45,267 nt of DNA from a virus: the IMG/VR virus record IMGVR_UViG_3300032287_000432, positions 1-45,267 of that record; one strand, 5' to 3'. Positions 1 to 45,267 of the stretch are shown here, in pieces. A program made the translations under genes and the position numbers. Positions within the stretch are counted from its first letter, which is position 1; every line of letters begins with the position of its first letter. Under the pieces are notes generated by a model that was given only the letters and a program-made list of their open reading frames with translations, was not told the origin of the DNA and did no database searches.

Positions 1-113
1 AGTAGCAATTAAAAAAGTAACTTATGACGTAGAAGATGGCTTAGCTGTTAACCTTTATTGGGATGCCACAACAGATGTACCTATCTGGAGGTTTGTAGGT
101 AGGGGATTTGTAA
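1..113. repeat. Left copy of the 113-bp terminal overlap
   Basis: These bases recur exactly at 45155-45267. The repeat lies inside a protein-coding gene whose two halves join in frame when the ends are merged. It is therefore best read as the assembler's overlap of a circular (or circularly permuted) genome. A true short direct terminal repeat is less likely because it would cut that gene. Confidence 0.93.
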
Positions 114-250
114 TGGGAGAACACATTGGTTTCTTACAAAACAATGCTGGTGCAGGTGTGACTGGTAAAGTTTTATATGATACAGACGGTTATTCATCAG
201 GCTCATTGTCATTCAGTTTGTTAATTGAATGTATTAAGCAGTGGAGTTAA
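2..250 (+). CDS. Phage structural protein, 3' part (5' part at 44988-45267)
   Basis: This is the carboxy-terminal part of a 138-residue protein that starts at 44988 and crosses the linearisation point; 82 residues lie here. The visible portion reads as alternating beta-strand and glycine-rich turns (YWDATTDVPIWRF, GRGFVMGEHIGF). It ends with the stop TAA at 248-250, directly before the next start. The gene follows a LamG-like protein and precedes fibre-type genes, so it is probably a tail or head-surface component. I recognise it as a type common in aquatic tailed phages but cannot give it a defined role. It appears broken only because the circle was opened here. Confidence 0.8.
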   Translation, partial: VAIKKVTYDVEDGLAVNLYWDATTDVPIWRFVGRGFVMGEHIGFLQNNAGAGVTGKVLYDTDGYSSGSLSFSLLIECIKQWS

Positions 251-251
251 T

Positions 252-602
252 ATGGAAGAGATCATAGGATTATTGTTCCATGCACGTACTATAGCGCATA
301 TAGAGCATTTAAAGACTAAAAGCTATGCTCAACACAAAGCTCTTGGTCATTTCTATGATGATGTTGTTGATCTAGCAGACAGCCTTGCAGAAGCATATCA
401 AGGGGATGAAGGTATTATGGCTGACATCCCTTTGTTTTCTAGTATGCCTACTGACACTATTGATAACTTCTTAGTTAAACAAGTTAATATGATTGAGAAA
501 TTAAGAGTATCAGCGTCTAGTAGAAAAGCTATTCAAAACATCATTGATGAAGTAATTGCTTTATACTTAAGTACTATTTATAAACTTAGGAACTTATCAT
601 GA
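252..602 (+). CDS. DUF5856-like small helical phage protein
   Basis: A 116-residue, mostly helical protein. The amino-terminal stretch (HARTIAHIEHLKTKS, HKALGHFYDDVVDLADSLAEAYQG) matches my memory of the DUF5856 family, small phage proteins with a four-helix, Dps/ferritin-like look. The His and Asp/Glu spacing would allow metal binding, but this is not shown. I chose ATG 252 over the upstream in-frame ATG at 225. It sits one base after the preceding stop and has GGAG at 243-246 as ribosome binding site. It overlaps the next start by four bases (ATGA). Function in phages is unknown. Confidence 0.6.
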   Translation: MEEIIGLLFHARTIAHIEHLKTKSYAQHKALGHFYDDVVDLADSLAEAYQGDEGIMADIPLFSSMPTDTIDNFLVKQVNMIEKLRVSASSRKAIQNIIDEVIALYLSTIYKLRNLS

Positions 603-754
603 TAGCTACTGATGCTAAAGTAAAACAAATGGAGATCTCTGCTATTATTACAAGAGCAGATGGAACTATTGAAAATCTTGGAACAATTCAATATTGGCAC
701 AAGAACCCTTTTAAACGTATTTTATGGAGAATTAAAAAATGGCTACACTATTAG
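599..754 (+). CDS. Small basic protein, 51 aa
   Basis: A short gene whose ATG at 599 overlaps the previous TGA (ATGA), typical of translational coupling. The product begins MIATDAKVKQME and ends with a basic, Trp-rich tail (NPFKRILWRIKKWLHY) that could bind a membrane surface or nucleic acid. Its last 16 bases overlap the next gene, whose ribosome binding site (GGAGA near 726) lies inside it. The tight packing between tail genes supports it as real. I do not recognise the family. Confidence 0.6.
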   Translation: MIATDAKVKQMEISAIITRADGTIENLGTIQYWHKNPFKRILWRIKKWLHY

Positions 755-1104
755 TAAACTCAGGTAAAGCTGTAGTTACAAACCGTATCAAAGGCTCTGG
801 AACTGAACCTTCCTATGTTGCTTGGGGTACTGGTGCTGGTACAACTGCTGCTGCTGATACTACTTTATTTACTGAAGTTGGTACTAGAGTTTTAGGTACA
901 TCAACACAAGTAACAACAACTACTACAAATGATACATATCAAGTTGTAGGTACACAAACTGCAGGAACAACATTAGCAATTACTAATGCTGGTTTATTTG
1001 ATGCTTTAACATCAGGTAATCTATTTGTTAAAGGTGACTTTTCTACTATTAACCTAACATCAGGCGATAGTATTCAATTCACATTCAAAACACAATTTAG
1101 TTAA
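739..1104 (+). CDS. Tail/fibre-associated structural protein
   Basis: A 121-residue protein rich in Thr, Gly and Ser with predicted beta structure (WGTGAGTTAAADTTLFTEVGTRV, QFTFKTQF in shorter pieces). Proteins of this type recur in the tail-fibre region of aquatic phages and are usually annotated as structural, so a virion role is inferred from family resemblance and position. There is no enzymatic motif. It has a purine-rich ribosome binding site (GGAGA) inside the preceding small gene. It is followed after 22 bases by the repetitive hydrophobic protein. Confidence 0.55.
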   Translation: MATLLVNSGKAVVTNRIKGSGTEPSYVAWGTGAGTTAAADTTLFTEVGTRVLGTSTQVTTTTTNDTYQVVGTQTAGTTLAITNAGLFDALTSGNLFVKGDFSTINLTSGDSIQFTFKTQFS

Positions 1105-1126
1105 ACTACAGATTGAGGATTGAGCA

Positions 1127-1879
1127 ATGGCTCTTAATCAATCTGCAATAAATGTTAAACCAATAAACGGGGCTGAGGTTGTTCAGTATAGCCAAGCCCT
1201 GGATATTGTTTCAACAGTTAATGCCTCCTTTCTAAAAGGTGCTGCTACTTTAAAATCTATTTTAAGTAGTAGTATTTCTACGATTGTAAGTTCTTATGTA
1301 TATCCTAAAGAGTTAATTGCAACAGCAGTAACTTCTTCAGTTAACCTAGTAAGATCTATTGGTAAACTTATTGAGTATACCCTAGATAATAATGTTGAAA
1401 TTCTTATTGCGCAGGCTAGTTACTATTTAACTCTTACGTATAATAGTGTAACTACTTCAACAATAGTAAAAGCTTTAACAAGAACATTAACAATTTTAAG
1501 TACATCAATAGCTACAATACTTAAGTCTGTTAATTCTACTCTTACAGCAAGTGTCTCTTCAATAGTAAGTATTATTAAATCAGCTTTAAAACTAGTTATA
1601 GCTTCAGTTACTTCATTAGTAACCTTAGGAACTATTAAGGTACAGTATGTGGTACTAACTGCTATTTCAACAGTTACAGCTAGTTTAGTAAATTCTATAG
1701 GAAAACTATTGACAATTTCAGTAAATTGTGGTATTATATTAGGTAAGCTTGTAAATAAAATTATTAGTTTAATATCTACAATTATTAGTACTTTAATAGT
1801 AAGTGCTATATCTTTCAAGAACATAGCTGCAGATAGACTTATGTATGCTGCTGTTAGATTCCGTAAAATATTTTATTAA
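1127..1879 (+). CDS. Repetitive hydrophobic Ser/Ile/Val-rich structural protein
   Basis: This 250-residue protein starts with a conserved-looking leader (MALNQSAINVKPINGAE). It then consists almost entirely of degenerate repeats of roughly 17-20 residues, with a pattern like S-x-T-A-S-L-V-x-S-I-G-K-L-L-T (for example near residues 110, 145 and 190). Related phage tail proteins carry regular short repeats after a similar leader, so I infer an elongated beta-solenoid or fibre-like part. Ile, Val, Leu, Ser and Thr dominate, making it far more hydrophobic than its neighbours. The short basic end (RLMYAAVRFRKIFY) resembles a cap. An opposite-strand reading frame inside it is a compositional shadow. 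Confidence 0.55.
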   Translation: MALNQSAINVKPINGAEVVQYSQALDIVSTVNASFLKGAATLKSILSSSISTIVSSYVYPKELIATAVTSSVNLVRSIGKLIEYTLDNNVEILIAQASYYLTLTYNSVTTSTIVKALTRTLTILSTSIATILKSVNSTLTASVSSIVSIIKSALKLVIASVTSLVTLGTIKVQYVVLTAISTVTASLVNSIGKLLTISVNCGIILGKLVNKIISLISTIISTLIVSAISFKNIAADRLMYAAVRFRKIFY

Positions 1880-1894
1880 TAAGGATTTGTTTAC

Positions 1895-2206
1895 ATGAGT
1901 TTATCATTTTCATATAAAGTTACTACAGAAAATGAACAGTTTACGTTTGATTACTCAACTGTTTTATCTTCTCCTGAAACAATCTCTTCAGCAATCTGTA
2001 CAGTAGAAGTAGTATCAGGAACCGATCCTAACCCTAGTAACATACTAGTAGGTAGTGCCGTTATTAATGGCTATCAAGTAGCTCAACGTATTTATAATGG
2101 TTTAGATGGTGTAATCTATCGTCTTAAAATGACAGCGACTACTTCATTAGGAAACGTTTATGTTATTATAGCTGATTTACAAGTCTTATCACCAGCTAAC
2201 GTCTAA
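1895..2206 (+). CDS. Fibre-tail adaptor-like protein
   Basis: A 103-residue beta-rich protein. It has the pattern of a widespread small phage protein found beside tail fibres: an amino-terminal YKVTTENEQFTFDYS strand region, then DPNPSNILVGSAVINGYQVAQRI, then a YRLKMTATTSLGNVY segment. Such proteins are often called fibre-tail adaptors and have an immunoglobulin-like fold. That role is recalled from the family, not proven here. A good AAGGA lies before the ATG. It is followed after two bases by a zinc-binding partner gene, a pairing common in phages. Confidence 0.5.
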   Translation: MSLSFSYKVTTENEQFTFDYSTVLSSPETISSAICTVEVVSGTDPNPSNILVGSAVINGYQVAQRIYNGLDGVIYRLKMTATTSLGNVYVIIADLQVLSPANV

Positions 2207-2208
2207 TC

Positions 2209-2562
2209 ATGTCATACATAGCTAGATATGATAAGGGAGATTGGATAGCTTTATGTGATGTGTGTGGTCGCAAATATAAAGCATCAAACCTTAAAAAACG
2301 TTGGGATGGACTTATGTGTTGTGACGACGACTGGGAAATTCGTCAACCACAAGACTTTGTAAGAGGTATTGCAGATACTCAGATAGCTCCATGGTTAAGG
2401 TCTGAACCATCTAATTCTTTTATACCATTTGCTTTTACAGCACCAGCAGCTCTTATTTTAGTAACAGAGACAGTAACACTTAGTATGGCAATTATTAAAA
2501 AAGATTATACTAATAATAATCTAATTAATGGTTCTGTAATTAACTCAAAAACTTTAGGATAA
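2209..2562 (+). CDS. Small zinc-ribbon-like tail-region protein
   Basis: A 117-residue protein with four cysteines arranged like a zinc site: C16-x2-C19 (CDVCG) and C37-C38 after KKRWDGLMCC. The motif RQPQDFVRGIAD-x-Q-x-APW follows. This combination is common in small phage proteins next to fibre genes. The second half (residues about 70-117) is more hydrophobic and Asn-rich. The function is unknown; the cysteines suggest a structural metal. Five bases separate it from the fibre gene, so the two are probably made together. Confidence 0.55.
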   Translation: MSYIARYDKGDWIALCDVCGRKYKASNLKKRWDGLMCCDDDWEIRQPQDFVRGIADTQIAPWLRSEPSNSFIPFAFTAPAALILVTETVTLSMAIIKKDYTNNNLINGSVINSKTLG

Positions 2563-2566
2563 TATT

Positions 2567-4663
2567 ATGGCAGGATTAAATTTATTTACAAATAATGCTT
2601 CAACTACACTAGCCAGTAATGTGTTAATTGGGGCTACCTCTTTAACTGTTGCTGCAGGTACTGGATCTTTATTCCCAGCCTTAGCTGGTTCTCAGTACTT
2701 TTATTGTACATTAACTAATGCTGCAGCTACCCTTGTTGAAATTGTTAAGGTTACAGCTAGATCAACAGATACTTTTACTATTGTTCGTGGTCAAGACAAT
2801 ACTTCAGCACAAGCATGGACTGCTGGTGATAAAGTAGAACTTAGACTTGTTGATGCTTCTTTAGAAAACTTTCCACAATTAGATTCTACTAATACATTTG
2901 CAGCTGCTCAAACATTTAGTGCTACTCCTGTATTCAGTGCTGGTATTACTTCAACAGCAACTCCTGTTAGCGTAGCTTCTGGTGGTACTGGTTTAGGTAC
3001 ATTAACAGCTAACAATGTAATCTTAGGTAATGGTGCCTCTGCTCCTAACTTTGTAGCTCCTGGCACAGCTGGCAATGTTTTATCATCTAATGGTACTACT
3101 TGGGTAAGTACTACTCCAGCTAGTGGTTCTAGATCTGGTGCTGATTACCTTACATTAAGCGTAGGAACACCTAATATTACTTTAACAAGTTCTTCTAATC
3201 AAGTTCAAGTTGTTACTGCAACAGCATTAGGTCAAACAATTACCTTACCTGATATGACTACTTGTACTAAAGGGTTAGGATACTTTACATTTTATAATAC
3301 TTCAGCTTTCCCAATAGGTGTTAAAGATGCTGGCGGAACAATTAGAGAATATTTATATCCGTCATCATCTAATACTTATGCAAATAGTCCTATTCAAAGT
3401 GTTGATTTAATTATTCAAGAAAATGCTACTGCTAATGGTGTTTGGCATCTTCAAAATCCAATTTCTGCTGGTATATATGGAGCATCAACTAACGTAGCAA
3501 GTAGTACTACTTTTACATCAACTGTTGGTGGTTCAGCTTTATATCAGTTAACTCCTATTTATTATATTATTGTTACAACTAATGCTACTGGCAATACTCT
3601 TGGAACAACTCCATATATTAAATTAGCTACTCTTAATCCAACAACTAAAGCATTTACATTTGGTTCACAAATAACTTTAAGTTCGGCTAACGCAGGAATT
3701 TATAATTCACTTAGACCTGGTGGTGGTTTTGATACTGATGGGGTTAGTAGAGGTTTATTAGTTATAGCTGGGTATTCTTATTATGGTGGTCAAACTATAA
3801 ATAGTGATGTATATGGTGTAGCTGTAGTTAGTGGAGTTTTATATGTTTCAGGAAATCAAAGAATTACTATTGGAACATCAGCAGCGTCAAGTGGGTCATA
3901 TAGTAACACTCCTGGTGTTATGTATAATGGGGCTGACAATGCTTTTACAACTGCTAATTATTTTGAGGGTGGAGTTAACAAAGCAATTAGTATTTATTCA
4001 TATAAAGTAAATGTATCAGGAACAACAGTTACTTTAAGTGGTGCTACAGGGAATGGTATTTCTTATAGTAATACTTCAAGTTATACTTATAGTATGTCTC
4101 CAACTTCTAAAACAACTTATGTAGTAGATGATACAAATAATACTACTAAAACATTTATTAACTATAATACTTCTACAAATACTTTAACAAGTGGTAATAG
4201 AACTTCTCAAACAACTAGAATTGCAGGAAATTTAACAACTACTTTAGCTTCTCAAGCTTCTTTATCATATATTACTGGTACAAGTGGTAGAGTATTTTAT
4301 GGAAGTAGTATTGCAACTGTTACAAATCCTGGAACGGCTACTGTAACTGTTACAAATCCTAATTATAATTTAAAATCTTTCCCAGCTAAAAGTTATGCTT
4401 CTGTAACTACTGGTGCTTCTATGGGTACTTTTTGGCCTACATCAGCAAGTAGTTATAGTATTTTAAGTGGTACTACATTATTTAATTGTGATCCATCAAA
4501 TGCAGATTTTAATTTTAATCAAGCTAGTCTAACTGTTTATAATTCAGATAACTATTGGTATGATGCTAATACAATTATATCAGTAGGGTATTATACCGAT
4601 AATCTAACAACAGTCTATTTAGCTTGTGATAAACTAACACCAGCAACACCATTTGTATCTTAA
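2567..4663 (+). CDS. Tail fibre protein
   Basis: A 698-residue protein. The amino-terminal domain (residues 1 to about 110) has the signature of phage fibre attachment regions: LFTNNASTTLAS, then EIVKVTARSTDTFTIVRGQD, then AWTAGDKVELRLV. Residues about 115-190 hold a collagen-free fibre linker with GTGLGTLTANNVILGNG. The remaining roughly 500 residues are Ser/Thr/Asn/Tyr-rich beta structure, likely the receptor-binding part. No intramolecular chaperone motif is seen at its end. It is probably displayed on the virion and contacts the host surface. The distal region is very Thr/Ser-rich and should be the most variable part. Confidence 0.75.
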   Translation: MAGLNLFTNNASTTLASNVLIGATSLTVAAGTGSLFPALAGSQYFYCTLTNAAATLVEIVKVTARSTDTFTIVRGQDNTSAQAWTAGDKVELRLVDASLENFPQLDSTNTFAAAQTFSATPVFSAGITSTATPVSVASGGTGLGTLTANNVILGNGASAPNFVAPGTAGNVLSSNGTTWVSTTPASGSRSGADYLTLSVGTPNITLTSSSNQVQVVTATALGQTITLPDMTTCTKGLGYFTFYNTSAFPIGVKDAGGTIREYLYPSSSNTYANSPIQSVDLIIQENATANGVWHLQNPISAGIYGASTNVASSTTFTSTVGGSALYQLTPIYYIIVTTNATGNTLGTTPYIKLATLNPTTKAFTFGSQITLSSANAGIYNSLRPGGGFDTDGVSRGLLVIAGYSYYGGQTINSDVYGVAVVSGVLYVSGNQRITIGTSAASSGSYSNTPGVMYNGADNAFTTANYFEGGVNKAISIYSYKVNVSGTTVTLSGATGNGISYSNTSSYTYSMSPTSKTTYVVDDTNNTTKTFINYNTSTNTLTSGNRTSQTTRIAGNLTTTLASQASLSYITGTSGRVFYGSSIATVTNPGTATVTVTNPNYNLKSFPAKSYASVTTGASMGTFWPTSASSYSILSGTTLFNCDPSNADFNFNQASLTVYNSDNYWYDANTIISVGYYTDNLTTVYLACDKLTPATPFVS

Positions 4664-4672
4664 AGGAAAATT

Positions 4673-4996
4673 ATGAAATATATATTAACTCAAACTAATA
4701 ATAATCAACTTGGACCTTTTAATTCTGTTACTCAGAATGAAGAGGGTTGGATTGCTGATGATTCAATTTACTACACTTCTATATTTGGTGTTATGACTTC
4801 ATCTGAAGTAGCTGATGATTATGAAACACCTACTGAACTTGAGATATATAATACACAACAATCTCAATTAAGAGAAGAACAATATAAATTAAAATCAGAT
4901 CCAATTAACTTCCAGTATCAAGCTGGTGTTAAAACTAAGCAAGACTGGTTAGATGCTAGAGCAGCTATTCAAGCTGAATATCCATATAAAGTGTAG
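4673..4996 (+). CDS. Putative fibre-associated or fibre-assembly protein
   Basis: A 107-residue acidic protein right behind the fibre gene with an AAAGGA ribosome binding site. The first half is short beta strands (ILTQTNNNQLGPFNSVTQ). The end, KTKQDWLDARAAIQAEYPY, resembles the helical tail of small proteins that follow fibre genes. By position it could help fibre folding or attachment, but no chaperone family is clearly recognised. Confidence 0.45.
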   Translation: MKYILTQTNNNQLGPFNSVTQNEEGWIADDSIYYTSIFGVMTSSEVADDYETPTELEIYNTQQSQLREEQYKLKSDPINFQYQAGVKTKQDWLDARAAIQAEYPYKV

Positions 4997-5027
4997 TAGT
5001 GTAATTAACCTAGTATAGGAGAATAAC

Positions 5028-5300
5028 TTGGACTTATCTAAGCTAACCAGTATGTTGTTTCCTGTAATAGTCTCGGCTATTGCATGGTTACTTACATCTA
5101 TGACATCTATACAAGCTGATTTAATTAGCATTAAGTCTAAAATGCCTAATCTTATTACAGAGCAGGGTGTACCTACTGATAGCCCTATATCTGCTGAAGC
5201 TAGAGCTAAACTTAAAGAAGAACTAAGACCTCAAATGGGTGAACTCAATGTACGTATTCGTATCCTTGAAGAGCATGATATTCAAAGAAGAGGTAAATAA
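5028..5300 (+). CDS. Single-pass membrane protein with coiled coil, holin/spanin-like
   Basis: A 90-residue protein with a TTG start preceded by TAGGAG at about 5016-5021. An amino-terminal hydrophobic segment (residues about 8-24, LFPVIVSAIAWLLTSM) is followed by a charged helical tail with heptad-like pattern ending EEHDIQRRGK. This is the layout of small phage lysis-cassette proteins anchored in the inner membrane. It stops with an overlapping TAATG into the holin-like gene, so it belongs to the lysis cluster. I cannot say whether it is a holin, antiholin or inner-membrane spanin. Confidence 0.5.
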   Translation: MDLSKLTSMLFPVIVSAIAWLLTSMTSIQADLISIKSKMPNLITEQGVPTDSPISAEARAKLKEELRPQMGELNVRIRILEEHDIQRRGK

Positions 5301-5785
5301 TGTTTAGTATCTTAAGTTCTATATTAGGATTTGCTACTGCTGGGCTACCAAGTATTCTTGGTTTCTTCCAACAGAAAGGTGATCAGTCTCATGAACGTGA
5401 GATGGCTAGACTACAGAATGAACAGACTATGGCTATGGCCCAGGCTGGTTTTGTAGCACAAGAGAAGGTAGCTGCTATTGAATTAGAAGGTACCTATGCT
5501 GAAACTTTTGCACAAGAAAGACAAGCTCTTTATGAACACGATGCAAAGATTGTATCAGAAGCTGCACCATGGGTTAAAACACTTAACGCTTCGGTTAGAC
5601 CTATTGTTGCTTTTACTTTTGTTAGCTTACTTTTATTTGTTGATATAGCTGGCTTTATCTGGGCTGTAAATACTGTAGGTTTTAGTAGAGAATCTATGGA
5701 TGTGATTTTCTCTAGTGATGAGATGGCTATTGTAGGTTCTATTATTGGTTTCTACTTTGGTGCTAGGACTTGGGAAAAGAAATAA
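5300..5785 (+). CDS. Holin-like membrane protein (GTA_holin_3TM type)
   Basis: A 161-residue protein: an amino-terminal hydrophobic stretch (residues 3-22), a long charged helix (about 25-85), then APWVKTLNASVRPIVAFTF and two further hydrophobic segments (about 104-127 and 142-156). The order and the W-V-K-x-L-N-A-S-V-R-P motif match holins of the three-transmembrane type named from gene transfer agents. It would permeabilise the inner membrane to release endolysin. It sits directly upstream of the endolysin, overlapping the prior stop by one base. Confidence 0.7.
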   Translation: MFSILSSILGFATAGLPSILGFFQQKGDQSHEREMARLQNEQTMAMAQAGFVAQEKVAAIELEGTYAETFAQERQALYEHDAKIVSEAAPWVKTLNASVRPIVAFTFVSLLLFVDIAGFIWAVNTVGFSRESMDVIFSSDEMAIVGSIIGFYFGARTWEKK

Positions 5786-6232
5786 GTGAATGTATCAAAA
5801 GCTGGTATACTCCTTATCAAACATCACGAAGGTGTGCGTAATAAGCCTTACCGTTGCCCTGCAGGGTTGTGGACTGTTGGTGTCGGACACCTCATTGGTG
5901 ATGGTAAACAACTCCCTGATGGTTACAACAAAACTTTCACAGATAGAGAAATAGATGGGATTCTTAAAGCTGACTTACGTCGCTTTGAGTTAGGCTTAAG
6001 TAAACTGTTACCTAATGTACCTCTTAAACAAAATGAGTTTGACGCTCTTGTCAGTTTTTGCTTTAATCTGGGTCTTGGATGCTTTCAGCGTTCAACCATC
6101 CGTCAAGCGCTTCTTAGGGGCAATAAAGAAGCTGCTATGGACTCGTTAGTAAAGTATTGCCGTGCAGGTGGTAAAATACTAAGAGGTTTACAAACAAGAA
6201 GATTAGACGAAAAAGCATTATTCGAAGGATAG
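5786..6232 (+). CDS. Endolysin, GH24 (T4-type) lysozyme
   Basis: A 148-residue muramidase with GTG start immediately after the holin stop. The catalytic layout is E15 in HHEGVRNKPY, C24 eight residues later, and T30 in AGLWTVGVGH. This is the E-8-C/D-5-T triad of T4 and P1-type lysozymes, with Cys in place of Asp as in several phage enzymes. It cleaves the glycan strand of peptidoglycan. No signal or anchor sequence is present, so it depends on the holins next to it. Later conserved segments include FDALVSFCFNLG and GLQTRRLDEKALF. It is full length for the family. Confidence 0.9.
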   Translation: MNVSKAGILLIKHHEGVRNKPYRCPAGLWTVGVGHLIGDGKQLPDGYNKTFTDREIDGILKADLRRFELGLSKLLPNVPLKQNEFDALVSFCFNLGLGCFQRSTIRQALLRGNKEAAMDSLVKYCRAGGKILRGLQTRRLDEKALFEG

Positions 6233-6233
6233 C

Positions 6234-6572
6234 ATGAATCTTATTACGGTTGAATCGTGTAAAGCAGTTTATAGAATGTTACGTGAACTCCCACCTTTCA
6301 ACAAATATGAGTTACCTACGCCTTCCGAGATAGAGTTTTTAGTTGTAGATGATCCTGCAATGTATGGTCAATACCAACCTGAACCACACTGTATAACAAT
6401 CAGTTCAGCTAAACAGAGTTATTTACAAACCCTAGAGAAAACAATGGCACATGAAATGGTGCATCTTATTTTATACCTTCAGGGTAAACGATATGAACTC
6501 CATAACAAAAACTTCTATAAACTAACATATCAAATAGCCGAGATATACGGCTGGGAACCCAAGGACTTATAA
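6234..6572 (+). CDS. SprT-like zinc metalloprotein
   Basis: A 112-residue protein with a clear HExxH zinc motif (H73-E74-M-V-H77 in TMAHEMVHLILY), followed by a conserved HNKNFYKL segment that can supply the third ligand. The layout resembles minimal SprT-like proteases found in phages. The substrate is unknown; because it is inside the lysis cluster, virion processing or lysis is possible. It starts one base after the endolysin stop and overlaps the next gene by one base. Confidence 0.65.
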   Translation: MNLITVESCKAVYRMLRELPPFNKYELPTPSEIEFLVVDDPAMYGQYQPEPHCITISSAKQSYLQTLEKTMAHEMVHLILYLQGKRYELHNKNFYKLTYQIAEIYGWEPKDL

Positions 6573-6757
6573 TGGCTCAAGAACATTTAACAGATGCAAC
6601 TAAACATGTAATAGATACTGCATCAATAGCTACAGCAGTTGGAACAGTAATGCAAGTACTACCTGCTATTGCAGCTCTATTTACTATTGTATGGACTTTA
6701 ATTCGTATCTACGAAACAAAGACAATACAAAAACTATTAGGTAAACATAAAGGATAA
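6572..6757 (+). CDS. Small single-pass membrane protein, class II holin-like
   Basis: A 61-residue protein. An amphipathic amino terminus (QEHLTDATKHVIDTAS) precedes a hydrophobic segment (about residues 20-47, ending LFTIVWTLIRIYE) and a Lys-rich carboxy tail. This resembles small phage holins. With two other membrane proteins at 5028 and 5300, the lysis cluster has three candidates, and the sequence alone does not decide which forms the lethal hole. Confidence 0.55.
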   Translation: MAQEHLTDATKHVIDTASIATAVGTVMQVLPAIAALFTIVWTLIRIYETKTIQKLLGKHKG

Positions 6758-6759
6758 GT

Positions 6760-7776
6760 ATGGCTACTTCAGGTACTACTACATTTACAGTTACCAGAGA
6801 TCAAATTATTGAAGCTGCTTTACGTAGTTTGTCAGTTCTTGAAGAAGGGGCTCAGCCATCTGCTACAACTTTAGAAAACTCTTCTTTTTCTTTAAATCTT
6901 ATTTTAAAGAAATGGCAATCAGAAGGTATGAAAATATGGACTATTAAAGAGTATACGTTACCTTTAGTTCCTAATCAAACTTCTTATACTATTGGACCTT
7001 CAGCAACTTATGATTATAATGCTGCTAAACCTTTAAGACTTATTCAAGCTTACTTAAGAAACTTATCTAACTCTACTGATTCAGTAGGTAAGATTGCTTT
7101 AGTATCCCCAGGATCAGGTTATTCAGCTGTTGCTAGTAACCCTGTTTCTGCTACAGGTGGACTAGGTTCTGGTGCCTCTTTTAACTTAACTTTTGGTGGT
7201 GATGTTACTTTAGGAACTGGCTATGTAACTGGTGTTCAACTTGCTAACACTGGAGGTAGTTCATACTCTGTTGGAGATATATTAACAATGCAAGGCGGAG
7301 CTTATACAACTCCAGCTACTATAAGAGTAGACTCTCTTTTAAATGTAAATACCGATATGCCAATGACTATTATCTCACAACAAGAGTATAATATCTTGGG
7401 TGCTAAACAATCACAGGGTAACGTAAACACTGTATACTATAAATCTTGGAAAGACTATGGAGAACTTAGTGTATTCTTAACTCCTAATACTTTTACAGCT
7501 ACAAATTATAATTTACATTTATTTGTACAAACACCTATTGAAGATATTACAAGTTCTAATCAAAACTTTGATTTCCCATCAGAATGGTTCTTAGCCCTTA
7601 AATGGGGTCTAGTTGCAGAGCTTGCATCAGACTATGAAAAGACTCTTACTGATAAACAATACTACGAACAAAAAGCAAATATGCTTAAGAATGAATTAAT
7701 GGATTGGGATATTGAATGGACTTCAACATTCTTCCAACCAGATGTAAGATCAGGGTTTAATAGGAGCTTCCGTTAA
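6760..7776 (+). CDS. Tail accessory protein gp4-like (P22 type) with inserted domain
   Basis: A 338-residue protein. The start region (TVTRDQIIEAALRSLSVLEEG, then LNLILKKWQSEGMKIWT) is typical of P22 gp4-like factors that plug onto the portal and stabilise packaged DNA. The end (residues about 200-330) has the helical FPSEWFLALKWGLVAELASDYE part. Between them, residues about 109-192 are a Gly/Ser/Thr-rich beta insert (VSPGSGYSAVAS, VQLANTGGSSYSVGDIL) not expected in the minimal family. A similar insert is found in the next gene. It lies two bases after a membrane protein and is joined to the next gene by a one-base overlap. Confidence 0.75.
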   Translation: MATSGTTTFTVTRDQIIEAALRSLSVLEEGAQPSATTLENSSFSLNLILKKWQSEGMKIWTIKEYTLPLVPNQTSYTIGPSATYDYNAAKPLRLIQAYLRNLSNSTDSVGKIALVSPGSGYSAVASNPVSATGGLGSGASFNLTFGGDVTLGTGYVTGVQLANTGGSSYSVGDILTMQGGAYTTPATIRVDSLLNVNTDMPMTIISQQEYNILGAKQSQGNVNTVYYKSWKDYGELSVFLTPNTFTATNYNLHLFVQTPIEDITSSNQNFDFPSEWFLALKWGLVAELASDYEKTLTDKQYYEQKANMLKNELMDWDIEWTSTFFQPDVRSGFNRSFR

Positions 7777-9425
7777 TGCCTATTGTTAATGTTCCGTTAA
7801 CAACGCCTATAAAACAACGTACTAACAATTTTAGCAGAGATGCTAAGATGGTTAATTGTTTTAAAGAAACTATGTCTGACGGTAAAACATTAGCTATTAA
7901 ACGACCAGGTAAAGCTCCTTATACAATTACCCCTGCCTTACCTATTGATGGTAATGGTCTTTGGCCATTTAATAATAATTTATATGCAGCTGCTAACACT
8001 AAATTATATAGTATTACTGGGGGTGTTTCACAGGAATTACTTACAGGTATGAGTGGTCTAAATGTTAGTTGGGTTAATACATTAGCTACCTCTGCTCCAA
8101 ACCCTTACATGGTATTTCATGATCAGGTTTCTGGGTATTCTATGAACTCTAGTGGTACCATTGTACAGATTAATAATCAAGTAGCAGGTGTTACATTAGT
8201 AAGTGGTGGTTCTGGCTACTCAGCAAGTACTGGTACTTTTACAATTACAGGTTCTATTAGTGGGTCTGGGGCAGGCGGTACTTATATTTCTGATGGAAGT
8301 TCCGTAACAAGTGTTACACTTACAAGTTCTGGTTCTAACTATCAAGGTACTCTAGCTGTTGTATTTGATGTAGGCGGTACTGCTGTAGCTACTCCCTATT
8401 TAAATTCATTTCCTCTTAACCCTGTACCAGGTTTAGTATACCTTGATGGTTATGTTTTTGCTATGGATTCTAAAGGTCAGATATGGCAATCTGACAATGA
8501 AAACCCAAATATTTGGGGACCTTTAAACTATACTTCAGCTGTGTCTGAAGCAGATAAAGGTAAAGCTATAGCTAGGCATCTTAATTACGTTATAGCTTTT
8601 AAAGAGTGGACAGCTGACTTTTTCTATGATGCTGGTAATGCTGCAGGTTCCGTGTTAAGTATTAATCAGTCTGCACATATAGAAGTAGGTTGTGCTGATG
8701 GTAACTCAATACAAAATCCAGAACAAAGTTTAATTTGGATGGGAACTGTAGTTGAAGGAAGTAGAGGTATCTATATGTTAGATGGTCTATCTCCTCAAAA
8801 AGTATCTACTAAAGCAGTTGAAACCTTTTTAAATGCTAGTGACTTAACAGGAACTTATTCTTGGTTATATAAAATTGCTGGCCATACTTTATATGGACTT
8901 GTATTAACAGATCAAAATGTTACACTTGTATATGATATAAATGAAAAAGAATGGCACTACTGGACTACAAGTACTGAGGACATTGGTGGTGATGAGCACT
9001 ACTTTGAATGTTCTTTTGTAGTGCAGTTTCCATTTAATAGTGGTAACTTCTATGTATTAGATGCTATTAATGGTTTAGTTTTTACACTAAGTCCTAATAA
9101 CTATGTAGACCCTTTTGGGCCTATTAAAATGCGTATTGTAACCGATCGTATGGATTTTGATACATATGCTTTTAAAACTGGGTATGGTTTAACTATATTT
9201 GGTGATAACATTAATGATGTACTACAAGTTAGGCATACTGAAGATGATTATCAACATTGGTCTAAATATAGAAGTATAAATTTAAGTTTACAAAAACCTT
9301 GTTTATATCAACTTGGTAGATTTAGACGTAGAGCTTATGAGTATTTATATACAGGAAATAATCCTTTACGTTTAGAAAAAGTAGAATTTAATATTAATGG
9401 TAGACTGGATTTAAAACAAGAATAG
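7776..9425 (+). CDS. Packaged-DNA stabilisation protein gp10-like (P22 tail hub)
   Basis: A 549-residue protein resembling the P22 gp10 family: an IKRPGKAPY start region, repeated beta blades, GYVFAMDSKGQIWQSDNENP, and a DAGNAAGSVLSI... HIEVGCADGNSIQNPEQ segment. In P22, gp10 sits below gp4 and closes the portal channel. Residues about 134-205 form a Gly/Ser-rich beta insert with VSGGSGYSAS and LTSSGSNYQG, similar to that in the gp4-like neighbour. This suggests a surface-decorating module used twice. It overlaps the previous gene by one base. Confidence 0.75.
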   Translation: MPIVNVPLTTPIKQRTNNFSRDAKMVNCFKETMSDGKTLAIKRPGKAPYTITPALPIDGNGLWPFNNNLYAAANTKLYSITGGVSQELLTGMSGLNVSWVNTLATSAPNPYMVFHDQVSGYSMNSSGTIVQINNQVAGVTLVSGGSGYSASTGTFTITGSISGSGAGGTYISDGSSVTSVTLTSSGSNYQGTLAVVFDVGGTAVATPYLNSFPLNPVPGLVYLDGYVFAMDSKGQIWQSDNENPNIWGPLNYTSAVSEADKGKAIARHLNYVIAFKEWTADFFYDAGNAAGSVLSINQSAHIEVGCADGNSIQNPEQSLIWMGTVVEGSRGIYMLDGLSPQKVSTKAVETFLNASDLTGTYSWLYKIAGHTLYGLVLTDQNVTLVYDINEKEWHYWTTSTEDIGGDEHYFECSFVVQFPFNSGNFYVLDAINGLVFTLSPNNYVDPFGPIKMRIVTDRMDFDTYAFKTGYGLTIFGDNINDVLQVRHTEDDYQHWSKYRSINLSLQKPCLYQLGRFRRRAYEYLYTGNNPLRLEKVEFNINGRLDLKQE

Positions 9426-9428
9426 TCT

Positions 9429-9845
9429 ATGCAAGTATCTATAGTAGACACAAAACACATTGAAACTATGTGGCCTTTTATTGAAGGCTATATGAAAAGA
9501 GCAGCTAAGTACACTTATGGTAGATTTGAAGCTGAAGATATTAAAGAAGGATTACTAAAGCAACCACAACAACTTTGGATTGCTTTTGATGATAAAAAGA
9601 TTTATGGTGCTGTAGTTACTGAAGTAATTAAGTACCCTAGAATGACAGCTTTAACTGTACACTTTTTAGCAGGCATTGAGTTTGAGACATGGAAAGAACC
9701 TATGCTTAAACTAGTGCAACAATTTGGTAAAGACAATGGCTGTAAACTAATTGATAGCTACGGACGTCCTGGTTGGGAAAAAGTCTGGGCTAACTATGGT
9801 TATACTAAACGTTTTATATTTTATGAATTACCTCTGGAGAATTAA
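9429..9845 (+). CDS. GNAT-like acetyltransferase-fold protein
   Basis: A 138-residue protein with the layout of small GNAT-fold proteins that phages carry between tail and internal-protein genes: an early helix (HIETMWPFIEGYMKRAA), a beta meander (LWIAFDDKKIYGAVVTEVI), a VHFLAG strand, and CKLIDSYGRPGWEKVWANYGY near the end. The acetyl-CoA loop is not clearly canonical, so it may be structural rather than catalytic. Its place right after the gp10-like gene fits a virion or assembly role. Confidence 0.55.
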   Translation: MQVSIVDTKHIETMWPFIEGYMKRAAKYTYGRFEAEDIKEGLLKQPQQLWIAFDDKKIYGAVVTEVIKYPRMTALTVHFLAGIEFETWKEPMLKLVQQFGKDNGCKLIDSYGRPGWEKVWANYGYTKRFIFYELPLEN

Positions 9846-9847
9846 CA

Positions 9848-10537
9848 ATGTACAAGATGATTAACTTATTTAATTGGGTAACTACTCTAGTAGAGTCTTT
9901 TACTTTCTATGGTGGTGGTAAAGGTGGAGGAGGATCATCTCAATCAAGTTCTACACCTGTAGACTTTTTTGGTAAAGATAAAAGAGCTCCTTATGAAGAT
10001 GCCCTTCAGAACATGCTTTTAGGGGGAGGCCCTTCTCTTGACTATATTAAAAGTCAACCAGGGTTTATGTTAGGTAACCAAATGGGTCAAGAGGGTCTTC
10101 AAAGAAAGTTTGCTGCTACAGGAGTGGGACCTACTGGTTATGAAAACTTAGCTATTAATAACTATAATAATGCATATGCTGGTGACTATATGCAAAGAAT
10201 GATTACTAATCTTATATCAGCTTCTGGAGCTGGTATGGTAGCAAATTCAAGTACTTCATCTTCTACAGGACCAAGTCAAATTCCTGGTATGATTGGTACA
10301 ATAGCTGGGGCTGCGCTACCTCTTATGTTTCCACCTTCTGATAAAAATCTTAAGACTAACATTAAACATATTAATACTATTAATGGTATTAAAATATATA
10401 GCTTTAACTATATCTGGTCTTATCTTCAATCAGTTGGTGTTATGGCACAGGATCTTCTTAAGATGCCAGAGTATAAACATGCAGTGCATACAACTAATAT
10501 AGGTTATGTTGTAGACTATTCTAAATTACCTATTTAA
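9848..10537 (+). CDS. Internal/ejection-region protein with peptidase S74-like chaperone end
   Basis: A 229-residue protein with a flexible Gly/Ser amino region (GGGKGGGGSSQSSS), a helical centre (QMGQEGLQRKFAATGVGPTG) and a hydrophobic stretch (about 143-162). The end, from S164-D165-K-N-L-K169 through GVMAQDLLKMPEYKHAV and GYVVDYSKLPI, matches the peptidase S74 intramolecular chaperone. In fibres that domain cuts itself off just before the Ser. Here it sits on a small protein upstream of the ejection proteins, which is unusual. It has a GGAGAA ribosome binding site. The role is inferred from position. Confidence 0.6.
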   Translation: MYKMINLFNWVTTLVESFTFYGGGKGGGGSSQSSSTPVDFFGKDKRAPYEDALQNMLLGGGPSLDYIKSQPGFMLGNQMGQEGLQRKFAATGVGPTGYENLAINNYNNAYAGDYMQRMITNLISASGAGMVANSSTSSSTGPSQIPGMIGTIAGAALPLMFPPSDKNLKTNIKHINTINGIKIYSFNYIWSYLQSVGVMAQDLLKMPEYKHAVHTTNIGYVVDYSKLPI

Positions 10538-10552
10538 TTAAGGAATATAATT

Positions 10553-12298
10553 ATGGCTTCATTTGCTGAAGGTTTTGCAACAGGGCAGCAACTGGCTGCT
10601 TCTTTTAGACAAAGAAAGTTTGAGCAGTCTATTGATGACGCTGGTAAATCAGTGCAAGAAGAAATGCAAAAAGAAAAAGACTTTAAAGCTCAACAAAAAC
10701 AACTTGCAGATAATGCTAGAACTAATAATACACCTACAACAGATCCAGTAAATCCTAGTGTTTACCAACAAGGTGATTCATTAGGCCTTAAAGGATATCA
10801 GGTAGGTAATAAACCTATACAAACCACAGTGCCTACAGCACCTCCTGGCTATATGTCTAGAGATGATAACACTTCTGAGAATGATTTATCTCCAGGTGGT
10901 TTAGACTATCCGTCTGCTAATCCTGCTACAGCTCAAACATTAATAGGTAATTATGGTACTACTGCTTCTTTTAAAGGTGAGAAACCTACACTAGAAGATA
11001 CTCGTATGATGCAGAAAGATACACAAAGACCTTATAATGGCCCTCAAGATAATACGATATTAGACTTAGCTCAAATTAAACCAGAAGTAGCACCTCAAGA
11101 AGCTGTTAAACCTAAAATATTAGATACTTTAAATGAGACTGTTACTACAGCTGATAGAGCTAAAGAAATCTATGACTACAATACTCGTGTTATTCAAAAG
11201 CTTCAACAAGGTGGTAATGCTAGAGCAGCCTTAGAGTATCAAGGTAAAGTAGCTAATGCAGAACTTACACTAGCTCAAGCTGATCATTCAAAGTTTACAA
11301 CAATGTCTGCCTTATCTAAAAAAGTAGGTGATATGGCTAGTAATGCTTTAGAAGCAATGCAACAGCCTGGTGCTGATGTTAATAAGATTTTCTATGATAC
11401 TATGGCTAGTGCTAAAAATGATTTAGGTTATACTGGTAAAGTACCTTTTAGTATGGACCCTAGAGAAAACATTAAGACATTACAAATGTTAGAAAAGAAT
11501 TCTCTCACTGTAGCAGAAAAAGCTGAACTTGGTATTAAACAAGCTGTTGCTTCTCAAAAGTCTGTAATGGATAATGCAGAACTTAGAATTAAAGAAGAGA
11601 AGTTAAATCTTGATAAAATTAGTACTGGTTTAGCTATGACTAAAGAAAACCGTGAACAAGCTACTGTAAGCTTTAATCGCTTAGCTGAGAACGTTAAACT
11701 ACAGTTCCAAGCTCTTAATAGTATCAACTCTGTGATGGATGAAGACTACAAGAAGGCTTTAAAACCTAGCTATGATGCTAATTTAAAAGCTCTTCAAGGG
11801 TATGCTAAAGCATTAAATGTACCAATGCCTAACATTGCAGTTGCAACTCCAGGTAGCCCTCTTCCAGGGGCTAAACCTATGCCTGGTGCAGCTCCAATCC
11901 CAGCTCCAGCTGCAGTTAACCCTTCACCTAATACACAACCAGTAAATGATGCATTCCCTGCTGACGTATTACAAGATGCTGGTGTTGCTAGTGAAGCTGG
12001 TGGTTATGTACCACCTACACCTAAAACTCCTGCTCAAGTAGCACAAGATGCTAAAACTCGTGCTGCTACAAAAGAGAACATTAAAGCTCAGATTCAAGAA
12101 TTGAAAGAAGCTACTAGATCTGCTCCAGTAAGAGGCGCTATGGCTACAGCTAAAGTTGCTAAAGCTGGATATAAAGCTACTGCTAAAGTAGTTAGTGAAG
12201 CTGGTAAATCTATGTCTGAGTGGGCTATTGGTAAGGATGAAGCAGAAGTACAAGCTAAGCTTAAAGAACTTCAAAAACAATTAGACGCACTTAAATAA
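10553..12298 (+). CDS. Putative internal virion (ejection) protein, 581 aa
   Basis: A largely helical, Ala/Lys/Gln-rich protein with a disordered Pro-rich region around residues 430-470 (PGAKPMPGAAPIPAPAA). A possible coiled coil lies in the centre (ELGIKQAVASQKSVMDNAE) and another at the very end (EVQAKLKELQKQLDALK). It is immediately followed by the 1,760-residue lysozyme-bearing ejection protein, and P22-like phages keep such proteins together. I therefore infer a virion protein ejected with the DNA; no catalytic motif is visible. The start at 10553 has AAGGA upstream. Confidence 0.5.
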   Translation: MASFAEGFATGQQLAASFRQRKFEQSIDDAGKSVQEEMQKEKDFKAQQKQLADNARTNNTPTTDPVNPSVYQQGDSLGLKGYQVGNKPIQTTVPTAPPGYMSRDDNTSENDLSPGGLDYPSANPATAQTLIGNYGTTASFKGEKPTLEDTRMMQKDTQRPYNGPQDNTILDLAQIKPEVAPQEAVKPKILDTLNETVTTADRAKEIYDYNTRVIQKLQQGGNARAALEYQGKVANAELTLAQADHSKFTTMSALSKKVGDMASNALEAMQQPGADVNKIFYDTMASAKNDLGYTGKVPFSMDPRENIKTLQMLEKNSLTVAEKAELGIKQAVASQKSVMDNAELRIKEEKLNLDKISTGLAMTKENREQATVSFNRLAENVKLQFQALNSINSVMDEDYKKALKPSYDANLKALQGYAKALNVPMPNIAVATPGSPLPGAKPMPGAAPIPAPAAVNPSPNTQPVNDAFPADVLQDAGVASEAGGYVPPTPKTPAQVAQDAKTRAATKENIKAQIQELKEATRSAPVRGAMATAKVAKAGYKATAKVVSEAGKSMSEWAIGKDEAEVQAKLKELQKQLDALK

Positions 12299-15200
12299 AT
12301 GGCAACAGCTACTAAGTTAAAAGAATCACCTTTCCTAAGTGAGGGAGAGGCTTTTACTAAAGATAAGCTTATTGAGTTTATTAAAGATAGAGAATCTTTT
12401 AGTCCAAAAGCATACAAGGATGGAGATCATTACTCTATTGGGTATGGTACTAAAGCTTCTGGCCCAGATGAAACTATCTCTAAAAAAGTAGCAGAACAAA
12501 GACTACTTCAAGATATTGACACTCGTGAAAAGTTTATTCGTAACTTTGCTAAGGTTAAAGGTTATGATTGGAATGACTCACAAGTTCATAGTTTAGTTGA
12601 CTTTCATTACAATACAGGTCAAAAGAACTTCTTAGCCCTTACTGATAATGGTAAACGTTCTAATGATGAGATTGCTGCTAAACTTCCAGAGTACAATCAA
12701 GTAGGTGGTGAGTTTAACCAAGGTATTCAAAACCGTAGACTTCAGAATCAACTAGCTTTTACTACACCTACTGAAACAAATTCACTACAAAACTTTGCTG
12801 GGGCTCCTCAGGAGCAACCACCTCAAGCTACTACACCAGTAGCACCTATTAAAACAGCTCAAGTAGCCCCTCCTCAAATAGTACCTAGTAAGGTAACTCA
12901 AACAACACCTGAATCTGTAGACCAATCTACTTTTACTAACACACCTCCTATACAAGTTGCAGCTAATACAAATCCTAATGTAGCTAGTGATGTACCTACA
13001 CCAGTTATAGACACTACTAGTAGTCCTCAAGTACCACAATCTATAAGTCAGAAGTTTGGGTATGATCCTAACAAGTTTAAGTTTAACCAACCACAAGAAG
13101 CAGCTACTGCTCCTACAGGAGAGTCTCCATTAGATAAAGACTTTAATGGTAATGTGTATAAAGCTTTTGTTAAAAACAATGATAAGAAATTAGCACAAGG
13201 TTACTTTGATAACATTAGTACATTTGTAAACAAGGGTACTCTACCTCCTAAAGAGTTTAATGGTCAAGTTTATAAAAACTTAATGGCTTATGGTGAAAAA
13301 GACTTAGCTCAGAAATACTATAATAGTATGACTAGTATTTATGCACAGCAACCACAAGCTCAACCTCAAGCTGCACCTACAACTGAAACACCTCCAGCAG
13401 AACCAATAAAAGAACAAGGTGCTTTAAGGGTATTAGGTCAGACAGCTTTAAAAGAAGTTATTCCTACTGGTATTGGTTTTGGACTATCAGAGATTGTTGG
13501 TGCTGCCCTAGCACCTGAAACAGGTGGTGCTTCTTTAGCATTAGTACCTTTACTTGTTAATCTTGGAGCACGTATTGGTACCTTTGTAGCAGGCCATGCT
13601 GGTGGTAGTGCTGCTCAAAAGAATTTACTTCCAGAATCACTTAACAAAACCCTAGAACAAGGTGAAGCACAACACCCTACAGCAGCTATGGTAGGTGGTT
13701 TCTTACCCTTTGGTTTATATGGTGGCTATGGATTATCTACAGCTGCTCGTAAAGAAATAAGTTCAGCATATGACCTAGCTAAAACTGGTGACTACTCTAA
13801 GATTAAATCTTTAAAGACTTGGGCAGAACCTGCTGTGCAAGCTGGTTTTGGTGCTGGTATTGAAGGGGTCTCACAACTAGTTACAGGTGAGTTTGATCCA
13901 TCACGTATTTTAATTAGTGGTATGATGATGCCATTAGTAAGTGGCGACAAGACTCGTCTTGGTAAAGCCGTATCATTTGAAAATGTAAACTTTAAACCAA
14001 AAGAATCAGCAGATTCTATTATTGATAGGATTTCAAAGAGTGAATTCTTTGTACCTAAACAAGTAGATGATATACCTATTATAAACCTCTCAAAGGAGAC
14101 TAAAGGTGAATATGCAGCTAGACATAGTATTACTGAAGCTGAAGTTGATGCTCATAAAGCTAATGCAGACTCTGTAAGAATTAAAACTATTAAAGACGTC
14201 CCTACAATGGAAGTTGATAATGCTAGTGTTATTAAAGAGTTTGCTACTAAAGCTTGGACTAAACTATATAACCTTCCAGAGAATACATTTAAAGACTTCC
14301 AGTCTTATTTAGACTTTAAAATTCAAAGAACTAAGATTGAACATCAAGAACCTCAATCTGCTTTTGAATATATGAATAAAGAATCTTTTGCTGCCGCTGA
14401 GCAAGAGTCCTTTACTAGAAGACAAGAACACTATAATAAAGTTAGTGATCTTCAATCTGAAATTGATGGTCTAAAAACTCTACGACAAACAGAAGCTGAT
14501 CCTAAAGAAAGTGCTGATCTTTTAAAACAAATTAGTGCTAAAGAAGTAGAACTTAAAACATTAAAAGAAAATGAACCTCCTGCAGCTCAAATCTCTAGTA
14601 AAGAAGTTTTAACAAGTGAAGACACACACAATGTATTAACGGGTGCTAAAACTATTGGTGAAGCTTTAGATCGTTTAGTAGAGGGTAACTTAGGTAGCCC
14701 TATTGAAAAGGCTTTATTTAAACTTCTTAGATCTAATAAATATATTAGTGAAATACCATTAGTACTTAATCCTACTAAAGAAATAATGGATAAAGAAGGT
14801 TATCTTATCCCTGGGTTTTATAACAGAAAAAAGATAAGTGAAGGACTATTTGATGAAGGAAGTTTACATCTTAATAAACACGCTGACTTACATACCTTTG
14901 GTCATGAAGTACTACATTCAGCAACTCTTAATGCAATGGATAAAGACCCTGCCTTTGCTAAACAGATGGATGACTTCTTTGAAAAACTTAAAGCTACAGC
15001 AAGTAAAGATGAACTATGGGAAAACAATGGTTGGTATGGTTTAGCTGATGCTAAGGAAATGATTTCTGAAGCATTCTCTAATCCTAAGTTCCAACAATGG
15101 ATGAGTGATAGACCACCATTACTAGAGACTAAAGCTCCTAGTGCTTGGCAAGAGTTTAAAGACATTATTAAAGAATACTTAGGTAATGGTAAAGAAAACA

Positions 15201-17581
15201 CTCAAACTGCATTAGATCAACTTATAGATCTTACACATCAGAACTTATCTAAAGACCAAAAGTTTGGTGACTTTACTAGAAAAGGTGGACCATCAGACCT
15301 TAAGTTTAAAGATAGTTCATATCAGTCTTACTTAAATCAAAGTGCAATGGAGCAAGCTTCTGTTAATCCATTCTTTAACTTAGATAACTTAGGATTACCT
15401 CCTATGCCTAAGAATGAAAAAGAATTGTCAGATGCTGCATTCATCTCAGCTAATGCTAAAATGATTGATAACATTAGAGGTATTAAACTATACCAAGTAG
15501 CCTTAAATGAAGGCCTAACTGCTGAAATGCAAAACAATATTAGAATGCATTTAGAAGGTATTAATCCAGTTCCATTAACTAAAGCAGAACAAGTAATATT
15601 TGATAAGTATTATCAACCTTTAATTAGTGAACTTACTAAGGCATATGAGTACCTTAAAAACATTAACCCTGAACTTGCTAATCAATTAGGTGAAATGAGA
15701 GATGGTAAATTCTTCTTTAATAGAATGATGAACCCATTAACTCGTGAACAAATTAAAGTGATGCAAGAGAATGGTACTATAGAAAACCCTAACTTCTTTG
15801 GTAAGATTAAAAATACTTTTGCTGAACTAGGTGGTAAACTAGAAGGGGGCTTTGACCCTGACTTAGGCAAGATATCTAGTGCTTCTAAGACTCGTTCATT
15901 CTGGGTTGTTGAAGGTAAGAATGGTACACGTGAAGTAGTTCAAATAGCTAAAGATGGTAAGATATTTAAATGGGATAATCAAAAAGCTACTTTAATAGGT
16001 AGAGTGCCACAACGTGATCAGATGTTACGTGAAGGTGATGCCTTCTTTGGAGGTAAGCTAGCTCAAGGTTCTATTGAAGAACTTGAAACACATGCACCTA
16101 TAACTTATAATAAAAACTCATTTGCAGTGTTAATTCAAAAGATGAATGAAGCTCGTGAGGAAGTACGTCAAGATGCTTTCCTTAAAGAACTTATGGCATC
16201 TCCTCTGATGAAAGACATTGCTTTACCTACTCATGCAGATGGTAAACTACAAGAAGTACCTGAAGGTTACATGGTACCTAAGAATGTACAGAAGTATCCA
16301 GCATTGGCTGGTTACATGTTTCCTACACGTGTAGCTCATATTATTAATGACTTTGCTAGAGTATGGGATCCTACAGTATTAACTAATTTAACTAACATCA
16401 TTGTTAAGAACATGATGATTAACCCTATAGCTCACATGTTAAACGAAGCATTCCACTTGTACAATGCTCGTGGTTTATCTGGTTGGGTAACTCCTGGTGG
16501 TATTGCAAGATTCCAAAAAACAGGTAAAGATGCTATTAATGATGTAATTAATTTAACTGATTTCTATGAAGAAACTATTAGACTTGGTGGTTCTTTACTA
16601 GCCCCTGGTACAAGAGCCTCTGCTTTCCAAGAAGCTTTATTTGGTAAAGGTTTAAATGAGTTCTCTAAAACTGGTGAGTTTAAAGAACTAGCTAATGATA
16701 TGGGTGTATCTCTTAAACAGCTATACAATAACATATCTAAACAGTCTAATAGAGCTATGTGGATTACTCGTGATATTATGTATATGCAATATCTTAGAGA
16801 GATTATGGCTACTAAAGGAATATCTCATGCTGAAGCTATTGTTTATGCAGAGAAACACATGCCTAACTATAGACTTCCATCAATAGTAGGTGAAAAGGTT
16901 GTTGGTGAAAACATAGGTAGAGGTTTAAGTTACGTCATGCAAAACCCTAACATCTCAGTGTTTAGTCGATACCACTATGGTATGGTTAAATCCCTAGTCA
17001 ACATGGTACGTGAGGTTGGTGCTATTAGAAAAGGTGCTGAGGGTGTAAAAGAATTTAAACAAGGTATGGACTCTGCTGCAGCTGTGGCTGTAGCTCTAGC
17101 AGTTGTGTACCCATTAATGGACATGATGGCTAAATCAATAACTGATAATGACAAGGCTAAGTATAGACGTGCTGGTCCTTACCATTTAATACATGCTATG
17201 GAAGATGTAGTAGCAGGTGCTAAGTCCCCTGCCGCAGCTATGAACTCTGTATTTACATGGAACCCAGCATTAAGTGGTTTAGTACAACTTGGCATGAATA
17301 CTAATTGGTATAATGGTCAAGCTATTTATAACCCACAAAGTGATCCTATGACGTTAGCGTCTGACATAGCTCGCTATACTGGTATGCAGTTACCTATGGC
17401 TAGCCAAACACTACGTGCTCAAAGTGATAGGTCAGGTGAGGGTTTTGATGCAATGGCTGCTCGTCAGATTGATATTGAATCTCCAACAGCTGCTCAATAT
17501 GTTTCTACTGAGAAACGTAAACGTGAGGCAGCTAAAGATTCACTTAGACGTCAGCTTGAAAGACAACTAAGGGGATTTTAA
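12299..17581 (+). CDS. Giant ejection protein with lysozyme and HExxH motif
   Basis: A 1,760-residue virion protein, the largest in the genome. Residues about 20-155 are a GH24 lysozyme-like domain: E32 (KDRESFSPKAY), D41, then S46-I-G-Y-G-T. The usual Thr is replaced by Ser in a loop one residue shorter. A Pro/Gln-rich linker follows (about 160-280). Residues 869-873 are HEVLH in a TFGHEVLHSATLNA context, a zinc-peptidase-like motif. A hydrophobic segment occurs near 1610-1630 (AAAVAVALAVVYPLMDMMA). Such proteins are carried in the head, locally open peptidoglycan and help DNA pass the envelope. It begins right after the previous stop and ends with a one-base overlap. Confidence 0.75.
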   Translation: MATATKLKESPFLSEGEAFTKDKLIEFIKDRESFSPKAYKDGDHYSIGYGTKASGPDETISKKVAEQRLLQDIDTREKFIRNFAKVKGYDWNDSQVHSLVDFHYNTGQKNFLALTDNGKRSNDEIAAKLPEYNQVGGEFNQGIQNRRLQNQLAFTTPTETNSLQNFAGAPQEQPPQATTPVAPIKTAQVAPPQIVPSKVTQTTPESVDQSTFTNTPPIQVAANTNPNVASDVPTPVIDTTSSPQVPQSISQKFGYDPNKFKFNQPQEAATAPTGESPLDKDFNGNVYKAFVKNNDKKLAQGYFDNISTFVNKGTLPPKEFNGQVYKNLMAYGEKDLAQKYYNSMTSIYAQQPQAQPQAAPTTETPPAEPIKEQGALRVLGQTALKEVIPTGIGFGLSEIVGAALAPETGGASLALVPLLVNLGARIGTFVAGHAGGSAAQKNLLPESLNKTLEQGEAQHPTAAMVGGFLPFGLYGGYGLSTAARKEISSAYDLAKTGDYSKIKSLKTWAEPAVQAGFGAGIEGVSQLVTGEFDPSRILISGMMMPLVSGDKTRLGKAVSFENVNFKPKESADSIIDRISKSEFFVPKQVDDIPIINLSKETKGEYAARHSITEAEVDAHKANADSVRIKTIKDVPTMEVDNASVIKEFATKAWTKLYNLPENTFKDFQSYLDFKIQRTKIEHQEPQSAFEYMNKESFAAAEQESFTRRQEHYNKVSDLQSEIDGLKTLRQTEADPKESADLLKQISAKEVELKTLKENEPPAAQISSKEVLTSEDTHNVLTGAKTIGEALDRLVEGNLGSPIEKALFKLLRSNKYISEIPLVLNPTKEIMDKEGYLIPGFYNRKKISEGLFDEGSLHLNKHADLHTFGHEVLHSATLNAMDKDPAFAKQMDDFFEKLKATASKDELWENNGWYGLADAKEMISEAFSNPKFQQWMSDRPPLLETKAPSAWQEFKDIIKEYLGNGKENTQTALDQLIDLTHQNLSKDQKFGDFTRKGGPSDLKFKDSSYQSYLNQSAMEQASVNPFFNLDNLGLPPMPKNEKELSDAAFISANAKMIDNIRGIKLYQVALNEGLTAEMQNNIRMHLEGINPVPLTKAEQVIFDKYYQPLISELTKAYEYLKNINPELANQLGEMRDGKFFFNRMMNPLTREQIKVMQENGTIENPNFFGKIKNTFAELGGKLEGGFDPDLGKISSASKTRSFWVVEGKNGTREVVQIAKDGKIFKWDNQKATLIGRVPQRDQMLREGDAFFGGKLAQGSIEELETHAPITYNKNSFAVLIQKMNEAREEVRQDAFLKELMASPLMKDIALPTHADGKLQEVPEGYMVPKNVQKYPALAGYMFPTRVAHIINDFARVWDPTVLTNLTNIIVKNMMINPIAHMLNEAFHLYNARGLSGWVTPGGIARFQKTGKDAINDVINLTDFYEETIRLGGSLLAPGTRASAFQEALFGKGLNEFSKTGEFKELANDMGVSLKQLYNNISKQSNRAMWITRDIMYMQYLREIMATKGISHAEAIVYAEKHMPNYRLPSIVGEKVVGENIGRGLSYVMQNPNISVFSRYHYGMVKSLVNMVREVGAIRKGAEGVKEFKQGMDSAAAVAVALAVVYPLMDMMAKSITDNDKAKYRRAGPYHLIHAMEDVVAGAKSPAAAMNSVFTWNPALSGLVQLGMNTNWYNGQAIYNPQSDPMTLASDIARYTGMQLPMASQTLRAQSDRSGEGFDAMAARQIDIESPTAAQYVSTEKRKREAAKDSLRRQLERQLRGF

Positions 17582-18303
17582 TGGCTCAAGGATTATCACC
17601 AATACCCAATCAACCTGTAAATAATTCTCACGAGTGGAGAGAATGGTTCTTTAGACTATGGGAAAACTTAGGAGGGACTGAGGGACAGATTTATTATAAT
17701 GATCTTAACTTTACAGGATCTAATATAACATCTATTCAAACTAGAGCTCATAATACATTACAAGGATTACAAGGTGGTAACGTAGGTGGTACAGAGTATT
17801 ACCATTTAGATGCAGCTGATTATAGTAGACTAGCTACTCCAAACTATGGAGCTTTTCAAGATAGTACAACACAATCTGTAGCAAATACAACTACAGCTTA
17901 TCCTATAACATTTAATACTACTGATTACTCTAGTAATGTTACAATGGTTAGTAGTTCTAGAATTACATTTGCTAATGCTGGTTTATACAATATACAGTTT
18001 AGTTTACAGTTATCTAACTTGGCTAACTCTACAGAAGATGTAGATGTATGGTTTAGATTAAATGGTACAGATGTTTCAAAGTCTAATAGTATATTTGGAT
18101 TAGCACCTAGAAAGAATGTGAGTGATCCTTACCATGTTATTGCTGCTATAAACTTTTATATACAAGTAGCTGCTAATGATTATGTACAATTAATGTGGAG
18201 AGCATCTAATACTGCTGTTACTATTAAAGCACAGGGTGCCCAAACAACACCTACTAGACCAGAAACTCCTAGTGCAATTGTAACTGTAAATCAAATAGCA
18301 TAA
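17581..18303 (+). CDS. Receptor-binding-type protein with C1q/TNF-like end
   Basis: A 240-residue protein. The amino part has HEWREWFFRLWENLGG, then the fibre motif HNTLQGLQGGNVGGTEYYHL, where the HLDAADYSRL ending is typical of phage tail proteins. Residues about 105-240 form a beta sandwich (SRITFANAGLYNIQFSLQLSN, VDVWFRLNGTDV) that looks like the C1q/TNF jelly-roll found at fibre tips. It probably contacts host surface or another fibre. It is the last rightward gene and ends just before a hairpin shared with the convergent leftward genes. Confidence 0.6.
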   Translation: MAQGLSPIPNQPVNNSHEWREWFFRLWENLGGTEGQIYYNDLNFTGSNITSIQTRAHNTLQGLQGGNVGGTEYYHLDAADYSRLATPNYGAFQDSTTQSVANTTTAYPITFNTTDYSSNVTMVSSSRITFANAGLYNIQFSLQLSNLANSTEDVDVWFRLNGTDVSKSNSIFGLAPRKNVSDPYHVIAAINFYIQVAANDYVQLMWRASNTAVTIKAQGAQTTPTRPETPSAIVTVNQIA

Positions 18304-18309
18304 AAAAAA

Positions 18310-18328
18310 GGGGAGCATTGCACTCCCC
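18310..18328 (-). terminator. Rho-independent terminator of the leftward unit
   Basis: The inverted repeat GGGGAG / CTCCCC with a seven-base loop is followed, on the minus strand, by eight T residues (the A run at 18302-18309). It lies just beyond the last leftward gene and just after the last rightward stop. It clearly fits leftward termination and may weakly stop rightward transcripts. Confidence 0.8.
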
Positions 18329-18337
18329 CTACTACAA

Positions 18338-18484
18338 TTAGCCCTTCAGAAAGGCTAGAACTTCGTCAAAGGTTGCAAAGATTGCAATCTTGTTATCTTG
18401 TTGTTTAGTCAAGACATCAAGCTTGGTTGCATTCACGATGTAACCATTTGATACTTTATTTACTTGCACGCCATCATAACTCAT
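18338..18484 (-). CDS. Small protein, 48 aa
   Basis: A 48-residue reading frame beginning MSYDGVQVNKVSNGYIV and ending FDEVLAFLKG, with a strong AAGGAG ribosome binding site seven bases upstream of ATG. It looks like a tiny alpha/beta domain (strand pair, then helix). It is the last gene before the leftward terminator. The family is not recognised. Its good ribosome binding site and coverage of the gap between nrdJ and the terminator support it. Confidence 0.65.
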   Translation of the reverse strand: MSYDGVQVNKVSNGYIVNATKLDVLTKQQDNKIAIFATFDEVLAFLKG

Positions 18485-18493
18485 ACTATCTCC

Positions 18494-18637
18494 TTATGTT
18501 AATGAAATTACTACTCTAAATATGAGAAGTTCTAAAACTAAGTAAGTGCCGTCATCATCTAACTCAGGCATGTATTTAGTCTCCACTATCTCAAAACCAA
18601 GTGATACACCGCATATAGGTTTAATTGATACTTCCAT
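18494..18637 (-). CDS. Small protein, 47 aa
   Basis: A 47-residue frame starting MEVSIKPICGVSLGFEIVET. Its ATG overlaps the stop of the ribonucleotide reductase gene by one base (TAATG), so it can be translated by re-initiation. It has a short acidic middle (MPELDDDGTYLV) and a hydrophobic end (LELLIFRVVISL). I recognise no family; small proteins behind phage metabolic genes are frequent. Confidence 0.6.
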   Translation of the reverse strand: MEVSIKPICGVSLGFEIVETKYMPELDDDGTYLVLELLIFRVVISLT

Positions 18638-20511
18638 TATGCTATCTCACAACTTCCACCAGTACACGCAAGTGTCTGGGATCCTTCGGTATTATCATCC
18701 TTTTCAATAAGATCTTCCCAGTTAATATCACCAGGCATCTTGGATGCTAATTCTTTGTATTGCTCTTCTGTAATGTCTTCATATGGTGCTTGTTGATATG
18801 TATGATTTGAATGTGGTAAGAAGCTAATACCACTAACCTCATCAAAGTATTTCCATACCCATGCCCCTACTTCAGGCCATTCATTATCTGTTACTGTAAT
18901 AGTTACAGAAGGTTTGTGTTCACACCAATGACGTTGATAGATTAACCATAAGTTAAGTTGTTCTATAGCAGTCATATCATTACGAGTTATAGCACCCTTA
19001 GGGGCTTTTATCGGAAAGCTGAACACAGCTGTCGAGTCAGGGCGAAACACTTCGTCTTCCACTGGGAAACCTTTTTCTTTGAGGAACGAGTATACAGGAT
19101 CTTTTTTATCAATACGTACCCTTCGTATGTAATAAGCATTGTGTCTAGCATGAATGCCACTAGCACTATCCACCAACTGGGATACGGTACCTGAGGGTTT
19201 AACACAAGTGATAGAAGCAGAAGGAGGAATACCCAGTTCTTTAGAAAGTTGTTTATTTGTTTCTCTAGCTGCATCACGTAGTTCCTCTAATAGTAATGGA
19301 TCAGGATTGTTAGTCACTTTACAATCCATAATACCTGTTAATGATACTCCTAACAAACGTTCTTCCTCAGTATTCTTTTTCCACTCTTCTGATAAGAATT
19401 GGAAGTCTATGAGTGTTGACTGTAGAGTACCTAAGATTGTAGCTAACTTAACTTTTCTAAGTAAGGAATCTCTGGTATCTTTTTCCCGTACAACCACTTC
19501 CGTAAGATTGCAGAATTGTTTATCACGAAGGATAATTTCTGAGCATGGATTGGTTCCGTAGCTGAGAGTTGGATCTCTTCGTCCCCATCTTGCTGCTTGA
19601 TTTTGAGAAGCAACGCGATTAAATACTCCTCGTTCACCTGACTTGGACTTAACCAAGCTGACCCATTCTTCCATGAAAGTTTCACTATCGGGTTTCTCAG
19701 TATATGCAACTGAATTGTTGGCAAGGCCTCTGTATGGATAATCATTATACCATGCTCCTGTTTTTGCATCACGCATTCTTTTATCTGTTAAGTTACTTAA
19801 AGAGATAAGAGCTGACCTTCTTACACCCCCTACTACAACAATCTCACCAATCATACATAAGATGTCATGTACTTCTAAACTATTAAGTTTCCTTCCTGCA
19901 GATCCTTTGCAAGTATCCACCGTGAACTTAAACAGTTTTCGCAATGGGTCAGGGCCACTAGCTCTCCCTCCAAATGTTTTAAGTCTTGATCCAGCTGGTC
20001 TAACTTTGCTATAGTCAACTTTAGGGATGTCTCCTTCCCACAATGAGGACAACAGCTTTTTAAAGGCTTTAGCCCACCCAAGTTTTGAGTCCCCAACTGA
20101 TATGACATCATCAACCTCCTTAAAAGTACTAGGTAATGGTGGTAACTTGTCAATCTCTTGACGTTCACATGAGAACCCTACACCTGTACCATTCATTAGA
20201 ATGTAAAGAGCTTCAGAGAATGCTCTTTTATTATTAATAGCAAGATATGAACAGTTATAAGCTGCTATGTTATCTCGTTCGACTGCATCCCCTGCAGTCA
20301 TTAGTAGACGCATAGAGGGCATAACCTCTAGGTCTACGATAGATTGTCTTAATTCGTCCCAAGGTATAGTAACTGTAGTCTTAGTTTTTAGATAAGATAC
20401 AAGTCTATCAACAGTTTCTTCCCAGGACTCTCGTCTTTGCTCAGCCTCAATGTACCTAGCATATCGAGACTTATGTATGAACTTACTATAGTTCGTCAGT
20501 TTCGTAGTCAT
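18637..20511 (-). CDS. nrdJ: Ribonucleoside-triphosphate reductase, class II (cobalamin-dependent)
   Basis: A 624-residue monomeric class II reductase making deoxynucleoside triphosphates with adenosylcobalamin as radical source. Landmarks are C87 (AAYNCSYLA), the thiyl-radical site C322 with E324 (TNPCSEIIL), C333 as the reducing partner (QFCNL), NGTGVGFS near residue 107, and the redox pair C616/C621 in the tail (CTGGSCEIA). These match the Lactobacillus-type enzyme. It supplies DNA precursors during infection and works under any oxygen level, but it needs host B12. It overlaps the preceding 60-residue gene by 26 bases and is probably transcribed from the promoter before the DUF3310 gene. 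Confidence 0.92.
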   Translation of the reverse strand: MTTKLTNYSKFIHKSRYARYIEAEQRRESWEETVDRLVSYLKTKTTVTIPWDELRQSIVDLEVMPSMRLLMTAGDAVERDNIAAYNCSYLAINNKRAFSEALYILMNGTGVGFSCERQEIDKLPPLPSTFKEVDDVISVGDSKLGWAKAFKKLLSSLWEGDIPKVDYSKVRPAGSRLKTFGGRASGPDPLRKLFKFTVDTCKGSAGRKLNSLEVHDILCMIGEIVVVGGVRRSALISLSNLTDKRMRDAKTGAWYNDYPYRGLANNSVAYTEKPDSETFMEEWVSLVKSKSGERGVFNRVASQNQAARWGRRDPTLSYGTNPCSEIILRDKQFCNLTEVVVREKDTRDSLLRKVKLATILGTLQSTLIDFQFLSEEWKKNTEEERLLGVSLTGIMDCKVTNNPDPLLLEELRDAARETNKQLSKELGIPPSASITCVKPSGTVSQLVDSASGIHARHNAYYIRRVRIDKKDPVYSFLKEKGFPVEDEVFRPDSTAVFSFPIKAPKGAITRNDMTAIEQLNLWLIYQRHWCEHKPSVTITVTDNEWPEVGAWVWKYFDEVSGISFLPHSNHTYQQAPYEDITEEQYKELASKMPGDINWEDLIEKDDNTEGSQTLACTGGSCEIA

Positions 20512-20668
20512 CGTTAATTTCTTTCTGAAGTTTATCGTAGTTATCTTCTACTAGATCTGAAAAACGTTCTACCAAATCGTAAGAAGTAATGTTTAGTAAC
20601 TCTAGAAGAGTTATTTCATCCAGTCTATCCGCAAGTCGTTCTTTCAACTCTTCTAAAGTTAATTGCAT
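20486..20668 (-). CDS. Small acidic phage protein, 60 aa
   Basis: An acidic helical protein (LTLEELKERLADRLDEITLLELLNI in shorter pieces, then VERFSDLVEDNYDKL) of a kind repeatedly seen next to phage replication genes. No catalytic residues are seen and the role is unknown. Its end overlaps the reductase start by 26 bases, and its start is one base after the DUF3310 stop, so the three genes form one unit. Confidence 0.65.
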   Translation of the reverse strand: MQLTLEELKERLADRLDEITLLELLNITSYDLVERFSDLVEDNYDKLQKEINDDYETDEL

Positions 20669-20669
20669 A

Positions 20670-20894
20670 TTATGTTTTAAGTTCTTTCAATAATTCTATA
20701 TAATGAATGGCTTTATCAAGGTCTTCTATTCCACCTTTTTCACGCCATCTACAAATATATTTAATAATATTACCTTCAATGTAAGGTATATTGTTTTTAG
20801 TAATAAATTCAACAGGTTGAATTACATACTTCTTGTAATGTGTACCTGCTACTTGAGTTTGTATTGCTTTTTTTAGTTCTGGAAATTTAGCCAT
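20670..20894 (-). CDS. DUF3310 protein
   Basis: A 74-residue protein with all DUF3310 landmarks: a GTHYKK motif, IQPVEFITKNNIPYIEGNIIKY in shorter blocks, C-R-W-R-E-K-G-G and EDLDKAIHYIELL. Related sequences include the carboxy part of T7 gp1.7, a nucleotide kinase, so a role in nucleotide metabolism is plausible but not shown here. No normal ribosome binding site precedes the ATG. Instead a TATAAT box ends six bases before it, suggesting a leaderless message. It heads the DUF3310 / 60-aa / nrdJ unit. Confidence 0.85.
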   Translation of the reverse strand: MAKFPELKKAIQTQVAGTHYKKYVIQPVEFITKNNIPYIEGNIIKYICRWREKGGIEDLDKAIHYIELLKELKT

Positions 20895-20900
20895 ACTATT

Positions 20901-20929
20901 ATTATACCATCCTTTTTAAATATTAACAA
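20901..20929 (-). promoter_or_regulatory. Leaderless sigma70-type promoter for DUF3310-nrdJ
   Basis: On the minus strand, TTGTTA (20929-20924) and TATAAT (20906-20901) are separated by 17 bases, with TG just before the -10 box (TGGTATAAT). The start codon of the DUF3310 gene begins six bases after the -10 box, so transcription should start at or next to the ATG. The -35 box is inside the end of the exonuclease gene. Confidence 0.65.
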
Positions 20930-21662
20930 GCTTTTGTTGGCCTTTTGGCTTAAGATTTGTACCATCTCTAAACCAATTACCACAAGCACGACATTGGTAT
21001 CGTTGATACTTACTTGTTGTAGTTATATTAAAGCCACGTTTTTGTACGTTTTTAGACTGGCATGTAGGACAACAGTCAGTTGTACCATTAAGGACATTGT
21101 TATTAAGATGATTCTTAATCCAAGGTTTAAAACGTTCATAGACTTTTTCTAGAAGAATAACATCGTTCTTGTTATACTCTTCCATTTTCTTCCAAGCTTT
21201 AGGTATGCCTGCCATACACTGTACCCATAACTCATGCCCACTATGTTCAGTCTTTTTACCTAAACCTAGGGACTGTGCTACATAGTCTAGTTTGTTAGAT
21301 ACAAATCTAAATCTACCTTTAGCTACAGTAAGTAAATCAATTTCTTTAAAAGGTGCTGGTGGAAACATACCATGCAATAAGAACTCTTTATTAAGAGAAG
21401 GTATATCAAAACGTTTACCATTGTAGTGTATAACTGCATCTGCTTCGTCAAGAAGCTTATGGATACCAGTTAACATTTTCTTATCACCAGACTTTTTAAC
21501 AGAGTCAAACATCATCTTATTGTCACCTAACCATTTAGCTGCGTAACACATGACATAAGAACTTTCTTGTAACTGATTGATACCAATGTTTTGATCCCAA
21601 ATACCCCATACATGGGCTACGTTAGGAGCCATTTCAATATCTAATAGTAATATTTTACTCAT
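20916..21662 (-). CDS. DnaQ-like 3'-5' exonuclease with zinc ribbon
   Basis: A 248-residue protein. Residues 1 to about 180 are an RNase H-fold exonuclease with D8/E10 (LLLDIEMAP), HYNGKRFD (D86), EIDLL near 108, and Y163-N-K-N-D167 as the last metal ligand. It is most like the YprB/PolB-related exonucleases of phages. Residues 198-227 add a zinc ribbon (C198-x2-C201, C224-x2-C227). The start at 21662 overlaps the HNH gene stop as ATGA and has AAAGGA upstream. An in-frame start 48 bases further upstream is less likely. It probably acts in replication, repair or host DNA breakdown. Confidence 0.8.
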   Translation of the reverse strand: MSKILLLDIEMAPNVAHVWGIWDQNIGINQLQESSYVMCYAAKWLGDNKMMFDSVKKSGDKKMLTGIHKLLDEADAVIHYNGKRFDIPSLNKEFLLHGMFPPAPFKEIDLLTVAKGRFRFVSNKLDYVAQSLGLGKKTEHSGHELWVQCMAGIPKAWKKMEEYNKNDVILLEKVYERFKPWIKNHLNNNVLNGTTDCCPTCQSKNVQKRGFNITTTSKYQRYQCRACGNWFRDGTNLKPKGQQKLVNI

Positions 21663-22015
21663 TTCTTTATCCTTTGTTTTTTCTCTTTTAGAGTTTTTTT
21701 GTCGTGGCATTCTTTACAGAGCACTTGCAAGTTATCTTTGGTACAATAAAGTCTTTCAATGAAATCATCCCAAGATGTAAACCCAACTTTAACATCAACC
21801 ACTGGTTTAATATGATCAACTTGAACTTGTTTAGCAGGGTACTCTTTTTTACAAGACTTGCACTTATAGTGCATACCCATACGTTTAGTAAGTTCGTTAA
21901 TCTTTTTACCAGTTTGTGCTTCTTTGAGCGTTTCGTATTTAGGAGGCCAACGTCTGTACCCACCTCGCAACACGGACGTAATAAAACCTTTGATTCTGCC
22001 ATCTGTCCACTCCAT
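21659..22015 (-). CDS. HNH endonuclease
   Basis: A 118-residue HNH protein. The amino part (DGRIKGFITSVLRGGYRRWPP) is common in phage HNH nucleases. The core has C52-x2-C55, D67-H68 (VQVDHIKPV), N95 and C100-x2-C103-H104 (LCKECHDKKT), that is, a zinc-bound beta-beta-alpha metal site with the catalytic His68. It could cut branched DNA in recombination or be a selfish endonuclease. It sits neatly in the early operon with ATGA and TAATG overlaps on both sides, which favours a phage housekeeping role. Confidence 0.85.
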   Translation of the reverse strand: MEWTDGRIKGFITSVLRGGYRRWPPKYETLKEAQTGKKINELTKRMGMHYKCKSCKKEYPAKQVQVDHIKPVVDVKVGFTSWDDFIERLYCTKDNLQVLCKECHDKKTLKEKKQRIKK

Positions 22016-22341
22016 TATAATGTAGGTTCTTTCTTATAAGTATCATCTATCTTAGGATTAGTAAGAAAGACATTAGCAGGGAATCTGCTTGTATCACCTT
22101 TGTACCATTGTATTACAACTTCGTCACCTTTGTGAGTATAACATGCTAGAAGACGTTCACCGTCAATCCTAGTAGCTACTGCAGTTAAAGGGTATAAACT
22201 TTTAAGTTCAGGTAAAACACAATCAATGTTTGAAATAGTTATAATTACATTTTGATTGTACCTGTAATGTAAATATTTATAAGCTTCAGCAATTACATTT
22301 GTACTTAAGCAAAATCCAATAACTAACAATAGTTTTTTCAT
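22015..22341 (-). CDS. Exported small protein with signal peptide
   Basis: A 108-residue protein starting MKKLLLVIGFCLSTNVIAEA, a classic Sec signal peptide with likely cleavage after the IAEA region. The mature part has two Cys (C42 and C67) that could form a disulfide in the periplasm, and beta-like segments (NVIITISN, GDEVVIQWY). No lipobox is evident. A phage early-region protein sent to the periplasm may act in superinfection exclusion or cell-envelope change, but this is a guess from location only. It overlaps the HNH start by one base (TAATG). Confidence 0.65.
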   Translation of the reverse strand: MKKLLLVIGFCLSTNVIAEAYKYLHYRYNQNVIITISNIDCVLPELKSLYPLTAVATRIDGERLLACYTHKGDEVVIQWYKGDTSRFPANVFLTNPKIDDTYKKEPTL

Positions 22342-22370
22342 GCTAGGTCTCCACGTGATGATAGTAGTAA

Positions 22371-22574
22371 TTACGGATACTTGACACGTTCATCAAGCAT
22401 TGCATTTGAGACCTTATAAGCCTGTTTAGCTAATTCTTTAGGGTCTTCTGACCATTGAGAATCAATCATTGCATGTAATGCTTCCATTGCAATGTAATCC
22501 CTAAGGTTCATACCAGTATAGATTTGTTTCTTGTTATCTTGACATGGGAATGCTGGTGAGTTTCCGTTACTCAT
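22371..22574 (-). CDS. Small phage protein with PAFPC motif, 67 aa
   Basis: The start at 22574 has a strong GAAGGAG ribosome binding site; an in-frame ATG 15 bases upstream does not. The product begins MSNGNSPAFPCQDNKKQ, then YTGMNLRDYIAMEALHAM and a charged helical end. This NPAFP...GMTLRDYFA pattern is very common in small phage early proteins of unknown function. There is no enzyme motif. Confidence 0.7.
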   Translation of the reverse strand: MSNGNSPAFPCQDNKKQIYTGMNLRDYIAMEALHAMIDSQWSEDPKELAKQAYKVSNAMLDERVKYP

Positions 22575-22625
22575 GTTACTCTCCTTCATAAATTAAAATC
22601 ATTAGAGCTACCCAGACAAGGATGA

Positions 22626-22820
22626 TCAATTTAATTGACCACCTTCCTCTTTAAATAAGTCTAACTCCTGTTCAACAGCATCTGTTGCAACTTCAAAGAC
22701 ACCCCTACGCACCAGTTCTTTGATAGCATAGTCCATTAAGAAGGCAGCCTCCTTAGGGTCTACATGAAACTCAAAGTCTAATGACCCATCTTTATTCTGT
22801 ACACAGTTTGATATAAGCAT
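22626..22820 (-). CDS. Small phage protein, 64 aa
   Basis: A 64-residue acidic protein (DGSLDFEFHVDPKEAAFLMD, then AIKELVRRGVFEV) resembling small phage proteins with a short beta hairpin and two helices. Its start lies inside the exonuclease gene (29-base overlap) with AAGGAAA some 14 bases upstream. The function is unknown. It is kept because it fills the interval between exonuclease and the next gene on the coding strand. Confidence 0.6.
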   Translation of the reverse strand: MLISNCVQNKDGSLDFEFHVDPKEAAFLMDYAIKELVRRGVFEVATDAVEQELDLFKEEGGQLN

Positions 22821-23466
22821 CTAACCAGTTTTCCTTTCCTTTTTGTCTAATCCAAAGAACCTGAGCATTCATTTTAAACTCTTCATCGTTACTATAAGCA
22901 TTCCTAACTGCGTCAAACAAATGTTGTTCTGTTTCACATTCAGCTAAGATTTTATCTGCTTTCTTAGTACCAATCTTTTCTATGCCTTTAATGTTATCAG
23001 ACCTATCACCCATAAGACATTGCTTATAAAAGTGTTTAAGTCCTTCAAATTCATTAACCTCACAGAATTCATTCTTAACAAAGTTAAAATGTTTACCAGG
23101 AATCATAAGAAGATCTTTATCTATAGAACAAATAATAGTATCATCTGTTTGATTTAACCCAAGTGCATCGTCAGCTTCCATACCATCAATAACTTCTGCA
23201 TTAAATGTTGCAATAAGATATTGACGAATAGGTTCTAACCAGAATGGTTTCTCTTTAGGACGGTGGGCTTTATACTCAGGGTATATACTATACCTAAAGT
23301 TATCTTTACCCGTTAAATAAAGATTATACTCAGAAGCTTCGGTACTAACTAGGATATGATCAACTAGATCTTCTGTCCTAGAGTACGCAAAGTCCTGAGC
23401 ATCATCATCTTGTAGCGTACAAGCAACCCTATACGCTACTATATCAGCATCAATAAGTGCTTTCAT
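22792..23466 (-). CDS. 5'-3' exonuclease (FEN-like, T7 gp6 type)
   Basis: A 224-residue flap/5'-exonuclease. Metal-binding acidic residues appear in order: D6 and D8 (ALIDADIVAYR), the YPEYKAHRP motif near 67-75, DGMEADDALG near 94-103, ICSIDKDLLMIPG near 111-122, and GDRSDNIKGIEKIG (helix-3-turn family motif) near 152-165. It would remove RNA primers and degrade DNA 5' ends in replication and recombination. It is directly downstream of the SSB-like gene (TAATG overlap), part of the replication operon. Confidence 0.85.
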   Translation of the reverse strand: MKALIDADIVAYRVACTLQDDDAQDFAYSRTEDLVDHILVSTEASEYNLYLTGKDNFRYSIYPEYKAHRPKEKPFWLEPIRQYLIATFNAEVIDGMEADDALGLNQTDDTIICSIDKDLLMIPGKHFNFVKNEFCEVNEFEGLKHFYKQCLMGDRSDNIKGIEKIGTKKADKILAECETEQHLFDAVRNAYSNDEEFKMNAQVLWIRQKGKENWLDAYIKLCTE

Positions 23467-23993
23467 TAGACTGGGATGTCATCCTCTAAGTCATCAAAGT
23501 TTACTTCTTTAGTAGGATTTGGATCTTTACTAAATACATAAGCTTCAAATTGTTTAGCTGTTGCAATAACTTCATCAACAGATTTACCTTGTCCTAGTAA
23601 CTCTACTGCAGTTGATAGAGATGATTGACGAATAATAAACACTTGTCGTGCAGCTCTTTCTTCTTTAGTTTCATAGTTACTTCCTGTTACTCTACCACCT
23701 GCTTGCGCAGTTGCTGGTTTACTTTGTGTAGCCACTGGTGCATCTCCTTCATTACCAATACCTGTCCAATCCCAAAACCCTTTGGCATTCTTAACAGTCG
23801 TTACATTAACAACCTCACCTTTAGCTAAACCTTTGATATGATTAAATACCGATGGGTTACTAAAAGACATAAGCTTTTTATTAGCTACTTGACCATTTTC
23901 AGTCTTGTAAGTTATCTCAATCTCTTGGTAAGATCTACCATTAGATGAAGCTTTAGTACTAGGTGTTCCAACATCAACAATATTAATTAGCAT
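23466..23993 (-). CDS. Single-stranded DNA-binding-like protein
   Basis: A 175-residue protein with an OB-fold-like first half (residues about 1-75: YQEIEITYKTENGQVANKKLM, FNHIKGLAKGEVVNVTTVK), a flexible Thr/Gln/Ala linker and a helical region. The acidic tail FDDLEDDIPV mimics the protein-interaction tip of SSB proteins. It likely coats single-stranded DNA and recruits the replication enzymes beside it. It overlaps the polymerase end by 11 bases and the exonuclease start by one. Confidence 0.7.
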   Translation of the reverse strand: MLINIVDVGTPSTKASSNGRSYQEIEITYKTENGQVANKKLMSFSNPSVFNHIKGLAKGEVVNVTTVKNAKGFWDWTGIGNEGDAPVATQSKPATAQAGGRVTGSNYETKEERAARQVFIIRQSSLSTAVELLGQGKSVDEVIATAKQFEAYVFSKDPNPTKEVNFDDLEDDIPV

Positions 23994-24807
23994 TTACTAT
24001 CTCCATGTTACCCCAATTAGGTCCAACTTGACATTCGACCCTCATAGGAAGATTAAATTCAACCCCAAATAACTTCTTAAAGTTAAGAGGGATGTCCGTA
24101 AAACAGTCATCAACTAACTTAACTATACTATTATTATCGCATAGTTTCTCATCAAAGTCAACTATAATCGAATCATGAACAGTGTTTATTAACTTAGTTC
24201 CTTCCACTTTCTTTAGTCTATTAGCTAGACTAACTCTTGCTATAGCCATCAAATCAGCACCGAGTCCTTGCACTGGATAGTTAAGGATTCGTGTGCGGGG
24301 CCATTTAGCTTTACCATATCTTATTTCTGGTTCATAATGATATACCCTCCCTGTAGGCATAGTTATCTTTCTATCTCTTTTAGCTTTCTCAACAATCTCT
24401 TTGTGCCAGGTATCAAGGCCACTATACTTTTTATAAAACTCATCAATGATGTTTTGCCAGAACGTTTCTTGTTTACTGGTATCAGTGAAGTTAGGATCAT
24501 TAGCATAACTATAAGCACTGCCACCATAGATGAGTCTGAAAACAAATGTCTTAGCAATGAGACGACTAGGTAAACCAAACCTAACCTGATTATCCGTGTG
24601 CTGATCTGTTCCATCCCATATCTCCTTAATAGCAGTTTTATCTTGTGATAGATAGGCTGCACATACCCATTCTAGTGCTTTAGCATCAGCTTGTAACAGC
24701 ATACCTACTCCCAAATAGTTGTTTAATTTCTCCATCAAAGTTTTGTAAGTTAGGTTTAGTTGACGATAGTCTACCTGTCTTAGCAACACATTGATTAAGG
24801 ACACCAT
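23983..24807 (-). CDS. Family-A DNA polymerase, palm/fingers part (second frame)
   Basis: A 274-residue frame holding the polymerase motifs. Motif A is LLQADAKALEWV (D41). Motif B is R82-L-I-A-K86-x3-F90-x3-Y94-G. Motif C is NTVHDSIIVDF (H211-D212-S213, with Ser where Glu is usual). Homology begins only near residue 33; earlier residues are the overlapping frame of the exonuclease half, so the listed ATG may not be used. It is the +1 continuation of the frame ending at 24686; together they cover one polymerase. A separate start (for example ATG at 24736) is possible but would leave motif A very near the amino end. Confidence 0.8.
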   Translation of the reverse strand: MVSLINVLLRQVDYRQLNLTYKTLMEKLNNYLGVGMLLQADAKALEWVCAAYLSQDKTAIKEIWDGTDQHTDNQVRFGLPSRLIAKTFVFRLIYGGSAYSYANDPNFTDTSKQETFWQNIIDEFYKKYSGLDTWHKEIVEKAKRDRKITMPTGRVYHYEPEIRYGKAKWPRTRILNYPVQGLGADLMAIARVSLANRLKKVEGTKLINTVHDSIIVDFDEKLCDNNSIVKLVDDCFTDIPLNFKKLFGVEFNLPMRVECQVGPNWGNMEIVNAN

Positions 24808-25855
24808 GTAGTGTACCTTCTTTCCAGTTCATAGTCTTGCGTAGTTCTACTAATCCTTCGTAGTATGCAGACAATCGTTTCTCTAATGTAGCTCTAGCTA
24901 AGATAAGTTCTATTAGTTCTTTAGCTTTCTTACTACCTTTAAGAGATCGTAATGTCTGTTCATCATTAGAAAAGAATCCTTCTTTCTCTAGTTCAGAACC
25001 TTTAAGAGGATTAATCATACGCTCAAACTCTATGACGTATTCTTTCCATTGGCTTTTTGGTAAGCCCGCTCTAGTGCCTGTTTTAAAAGTACCAATAACT
25101 TCTTGACGTCTGACTTTAATAGATCCCCCATAGAGAAGAGCACTAATATGTTCAGAGCTATTAGCATTAAACTCAGGAAGGTTATGGTAAGTGTAAAGAA
25201 TTGAATCAATACGTTCAATATCTTTTGTAGTTTCTTGCCCAAGCCTAACACACTCTGTTTCATTGAATTTAAGACCATTGTATTCCATCTCCTCTAATAT
25301 TAATAAGTCTTGGTTATGTAAACTAAGAAGTCTTTGCATCTGTTTTGTACCAGCCGCAAATTCTTCCATCTGTTTCTCATACACTTTTTGCGTTAACTGC
25401 AAATCTTGTGTGAGGTATTCTTCTAACAAGTCTTTAGGTATCTTGTCAGTATCTATTCCGTTCTTCCAATAATCAGTAGCAATGATATCAAGTTTACTAC
25501 CCAAAGCATAGCTGTCAGCAACGCCATTGAGACTTGGATAGGGATGTTGTTGGCCCGTAAGTATAAAATGAGCCAACTGACAATCCCAAATACGCTTATC
25601 CATAAAATTAATTCCATAGCGTCTTAACCAATGCAAGTCAAACTTAATGTTAAAGCCAACAAGAGTATCGTGACTGTTGATGCTTCTTTGTATAGCGTCA
25701 AGTCTTTCTCTGTTAGGACTTCCGCTATAATCAATATCATATAGGTAAGTGCCATCAGTACTATAGAGTCCAACATAACAAAGTTTATTCCTTTCATCAA
25801 ATGGATTGCCCTTATTGCTTATGGTTGTCTCAACATCTAAGATTAAGCTGCGCAA
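24686..25855 (-). CDS. Family-A DNA polymerase, exonuclease/thumb part (first frame)
   Basis: A 389-residue frame with TTG start (AAGGA upstream). The 3'-5' exonuclease has D7/E9 (LILDVETT), LVGFNIKFDLHW and YLTQDLQLT. The thumb follows, then the conserved TGRLSSTKPNLQNFDGEIKQLF stretch that in one-piece enzymes runs straight into motif A. After GSRY the frame ends in AVTS-stop, while motif A continues in the +1 frame. The switch is expected in the 11 bases at 24699-24709 (rare AGG codon present). This is either programmed frameshifting, a true split gene, or an assembly indel. Confidence 0.82.
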   Translation of the reverse strand: MRSLILDVETTISNKGNPFDERNKLCYVGLYSTDGTYLYDIDYSGSPNRERLDAIQRSINSHDTLVGFNIKFDLHWLRRYGINFMDKRIWDCQLAHFILTGQQHPYPSLNGVADSYALGSKLDIIATDYWKNGIDTDKIPKDLLEEYLTQDLQLTQKVYEKQMEEFAAGTKQMQRLLSLHNQDLLILEEMEYNGLKFNETECVRLGQETTKDIERIDSILYTYHNLPEFNANSSEHISALLYGGSIKVRRQEVIGTFKTGTRAGLPKSQWKEYVIEFERMINPLKGSELEKEGFFSNDEQTLRSLKGSKKAKELIELILARATLEKRLSAYYEGLVELRKTMNWKEGTLHGVLNQCVAKTGRLSSTKPNLQNFDGEIKQLFGSRYAVTS

Positions 25856-26001
25856 TCGCCAGTTCCTTGGTTAAGTGGGTAATATTTATTTACTGCTTCA
25901 AGCAGGGTTTCATTAGGACCCATTAGATCTATTATATCATAGATGTCTGCTCTGTTCAAGTCAGGTCTAGCATTTAAAACTTCTGTAAAATCATTATCCA
26001 A
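25843..26001 (-). CDS. Small protein upstream of the polymerase, 52 aa
   Basis: A 52-residue frame with TTG start, eight bases after AAAGGAG, beginning MDNDFTEVLNARPDLNRADI and ending GTGDCAA. It is acidic and helical (DIIDLMGPNETLLEAVNKYY). Its last 13 bases overlap the polymerase start, suggesting coupling. No family is recognised. It fills the otherwise empty gap between polymerase and helicase. Confidence 0.6.
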   Translation of the reverse strand: MDNDFTEVLNARPDLNRADIYDIIDLMGPNETLLEAVNKYYPLNQGTGDCAA

Positions 26002-26019
26002 AATAGATACTCCTTTAAT

Positions 26020-27261
26020 TTAAATATCAATATATCTTGCAATGTCTGCTTTAATTAACACTTGTGTAGAACCATGTCTTAGGTCAGGTAAAGTATCTTT
26101 GTCACCTACTAATTTATTCTTACAGATATTAAAATATCTACTACGACTAAGGTTATCTTGTTCTTTACCTATCCCTAGGATCCAATCGGCTTCGCCTTGC
26201 TTAGCCGTTTTGGAGCCGTCAACTTGATCCATTGTTAGAAATAACTTGCCTTCCGCTTCGCCCGATGCTTGTGACACGGCAATGACAGGTGCGTAAGTTT
26301 TAGCAATCTCTCTAGCCCATTGATAAATTTGCTTAAGTTCAAGATCATTTCTTTCTCCTTTAAATCCACGGATCTTATCTATCTGGTCAAAGATAATAAG
26401 AGCTGGGTTATATTGTTTAAGTACTGCTTCAATGCGAGACTTGTTACTTGAATCTTCAAAGTCTAAGATATGAATACGATTACCTGTTAGTTTATTGTAT
26501 CGTTCTTTGTTAGTACTTTTATCTTCAAACAACTCGTGTAATGTTAAACCAAGGGCTGCTTGGTAAACTCTGATTCCAACTTTCTTTCCTTGTTCTTCAT
26601 TATTAAACCATAGTACATCACCATCAGTTTGACCCACCATGTGCGTAATTTCACTCGCAAGGAATGTAGTCTTACCTGTTTCGGGGCGAGCAAAGATAAA
26701 ACCAAAGTCACCCTTACGCAAAGATCCAAGAGATTTATTAAGCCAATCAATACGCCAACGTAGACCAGGGGTAGATATTTGTGTGTCATACAAGTTCTCC
26801 AAGTCCATATCCACTGGTGTAATTTCATCTGCTTCAACCTCTTGATGTTCAAACTCATTAAATAAATTAAGAAGATCTTCAGTAGACTTCTTACCGCCTT
26901 CTACATCTAAAGCCATCATAGCTACTTGTCCTGCTAGAGAACGTCTGCGATGTTCTTCTAGTAATGACACAATAATACTTTTGTTAGTAGTATCTTGATT
27001 AAAGATGTCTTCAATAAGAAGACTTAACTCTTTACGTTCTTGATCACGCAATAAGTAATTACTATTATAGAATATCTCTAATTCATTATTAGTAATAGTA
27101 GTACTAGTATTATATTTACTATAGTATAATGATACTATATTAAATAACTTATATATATCATTATAATTAATCTTTATATAATTAATGTTAACATACTTGT
27201 AATACTTTGTAAAGAGATTTACGTCTTCACAAAACAATTTAATGATTTGTTTTTCTACCAT
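26020..27261 (-). CDS. DnaB-like replicative helicase
   Basis: A 413-residue RecA-fold helicase. Walker A is A191-R-P-E-T-G-K197-T-T (IFARPETGKTTF), the catalytic Glu region is WFNNEE (about 218-223), Walker B is LIIFDQID (D292), and VIAVSQASG is the sensor-like strand. It unwinds DNA at the fork together with the separate primase upstream. In T7 the two are fused; here they are two genes. The start at 27261 has AAAGGAG four bases upstream. The first 90 residues are very Tyr/Asn/Ile-rich and their DNA is extremely AT-rich compared with the motor domain. Confidence 0.85.
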   Translation of the reverse strand: MVEKQIIKLFCEDVNLFTKYYKYVNINYIKINYNDIYKLFNIVSLYYSKYNTSTTITNNELEIFYNSNYLLRDQERKELSLLIEDIFNQDTTNKSIIVSLLEEHRRRSLAGQVAMMALDVEGGKKSTEDLLNLFNEFEHQEVEADEITPVDMDLENLYDTQISTPGLRWRIDWLNKSLGSLRKGDFGFIFARPETGKTTFLASEITHMVGQTDGDVLWFNNEEQGKKVGIRVYQAALGLTLHELFEDKSTNKERYNKLTGNRIHILDFEDSSNKSRIEAVLKQYNPALIIFDQIDKIRGFKGERNDLELKQIYQWAREIAKTYAPVIAVSQASGEAEGKLFLTMDQVDGSKTAKQGEADWILGIGKEQDNLSRSRYFNICKNKLVGDKDTLPDLRHGSTQVLIKADIARYIDI

Positions 27262-27272
27262 GTAACTCCTTT

Positions 27273-27503
27273 CTACAGGCCACAAAAGGCTTCTGTAAGT
27301 TTTTTACTATTATATTTATTTTCTTTATTGTAAGTCTTTCTTTCAGTTATATCCAGATACAAAGGCGTGAGCACAAAGTGATGCACGTCTTTGAGTCTGG
27401 TAATTTGTTGTAGATCTGCAGGAAGAAATGACCAAAGGTATTTAGCACGTAGTGCACCAGTAGAATCGTATTCTTCATATAACCAAGCGTCAGGTTGTTT
27501 CAT
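27273..27503 (-). CDS. Small phage protein, 76 aa
   Basis: A 76-residue protein between primase and helicase. It begins MKQPDAWLYEEYDSTGALRA and has FVLTPLYLDITERKTYNKE near the end. The start overlaps the primase stop by four bases (ATGA). The first part resembles small proteins of unknown role found in many T7-like and siphophage early regions that read (P)DAWLYE...TPLY. No catalytic motif is visible. Confidence 0.65.
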   Translation of the reverse strand: MKQPDAWLYEEYDSTGALRAKYLWSFLPADLQQITRLKDVHHFVLTPLYLDITERKTYNKENKYNSKKLTEAFCGL

Positions 27504-28192
27504 TGTTTATCCTTTATAATCAAATCAATATCGTGTGTACTATACTCTTTAGGATCTTTATCTGTAATAATAACATCAGCATTAATACCCTTTTGTTTTA
27601 AATTTCTAGACATTTTAACGGCATCAATTGCCTTATCCCTATCCAACCATATCCAAACCTTTTTAAAGCGTTCTAGGATAGTTTCTGTAAGTTTTAGAGG
27701 CATACTTGAACCCAGTAGAGGACACCCTGTGTAACTATTGTTAGCTTTGCTAACTTTTATTGCTGATAAAACATCTTCTACTACAATTATTGTATCACTG
27801 TTACCATAGAATAGCAAGGGTTTGTTTCCTTTAGACAAATACTTAGGCCCATCGTTAAAGTTTCTAGCTTGGTAATAGTGCGGTAAATATACAAGCACTA
27901 AAGCTTTTCTTGACGGACACCAAGTAATGTGGTAAGTCTCACAATCTTTACTTGTTATCTCGTATTGTAATAGCCATTGCATTGGTTCTTTAGGAATGTC
28001 AAGTACTAAATCTAAGTTTAAATCATTGGGACATTCTTCGTCGATTGTCAGCAATTTTCTGCGAACTCCTTCGATTGTGTTCTTAGACTTCCAATATTTA
28101 CATCCAAAACAAAACAAATGATCGTCATATTCTGCCAAGTTATCTTTGCTACCACAACTTGGACAAGGTATATGACCAATGAATTTACTCAT
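27500..28192 (-). CDS. Primase, zinc-ribbon plus TOPRIM (T7 gp4 primase type)
   Basis: A 230-residue DNA primase. An amino-terminal zinc ribbon C10-x2-C13 and C28-x2-C31 (HIPCPSCGSKD, LFCFGC) reads the template. A TOPRIM core has E139 (IIVVEDVLSAIK) and D184/D186 (IWLDRDKA), the metal-binding residues for RNA primer synthesis. It corresponds to the primase half of T7 gp4 without the helicase, which is a separate gene 227 bases downstream. It has AAGGA before ATG. It is the first leftward gene after the pqqA-like gene and may have its own promoter in the shared AT-rich interval. Confidence 0.85.
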   Translation of the reverse strand: MSKFIGHIPCPSCGSKDNLAEYDDHLFCFGCKYWKSKNTIEGVRRKLLTIDEECPNDLNLDLVLDIPKEPMQWLLQYEITSKDCETYHITWCPSRKALVLVYLPHYYQARNFNDGPKYLSKGNKPLLFYGNSDTIIVVEDVLSAIKVSKANNSYTGCPLLGSSMPLKLTETILERFKKVWIWLDRDKAIDAVKMSRNLKQKGINADVIITDKDPKEYSTHDIDLIIKDKQ

Positions 28193-28218
28193 GAATATCC
28201 TTAGTAGTTATTAACAGA

Positions 28219-28249
28219 TTGACACACGACATAATTGTAAAACTATAGT
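28219..28249 (+). promoter_or_regulatory. Candidate promoter for the pqqA-like gene
   Basis: TTGACA at 28219-28224 and TATAGT at 28244-28249 are separated by 19 bases; a better TATAAT at 28249-28254 lies 24 bases away. The spacing is not ideal, so strength or control by an activator is uncertain. It points rightward, away from the primase gene, toward the tiny gene at 28302. Confidence 0.4.
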
Positions 28250-28282
28250 ATAATATTATCATAGTATAAATTTATATACTAT
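28245..28282. promoter_or_regulatory. Operator-like repeats before the pqqA-like gene
   Basis: The octamer ATAGTATA occurs at 28245-28252 and 28261-28268 (16 bases apart, same face of the helix). Its inverse TATACTAT is at 28275-28282, giving an 8-bp inverted repeat around a six-base centre. The group overlaps the -10 region and leader of the pqqA-like gene and could bind a regulator or form a small RNA hairpin. Confidence 0.45.
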
Positions 28283-28301
28283 AACTAAAAGGAGCTACAC
28301 T

Positions 28302-28373
28302 ATGTGGACTAAACCAGCAGCGACAGAAATGCGTTTCGGTTTCGAAGTTACAATGTATGTAATGAATAAGTAA
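28302..28373 (+). CDS. pqqA: PqqA-like PQQ precursor peptide, 23 aa
   Basis: A complete 23-residue gene on the opposite strand to all neighbours. It starts MWTKPAATEMR, followed by FGFEVTMYVMNK. It has the PqqA landmarks: amino-terminal MW-K-PA, the G-F-E-V-T-M-Y core with E15 and Y19 spaced E-x3-Y, and normal family length. In PQQ synthesis PqqD presents PqqA to the radical-SAM enzyme PqqE, which links that Glu and Tyr; the two residues become the cofactor. AAAAGGAG at 28287-28294 is a near-perfect ribosome binding site seven bases before ATG. No other pqq gene is present, so host PqqB-E would be needed. It is likely a metabolic booster for methanol/alcohol dehydrogenase; a decoy substrate is the alternative. 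Confidence 0.9.
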   Translation: MWTKPAATEMRFGFEVTMYVMNK

Positions 28374-28386
28374 TTACATACCGTAT

Positions 28387-28419
28387 GAATGCAGGCACCC
28401 GTGGGGATGCCCTGCGTTC
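28387..28419. terminator. Hairpin between pqqA-like gene and convergent gene
   Basis: GAATGCAGG-CA and TGCCCTGCGTTC pair over about 11 bases with one bulge, extended by CCC/GGG inside. It begins 13 bases after the pqqA-like stop and its other arm touches the stop codon of the leftward 78-aa gene. There is no clean T run on either strand, so it may be a rho-assisted or processing hairpin. Its first 14 bases recur at 32455. Confidence 0.6.
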
Positions 28420-28655
28420 TACGGCTTATAATTCTTAATCACTTCACCTGTGGACTTGTCAAGTTCATACTCAGCTAATTGTTTTTTATCATGATGATGT
28501 TGTACAATATCTGCAATGATTTCTACATTAGCTAATTCTTCTTCAGTTAAAGTAATGCCTTGTTTTTTAAAGATACGATCCCAATTATCTTCACCTTCTT
28601 TAGATAGTCTTTTATTAATAAGTCTATCACCAGTAATATCATTCCTTGAAGCCAT
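28419..28655 (-). CDS. Small phage protein, 78 aa
   Basis: A 78-residue charged protein beginning MASRNDITGDRLINK, with EDNWDRIFKKQG near residue 22 and a charged helical end. The ASRNDITGD...NWDRIF pattern is typical of small phage early proteins without known function. It overlaps the zinc protein upstream by 17 bases, and its stop touches the hairpin described at 28387. Confidence 0.65.
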   Translation of the reverse strand: MASRNDITGDRLINKRLSKEGEDNWDRIFKKQGITLTEEELANVEIIADIVQHHHDKKQLAEYELDKSTGEVIKNYKP

Positions 28656-28860
28656 CTAGCAAGTCTCCTTGTAAGTCATCAAGTTCTACCTCGTCTTCGA
28701 CATCGTTAGTTTCTCTTAAGTCTTCTCGTTCGAGAGACTCAATGTCATACTCAACATCATGAAAACAATGGTTACATAAGTCTACATAAGTGCCAGTCGT
28801 TGCCGACTTGCGTGTAGCCTCGAAATCATTTAAAGCTTTGTTGCAAGCTAAGCATCTCAC
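28639..28860 (-). CDS. Small zinc-finger phage protein, 73 aa
   Basis: Four Cys form a zinc site: C3-x2-C6 (MRCLACNKALNDFEATRK) and C29-x2-C32 (VDLCNHCFHD). The second half is highly acidic (EDLRETNDVEDEVELDDLQGD). The family is widespread in phages and probably binds nucleic acid or a protein partner. It overlaps the 110-aa gene stop by four bases (ATGA) and the following gene start by 17 bases. Confidence 0.7.
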   Translation of the reverse strand: MRCLACNKALNDFEATRKSATTGTYVDLCNHCFHDVEYDIESLEREDLRETNDVEDEVELDDLQGDLLDGFKE

Positions 28861-29189
28861 CCATATACTCCTTTAAATTGAAACTCTTGTTTACGATATA
28901 GTTGTCTAATTTTATTACAAATGTCAGCATGTTTACTAGTACTAAGTATTGATTTTAAATATTCTCTAAGGTTTTCTTTAGTGAACACTTGATACTCGTC
29001 AAAGGCTTGATTTACATGGATAGTTCTAGAAGCATCATGTGCTTGCACATCTAACCAATCATCACCAGCATCTTCTACTTTATACCAAGCTAAACCATCA
29101 ATAAACAAATCAATATCTTTGAATGTTACATGATTAAATTCTTCTTCAAGACCAAAGAAGGTTACGAAATTACCAATTTCAACTGACAT
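28857..29189 (-). CDS. Unrecognised early protein, 110 aa
   Basis: A mixed alpha/beta protein: MSVEIGNFVTFFGLEEEFN, then a GLAWYKVEDAGDDWLDVQ strand section, then charged helices (TKENLREYLKSILS, ICNKIRQLYRKQ). I recognise no family and see no catalytic motif. It sits between the ATP-grasp gene and a zinc-finger gene with short gaps or overlaps, so it is translated as part of the same early operon. Confidence 0.6.
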   Translation of the reverse strand: MSVEIGNFVTFFGLEEEFNHVTFKDIDLFIDGLAWYKVEDAGDDWLDVQAHDASRTIHVNQAFDEYQVFTKENLREYLKSILSTSKHADICNKIRQLYRKQEFQFKGVYG

Positions 29190-29191
29190 AA

Positions 29192-29938
29192 TTATAGACT
29201 CCTATAGTAATTATAAATTGCTTTTGAATATTTGTCAAGCGTAGTTCCTTCTAATCCTGGGGCAGTATTAATTTCGAATACAAAGAATTTATTATCAATG
29301 ACTCTGTGTCCGATGTCTACTGCACCAAAATCTAACCCTAATAATTTCACAGCCTTGCAGGCTGATGATAGTAGTTCTTCGGGCGGGGCAATTTCTGCCC
29401 GTGCATACACCCATCCATTTGCATGGTTACGAATGCCTGTGCCGTGGGCGGCACCATTACGCTTACGCTTCATTTGAACATCGAGTACTTGTCCACGGAA
29501 TACATGGACGCGATACTCATATTTATGTCGCGTAGCGACAGTGTATAGCGGTGCATTGATAAGGTTACTAATAGTGTTAGCAATAACAATACCACGACCA
29601 CTATGTCCTGTAGTTGTAGTGCGACAATAAATATCTTTACCATTAGCAAGTTCATATATCTTTTGTTTACTAGTAGACCATATAGGAATATCAGTAAAAC
29701 CATTCTGAGATAGTACATTGAATGTTGTAAGTTTATCACAAGCTAATTGTATAGAGTTAGGTTTGTTTAAGTCTTGTTCCATCCACCTAAAATGTGGTGG
29801 TGCAGAGTTACCCCAGTTAACTATTACATCTTTGCGTTTAGCATTGTACGATGGTGAAACCCTTAGAGTACCAAGGGTTCTAGCCAATCGTTTAGCAGAC
29901 ACACTACCTAACTTGTAAGGGAATATTTTAAGACTCAT
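29192..29938 (-). CDS. ATP-grasp ligase-like enzyme
   Basis: A 248-residue compact ATP-grasp protein. Visible landmarks are DKLTTFNVLSQNG (about 68-80), a glycine-rich loop GHSGRGIVIA (111-120), EYRVHVFRGQVLDVQMKRK (141-159) and the metal/ATP end LDFGAVDIG...FVFEINTAPGLEGTTLDKY (202-237), with E222 and N224 as likely Mg ligands. Such enzymes join a carboxylate to an amine via acyl phosphate. It overlaps the amidotransferase gene by four bases and belongs with it and the amidoligase in one cassette. The substrate is unknown. Confidence 0.8.
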   Translation of the reverse strand: MSLKIFPYKLGSVSAKRLARTLGTLRVSPSYNAKRKDVIVNWGNSAPPHFRWMEQDLNKPNSIQLACDKLTTFNVLSQNGFTDIPIWSTSKQKIYELANGKDIYCRTTTTGHSGRGIVIANTISNLINAPLYTVATRHKYEYRVHVFRGQVLDVQMKRKRNGAAHGTGIRNHANGWVYARAEIAPPEELLSSACKAVKLLGLDFGAVDIGHRVIDNKFFVFEINTAPGLEGTTLDKYSKAIYNYYRSL

Positions 29939-30846
29939 TTAGATTTACCTTTTAATAAAGATGGTGATGCATAGTTATGGTATGCAGGTACACCTACTGG
30001 ATCAATAGAGTCATCTTCAAAGTCATCAACAAAAGATAGAGAATGATAAGGAACATTATAAAGAAAGCCACTGTTACCTTTATAATCTTCATGCATTAGA
30101 TCACATGTAAAGTCTTTGTTAACTGCAACGATTTCACATAGCTCTCCAGTCTCATATACTTTAAGGGTAGCAGGGTCAGCTGTATCTTCTAGTAACTCTA
30201 CCATTGCACCTGTTGCTATTACTTTAGGTTTAGGTATAGCTATAGGTTTACGCCAATTACCATAATCATACACATCATTCTTCCATGATGTAGTTACTGG
30301 TGCAACATAAGGTTTGTAACTGTTGTTACTATACCATATGCCATCATCCCATTCACCCTTGTGTTCATTCATAATCTTATGGTTGCCATGTCTATCTAAG
30401 AAGATAAGCTTGCTGTAACCAATACGAGTTTCAAGAAGATCAATCATAGGGTCTTGGAATAAAGCTAGGTTACCCCATTTGTTTACTAACGGTTGAAGTA
30501 TTTGTTCATTGAAGTGTATAGTGTCAGACAAAGTCTTATCACCATCAAGCCCACTAATAATACCGTTGTGCACAAAAGCCAGACTGCTATTGACAGCAAA
30601 TGGGTGACAATTTGTTTTATTAATTTCACCATGAGTTTTAATCCTAAAATGAATAACAACTTTTTTATCTTGATGTTTCTTATACGCATTGTAAAAGGAA
30701 TCAAAACTAAAGAAACCTTTCTTAATATTTAATTGTTTGTCATCAGCAAACATAAAGCCTGCGCCATCTGGATTAGATGAATAACATTCTTGTAGTGTTG
30801 CTTTACTGATAATCTTTTCTTCTGGTTTATAGATTGCAATACACAT
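29935..30846 (-). CDS. Class II glutamine amidotransferase-like enzyme
   Basis: A 303-residue protein with an N-terminal nucleophile glutaminase domain. C2 becomes the amino-terminal catalytic Cys after Met removal. N25-PDGAGF31, H66-FR68, T71-HG73, N79-CHPF83 and H93-NG95 are the usual substrate and oxyanion residues. It would release ammonia from glutamine for a partner ligase. The last 100 residues are a separate beta-rich extension (ATGAMVELLEDTADPAT, SGFLYNVPYHSLSFVDD) of unknown role. It is linked by one- and four-base overlaps to the amidoligase and ATP-grasp genes. Confidence 0.85.
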   Translation of the reverse strand: MCIAIYKPEEKIISKATLQECYSSNPDGAGFMFADDKQLNIKKGFFSFDSFYNAYKKHQDKKVVIHFRIKTHGEINKTNCHPFAVNSSLAFVHNGIISGLDGDKTLSDTIHFNEQILQPLVNKWGNLALFQDPMIDLLETRIGYSKLIFLDRHGNHKIMNEHKGEWDDGIWYSNNSYKPYVAPVTTSWKNDVYDYGNWRKPIAIPKPKVIATGAMVELLEDTADPATLKVYETGELCEIVAVNKDFTCDLMHEDYKGNSGFLYNVPYHSLSFVDDFEDDSIDPVGVPAYHNYASPSLLKGKSK

Positions 30847-32420
30847 TATACAAACTCCTTTAAATGATAACTAAGTTCGGGGAACATACGCTTACGATTA
30901 GATAACCAACCCATGAATGCTTCGTAATGAGTTTGTTTCTTGAGGGATTCATTAGATTGAGCAGGCATACAATAGTCAACCAATGCTTGTACAAATTGCA
31001 AGCGAGATGCAAACTCTTTGTAGTTCATTGGTGTAGCAAACAACCTAACTTCTACTGTGTTTTGATTGTTTAGATTGAGAGCATTGTATCTGTCACCACC
31101 ATTCTTGTTACGCCATGCATATGTAACATTGCGTCCACTATCCATACGAGCGTATTGATTGTCTGTACGACCTGCTATAAATGCAATGAATAGTTTATTT
31201 TCTGGACGATTAAGAAACTCAGTCATCTTGCCAAGAGTCAACTGGCTCAAGGGTTTCCGACTGATGTGAACATGCATACCTACATTCTTTTCTATCTTAA
31301 GATCAGGTGGTATGTTGTCATAGAATTTCTTAAAGATATCTAGATGTATATCTAATGTAGCTGGGCATGTAACAATCTCAAAGCCATTACGAATAGAACC
31401 ATCAGACTTCATAAGTGCATGGCCATGCATTAATTTACCTACTGCAAGTTGTGCACGATTACGATTGTTAGTTTCGTATTCTAATTCACAGCCAAGGTAA
31501 ACAGTATTAGGTCTAACCCTAGTAGCTTTGAACTTGAGCATACTTTCTACTCGTGTTGAATAGTTATGTATTTTAAATGAGGCATCAAGACAATGATGAC
31601 ACACACCATCAATACATAGTTCAGATACAGATTCGTTACCACATTGTGTACATGTTACAATGTCTACTTCGTTACGATTCCATACATGACCATCGTGATA
31701 GAATTGATCAGGCTTAAGCCATATGTCATGTCGTTCATTAAATGTATATCCATAAATAACTGGATCAGTTAATTTATGTATTTCAGTCCATTGAGTAGAG
31801 CCAAGTCTCATGCGTCGTTGACTACCTTCAACATAATACTCAGTTGTTAAGAAGTCTTGATAGTATGCATAGTTTGGAATATCTTTGTTGTCAAGATAAT
31901 CTTTAACCCATGTATCAGGCATAACAGCATCTTCAATTTCTAGTGGATTACTAGCTATGTCAACTGCTTCTCGTAACATATGCTCAGTTACCCAACTAGT
32001 ACGCATAGCTGGAGAGCGTAGTCGTTTACGCAATGCACCAAAGAAACCTTTCTTTAGTGTACCATTTTGATTATAATATGCAGGTGCATTTACTTTGTAA
32101 TACAACGCATCAATAATAGTTGATGCATTTAGTCTATAGCTTGCACTTGTTACAAGACCTGTTTCATGAGCAGCATCACGATAGAAGTTATAAACACTTA
32201 ATCGTCTGCTGCCATTAGCTTCATCATTGGTATAGAATTGTAACACACGCATATCTTTATACCAAAGGGTAGATAGTGTGTAGGTTTTACGAACAGTTGC
32301 TTGTTGTTCATAGTCCCAACCGTTGTCTTCTTTAGTCCAGTAAGTTTGTCGTATGTCTGGATGTAACCATCCGAACATATTAAACCTACTATTAAAGTCA
32401 TTAAAACTATATGGTTTCAT
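30846..32420 (-). CDS. Amidoligase-family enzyme with zinc ribbon
   Basis: A 524-residue protein. The amino half (1-250) is unassigned. A zinc ribbon follows: C257-x2-C260, C269, C274-x2-C277. The end is an amidoligase (glutamine-synthetase/GCS-like fold): YLGCELEYE (308-316), MKSDGSIRNGFEIVTCPA (337-354), NVGMHVHISR (379-388; H383 and H385) and LNLNNQNTVEVRLFATP (448-464; E457 and R459). These acidic and His residues bind Mg-ATP in the family. It makes an amide bond between a carboxylate and an amine. With the GAT-II and ATP-grasp genes it forms a three-enzyme peptide/amide-building set. It has AAAGGA before ATG. Confidence 0.82.
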   Translation of the reverse strand: MKPYSFNDFNSRFNMFGWLHPDIRQTYWTKEDNGWDYEQQATVRKTYTLSTLWYKDMRVLQFYTNDEANGSRRLSVYNFYRDAAHETGLVTSASYRLNASTIIDALYYKVNAPAYYNQNGTLKKGFFGALRKRLRSPAMRTSWVTEHMLREAVDIASNPLEIEDAVMPDTWVKDYLDNKDIPNYAYYQDFLTTEYYVEGSQRRMRLGSTQWTEIHKLTDPVIYGYTFNERHDIWLKPDQFYHDGHVWNRNEVDIVTCTQCGNESVSELCIDGVCHHCLDASFKIHNYSTRVESMLKFKATRVRPNTVYLGCELEYETNNRNRAQLAVGKLMHGHALMKSDGSIRNGFEIVTCPATLDIHLDIFKKFYDNIPPDLKIEKNVGMHVHISRKPLSQLTLGKMTEFLNRPENKLFIAFIAGRTDNQYARMDSGRNVTYAWRNKNGGDRYNALNLNNQNTVEVRLFATPMNYKEFASRLQFVQALVDYCMPAQSNESLKKQTHYEAFMGWLSNRKRMFPELSYHLKEFV

Positions 32421-32454
32421 ATATGATTTCCTTTATGATTAATAGCAGTGCCTA

Positions 32455-32482
32455 GAATGCAGGCACCCACAGTGCTGCATTC
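32455..32482. terminator. Hairpin at the end of the 51-aa gene, upstream of the amidoligase
   Basis: GAATGCAG-g-CAC pairs with GTGCTGCATTC over 11 bp with a single bulged G. The arm reaches the TGA stop of the 51-aa leftward gene. The first 14 bases equal those of the hairpin at 28387. There is no T run, so it may be a transcript-processing or attenuation element controlling the amidoligase cassette downstream. Confidence 0.55.
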
Positions 32483-32636
32483 ATAGGCTTGAAACAAGTT
32501 GATACAAGCATACACCCATAAATACAATAGCCATTGTTAACCCAAGTAAACAGATACCTATGATATATCTATCAACTGGAGTATATTTATGTTTATACTT
32601 TGCAATACCACGAAAGTCTTCTTCATGATTACACAT
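32481..32636 (-). CDS. Small single-pass membrane protein, 51 aa
   Basis: It begins MCNHEEDFRGIAKYKHKY and has one hydrophobic segment (about residues 25-48, IIGICLLGLTMAIVFMGVCLY), so it is probably an inner-membrane protein with a charged amino tail in the cytoplasm. A strong AAGGAG precedes the ATG, and the start overlaps the previous gene by eight bases. Small early membrane proteins in phages often affect host envelope or exclude other phages, but nothing here proves it. Confidence 0.65.
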   Translation of the reverse strand: MCNHEEDFRGIAKYKHKYTPVDRYIIGICLLGLTMAIVFMGVCLYQLVSSL

Positions 32637-32808
32637 TTAACTTCTCCTTAATAAGATTACGATTAGTTTCAGTTAGTTTACTTAACACAAATGCACAGCC
32701 ATAGCGTTCGATACAGTCTTCGAACTCTTTAATAGTCCAATAGAAGTGTGCTTCTTCTTGGTCTATATCTGCATCAGGATATGATGCATCATCAAAATCA
32801 TCAGCCAT
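32629..32808 (-). CDS. Small acidic protein, 59 aa
   Basis: A very acidic amino part (MADDFDDASYPDADIDQEEA) followed by a helical region (FYWTIKEFEDCIERYG, then LSKLTETNRNLIKEKLN). GGAGACAATT precedes the ATG. It overlaps the membrane-protein gene by eight bases. No family is recognised; strongly acidic early phage proteins sometimes inhibit host DNA- or RNA-binding enzymes. Confidence 0.6.
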   Translation of the reverse strand: MADDFDDASYPDADIDQEEAHFYWTIKEFEDCIERYGCAFVLSKLTETNRNLIKEKLNV

Positions 32809-32817
32809 AATTGTCTC

Positions 32818-33204
32818 CTAATAAAATACAAGATTGTCAAGTTTAACAGCTTTTCTACCCCAAACATGTTTCATGTCAATTGAATCATCATGAAAATATA
32901 ATGAACGACCGACAGGATTTGTTACTTTACCATAATAAATATTTAATGCAATGAGTTTAGTTTTTAATAGATCTTCAGTAGTTGGTTCACGATACTTATG
33001 TTTGAGCATATCACTAATACCAATGAACTGACCTTTGCGATATACTACATCACAAATGTCTTTACCATATCTTTTAGCTTTGACACGATTGAGTATTAAA
33101 TATCCAACACCATGCTTTGCTTCTAATGATTGTGTATTAGCTTCTGCATAAATAGCATACGCCATACAACCAATTTGAGATTCGACATAATTGATATCTG
33201 ACAT
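32818..33204 (-). CDS. SleB-like cell wall hydrolase
   Basis: A 128-residue protein of the SleB/Hydrolase_2 type. It has AYAIYAEANTQSLEAKHGVGYLILNRV in shorter blocks (E21 as the expected catalytic acid), DICDVVYRKGQF, and NPVGRSLYFHDD near the end. Family members cut peptidoglycan glycan strands. No signal peptide is present. This is a second wall hydrolase, expressed from the early region far from the lysis cluster, so a role other than final lysis is possible. It has AGGA before the ATG. Confidence 0.75.
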   Translation of the reverse strand: MSDINYVESQIGCMAYAIYAEANTQSLEAKHGVGYLILNRVKAKRYGKDICDVVYRKGQFIGISDMLKHKYREPTTEDLLKTKLIALNIYYGKVTNPVGRSLYFHDDSIDMKHVWGRKAVKLDNLVFY

Positions 33205-33360
33205 AATTAGATTCCTAAAATTTCCCCAAGTAAACAGGTACTTGAGCGATTGGCGCTATTGAGTAACGATGATAGTAGTATGCGCAATCCAATTTTCTTG
33301 TTAAAGAAAATAGATATGGATATAAATCTATGAGCGAAAGCGAATAGAACATAGAATTAA
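33205..33360. other. Non-coding interval with hairpins
   Basis: No convincing gene. A bulged stem pairs GATTGGCGC (33248-33256) with GCGCAATC (33282-33289). A perfect 7-bp hairpin TTTTCTT / AAGAAAA (33293-33310, loop GTTA) follows, and there is a GCGAAAGC tetraloop-like motif near 33334. The interval separates the SleB-like gene from its upstream neighbour and may hold a promoter or a structured leader. Confidence 0.4.
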
Positions 33361-33382
33361 AACTTCGATGTTACTCGAAGTT
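33361..33382 (-). terminator. Terminator overlapping the stop of the 60-aa gene
   Basis: AACTTCGA / TCGAAGTT is a perfect 8-bp stem with a six-base loop. On the minus strand the second arm runs into TTTTAATT, a short T-rich tail. The stop codon of the leftward 60-aa gene lies in the loop. Confidence 0.6.
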
Positions 33383-33553
33383 AGCTTCCATGTAGTCATG
33401 TTGAGCGGCTAGGAATTCTAGATAATCTACTTCTGAAGTCTTGGCTTCGCGTTCGATACGCCAGCCATGCATGAGATGATAGTCTGTAAGCTCATCGTAC
33501 AACATAGTTTTATTAGTTTTGATGTTACGAAGTTTATAGAATTTATCTAACAT
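33371..33553 (-). CDS. Small early protein, 60 aa
   Basis: It begins MLDKFYKLRNIKTNKTML and ends AAQHDYMEANFE. It is a charged, probably helical protein with an aromatic-rich start and an acidic end. AAGGATAT precedes the ATG. Terminators on both sides make it a small separate unit in the early region. The family is unknown. Confidence 0.6.
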   Translation of the reverse strand: MLDKFYKLRNIKTNKTMLYDELTDYHLMHGWRIEREAKTSEVDYLEFLAAQHDYMEANFE

Positions 33554-33573
33554 ATGATATCCTTAAAAAAAGA

Positions 33574-33597
33574 AAGGCAGAGCCGAAACCCTGCCTT
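33574..33597 (-). terminator. Rho-independent terminator
   Basis: AAGGCAG / CTGCCTT with a ten-base loop. On the minus strand the stem is followed by TTTCTTTTTTT. It lies ten bases beyond the stop of the 142-aa gene and fits leftward termination well. Confidence 0.8.
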
Positions 33598-33606
33598 GAT
33601 TGATAG

Positions 33607-34035
33607 TTAAGCTACGCGACCTGCGTCTGCTGATGTTGATTGATTCTCAACAGTCATTTCAGGACGACCACGGTTAGCTTCTGTTTGCTCTGCTTTCAAC
33701 GAAGCGTTTGCATTGATATGAGCTGCTGTTTTTGCAGCTTGAACTAACTCTTGAGCTGACCATGTTTTAGCAATGGTCTTGTTAGTGCGTGCTTCAATGT
33801 TGCTTGTTGTATAAATCTTACGAGCGTTAGAGTATGTCTCAATCTGGTCTTCTAAAGCATAACCTAATTCAATCAAAGGCATTGCTCTGTAACGCATATC
33901 ACTTGAGAGGACATCTTTCATTAATGAACGAGCGATTGCTACTTTAGTACCTGCACTTGGTTTGACAACAGCTAACATATCGTTGAACTGAGTGAAGTCA
34001 AATTTACCATCTGTGAATGTAATTGTTAAAGCCAT
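33607..34035 (-). CDS. Unrecognised early protein, 142 aa
   Basis: The start at 34035 (MALTITFTDGKFDFTQFNDM) has AGGAG seven bases upstream. A longer in-frame start at 34122 would run through a terminator hairpin and is unlikely. The protein has a short beta start, then Ala-rich helices (SAQELVQAAKTAAHINANAS) and a polar tail. It lies between two terminators, so it is probably made from its own or readthrough transcript and may be abundant. No family is recognised. Confidence 0.65.
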   Translation of the reverse strand: MALTITFTDGKFDFTQFNDMLAVVKPSAGTKVAIARSLMKDVLSSDMRYRAMPLIELGYALEDQIETYSNARKIYTTSNIEARTNKTIAKTWSAQELVQAAKTAAHINANASLKAEQTEANRGRPEMTVENQSTSADAGRVA

Positions 34036-34074
34036 GTGAATTCTCCTAATATTTAAGTTAATTTTACTACGAGG

Positions 34075-34105
34075 AAAAGCGTCCCCACGAATGTTGGACG
34101 CTTTT
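34075..34105 (-). terminator. Bidirectional terminator hairpin
   Basis: AAAAGCGTCC pairs perfectly with GGACGCTTTT (10 bp, 11-base loop). Both strands end in T runs, longest on the plus strand. For leftward transcription it follows the 47-aa gene stop by ten bases and may attenuate entry to the 142-aa gene. Confidence 0.75.
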
Positions 34106-34114
34106 TTGATGAAA

Positions 34115-34258
34115 TTATTCATCTAATGAATCGAGATAAGCTTCGTATTCAGCATTGAACTGTGATAATGATTGGATGTCATCGTAGTCTGATGAGTCCA
34201 TGTCGTCATATTCAGGGTCCATATAGTTGAAGAGACAAAGTTGTTTAGGGTCTTGCAT
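34115..34258 (-). CDS. Small, very acidic early protein, 47 aa
   Basis: The first leftward gene after the divergent promoter. It begins MQDPKQLCLFNYMDPEYDDM, continues with an Asp-rich stretch (DSSDYDDIQ) and ends EAYLDSLDE; almost no basic residues are present. AAGGAG precedes the ATG. As a highly acidic first-expressed product it could mimic DNA or inhibit a host protein, which is only a guess. An overlapping minus frame (34123-34428) in another phase is rejected as a shadow. Confidence 0.65.
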   Translation of the reverse strand: MQDPKQLCLFNYMDPEYDDMDSSDYDDIQSLSQFNAEYEAYLDSLDE

Positions 34259-34298
34259 AATATTCTCCTTGAAAAGTTATAGAAAGATATGTGAGAGT

Positions 34299-34402
34299 CA
34301 CACATCACAGCAATAATCCACAGATAGTCAATACAACGCGAAGCGTTCTCGCTGGAACGAAGTGGAAGGTATTGACCTGTGGTATTATGTCCGCTGTGTG
34401 TG
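34299..34402. ncRNA. Possible structured RNA (branched stem)
   Basis: Nested complementary blocks line up in order: CACACA (34299-34304) with TGTGTG near 34397; CCACAG (34318-34323) with CTGTGG (34377-34382); TCAATAC (34328-34334) with GTATTGA (34369-34375). Inside lies a perfect hairpin AACGC-GAA-GCGTT (34335-34347) and a second small stem. Such ordered pairing is unlikely by chance. The strand is not known; in the leftward direction it would be the leader of the 47-aa gene. Confidence 0.45.
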
Positions 34403-34658
34403 TAGGTCCGTGCGACCTTGGAGCACACAACTAAGGAACGAGATGATGCAGTGAGAGAACGGAGTGGAACGAACTGCTAATGCGAAGTGATTGAGTCGTG
34501 AAGATGGGGTATCTGAACGACCATATACTAACTTGACATCATGGTATTAGATGTAATACATCGTGCGTTCTAGATAGCATAGCGTGCGTAATAGAAGGAT
34601 GTTATACGATGTATGTATATGTCTATAACAGAATGATTATGATATGCTAAGTTATTGA

Positions 34659-34682
34659 TGTGTATAGTTGGTGTTATACACA
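34659..34682. repeat. Perfect 8-bp hairpin in the control region
   Basis: TGTGTATA and TATACACA flank an eight-base loop. It is the first of several hairpins in this non-coding stretch. Confidence 0.6.
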
Positions 34683-34730
34683 CAGCATTCCCACACGCAT
34701 AGGGGGGGAGGGAAATAAGCATTCTTTATT

Positions 34731-34755
34731 TCTAGTAGAGGGGCACTCTTCTAGA
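34731..34755. repeat. Hairpin with one mismatch in the control region
   Basis: TCTAG-t-AGAG pairs with CTCT-t-CTAGA around a five-base loop, symmetric apart from one T:T mismatch. It is followed on the plus strand by a T-rich run (34756-34770), so it could stop rightward transcripts. Confidence 0.55.
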
Positions 34756-34777
34756 TTTATAATAATTTTTACAATAG

Positions 34778-34809
34778 GGTCTAGTCAGACCTTGTACTCC
34801 CCACAGGGG
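34778..34809. repeat. Two small hairpins in the control region
   Basis: GGTCT-AGTC-AGACC (34778-34791) and CCCC-ACA-GGGG (34799-34809) lie seven bases apart. Confidence 0.5.
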
Positions 34810-34982
34810 GAACACTGGATTAGGTCCTCGGTAAAGACGACCTCGGACTTCGTCCTTCGGTGATCATGTCGGGTACCTATTCTAGTAATTACTAATTACT
34901 AATTAGTAGTATTATAATACTATAGTATTATTATATTATATATTACTATTATAATAATATAATTACTAATTAATAATTATAG

Positions 34983-35011
34983 ATTTTAACACAATATTCT
35001 ATTCTTGTCAA
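34983..35011 (-). promoter_or_regulatory. Leftward early promoter
   Basis: On the minus strand TTGACA (35011-35006) is 17 bases from TAAAAT (34988-34983), with TG just upstream of the -10 box. It faces the leftward early genes and shares the ...TTGTGTTA -10 context with the rightward promoter 35 bases away, forming a divergent pair. Confidence 0.65.
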
Positions 35012-35045
35012 TATAAAAATATAATAACATGGCTTTATATACCTC

Positions 35046-35074
35046 TTGACAAATACTAAATCTTGTGTTATACT
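35046..35074 (+). promoter_or_regulatory. Rightward leaderless promoter of the terminase genes
   Basis: TTGACA (35046-35051) and TATACT (35069-35074) are separated by exactly 17 bases with an extended -10 TG. The ATG at 35081 begins six bases after the -10 box and no ribosome binding site is present, so the message should start at or beside the start codon. Confidence 0.75.
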
Positions 35075-35080
35075 ATTACT

Positions 35081-35680
35081 ATGAGTGAAGATCAGAAAAG
35101 TGAAGAAGTGTCAAGTGGATATTACTATGAAGGGAAAGAAATATCTTTAACCCCTAGAAGAGGTAGACCACTTAAAGCCTCACACCACGCTCCTGATTGG
35201 TTTCCTCAACAGACTAAGATAGATGCATGCACCCTATACTGCGTATATGGTGATGCTGATGAAGTAAGTAAGTTAACTAATGTACCAGTTAAATACATCC
35301 GTCAATGGAAAGAAGAACCATGGTGGGGTGAAATACAGAAGAAGGTTTTTACAGAACAAAATGAAAAGTTGGCTTCTAGAATTAACGGTGTGCTTGATAA
35401 CTCTCTTACTCATATTGTCGATAGACTCGATAACGGAGACTATCTTTGGGATGTAAGGAAATCTAAACTAGTCCGTAAACCCATAGACACTAAAGTCTTA
35501 TCCAACCTATTCAATACCCTTGTCCATAGACGACAGCTTATAAGGGGTGAACCAACTAACATAACAACACAAGTAGCTGTAGACGATAGACTAAGACTCT
35601 TAGCTCAACAGTTTGAGAAGTTTGCTAACGCTAAAGAAATAGAGAGTGTCCCTGAGGTTAAGAACCCAGATGAAGGATGA
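35081..35680 (+). CDS. Terminase small subunit (putative)
   Basis: A 199-residue protein at the head of the packaging and head genes. After a charged amino tail with RRGRPLKASHHAPDWFP it has a helix-turn-helix-like stretch (ACTLYCVYGDADEVSKLTNVPVKYIRQWKEEPWW, residues about 49-83), then a helical oligomerisation region and an acidic tail. This fits DNA recognition by a small terminase, and the large subunit follows six genes downstream. ATG 35081 is chosen over TTG 35063 because the latter lies inside the promoter spacer. The start appears leaderless. Confidence 0.7.
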   Translation: MSEDQKSEEVSSGYYYEGKEISLTPRRGRPLKASHHAPDWFPQQTKIDACTLYCVYGDADEVSKLTNVPVKYIRQWKEEPWWGEIQKKVFTEQNEKLASRINGVLDNSLTHIVDRLDNGDYLWDVRKSKLVRKPIDTKVLSNLFNTLVHRRQLIRGEPTNITTQVAVDDRLRLLAQQFEKFANAKEIESVPEVKNPDEG

Positions 35681-36170
35681 TCTTAAAGAGTTCCTAGAAT
35701 GGTGGTTAGAACATAAACCTACGTGTCCTCCAGACACTAGACCAATCATCTATGAAGGTGATACTCGTGGTGTAGTGCTATATAGACAAGGACACTTTCA
35801 AGTAGAGTTGTTTATTGTTAAACCAAACGTTGAGATTGTACAACACATACATCCTAACGTAGACTCTTATGAAGTACACCTTGCAGGTAATATAAACTTT
35901 TATTGTGATGGTACCCTGTTTAACGATGGTAAACCTGTAAGGGTTAAACCAGAGAGTTGGCATGGTGGATTTTTTGGGCCACAAGGTGGGAGTTTCCTAT
36001 CTGTACAGAAATGGCTAAACGGAGTTACTCCAACATTTGTTGGTGATGACTGGAAAGCACACGATGGTAGTGTGAATTATGATGCAAGTACTTTAACTAA
36101 GGGGAAACAATATGGCAACACCAATGAAAAAACCAATGAAGAAAACAACAAAGCCAATGAAAAAGGGTAA
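35670..36170 (+). CDS. Cupin-like protein
   Basis: From ATG 35670 the product has 166 residues; an upstream GTG at 35646 is also open. The core is a cupin barrel: H59-x-H61 (VQHIHPNVDSYEVHLAG), E68, and H98 (PESWHGGFFGPQGG), the usual 3-His-1-Glu metal site. The last 20 or so residues are low-complexity Asn/Glu/Lys because that DNA also encodes a basic peptide in another frame. Cupin genes are common beside phage terminases; the role is unknown, possibly structural. It overlaps the small terminase by 11 bases. Confidence 0.6.
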   Translation: MKDDLKEFLEWWLEHKPTCPPDTRPIIYEGDTRGVVLYRQGHFQVELFIVKPNVEIVQHIHPNVDSYEVHLAGNINFYCDGTLFNDGKPVRVKPESWHGGFFGPQGGSFLSVQKWLNGVTPTFVGDDWKAHDGSVNYDASTLTKGKQYGNTNEKTNEENNKANEKG

Positions 36171-36177
36171 GTGCTAA
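36112..36177 (+). CDS. Tiny basic peptide, 21 aa
   Basis: It reads MATPMKKPMKKTTKPMKKGK plus a final Cys, with four copies of a PMKK-like unit and AAGGGGAAAC upstream as ribosome binding site. It is nested in the end of the cupin gene in another frame and is followed by three further small basic genes, which supports it. It could bind DNA or RNA by charge. Confidence 0.5.
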   Translation: MATPMKKPMKKTTKPMKKGKC

Positions 36178-36180
36178 GTC

Positions 36181-36333
36181 ATGGCTACTAAGCCTGGACT
36201 CTATGCTAACATCCATGCTAAACAAGCAAGGATCAAAGCTGGCTCTGGTGAAAAGATGCGTAAGGTAGGGGCTAAAGGTGCTCCTACTGCAAAAGACTTT
36301 GTTAAAAGTGCTAAGACTGCTAAAAGGAAATAA
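36181..36333 (+). CDS. Small basic protein, 50 aa
   Basis: It begins MATKPGLYANIHAKQARIKA, then GSGEKMRKVGAKGAPTAKDF and an SAKTAKRK tail. The PGLYANIHAK...GSGEKMRK...GAPTA pattern is one I know from small phage proteins near terminases. It is strongly positive, so DNA contact in the head or packaging machine is plausible. It starts three bases after the preceding peptide stop. Confidence 0.7.
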   Translation: MATKPGLYANIHAKQARIKAGSGEKMRKVGAKGAPTAKDFVKSAKTAKRK

Positions 36334-36338
36334 GAAAC

Positions 36339-36521
36339 ATGGCAACTAAATCTAAAAATTGGATTGCAGACGCAATCAAAAAGCCTGGAGCTCTTAAAAA
36401 GTCTCTAGGAGTTAAGAAGGGTGAGAAGATTCCTGCAGGTAAATTGGCAGCTGCTGCTAAAAAACCTGGTAAGATGGGTCAACGTGCTCGTTTAGCACAA
36501 ACACTTAAAGGCTTTAAATAG
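36339..36521 (+). CDS. Small basic protein, 60 aa
   Basis: A Lys/Ala/Gly-rich protein with WIADAIKKPGALKKSLGVKK, then GEKIPAGKLAAAAKKPGKMG and a RARLAQTL end. The KPGALKKSLG motif recurs in small phage proteins beside terminase and portal genes. It is histone-H1-like in composition and probably binds DNA or another virion protein. There is one spare base to the next start. Confidence 0.7.
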   Translation: MATKSKNWIADAIKKPGALKKSLGVKKGEKIPAGKLAAAAKKPGKMGQRARLAQTLKGFK

Positions 36522-36522
36522 T

Positions 36523-36795
36523 ATGGCTACCAAAAAAAAGGGTGTAAGTCTTTCTGTAGGACGTGGTGAGAAGTTACCAGTGTCTAAAGGTGCTGGACTT
36601 ACGGCTAAAGGCCGTGCTAAGTACAACGCTGCTACAGGTTCTAACCTAAAAGCACCACAACCAGGTGGTGGTCCTCGTAAAAAGTCATTCTGTGCCCGCA
36701 TGTCTGGCATGCCTGGCCCTATGAAAGACTCTAAAGGACGTCCAACACGCAAAGCAGCTGCTCTTGCTAGATGGAAGTGTGGAAGTGCCAAGTAA
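36523..36795 (+). CDS. DUF6321-like basic protein, 90 aa
   Basis: Landmarks are GLTAKGRAKYNAATGSNLKAP, RKKSFCARMSGMPGPMKDSK, and GRPTRKAAALARWKC near the end, which I associate with DUF6321, a phage family without known function. It is strongly basic with two Cys (C57 and C86) that could pair or bind metal. It is the third in a run of small basic proteins directly before the HNH and large terminase genes. Confidence 0.7.
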   Translation: MATKKKGVSLSVGRGEKLPVSKGAGLTAKGRAKYNAATGSNLKAPQPGGGPRKKSFCARMSGMPGPMKDSKGRPTRKAAALARWKCGSAK

Positions 36796-37042
36796 CTCTA
36801 ACTATAAACGAGATTATAAATCTGAGTATAAGAGCCATCACTCTTCTCCGCAGGCTAAAAAGGACAGAGCTGCTCGTAATAAAGCGGCAAGAGCCAAAGG
36901 ACAGCCAGGAAAAGACGTAGATCACAAAGTGCCTTTACGAAATGGTGGCTCGAAAGCTCTAAGTAACACAAGAGTAAGATCTGTTACATCAAATAGATCT
37001 GCTAATGGCCATAAACCTGGCGAAAAACAGAAAAAGAGATAA
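36785..37042 (+). CDS. HNH-type nuclease, small
   Basis: A basic protein of about 85 residues with the HNH core DVDHKVPLRNGGSKALSNTRV followed by SVTSNRSANGHK, where the DH pair and the second N/H supply the metal site. HNH proteins next to the large terminase are needed for cos-type packaging in several phages. The start is uncertain: GTG 36785 (chosen, purine-rich GGAAGT upstream), GTG 36779 and TTG 36764 are all open. It overlaps the previous gene. It ends right before the terminase ATG. Confidence 0.65.
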   Translation: MPSNSNYKRDYKSEYKSHHSSPQAKKDRAARNKAARAKGQPGKDVDHKVPLRNGGSKALSNTRVRSVTSNRSANGHKPGEKQKKR

Positions 37043-38554
37043 ATGGAATTAACAGCTGAGCTGATACACGGCTTTGCTGGGTCAATGTTAGCTAAAAGGT
37101 ATGATGGCGCGACAGCAACCCCGCAATGTCATATGGAATGGTGGGATCTTTGCGCAAGTAAAGACCCTTTAGTAGCTATAGCAGCACCTCGTGCTCATGG
37201 TAAGTCGACAGCAGTGTCACATGCTTACTTATTAGCTGCATTAATGTTTAGAGAACGTAAGTTTGCACTTATAGTCTCAGACACTGAGAACCAGGCTATC
37301 AACTTCTTAGGTGATATCACCAATGAGTTGAAGAATAACGATGACCTTATCAATCTTTTTGGTATTAAAGAGTTTGTTAAAGAATCACAGACTGATATCA
37401 TTGTAGAGTTTTCTGATGGTGAACAGTTTAGAATATTAGTACGCGGTGCCGAACAAAGAGTTCGGGGTTTAAAATGGGATCAACGTCGACCAGACTTAAT
37501 TATCTGTGATGACTTAGAAGGCGATGAACAAGTACAAAGTAAAGACAGGCGAGAGAAATTCAGAAGGTGGTTTTATGCTGCACTTCTTCCTTGTCGGTCT
37601 CAGCATGGTATTGTACGTGTTGTGGGAACTGTGTTACATCTCGATTCCTTACTCAATCGTATTATGCCTCCCGATTATGATGGCGATCATATTAAAGTTG
37701 AGCCATTAAAGACTTATAGTACTCGTAAGAAAGTTGAGTGGAGAGCTGTACGATACAGAGCTCACTCTGAAGATTATCAGCACATATTATGGGCTGACAG
37801 GTATACAGCGGAGTTCTTTCAAACTAAGAAAGAAGATTATACTAAACAGGGTATCCCTGAAGTATATGCACAAGAGTTTTTAAACTATCCAATTGATGAG
37901 TCTACAGCTTACTTTAAGCGTACTGACTTTATTGAGATACCAAAGTTTACACTAGATGCAATCAAACATAAAGAAAAGAAGCTTACTTACTACGCTGCAG
38001 TTGACTTCGCCATTTCTACAAGAGATCGTAGCGACTACACTGTTATTGCTATTGGCGGAATTGACTCTGAGGGTATAATGCATATTATAGACATCCGTCG
38101 TGGTCGATGGGATGCTCTTGATATTGTAGAAGAGATGTTTGCAGTACAAAAGAAATATGAACCCTACTACTTTGTAACAGAGAAGGGTGCTATTGAAAAG
38201 GCTATTGGTGCTATTTTAAGACGTGAGCAAATAGCTAGACAAACATATATGAACTTACACCCTATGACTCCGACTAGTGATAAGCAGGCGAGAGCAAGAA
38301 GCTTTCAAGCACGGTTTAGAGCAGGTGGTGTTAAGTTTGATAAGAGTTCCTCATGGTACCCTGACTTAGAAGAAGAAATGGTTAGGTTTCCAAAAGCAAG
38401 ACATGATGACCAGGTGGATGCTTTAAGTTGGCTAGGACTTGTAGTTGATCAAGTTCAAAGTGCTGATACTCCTGAAGAAGAAATAGAGTATGAATACTTA
38501 CAATCATTAAAATCTGATATAAATAACGGACGATCAAAGGTTACGGGATATTAA
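37043..38554 (+). CDS. terL: Terminase large subunit
   Basis: A 503-residue packaging motor. The ATPase has Walker A A48-PRAHGKST56, Walker B D151-LIICDD157 followed by the catalytic E159 region, and a VGT coupling motif near 194-196. The nuclease has D321 (AAVDFAISTRDRSDYT, with D328/D331) and D455-D456-x2-D459 (RHDDQVDALSW). It pumps DNA through the portal and cuts it. It is full length, preceded by the HNH gene with no gap and followed after three bases by the portal gene. Confidence 0.92.
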   Translation: MELTAELIHGFAGSMLAKRYDGATATPQCHMEWWDLCASKDPLVAIAAPRAHGKSTAVSHAYLLAALMFRERKFALIVSDTENQAINFLGDITNELKNNDDLINLFGIKEFVKESQTDIIVEFSDGEQFRILVRGAEQRVRGLKWDQRRPDLIICDDLEGDEQVQSKDRREKFRRWFYAALLPCRSQHGIVRVVGTVLHLDSLLNRIMPPDYDGDHIKVEPLKTYSTRKKVEWRAVRYRAHSEDYQHILWADRYTAEFFQTKKEDYTKQGIPEVYAQEFLNYPIDESTAYFKRTDFIEIPKFTLDAIKHKEKKLTYYAAVDFAISTRDRSDYTVIAIGGIDSEGIMHIIDIRRGRWDALDIVEEMFAVQKKYEPYYFVTEKGAIEKAIGAILRREQIARQTYMNLHPMTPTSDKQARARSFQARFRAGGVKFDKSSSWYPDLEEEMVRFPKARHDDQVDALSWLGLVVDQVQSADTPEEEIEYEYLQSLKSDINNGRSKVTGY

Positions 38555-38557
38555 AAT

Positions 38558-40708
38558 ATGGAATTAGATGTAAAGATTAAAATTGAAAAACTCTTAACAT
38601 CACCTAACATTGCTGAGATGTTAGATGAACAAGAACTTCATACTATTGGAGCTACTGTATTAAGAGAGTTTAATATAGATAAAGACTCTCGTAGTATGTG
38701 GGAACAACGTGTAGAAAGCGCTATGAAGTTAGCACTACAAGTTGCAGAAGCTAAATCATTCCCTTGGTCTGGTGCTTCTAATGTTAAGTTTCCTCTTATT
38801 ACTATAGCTGCATTACAGTTCCACAGTAGAGCGTACCCAGCATTAATACCATCTAACCAACTTGTTAAACTAGATGTACCAACATACTATGATTCTCAAG
38901 AAGATAAGACAGACATTGTTAATAGTCCTTATGAGAAAGCTAAACGTATTGAAACTCATATGTCTTATCAGATCCTTACTCAAGATGAGAATTGGGAATC
39001 TGAGATGGACAAAGTACTTATTACAGTACCTATTGTTGGATGTGCCTTTAAAAAGACTTATTGGGATTTTAATTCTAACCATCCTGTTTCTGAGAATGTA
39101 TTAGCTAAAGACTTTGTTGTATCTTATTGGACTAAGAGTTTAAAAGACTGTACACGTCAAACCCATGTAATCTATTTATCAACTAATGATGTTATTAGTA
39201 GACAACGTAGAGGTTTATGGCTTGATGTTAAATTAGGTAGACCAATTGTACAACCACAAGATGATTTAACAGTAGCACAAGATAAACAACAAGGCACAGA
39301 AGATTATAATACAGATTCTGGTACTCCATATGAGTTCCTTGAACAACATCGGTGGGAAGATTTAGATGGTGATGGCTATAAAGAGCCATACATCATTACA
39401 GTACATAGACCTACAGGTAAAGTAGTTCGCATAGTATCAAACTATTTAGAGTCATCTATTTTAAGAAATGATAAAGGTGAGATTATTAATATCACACCTG
39501 AAACATATTTTACTAAGTACCCATTCATTCCATCACCAGATGGTGGTTTCTATGATATTGGTTTTGGTATATTGTTAGGACCCTTAAATGAATCTATCGA
39601 TACTATTATTAATCAGCTCATTGATGCTGGTACTATGGCTACGACTGCGGGGGGTTTCCTCTCCAGAGGAATTAAAGTTCGTGGAGGTAATTATAATTTC
39701 GCTCCTCTTGAATGGAAGCATGTGGATTCTACTGGAGAAGATCTTGCTAAGGGTATCGTACCTTTACCAGTAAGAGAACCTTCACAAGTACTATTTACAT
39801 TATTACAAACACTAGTTAACTATGGTGAACGTATTGTAGGTGCTACTGATATTATGGTAGGTGAGAACGTTGGTCAAAATACACCAGCTCAAACATCACA
39901 AACTATGGCAGAGCAAGGTATGAAAGTATTCTCTGGTATCTTTAAACGTATACATAGATCACTTAAAGAAGAACTTAGAAAAGTTTATAGACTTAATCAA
40001 CTATACCTTGTTGGTGACATTGAGTACCCACAAGGTTTTATTAGATCTATAGACTATTTAATTGATGACTCTACACTAAGACCATTAGCTGATCCTAATG
40101 TAGTAACAGATGCTCAACGTATTATGCAAGCTCAAACATTAATGCAAACAGCTGCAACTATACCTGGCTTTAATATGTATCAAGTAACTAAACGTTATTT
40201 AGAAGCTCTTAAAGTTTGTAACATTGAGGAAGTATTACCAAACCCACAAGGTCCTAATGCTATCCCAACTCAACCAGATCCAAAAGTACAGCTTGCTACT
40301 ATTAAAGCACAAGTTGATATGAATGGTATTAATAAGAAAACTGAAATTGCTTTAGCTAAGTTACAAGAAGATTCAAGAGTTAATGAAGCTAGAATCTTAA
40401 AACTACAAGCAGAAGCACTACTTGCTTTAGAAGAGGCAGATGATGTTCCTAGAAATAATATGATTGCTTTAATCCAATCAGAGATTGGTGCAGCTAAACA
40501 TAGACAAAAAAGCTTGTTTGATTCTATCAACTTTTTAAAAAGTATGATGCCTGAGTCAGGTAATTCAGAAAGTAATGACTCATTAAAAGCAGGTATTAGT
40601 TCTAAAATAGTTCAAGGAGAGAATGTAAATGGTAGTAACCAAGGAGGAATTCCTGGAATGGAAGGAGCACCCAGCGACCAAAGCGTTGTTGAAGGCACTC
40701 CGCAGTGA
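38558..40708 (+). CDS. Portal protein (P22 gp1-like)
   Basis: A 716-residue portal. It has the P22-type start with FPWSGASNVKFPLI, ALQFHSRAYPALIP, and a KTYWDF wing segment. GPLNESIDTIINQLIDAGT lies in the middle and NTPAQTSQTMAEQGMKVFSGI in the crown-proximal helix. The Gln/Ala-rich helical tail (residues 530-650) could form the barrel seen in P22. It is the dodecameric DNA channel at the capsid vertex. Its last 80 bases overlap the next gene in another frame. Confidence 0.85.
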   Translation: MELDVKIKIEKLLTSPNIAEMLDEQELHTIGATVLREFNIDKDSRSMWEQRVESAMKLALQVAEAKSFPWSGASNVKFPLITIAALQFHSRAYPALIPSNQLVKLDVPTYYDSQEDKTDIVNSPYEKAKRIETHMSYQILTQDENWESEMDKVLITVPIVGCAFKKTYWDFNSNHPVSENVLAKDFVVSYWTKSLKDCTRQTHVIYLSTNDVISRQRRGLWLDVKLGRPIVQPQDDLTVAQDKQQGTEDYNTDSGTPYEFLEQHRWEDLDGDGYKEPYIITVHRPTGKVVRIVSNYLESSILRNDKGEIINITPETYFTKYPFIPSPDGGFYDIGFGILLGPLNESIDTIINQLIDAGTMATTAGGFLSRGIKVRGGNYNFAPLEWKHVDSTGEDLAKGIVPLPVREPSQVLFTLLQTLVNYGERIVGATDIMVGENVGQNTPAQTSQTMAEQGMKVFSGIFKRIHRSLKEELRKVYRLNQLYLVGDIEYPQGFIRSIDYLIDDSTLRPLADPNVVTDAQRIMQAQTLMQTAATIPGFNMYQVTKRYLEALKVCNIEEVLPNPQGPNAIPTQPDPKVQLATIKAQVDMNGINKKTEIALAKLQEDSRVNEARILKLQAEALLALEEADDVPRNNMIALIQSEIGAAKHRQKSLFDSINFLKSMMPESGNSESNDSLKAGISSKIVQGENVNGSNQGGIPGMEGAPSDQSVVEGTPQ

Positions 40709-40853
40709 CAGGGAATACATGAAAGAAATGCTAGTTCGTGGTAACACAGCGAACTTAGAAGAAGTACAAGGTAGGTGTAATGCAATCATGAGTATTTTAG
40801 ATTTAACTTATGAAGACTTAGTAGAAGGAGCAAGAGAAGATGCAAAATACTAG
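40629..40853 (+). CDS. Small phage protein, 74 aa
   Basis: A helical protein (MVVTKEEFLEWKEHPATKAL, then DREYMKEMLVRGNTANLEEV) with a CNAIMSILDLTYEDL end. Its ATG has AAGGAG upstream but lies 80 bases inside the portal gene, so portal and this protein share sequence in two frames. Small proteins of this pattern follow portal genes in many phages; the function is unknown. Confidence 0.7.
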   Translation: MVVTKEEFLEWKEHPATKALLKALRSDREYMKEMLVRGNTANLEEVQGRCNAIMSILDLTYEDLVEGAREDAKY

Positions 40854-41148
40854 TGGAATTCACCCTAAGGGTCATAGAGTTTTAATACTTCCAGACCCAG
40901 TGGAAGAAGTAACACAAAGTGGTATTATTTTGTCAGTTGGTGAAAATAGAGATAGGGAAAGACTAGCACAACTAAAAGGTACTATTGTCGAAGTAGGCAA
41001 TACTGCATGGTTAGACCAACCAAGCCCATGGGCAAACGAAGGCGATCATGTAATCTTTGGTAAGTACTCTGGTTTAATCTATCAGGGTGCCGATGAAAAA
41101 GAATACCGTATCATTAATGATTTAGATGTTGTAGCAATAGTCGACTAG
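40840..41148 (+). CDS. GroES-like co-chaperonin
   Basis: A 102-residue Cpn10-fold protein: HPKGHRVLILPDPVEEVTQS at the start, SGIILSVGE near the mobile-loop position, GTIVEVGNTAW in the core, GDHVIFGKYSG, and VVAIVD at the end. It probably works with host GroEL to fold capsid or other virion proteins, as T4 gp31 does. The mobile loop (around EVTQSGIILSVG) has the hydrophobic triplet I-I-L. It lies between portal and scaffold genes. Confidence 0.82.
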   Translation: MQNTSGIHPKGHRVLILPDPVEEVTQSGIILSVGENRDRERLAQLKGTIVEVGNTAWLDQPSPWANEGDHVIFGKYSGLIYQGADEKEYRIINDLDVVAIVD

Positions 41149-41156
41149 GAGAAAAC

Positions 41157-42002
41157 ATGTCAGAAGAAAACAAAGTAGTAGAACCTGTTCAAGAACCAGA
41201 CCAACAACAAGGAAACGAAGTCTTAGAAAAAGAAGCTCGTGTATTTGGTTGGGTACCTAAAGAAGAGTTTAGGGGTTCAGAAGATGATTGGGTAGATGCA
41301 GATACATTCGTAAAACGTGGTAAGGAAATTAATCCTATACTTCGTAAGAACAATGAACTTCTTATGAAGAAACTAGATGAAAAAGCTAGAGAGATTGATA
41401 CCATTAAAAAGGATGTAGAACAGTTCAAGAAGTTCCAAAAGGAATCTTTTGATAAAAAGAAAGTTGAACTTGAATCTGAAATCATAGCCTTAAAATCTCA
41501 AAAGAGAACAGCGATAGCTGAGGGTAACGGAGATCTAGTAGTAGACCTAGATGATCGTATTGACGAACTAAAAGAAGCACAGCGGGAAGCCAAAGCGGAG
41601 AGTAAAGCTCCACCGCCACAAGCAGAACCTACACCCGTAGCAATAGACCCTGAGATCTCAGCGTGGCTAGACCGTAACAAATGGTTTGGTCAAGATACAG
41701 AGCTAACAGAGATGTCTAATGCATTAGGTGCTAATGTAAGAAAGCAGTTCCCTCACCTATCAGGTCGTGAGTTTCTTGATAAGATAGATGAAAAGCTTGC
41801 TGACTACTTCCCTGAGAAGTTTATGAAAAAACCTAAGGTTAATTCAGTAGACAGTTCAGGTAGTGTAAGGTCTAGTGGTAGTAGCGGTAAAAAGTCTTAT
41901 GACAACTTACCACCAGAAGCTAAAACAGCATGTGATCGATTCATTAAAAATGGATGGATTAAATCTAAACAAGAATACGTAGACAGTTACGACTGGAATT
42001 AA
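41157..42002 (+). CDS. Scaffolding protein (putative)
   Basis: A 281-residue, highly charged protein. The start is acidic and disordered, then VFGWVPKEEFRG-x-DDWVDADTF, a feature I know from phage scaffold proteins. A long coiled coil follows (residues about 60-140), then a Pro-rich linker, and a helical end (KKSYDNLPPEAKTACDRFIK). It sits before the head proteins and is expected to guide capsid assembly and then leave. AGGAG precedes the ATG. Confidence 0.75.
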   Translation: MSEENKVVEPVQEPDQQQGNEVLEKEARVFGWVPKEEFRGSEDDWVDADTFVKRGKEINPILRKNNELLMKKLDEKAREIDTIKKDVEQFKKFQKESFDKKKVELESEIIALKSQKRTAIAEGNGDLVVDLDDRIDELKEAQREAKAESKAPPPQAEPTPVAIDPEISAWLDRNKWFGQDTELTEMSNALGANVRKQFPHLSGREFLDKIDEKLADYFPEKFMKKPKVNSVDSSGSVRSSGSSGKKSYDNLPPEAKTACDRFIKNGWIKSKQEYVDSYDWN

Positions 42003-42013
42003 GGAGAAAAACT

Positions 42014-42505
42014 ATGGCTAAAGCATTAACAATTGAAGAGAAAAAAGAACAGGCACTTACTAGAACTACTACAGAACGTCCTACACGTGAGCGTGTTAGA
42101 AACGTATTTAATGGTACTCAAGCTAAGTTAACTGTAAATCATGAAATCCCTGGGTATAAACTGCACATCTTTAATGATGAGCCAGGACGTATCCAAACCG
42201 CAATTGATGGAGGCTGGGAGTTTGTAGCTCCTGACGAAGTGGGCGGTGTAAAAGATAGTGTTACATCTGGTAATACAGATTTAGGAGAAAAGGTAAGATA
42301 CCTCGTTGGTACTAGTGAGAAAGGTGATGGACTTTATGCCTACTTGTTAAAGATTAAACAAGAATGGTGGGAAGAAGATCAAAAAGAATTAAATAAACGA
42401 AATGATCGTGTAGACGATGCAATCCGTGGTGGTGTAAATGTCAAAGATGGTACGTCCTCTGAAGGCTTCTATACTCCTAAGGGTGGTATTAACTACAAAA
42501 CATAA
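42014..42505 (+). CDS. Head-region structural protein, 163 aa
   Basis: A protein with a charged helical start (TIEEKKEQALTRTTTERPTR), a beta segment IPGYKLHIFNDEPGRIQTAIDGG in shorter pieces, WEFVAPDEV, and a helical stretch near KIKQEWWEEDQKELNKR. The GYKLHIFNDEPGR...GWEFV pattern is common in a small phage protein between scaffold and capsid genes; its role is not defined. It is likely part of the prohead. GGAGAAA precedes the ATG. Confidence 0.6.
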   Translation: MAKALTIEEKKEQALTRTTTERPTRERVRNVFNGTQAKLTVNHEIPGYKLHIFNDEPGRIQTAIDGGWEFVAPDEVGGVKDSVTSGNTDLGEKVRYLVGTSEKGDGLYAYLLKIKQEWWEEDQKELNKRNDRVDDAIRGGVNVKDGTSSEGFYTPKGGINYKT

Positions 42506-42529
42506 ACTTAATTTCTAAAAGGAAATAAA

Positions 42530-43153
42530 ATGGCTAACGCAAATACCCCTCGTGGACTTAGCCCAGTAGGAACAATTACTGGTGCTGCGTACAACGAACA
42601 AGGTCGCCTCTACGCTATTGCTAACGACGGAACTAACACATATGCTATTGGCGATGTTGTTAAAGTTGCTGGTTCAAGCGATGCAAACGGTGTACCTTAC
42701 GTAACAAAAGCGGCTACTACAGACACACCAGTTGGTGTTATTGTTGGTATCCGTGTATCAGATCCAGGTGTATCTCTTGTAGGTACTACATTGGCACTAA
42801 ACACAATTTACTTACCACTTAACTCTGGTCTTCGCTATGTTTTCGTAGTTGATGATCCAAGTGTTATTTTCCAAGTAACTGGTGATGCAACAGGTGTAGC
42901 GATTACTGATGTGTTCAAGAATGCTGGTTTAACTATTACAGCTAACCAAACAACTCTTGCTCAGTCAGCTCCGCAATCATCAACAGTATTGAATGCTGCT
43001 TCATTCTTAGCTATTGCGTCTTCTGGCTCATTAGCTTTACCATTACAAATCATTGGCCTAGTTCAAGCAGTTAATAATGAAGCTGGTGCCTATGCTCAAG
43101 CTTTGGTAAAATGGAACAAGCATCAATTCCTCAACCCAGTTGGCACGGCTTAA
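42530..43153 (+). CDS. Capsid decoration-like head protein
   Basis: A 207-residue beta-rich protein: NTPRGLSPVGTITGAAYNEQ, YAIGDVVKVAGSS, a TPVGVIVGI strand, RYVFVVDDPSVIFQV and AQALVKWNKHQF at the end. Proteins of this pattern lie directly before the major capsid gene in aquatic phages and are thought to decorate or stabilise the capsid. There is no enzyme motif. AAAGGAAA precedes the ATG. It is more GC-rich than the fibre genes. Confidence 0.65.
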   Translation: MANANTPRGLSPVGTITGAAYNEQGRLYAIANDGTNTYAIGDVVKVAGSSDANGVPYVTKAATTDTPVGVIVGIRVSDPGVSLVGTTLALNTIYLPLNSGLRYVFVVDDPSVIFQVTGDATGVAITDVFKNAGLTITANQTTLAQSAPQSSTVLNAASFLAIASSGSLALPLQIIGLVQAVNNEAGAYAQALVKWNKHQFLNPVGTA

Positions 43154-43168
43154 TAAGGAGAATATAAC

Positions 43169-44083
43169 ATGGCTGGTATTATAACAACCGCTTCACATCC
43201 AAAGGCCCTCTGGCCTGGGATCAAAGCATGGTGGGGTCAAGTCTATGACGAACATAAAGAAGAATATTCTGAATTGTTTGACAGTGACACATCCTCAATG
43301 AACTATGAAGAAGATGTTCAACTTACAGGTTTCGGTTTAGCTCCAGTTAAATCCGAAGGTGCTGGTGTTGCATACGATTCAGAAATTCAAGGTTTCACAA
43401 CACGATACACTCACGTTGCTTACGCACTTGGTTATATCGTAACAAAAGAAGAGTTAGATGACAACTTGTATGAACAAGTCTCACGTCGTAGAGCTGCTGC
43501 ATTAGCTATGTCTTTCCGTCAAACGAAAGAAAACGTTGGTGCTAACATCTACAACCGTGCATTTAACGGTACATACCTAGGTGGTGACGGTGTAGCACTT
43601 TGTGCAACAAATCACCCTAACACATCTGGTGGTACATTTGCTAACAAACCTACAGTTGACGCTGATCTTTCTGAAGCTTCTTTAGAAGACGCATTGACAG
43701 CAATTATGGGCTTCCAAAATGACCGTGGTCTTTTGATCAATGTTATGCCAAGAAGCTTAGTTGTTGCTCGTCAAAACTTCTGGAATGCTCATCGTATTCT
43801 TAAGTCAGCATATACACCATCAACAGCAAACAATGCAGTGAACGTTTTAGTAGCGACAAATGCTTTACCAGAAGGTATCGTAATGAACCACTACTTAACA
43901 TCACCAAACGCATGGTTTGTTAGAACTAACATCCAAAACGGTCTCAAGTACTACTCACGTGTTGGTATTCAATTCGATCAAGACAATGATTTTGATACAA
44001 TGAATGCTAAGGCTAAGGGTTACGAAAGATACTCATTTGGCTGGACAGACCCTAGAGCAATCTACGGTGTTAACGGTCCTTAA
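43169..44083 (+). CDS. Major capsid protein (putative, gpT-like)
   Basis: A 304-residue protein without a long propeptide. It has KALWPGIKAWWGQVYDEHKE at the start, AYALGYIVTKEELDDNLYE near residue 90, ALCATNHPNTSGGTFANKP near 145, and SYGWTDPRAIYGVNG-like SFGWTDPRAIYG at the end. The TxHPNTSGG and W-DPRA features are those of Mu gpT-type capsid proteins (HK97 fold). Position after scaffold and decoration genes, and followed by a terminator-like hairpin, fits an abundant shell protein. AGGAG precedes the ATG. Confidence 0.8.
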   Translation: MAGIITTASHPKALWPGIKAWWGQVYDEHKEEYSELFDSDTSSMNYEEDVQLTGFGLAPVKSEGAGVAYDSEIQGFTTRYTHVAYALGYIVTKEELDDNLYEQVSRRRAAALAMSFRQTKENVGANIYNRAFNGTYLGGDGVALCATNHPNTSGGTFANKPTVDADLSEASLEDALTAIMGFQNDRGLLINVMPRSLVVARQNFWNAHRILKSAYTPSTANNAVNVLVATNALPEGIVMNHYLTSPNAWFVRTNIQNGLKYYSRVGIQFDQDNDFDTMNAKAKGYERYSFGWTDPRAIYGVNGP

Positions 44084-44103
44084 TAGGATCTAATTGAGAT
44101 GTA

Positions 44104-44127
44104 GAGGGGACGAGATAAAGTTCCCTC
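44104..44127 (+). terminator. Terminator/attenuator after the capsid gene
   Basis: GAGGGGA pairs with TTCCCTC (7 bp, one G-T wobble, ten-base loop) and is followed by a moderately T-rich run. A competing stem AGATAA/TTATCT overlaps it. It may lower expression of the genes downstream relative to capsid. Confidence 0.5.
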
Positions 44128-44149
44128 TTATCTTTACTTAGGAGTTTAT

Positions 44150-44209
44150 ATGTCATATCCAATAGAAGAAAAAAAAGGGAAACGCCCCCCTGTAAAAAAA
44201 GGCAAATAA
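44150..44209 (+). CDS. Tiny basic peptide, 19 aa
   Basis: It reads MSYPIEEKKGKRPPVKKGK, with AGGAG eight bases before the ATG. A clear ribosome binding site and placement between two hairpins suggest it may be translated. It is strongly positive like the small proteins before the terminase. The function is unknown and it could be a leader peptide. Confidence 0.4.
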   Translation: MSYPIEEKKGKRPPVKKGK

Positions 44210-44226
44210 TTTAGTGTTCTCTGATG

Positions 44227-44244
44227 ACGCTTAGAGATAAGCGT
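44227..44244 (+). other. Hairpin upstream of the LamG-like gene
   Basis: ACGCTT and AAGCGT pair perfectly around a six-base loop. GTTG/CAAC pairing follows at 44243-44260. It lies in the leader just before AAAGGAG and may affect message stability or translation. Confidence 0.45.
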
Positions 44245-44276
44245 TGTTAAAACATACAACGTCAAAGGAGATTTTT

Positions 44277-44975
44277 ATGTCAAATCCAACAAGATTTTCA
44301 AATGGTGTGTCTACAAATGATGCACAGTATTTAATGGGTAACTATCCGTTACCAAGTCCATTTACTTCAAGTGGTTCACGTTTAACAGGTGTTGCTGAGT
44401 ATGCAAACGACTTTACAAGTTCAGTTGCAGAATACACTGTAACAGGTTCTGCTTCAGCTATTGCTCTTGCAGATGGTAATGGTGGTATTGCAGTATTAAC
44501 CCCAGGTGGTACTACTACAGCTACAGCTGCTTATAAAACAACATCTAATGTAGCTTTTGTTGCAGGTAATGGTTTATGGTTTTCAACAAGAATTAAAGCT
44601 TCAGCAGTGTCAGGTAATAAAGCTTTTTATGTAGGTTTAAGAAATGGTTCTGCTACAACAAACGGTTTATGGTTTGCTAAAGCTGCTGCTTCAACATCAA
44701 TTAACTTAGTATCAACAGTAGCATCAGCAGCTACTACTTTAGTAACAGGTGTTGCTACAGCCGTTGCTGATACATACCTTGAACTAGGTTTCTATTTTGA
44801 TGGTCTTGATTTACTTGTGTATAATAACAATCAACTTGTAGCTCGTGTTTCAGCTCCTGTAATTGGTACAAATATACCTAGTGTTAATTTAGGTCCTGTA
44901 ATGCAAATTACTCCAACAGCTACTGATACATTAACAGTTGACTATATCTCTGCTTCTGTAGAAGTTACACGATAA
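44277..44975 (+). CDS. LamG/concanavalin-like structural protein
   Basis: A 232-residue beta-rich protein. ATG 44277 is chosen because AAAGGAG lies six bases upstream; the in-frame start at 44244 falls in a hairpin. After a linker (FSNGVSTNDAQYLMGNYPLPS) it has a jelly-roll-like domain (residues about 40-230) with GLWFSTRIKASAVSG, FYVGLRNGS and LELGFYFDGLDLLVYNNNQL, which looks like a LamG/concanavalin-type sugar-binding fold. It is probably exposed on the virion and may aid contact with host or particles. It follows the capsid gene. Confidence 0.55.
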   Translation: MSNPTRFSNGVSTNDAQYLMGNYPLPSPFTSSGSRLTGVAEYANDFTSSVAEYTVTGSASAIALADGNGGIAVLTPGGTTTATAAYKTTSNVAFVAGNGLWFSTRIKASAVSGNKAFYVGLRNGSATTNGLWFAKAAASTSINLVSTVASAATTLVTGVATAVADTYLELGFYFDGLDLLVYNNNQLVARVSAPVIGTNIPSVNLGPVMQITPTATDTLTVDYISASVEVTR

Positions 44976-44987
44976 TAGGGGGCTAAC

Positions 44988-45267
44988 ATGGCTAATTCAG
45001 TCCAGATTCAAACACTAGTTGATAGTGAACGTAATCTAGTTGTTAAGTTAGTTGGTATTTTAGATACAAGTAACGTAAGTTTAGCTACATTAATTGACCC
45101 AGCTCTTGTTGCTGCAGTTAATGCTTCAGGTTTAAACTCACAACAACCTACTAAAGTAGCAATTAAAAAAGTAACTTATGACGTAGAAGATGGCTTAGCT
45201 GTTAACCTTTATTGGGATGCCACAACAGATGTACCTATCTGGAGGTTTGTAGGTAGGGGATTTGTAA
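44988..45267 (+). CDS. Phage structural protein, 5' part (3' part at 2-250)
   Basis: The start ATG has AGGGGGC upstream. It begins MANSVQIQTLVDSERNLVVK, then LVGILDTSNVSLATLIDP, and runs off the end. Joining position 45267 to base 114 (after removing the duplicate 113 bases) gives one open frame of 138 residues. It is a small beta-rich protein frequent in head-tail clusters of aquatic phages. The exact role is unknown. Confidence 0.8.
   Translation, partial: MANSVQIQTLVDSERNLVVKLVGILDTSNVSLATLIDPALVAAVNASGLNSQQPTKVAIKKVTYDVEDGLAVNLYWDATTDVPIWRFVGRGFV
45155..45267. repeat. Right copy of the 113-bp terminal overlap
   Basis: Identical to bases 1-113. It marks the closure point of the circular assembly, and the real junction lies inside the 138-residue structural gene. 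Confidence 0.93.

Follow-up and report, generated by a model that had tools for sequence, protein, structure and literature searches.

Why would a phage carry a gene for a 23-residue precursor peptide, and none of the genes that process it? The question is raised by a small open reading frame in a virus record 45,267 bases long, the whole of which is called here the window. The peptide in question, PqqA, contains a Glu and a Tyr in E-x3-Y spacing that are later fused into the cofactor pyrroloquinoline quinone (PQQ); one PqqA molecule is consumed for each PQQ made.

A complete pqqA gene and its surroundings

The reading frame is a genuine, full-length, phage-borne PqqA. The peptide carries E15 and Y19 in the E-x3-Y spacing, and so meets the residue criterion for membership. 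It scores 42.4 bits against Pfam PF08042 (E 6.4e-11, cut-off 21.1), in an alignment that spans the whole model (profile positions 1-19/19), and 40.4 bits against the equivalog NCBIfam TIGR02107 (cut-off 20); both curated cut-offs are exceeded about 2-fold. A loose PqqA motif scan of shuffled relatives (487 kb) gave 0 matches. A chance ORF is ruled out by the profile scores, by conservation (below) and by this shuffled-sequence control. No family in PHROGs v4 matches PqqA, and sequence comparison found no PqqA-like chain among solved structures.

A tblastn search of the window with Acinetobacter queries, which are able to detect the Methylophilaceae homologues at 40-65% identity, gave no homologue of pqqB, pqqC, pqqD or pqqE; the criterion for a PQQ biosynthesis operon, with pqqB, C, D and E beside pqqA, is not fulfilled. 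This says nothing against identity as PqqA, because in hosts, too, pqqA usually stands alone. An earlier note, made from the sequence alone, had claimed a complete 23-aa pqqA-like gene here, with a good ribosome-binding site and with Glu15 and Tyr19 properly spaced; this held, on the ORF coordinates, the sequence and the two profiles. Its claim that the genome has no other pqq gene held for pqqB-E, and the PF08042 search that it proposed, now run, matched over the full model.

Table 1. Features of the pqqA region, in window coordinates
Feature	Position	Strand	Description	Basis
DNA primase	27500..28192	-	divergent neighbour that anchors the slot	ORF scan
Candidate sigma-70-type promoter	28226..28254	+	ACGACA-17-TATAAT	weak, barely exceeds chance
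Ribosome-binding site of pqqA	28287..28294	+	AAAAGGAG; AGGAG at 28290-28294, 7 nt 5' of the start	sequence
pqqA	28302..28373	+	23-aa pyrroloquinoline quinone precursor peptide MWTKPAATEMRFGFEVTMYVMNK; Glu15 and Tyr19; ATG at 28302, last base of TAA at 28373	profile matches, conservation
Hairpin 3' of pqqA	28381..28424	+	strong; no T-run	fold z-score -4.8

The gene stands alone, with the divergent primase gene on one side and a convergent small ORF (28419-28655) on the other (Table 1). An RBS-like motif lies 5' of pqqA in 146 of 151 distinct viral copies. Promoter-like sites in the region number 4, against 1.6 expected. The hairpin extends into the convergent ORF and is retained in 10 close relatives despite changes in the stem sequence; more broadly, a downstream hairpin of <= -9 kcal/mol accompanies 85/151 viral copies as against 14/151 shuffled ones. 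It could be a terminator or an mRNA-stabilising element.

The phage and its host

The window carries genes for terminase, portal, head, helicase (DnaB), primase, a split DNA polymerase and ribonucleotide reductase, together with amidoligase-like and glutaminyl-transferase-like genes. Its DnaB is 62-63% identical, and its primase 42-44% identical, to those of MEP401 and MEP402, both isolated with an OM43 Methylophilales strain as host. As the replication genes resemble those of MEP401/MEP402, the phage probably infects Methylophilaceae; this relatedness supports the methylotroph host that had been claimed for it. The claim that it is lytic is compatible with the absence of an integrase among the ORFs scanned, an absence that may fit a lytic phage without proving one. 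A prophage reading was rejected: the DnaB has no close relative in 121 Methylophilaceae genomes, which yielded only weak matches resembling host DnaB. No tRNA gene was found in the window.

Elsewhere in the window, amidoligase-like, glutamine amidotransferase-like and S6 glutaminyl-transferase-like genes stand consecutively on the minus strand (29192-32420), possibly forming a cassette that modifies peptides or the cell wall; genes for amidoligase and GATase have been reported from MEP401-type phages too (PMC10580990). The DNA polymerase is spread over several ORFs at 20916-25855 (minus strand), and an HNH endonuclease gene lies at 21659-22015.

Conservation and selection in relatives

Relatives in IMG/VR were collected through the neighbouring primase, not through pqqA. 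The ten closest (primase 93-98% identity) all encode the same peptide, and all ten place the gene in the same slot, 110-112 nt from the primase and divergent from it. With the set widened to primase identity >=44%, pqqA was within the fetched stretch at 35 of 48 loci; at five (L303, L304, L306, L319 and L323) the slot is empty and the gene lies elsewhere in the record; the remaining 8 were left out as unjudgeable, because the contig was short or the match lay at its end. The gene is present in 40/40 resolvable relatives, among which there are near-duplicate contigs, so that the 40 do not all count as independent events. Whole-record scans found pqqA in 5/5 contigs anchored on TerL (G001-G005, 34-48 kb) and in none of three fragments of 20-34 kb. 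Five loci at primase identity <=37% showed no pqqA within the fetched stretch, and MW202796, a complete genome whose host is unknown (TerL 75%, primase 48% identity), is without it. One primase-anchored record, L324 (IMGVR_UViG_3300011115_000265), has two copies, at 32544-32600 and 45380-45436.

Differences among the pqqA copies of the closest relatives, summed over pairs of distinct copies, comprise 45 synonymous and 0 non-synonymous changes; across 22 distinct sequences, pN/pS is 0.076. It is a conserved gene, subject to purifying selection. The earlier note had proposed a search of related phage contigs for pqqA beside the primase, which bore it out in 10/10 of the closest relatives, and had named three outcomes that would refute it (an unconserved frame, equal synonymous and non-synonymous rates, no profile match); none was obtained.

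Breadth among phages

A tblastn search of 50,697 phage records returned twelve: nine Methylophilaceae phages, a single metagenomic phage and two entries titled 'Acinetobacter phage'. PqqA queries of Pseudomonas and Klebsiella type returned the same twelve and added none; across the three query types, these 50,697 records yielded nothing further from phages of other PQQ-making hosts. The gene is present in 9/9 cultured Methylophilaceae phages found: P19250A, Venkman, MEP301, MEP401, MEP402 and four Melnitz phages. These are the ones identifiable in the collection; MEP431-434 and HIM624-A are in the taxonomy, and whether the collection holds them was not determined. Among annotated phage records, pqqA is confined to Methylophilaceae phages, bar the one metagenomic phage and mislabelled Acinetobacter pieces. 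As to the latter, CAKLQF020000010.1 and CAKLQH020000055.1 (L007) are titled 'Acinetobacter phage MD-2021a'; L007, the only one of the two opened in detail, contains a bacterial pqqABCDE operon and ppk, and looks like a piece of chromosome under a wrong label.

In the cultured-phage records that were opened, pqqA is unannotated or lies under an antisense ORF. Hypothetical proteins are annotated antisense to it in Melnitz-1 and MW202481 (L003 2461-2556 and L004 2067-2195, both minus strand), and the strand annotated there is probably the wrong one.

DNA-pattern scans of IMG/VR for pqqA gave at least 120 stretches with each of two patterns. Such scans favour the sequence searched for, and prevalence was taken instead from the sets anchored on primase, TerL and YqaJ. 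Both E15 and Y19 are intact in 120/120 viral copies retrieved by a pattern that stops short of E15, and no pqqB-E was found in 249 viral loci. Venkman-like loci with recombinase identity >=62% have pqqA in 31 of 36 cases; two of the rest are truncated at a contig end, and in L408-L410 the expected slot lacks the gene, which is missing from the L410 record (25.8 kb) altogether. More distant Venkman-related loci (recombinase <62%) have no pqqA. The position of the gene in the genome varies between phages.

We judge it likely, taken as a whole, that pqqA is a signature, near-universal auxiliary gene of Methylophilaceae phages, across unrelated groups, that it was missed since it falls below the size limits of gene finders, and that the phage, like its host, increases the dose of this one consumable peptide. 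The remark that the gene would often be missed by annotation is borne out in the records opened; the occurrence is far wider than could be told from the single phage then in view.

Host copies of pqqA

The window peptide is identical to 26 host-genome copies, including one of Methylophilus methylotrophus (L233); the DNA matches the best host copy at 66/72 positions, with a longest exact match of 48 nt. All 121 Methylophilaceae genomes searched have pqqA, in 1-12 copies (median 4), with more than one copy in 118; in the wider class it occurs in 40/276 genomes, mostly in 1-3 copies. Of 120 host copies sampled, 91 have no pqqBCDE in the fetched locus (<=8 kb, some loci cut short), and Methylophilaceae are described as having multiple pqqA and usually a single pqqBCDE (PMC4109929). 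For Methylovorus MP688, a later paper (PMC11317620) names PqqA availability as rate-determining, on the authority of Ge 2015. An older study, cited in the same paper, reported pqqA dispensable in Methylobacterium extorquens, with orphan copies left out of the test. Five marine or uncultured Methylophilaceae-type genomes (L191, L194, L261, L271 and L279) carry a tandem pqqA pair with a spacing of about 200 bp and slight differences between the two peptides.

What the phage peptide might do

The gene meets the sequence-based criterion for an auxiliary metabolic gene (a host-like metabolic gene in a bona fide phage genome, kept by selection), because phage genes are present, selection is purifying and host PqqA has the identical sequence. 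As to function, the simplest reading of a peptide without processing genes is substrate top-up, though expression, flux and fitness effects are all inferred. In the infected cell, the phage would produce extra PqqA, the precursor that is consumed; PqqD and PqqE of the host, with the rest of its pathway, would turn this into PQQ; and the PQQ supply would keep methanol dehydrogenase, and hence cell energy and carbon, going while the phage replicates. The phage has the peptide and no processing genes, and therefore depends on host PqqD/PqqE; its peptide is expected to be a competent substrate because it is identical to host PqqA. That phage PqqA sustains PQQ-dependent methanol oxidation is in our judgement the likely role, and the host copy number (median 4, versus mostly 1-3 in other pqqA-bearing genomes of the class) supports it. 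This booster, claimed at the outset, remains the best reading and remains an inference: expression, host processing, raised PQQ and benefit to the phage are all inferred, with no expression or PQQ data. Against it stand MW202796 and L410, which lack the gene, L408 and L409, which lack it in the expected slot, the dispensability of pqqA reported for Methylobacterium extorquens, and the fact that PqqA limitation in infected OM43 or LD28 hosts is unestablished.

Of the alternatives, the one that survives best supposes that the peptide, or the PQQ made from it, has a use apart from methanol dehydrogenase, be it in lanthanide handling, in protection against oxidants or in a different PQQ-dependent alcohol dehydrogenase. 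In Methylorubrum extorquens, lanthanide supply affects two orphan pqqA genes, and it has been proposed that PqqA could be part of an alternative lanthanide uptake system (PMC11317620). However, PQQ in these hosts is known to serve mainly in methanol oxidation, and the window ORFs scanned give no hint of lanthanide uptake; we regard this use as unlikely.

A second alternative makes the peptide a decoy, with which the phage floods host PqqD/PqqE, blocks or misdirects PQQ synthesis and shuts down host metabolism. Phages often disable host pathways, and an excess of one substrate could unbalance a pathway. But the peptide is identical to the host substrate, one would expect E15 or Y19 to have been lost from a decoy, and hosts themselves carry multiple pqqA copies. 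A decoy role has very little to commend it, because both reactive residues are retained in every copy tested.

A third holds that the gene was picked up from the host as a passenger, or as a recombination or attachment sequence, and leaves the host pathway unaffected. The closeness of phage and host DNA noted above speaks for it; against it, synonymous sites diverge while the peptide is fixed, where decay would be expected, the gene has its own ribosome-binding site, its position varies between phages and the ORFs scanned include no integrase, so that this too is most improbable. Misclassified host chromosome, for which L007 gives a precedent, is all but excluded for the viral contigs in general, and refuted for the window and the cultured phages, by the terminase, portal, head, DnaB, primase and polymerase genes of the window, by the absence of pqqB-E from all 249 viral loci, and by the presence of pqqA in isolated, sequenced phages.

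Relation to known systems, and significance

Whether phage pqqA had been reported was left open by the earlier note; it had, in 2020, in the Lake Baikal viral population VP_266 (PMC7678222), and virus-encoded pqqA is also listed in a reservoir study (PMC13188868). VP_266 is likewise a Methylophilaceae virus encoding PqqA, for which a booster interpretation was also proposed; it differs in being T4-like, in encoding methanol dehydrogenase too and in being a single metagenomic population, whereas the window phage is a small relative of MEP401/MEP402 with no methanol dehydrogenase among its identified ORFs. A keyword search of open-licence PMC found pqqA unmentioned in the Venkman, MEP301, MEP401/402 and Melnitz papers; the 2017 P19250A paper lies outside that coverage and might mention the gene. 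What is new, then, is not phage pqqA itself but its near-universal occurrence in methylophages, its spread over unrelated phage groups, its conservation and its absence from annotation.

The cultured phages encode a PqqA 77-96% identical to that of the window, at other genomic positions and unannotated or antisense-overlaid. Host Methylophilaceae pqqA (PF08042/TIGR02107) shares the identical 23-aa peptide and commonly stands alone; the window copy differs in being phage-borne without pqqB-E, and at synonymous sites. Cyanophage psbA is likewise a host-like gene for a fast-consumed component that supports host energy metabolism; unlike auxiliary genes of that type, the window gene yields a consumed cofactor-precursor peptide, not an enzyme or photosystem protein.

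Auxiliary genes of <30 codons are being overlooked, and this one could serve as a simple marker of the host for metagenomic phages. In coasts and lakes, Methylophilaceae (OM43, LD28) are abundant consumers of methanol; that their phages have this gene in common suggests that PQQ supply is a bottleneck during infection.
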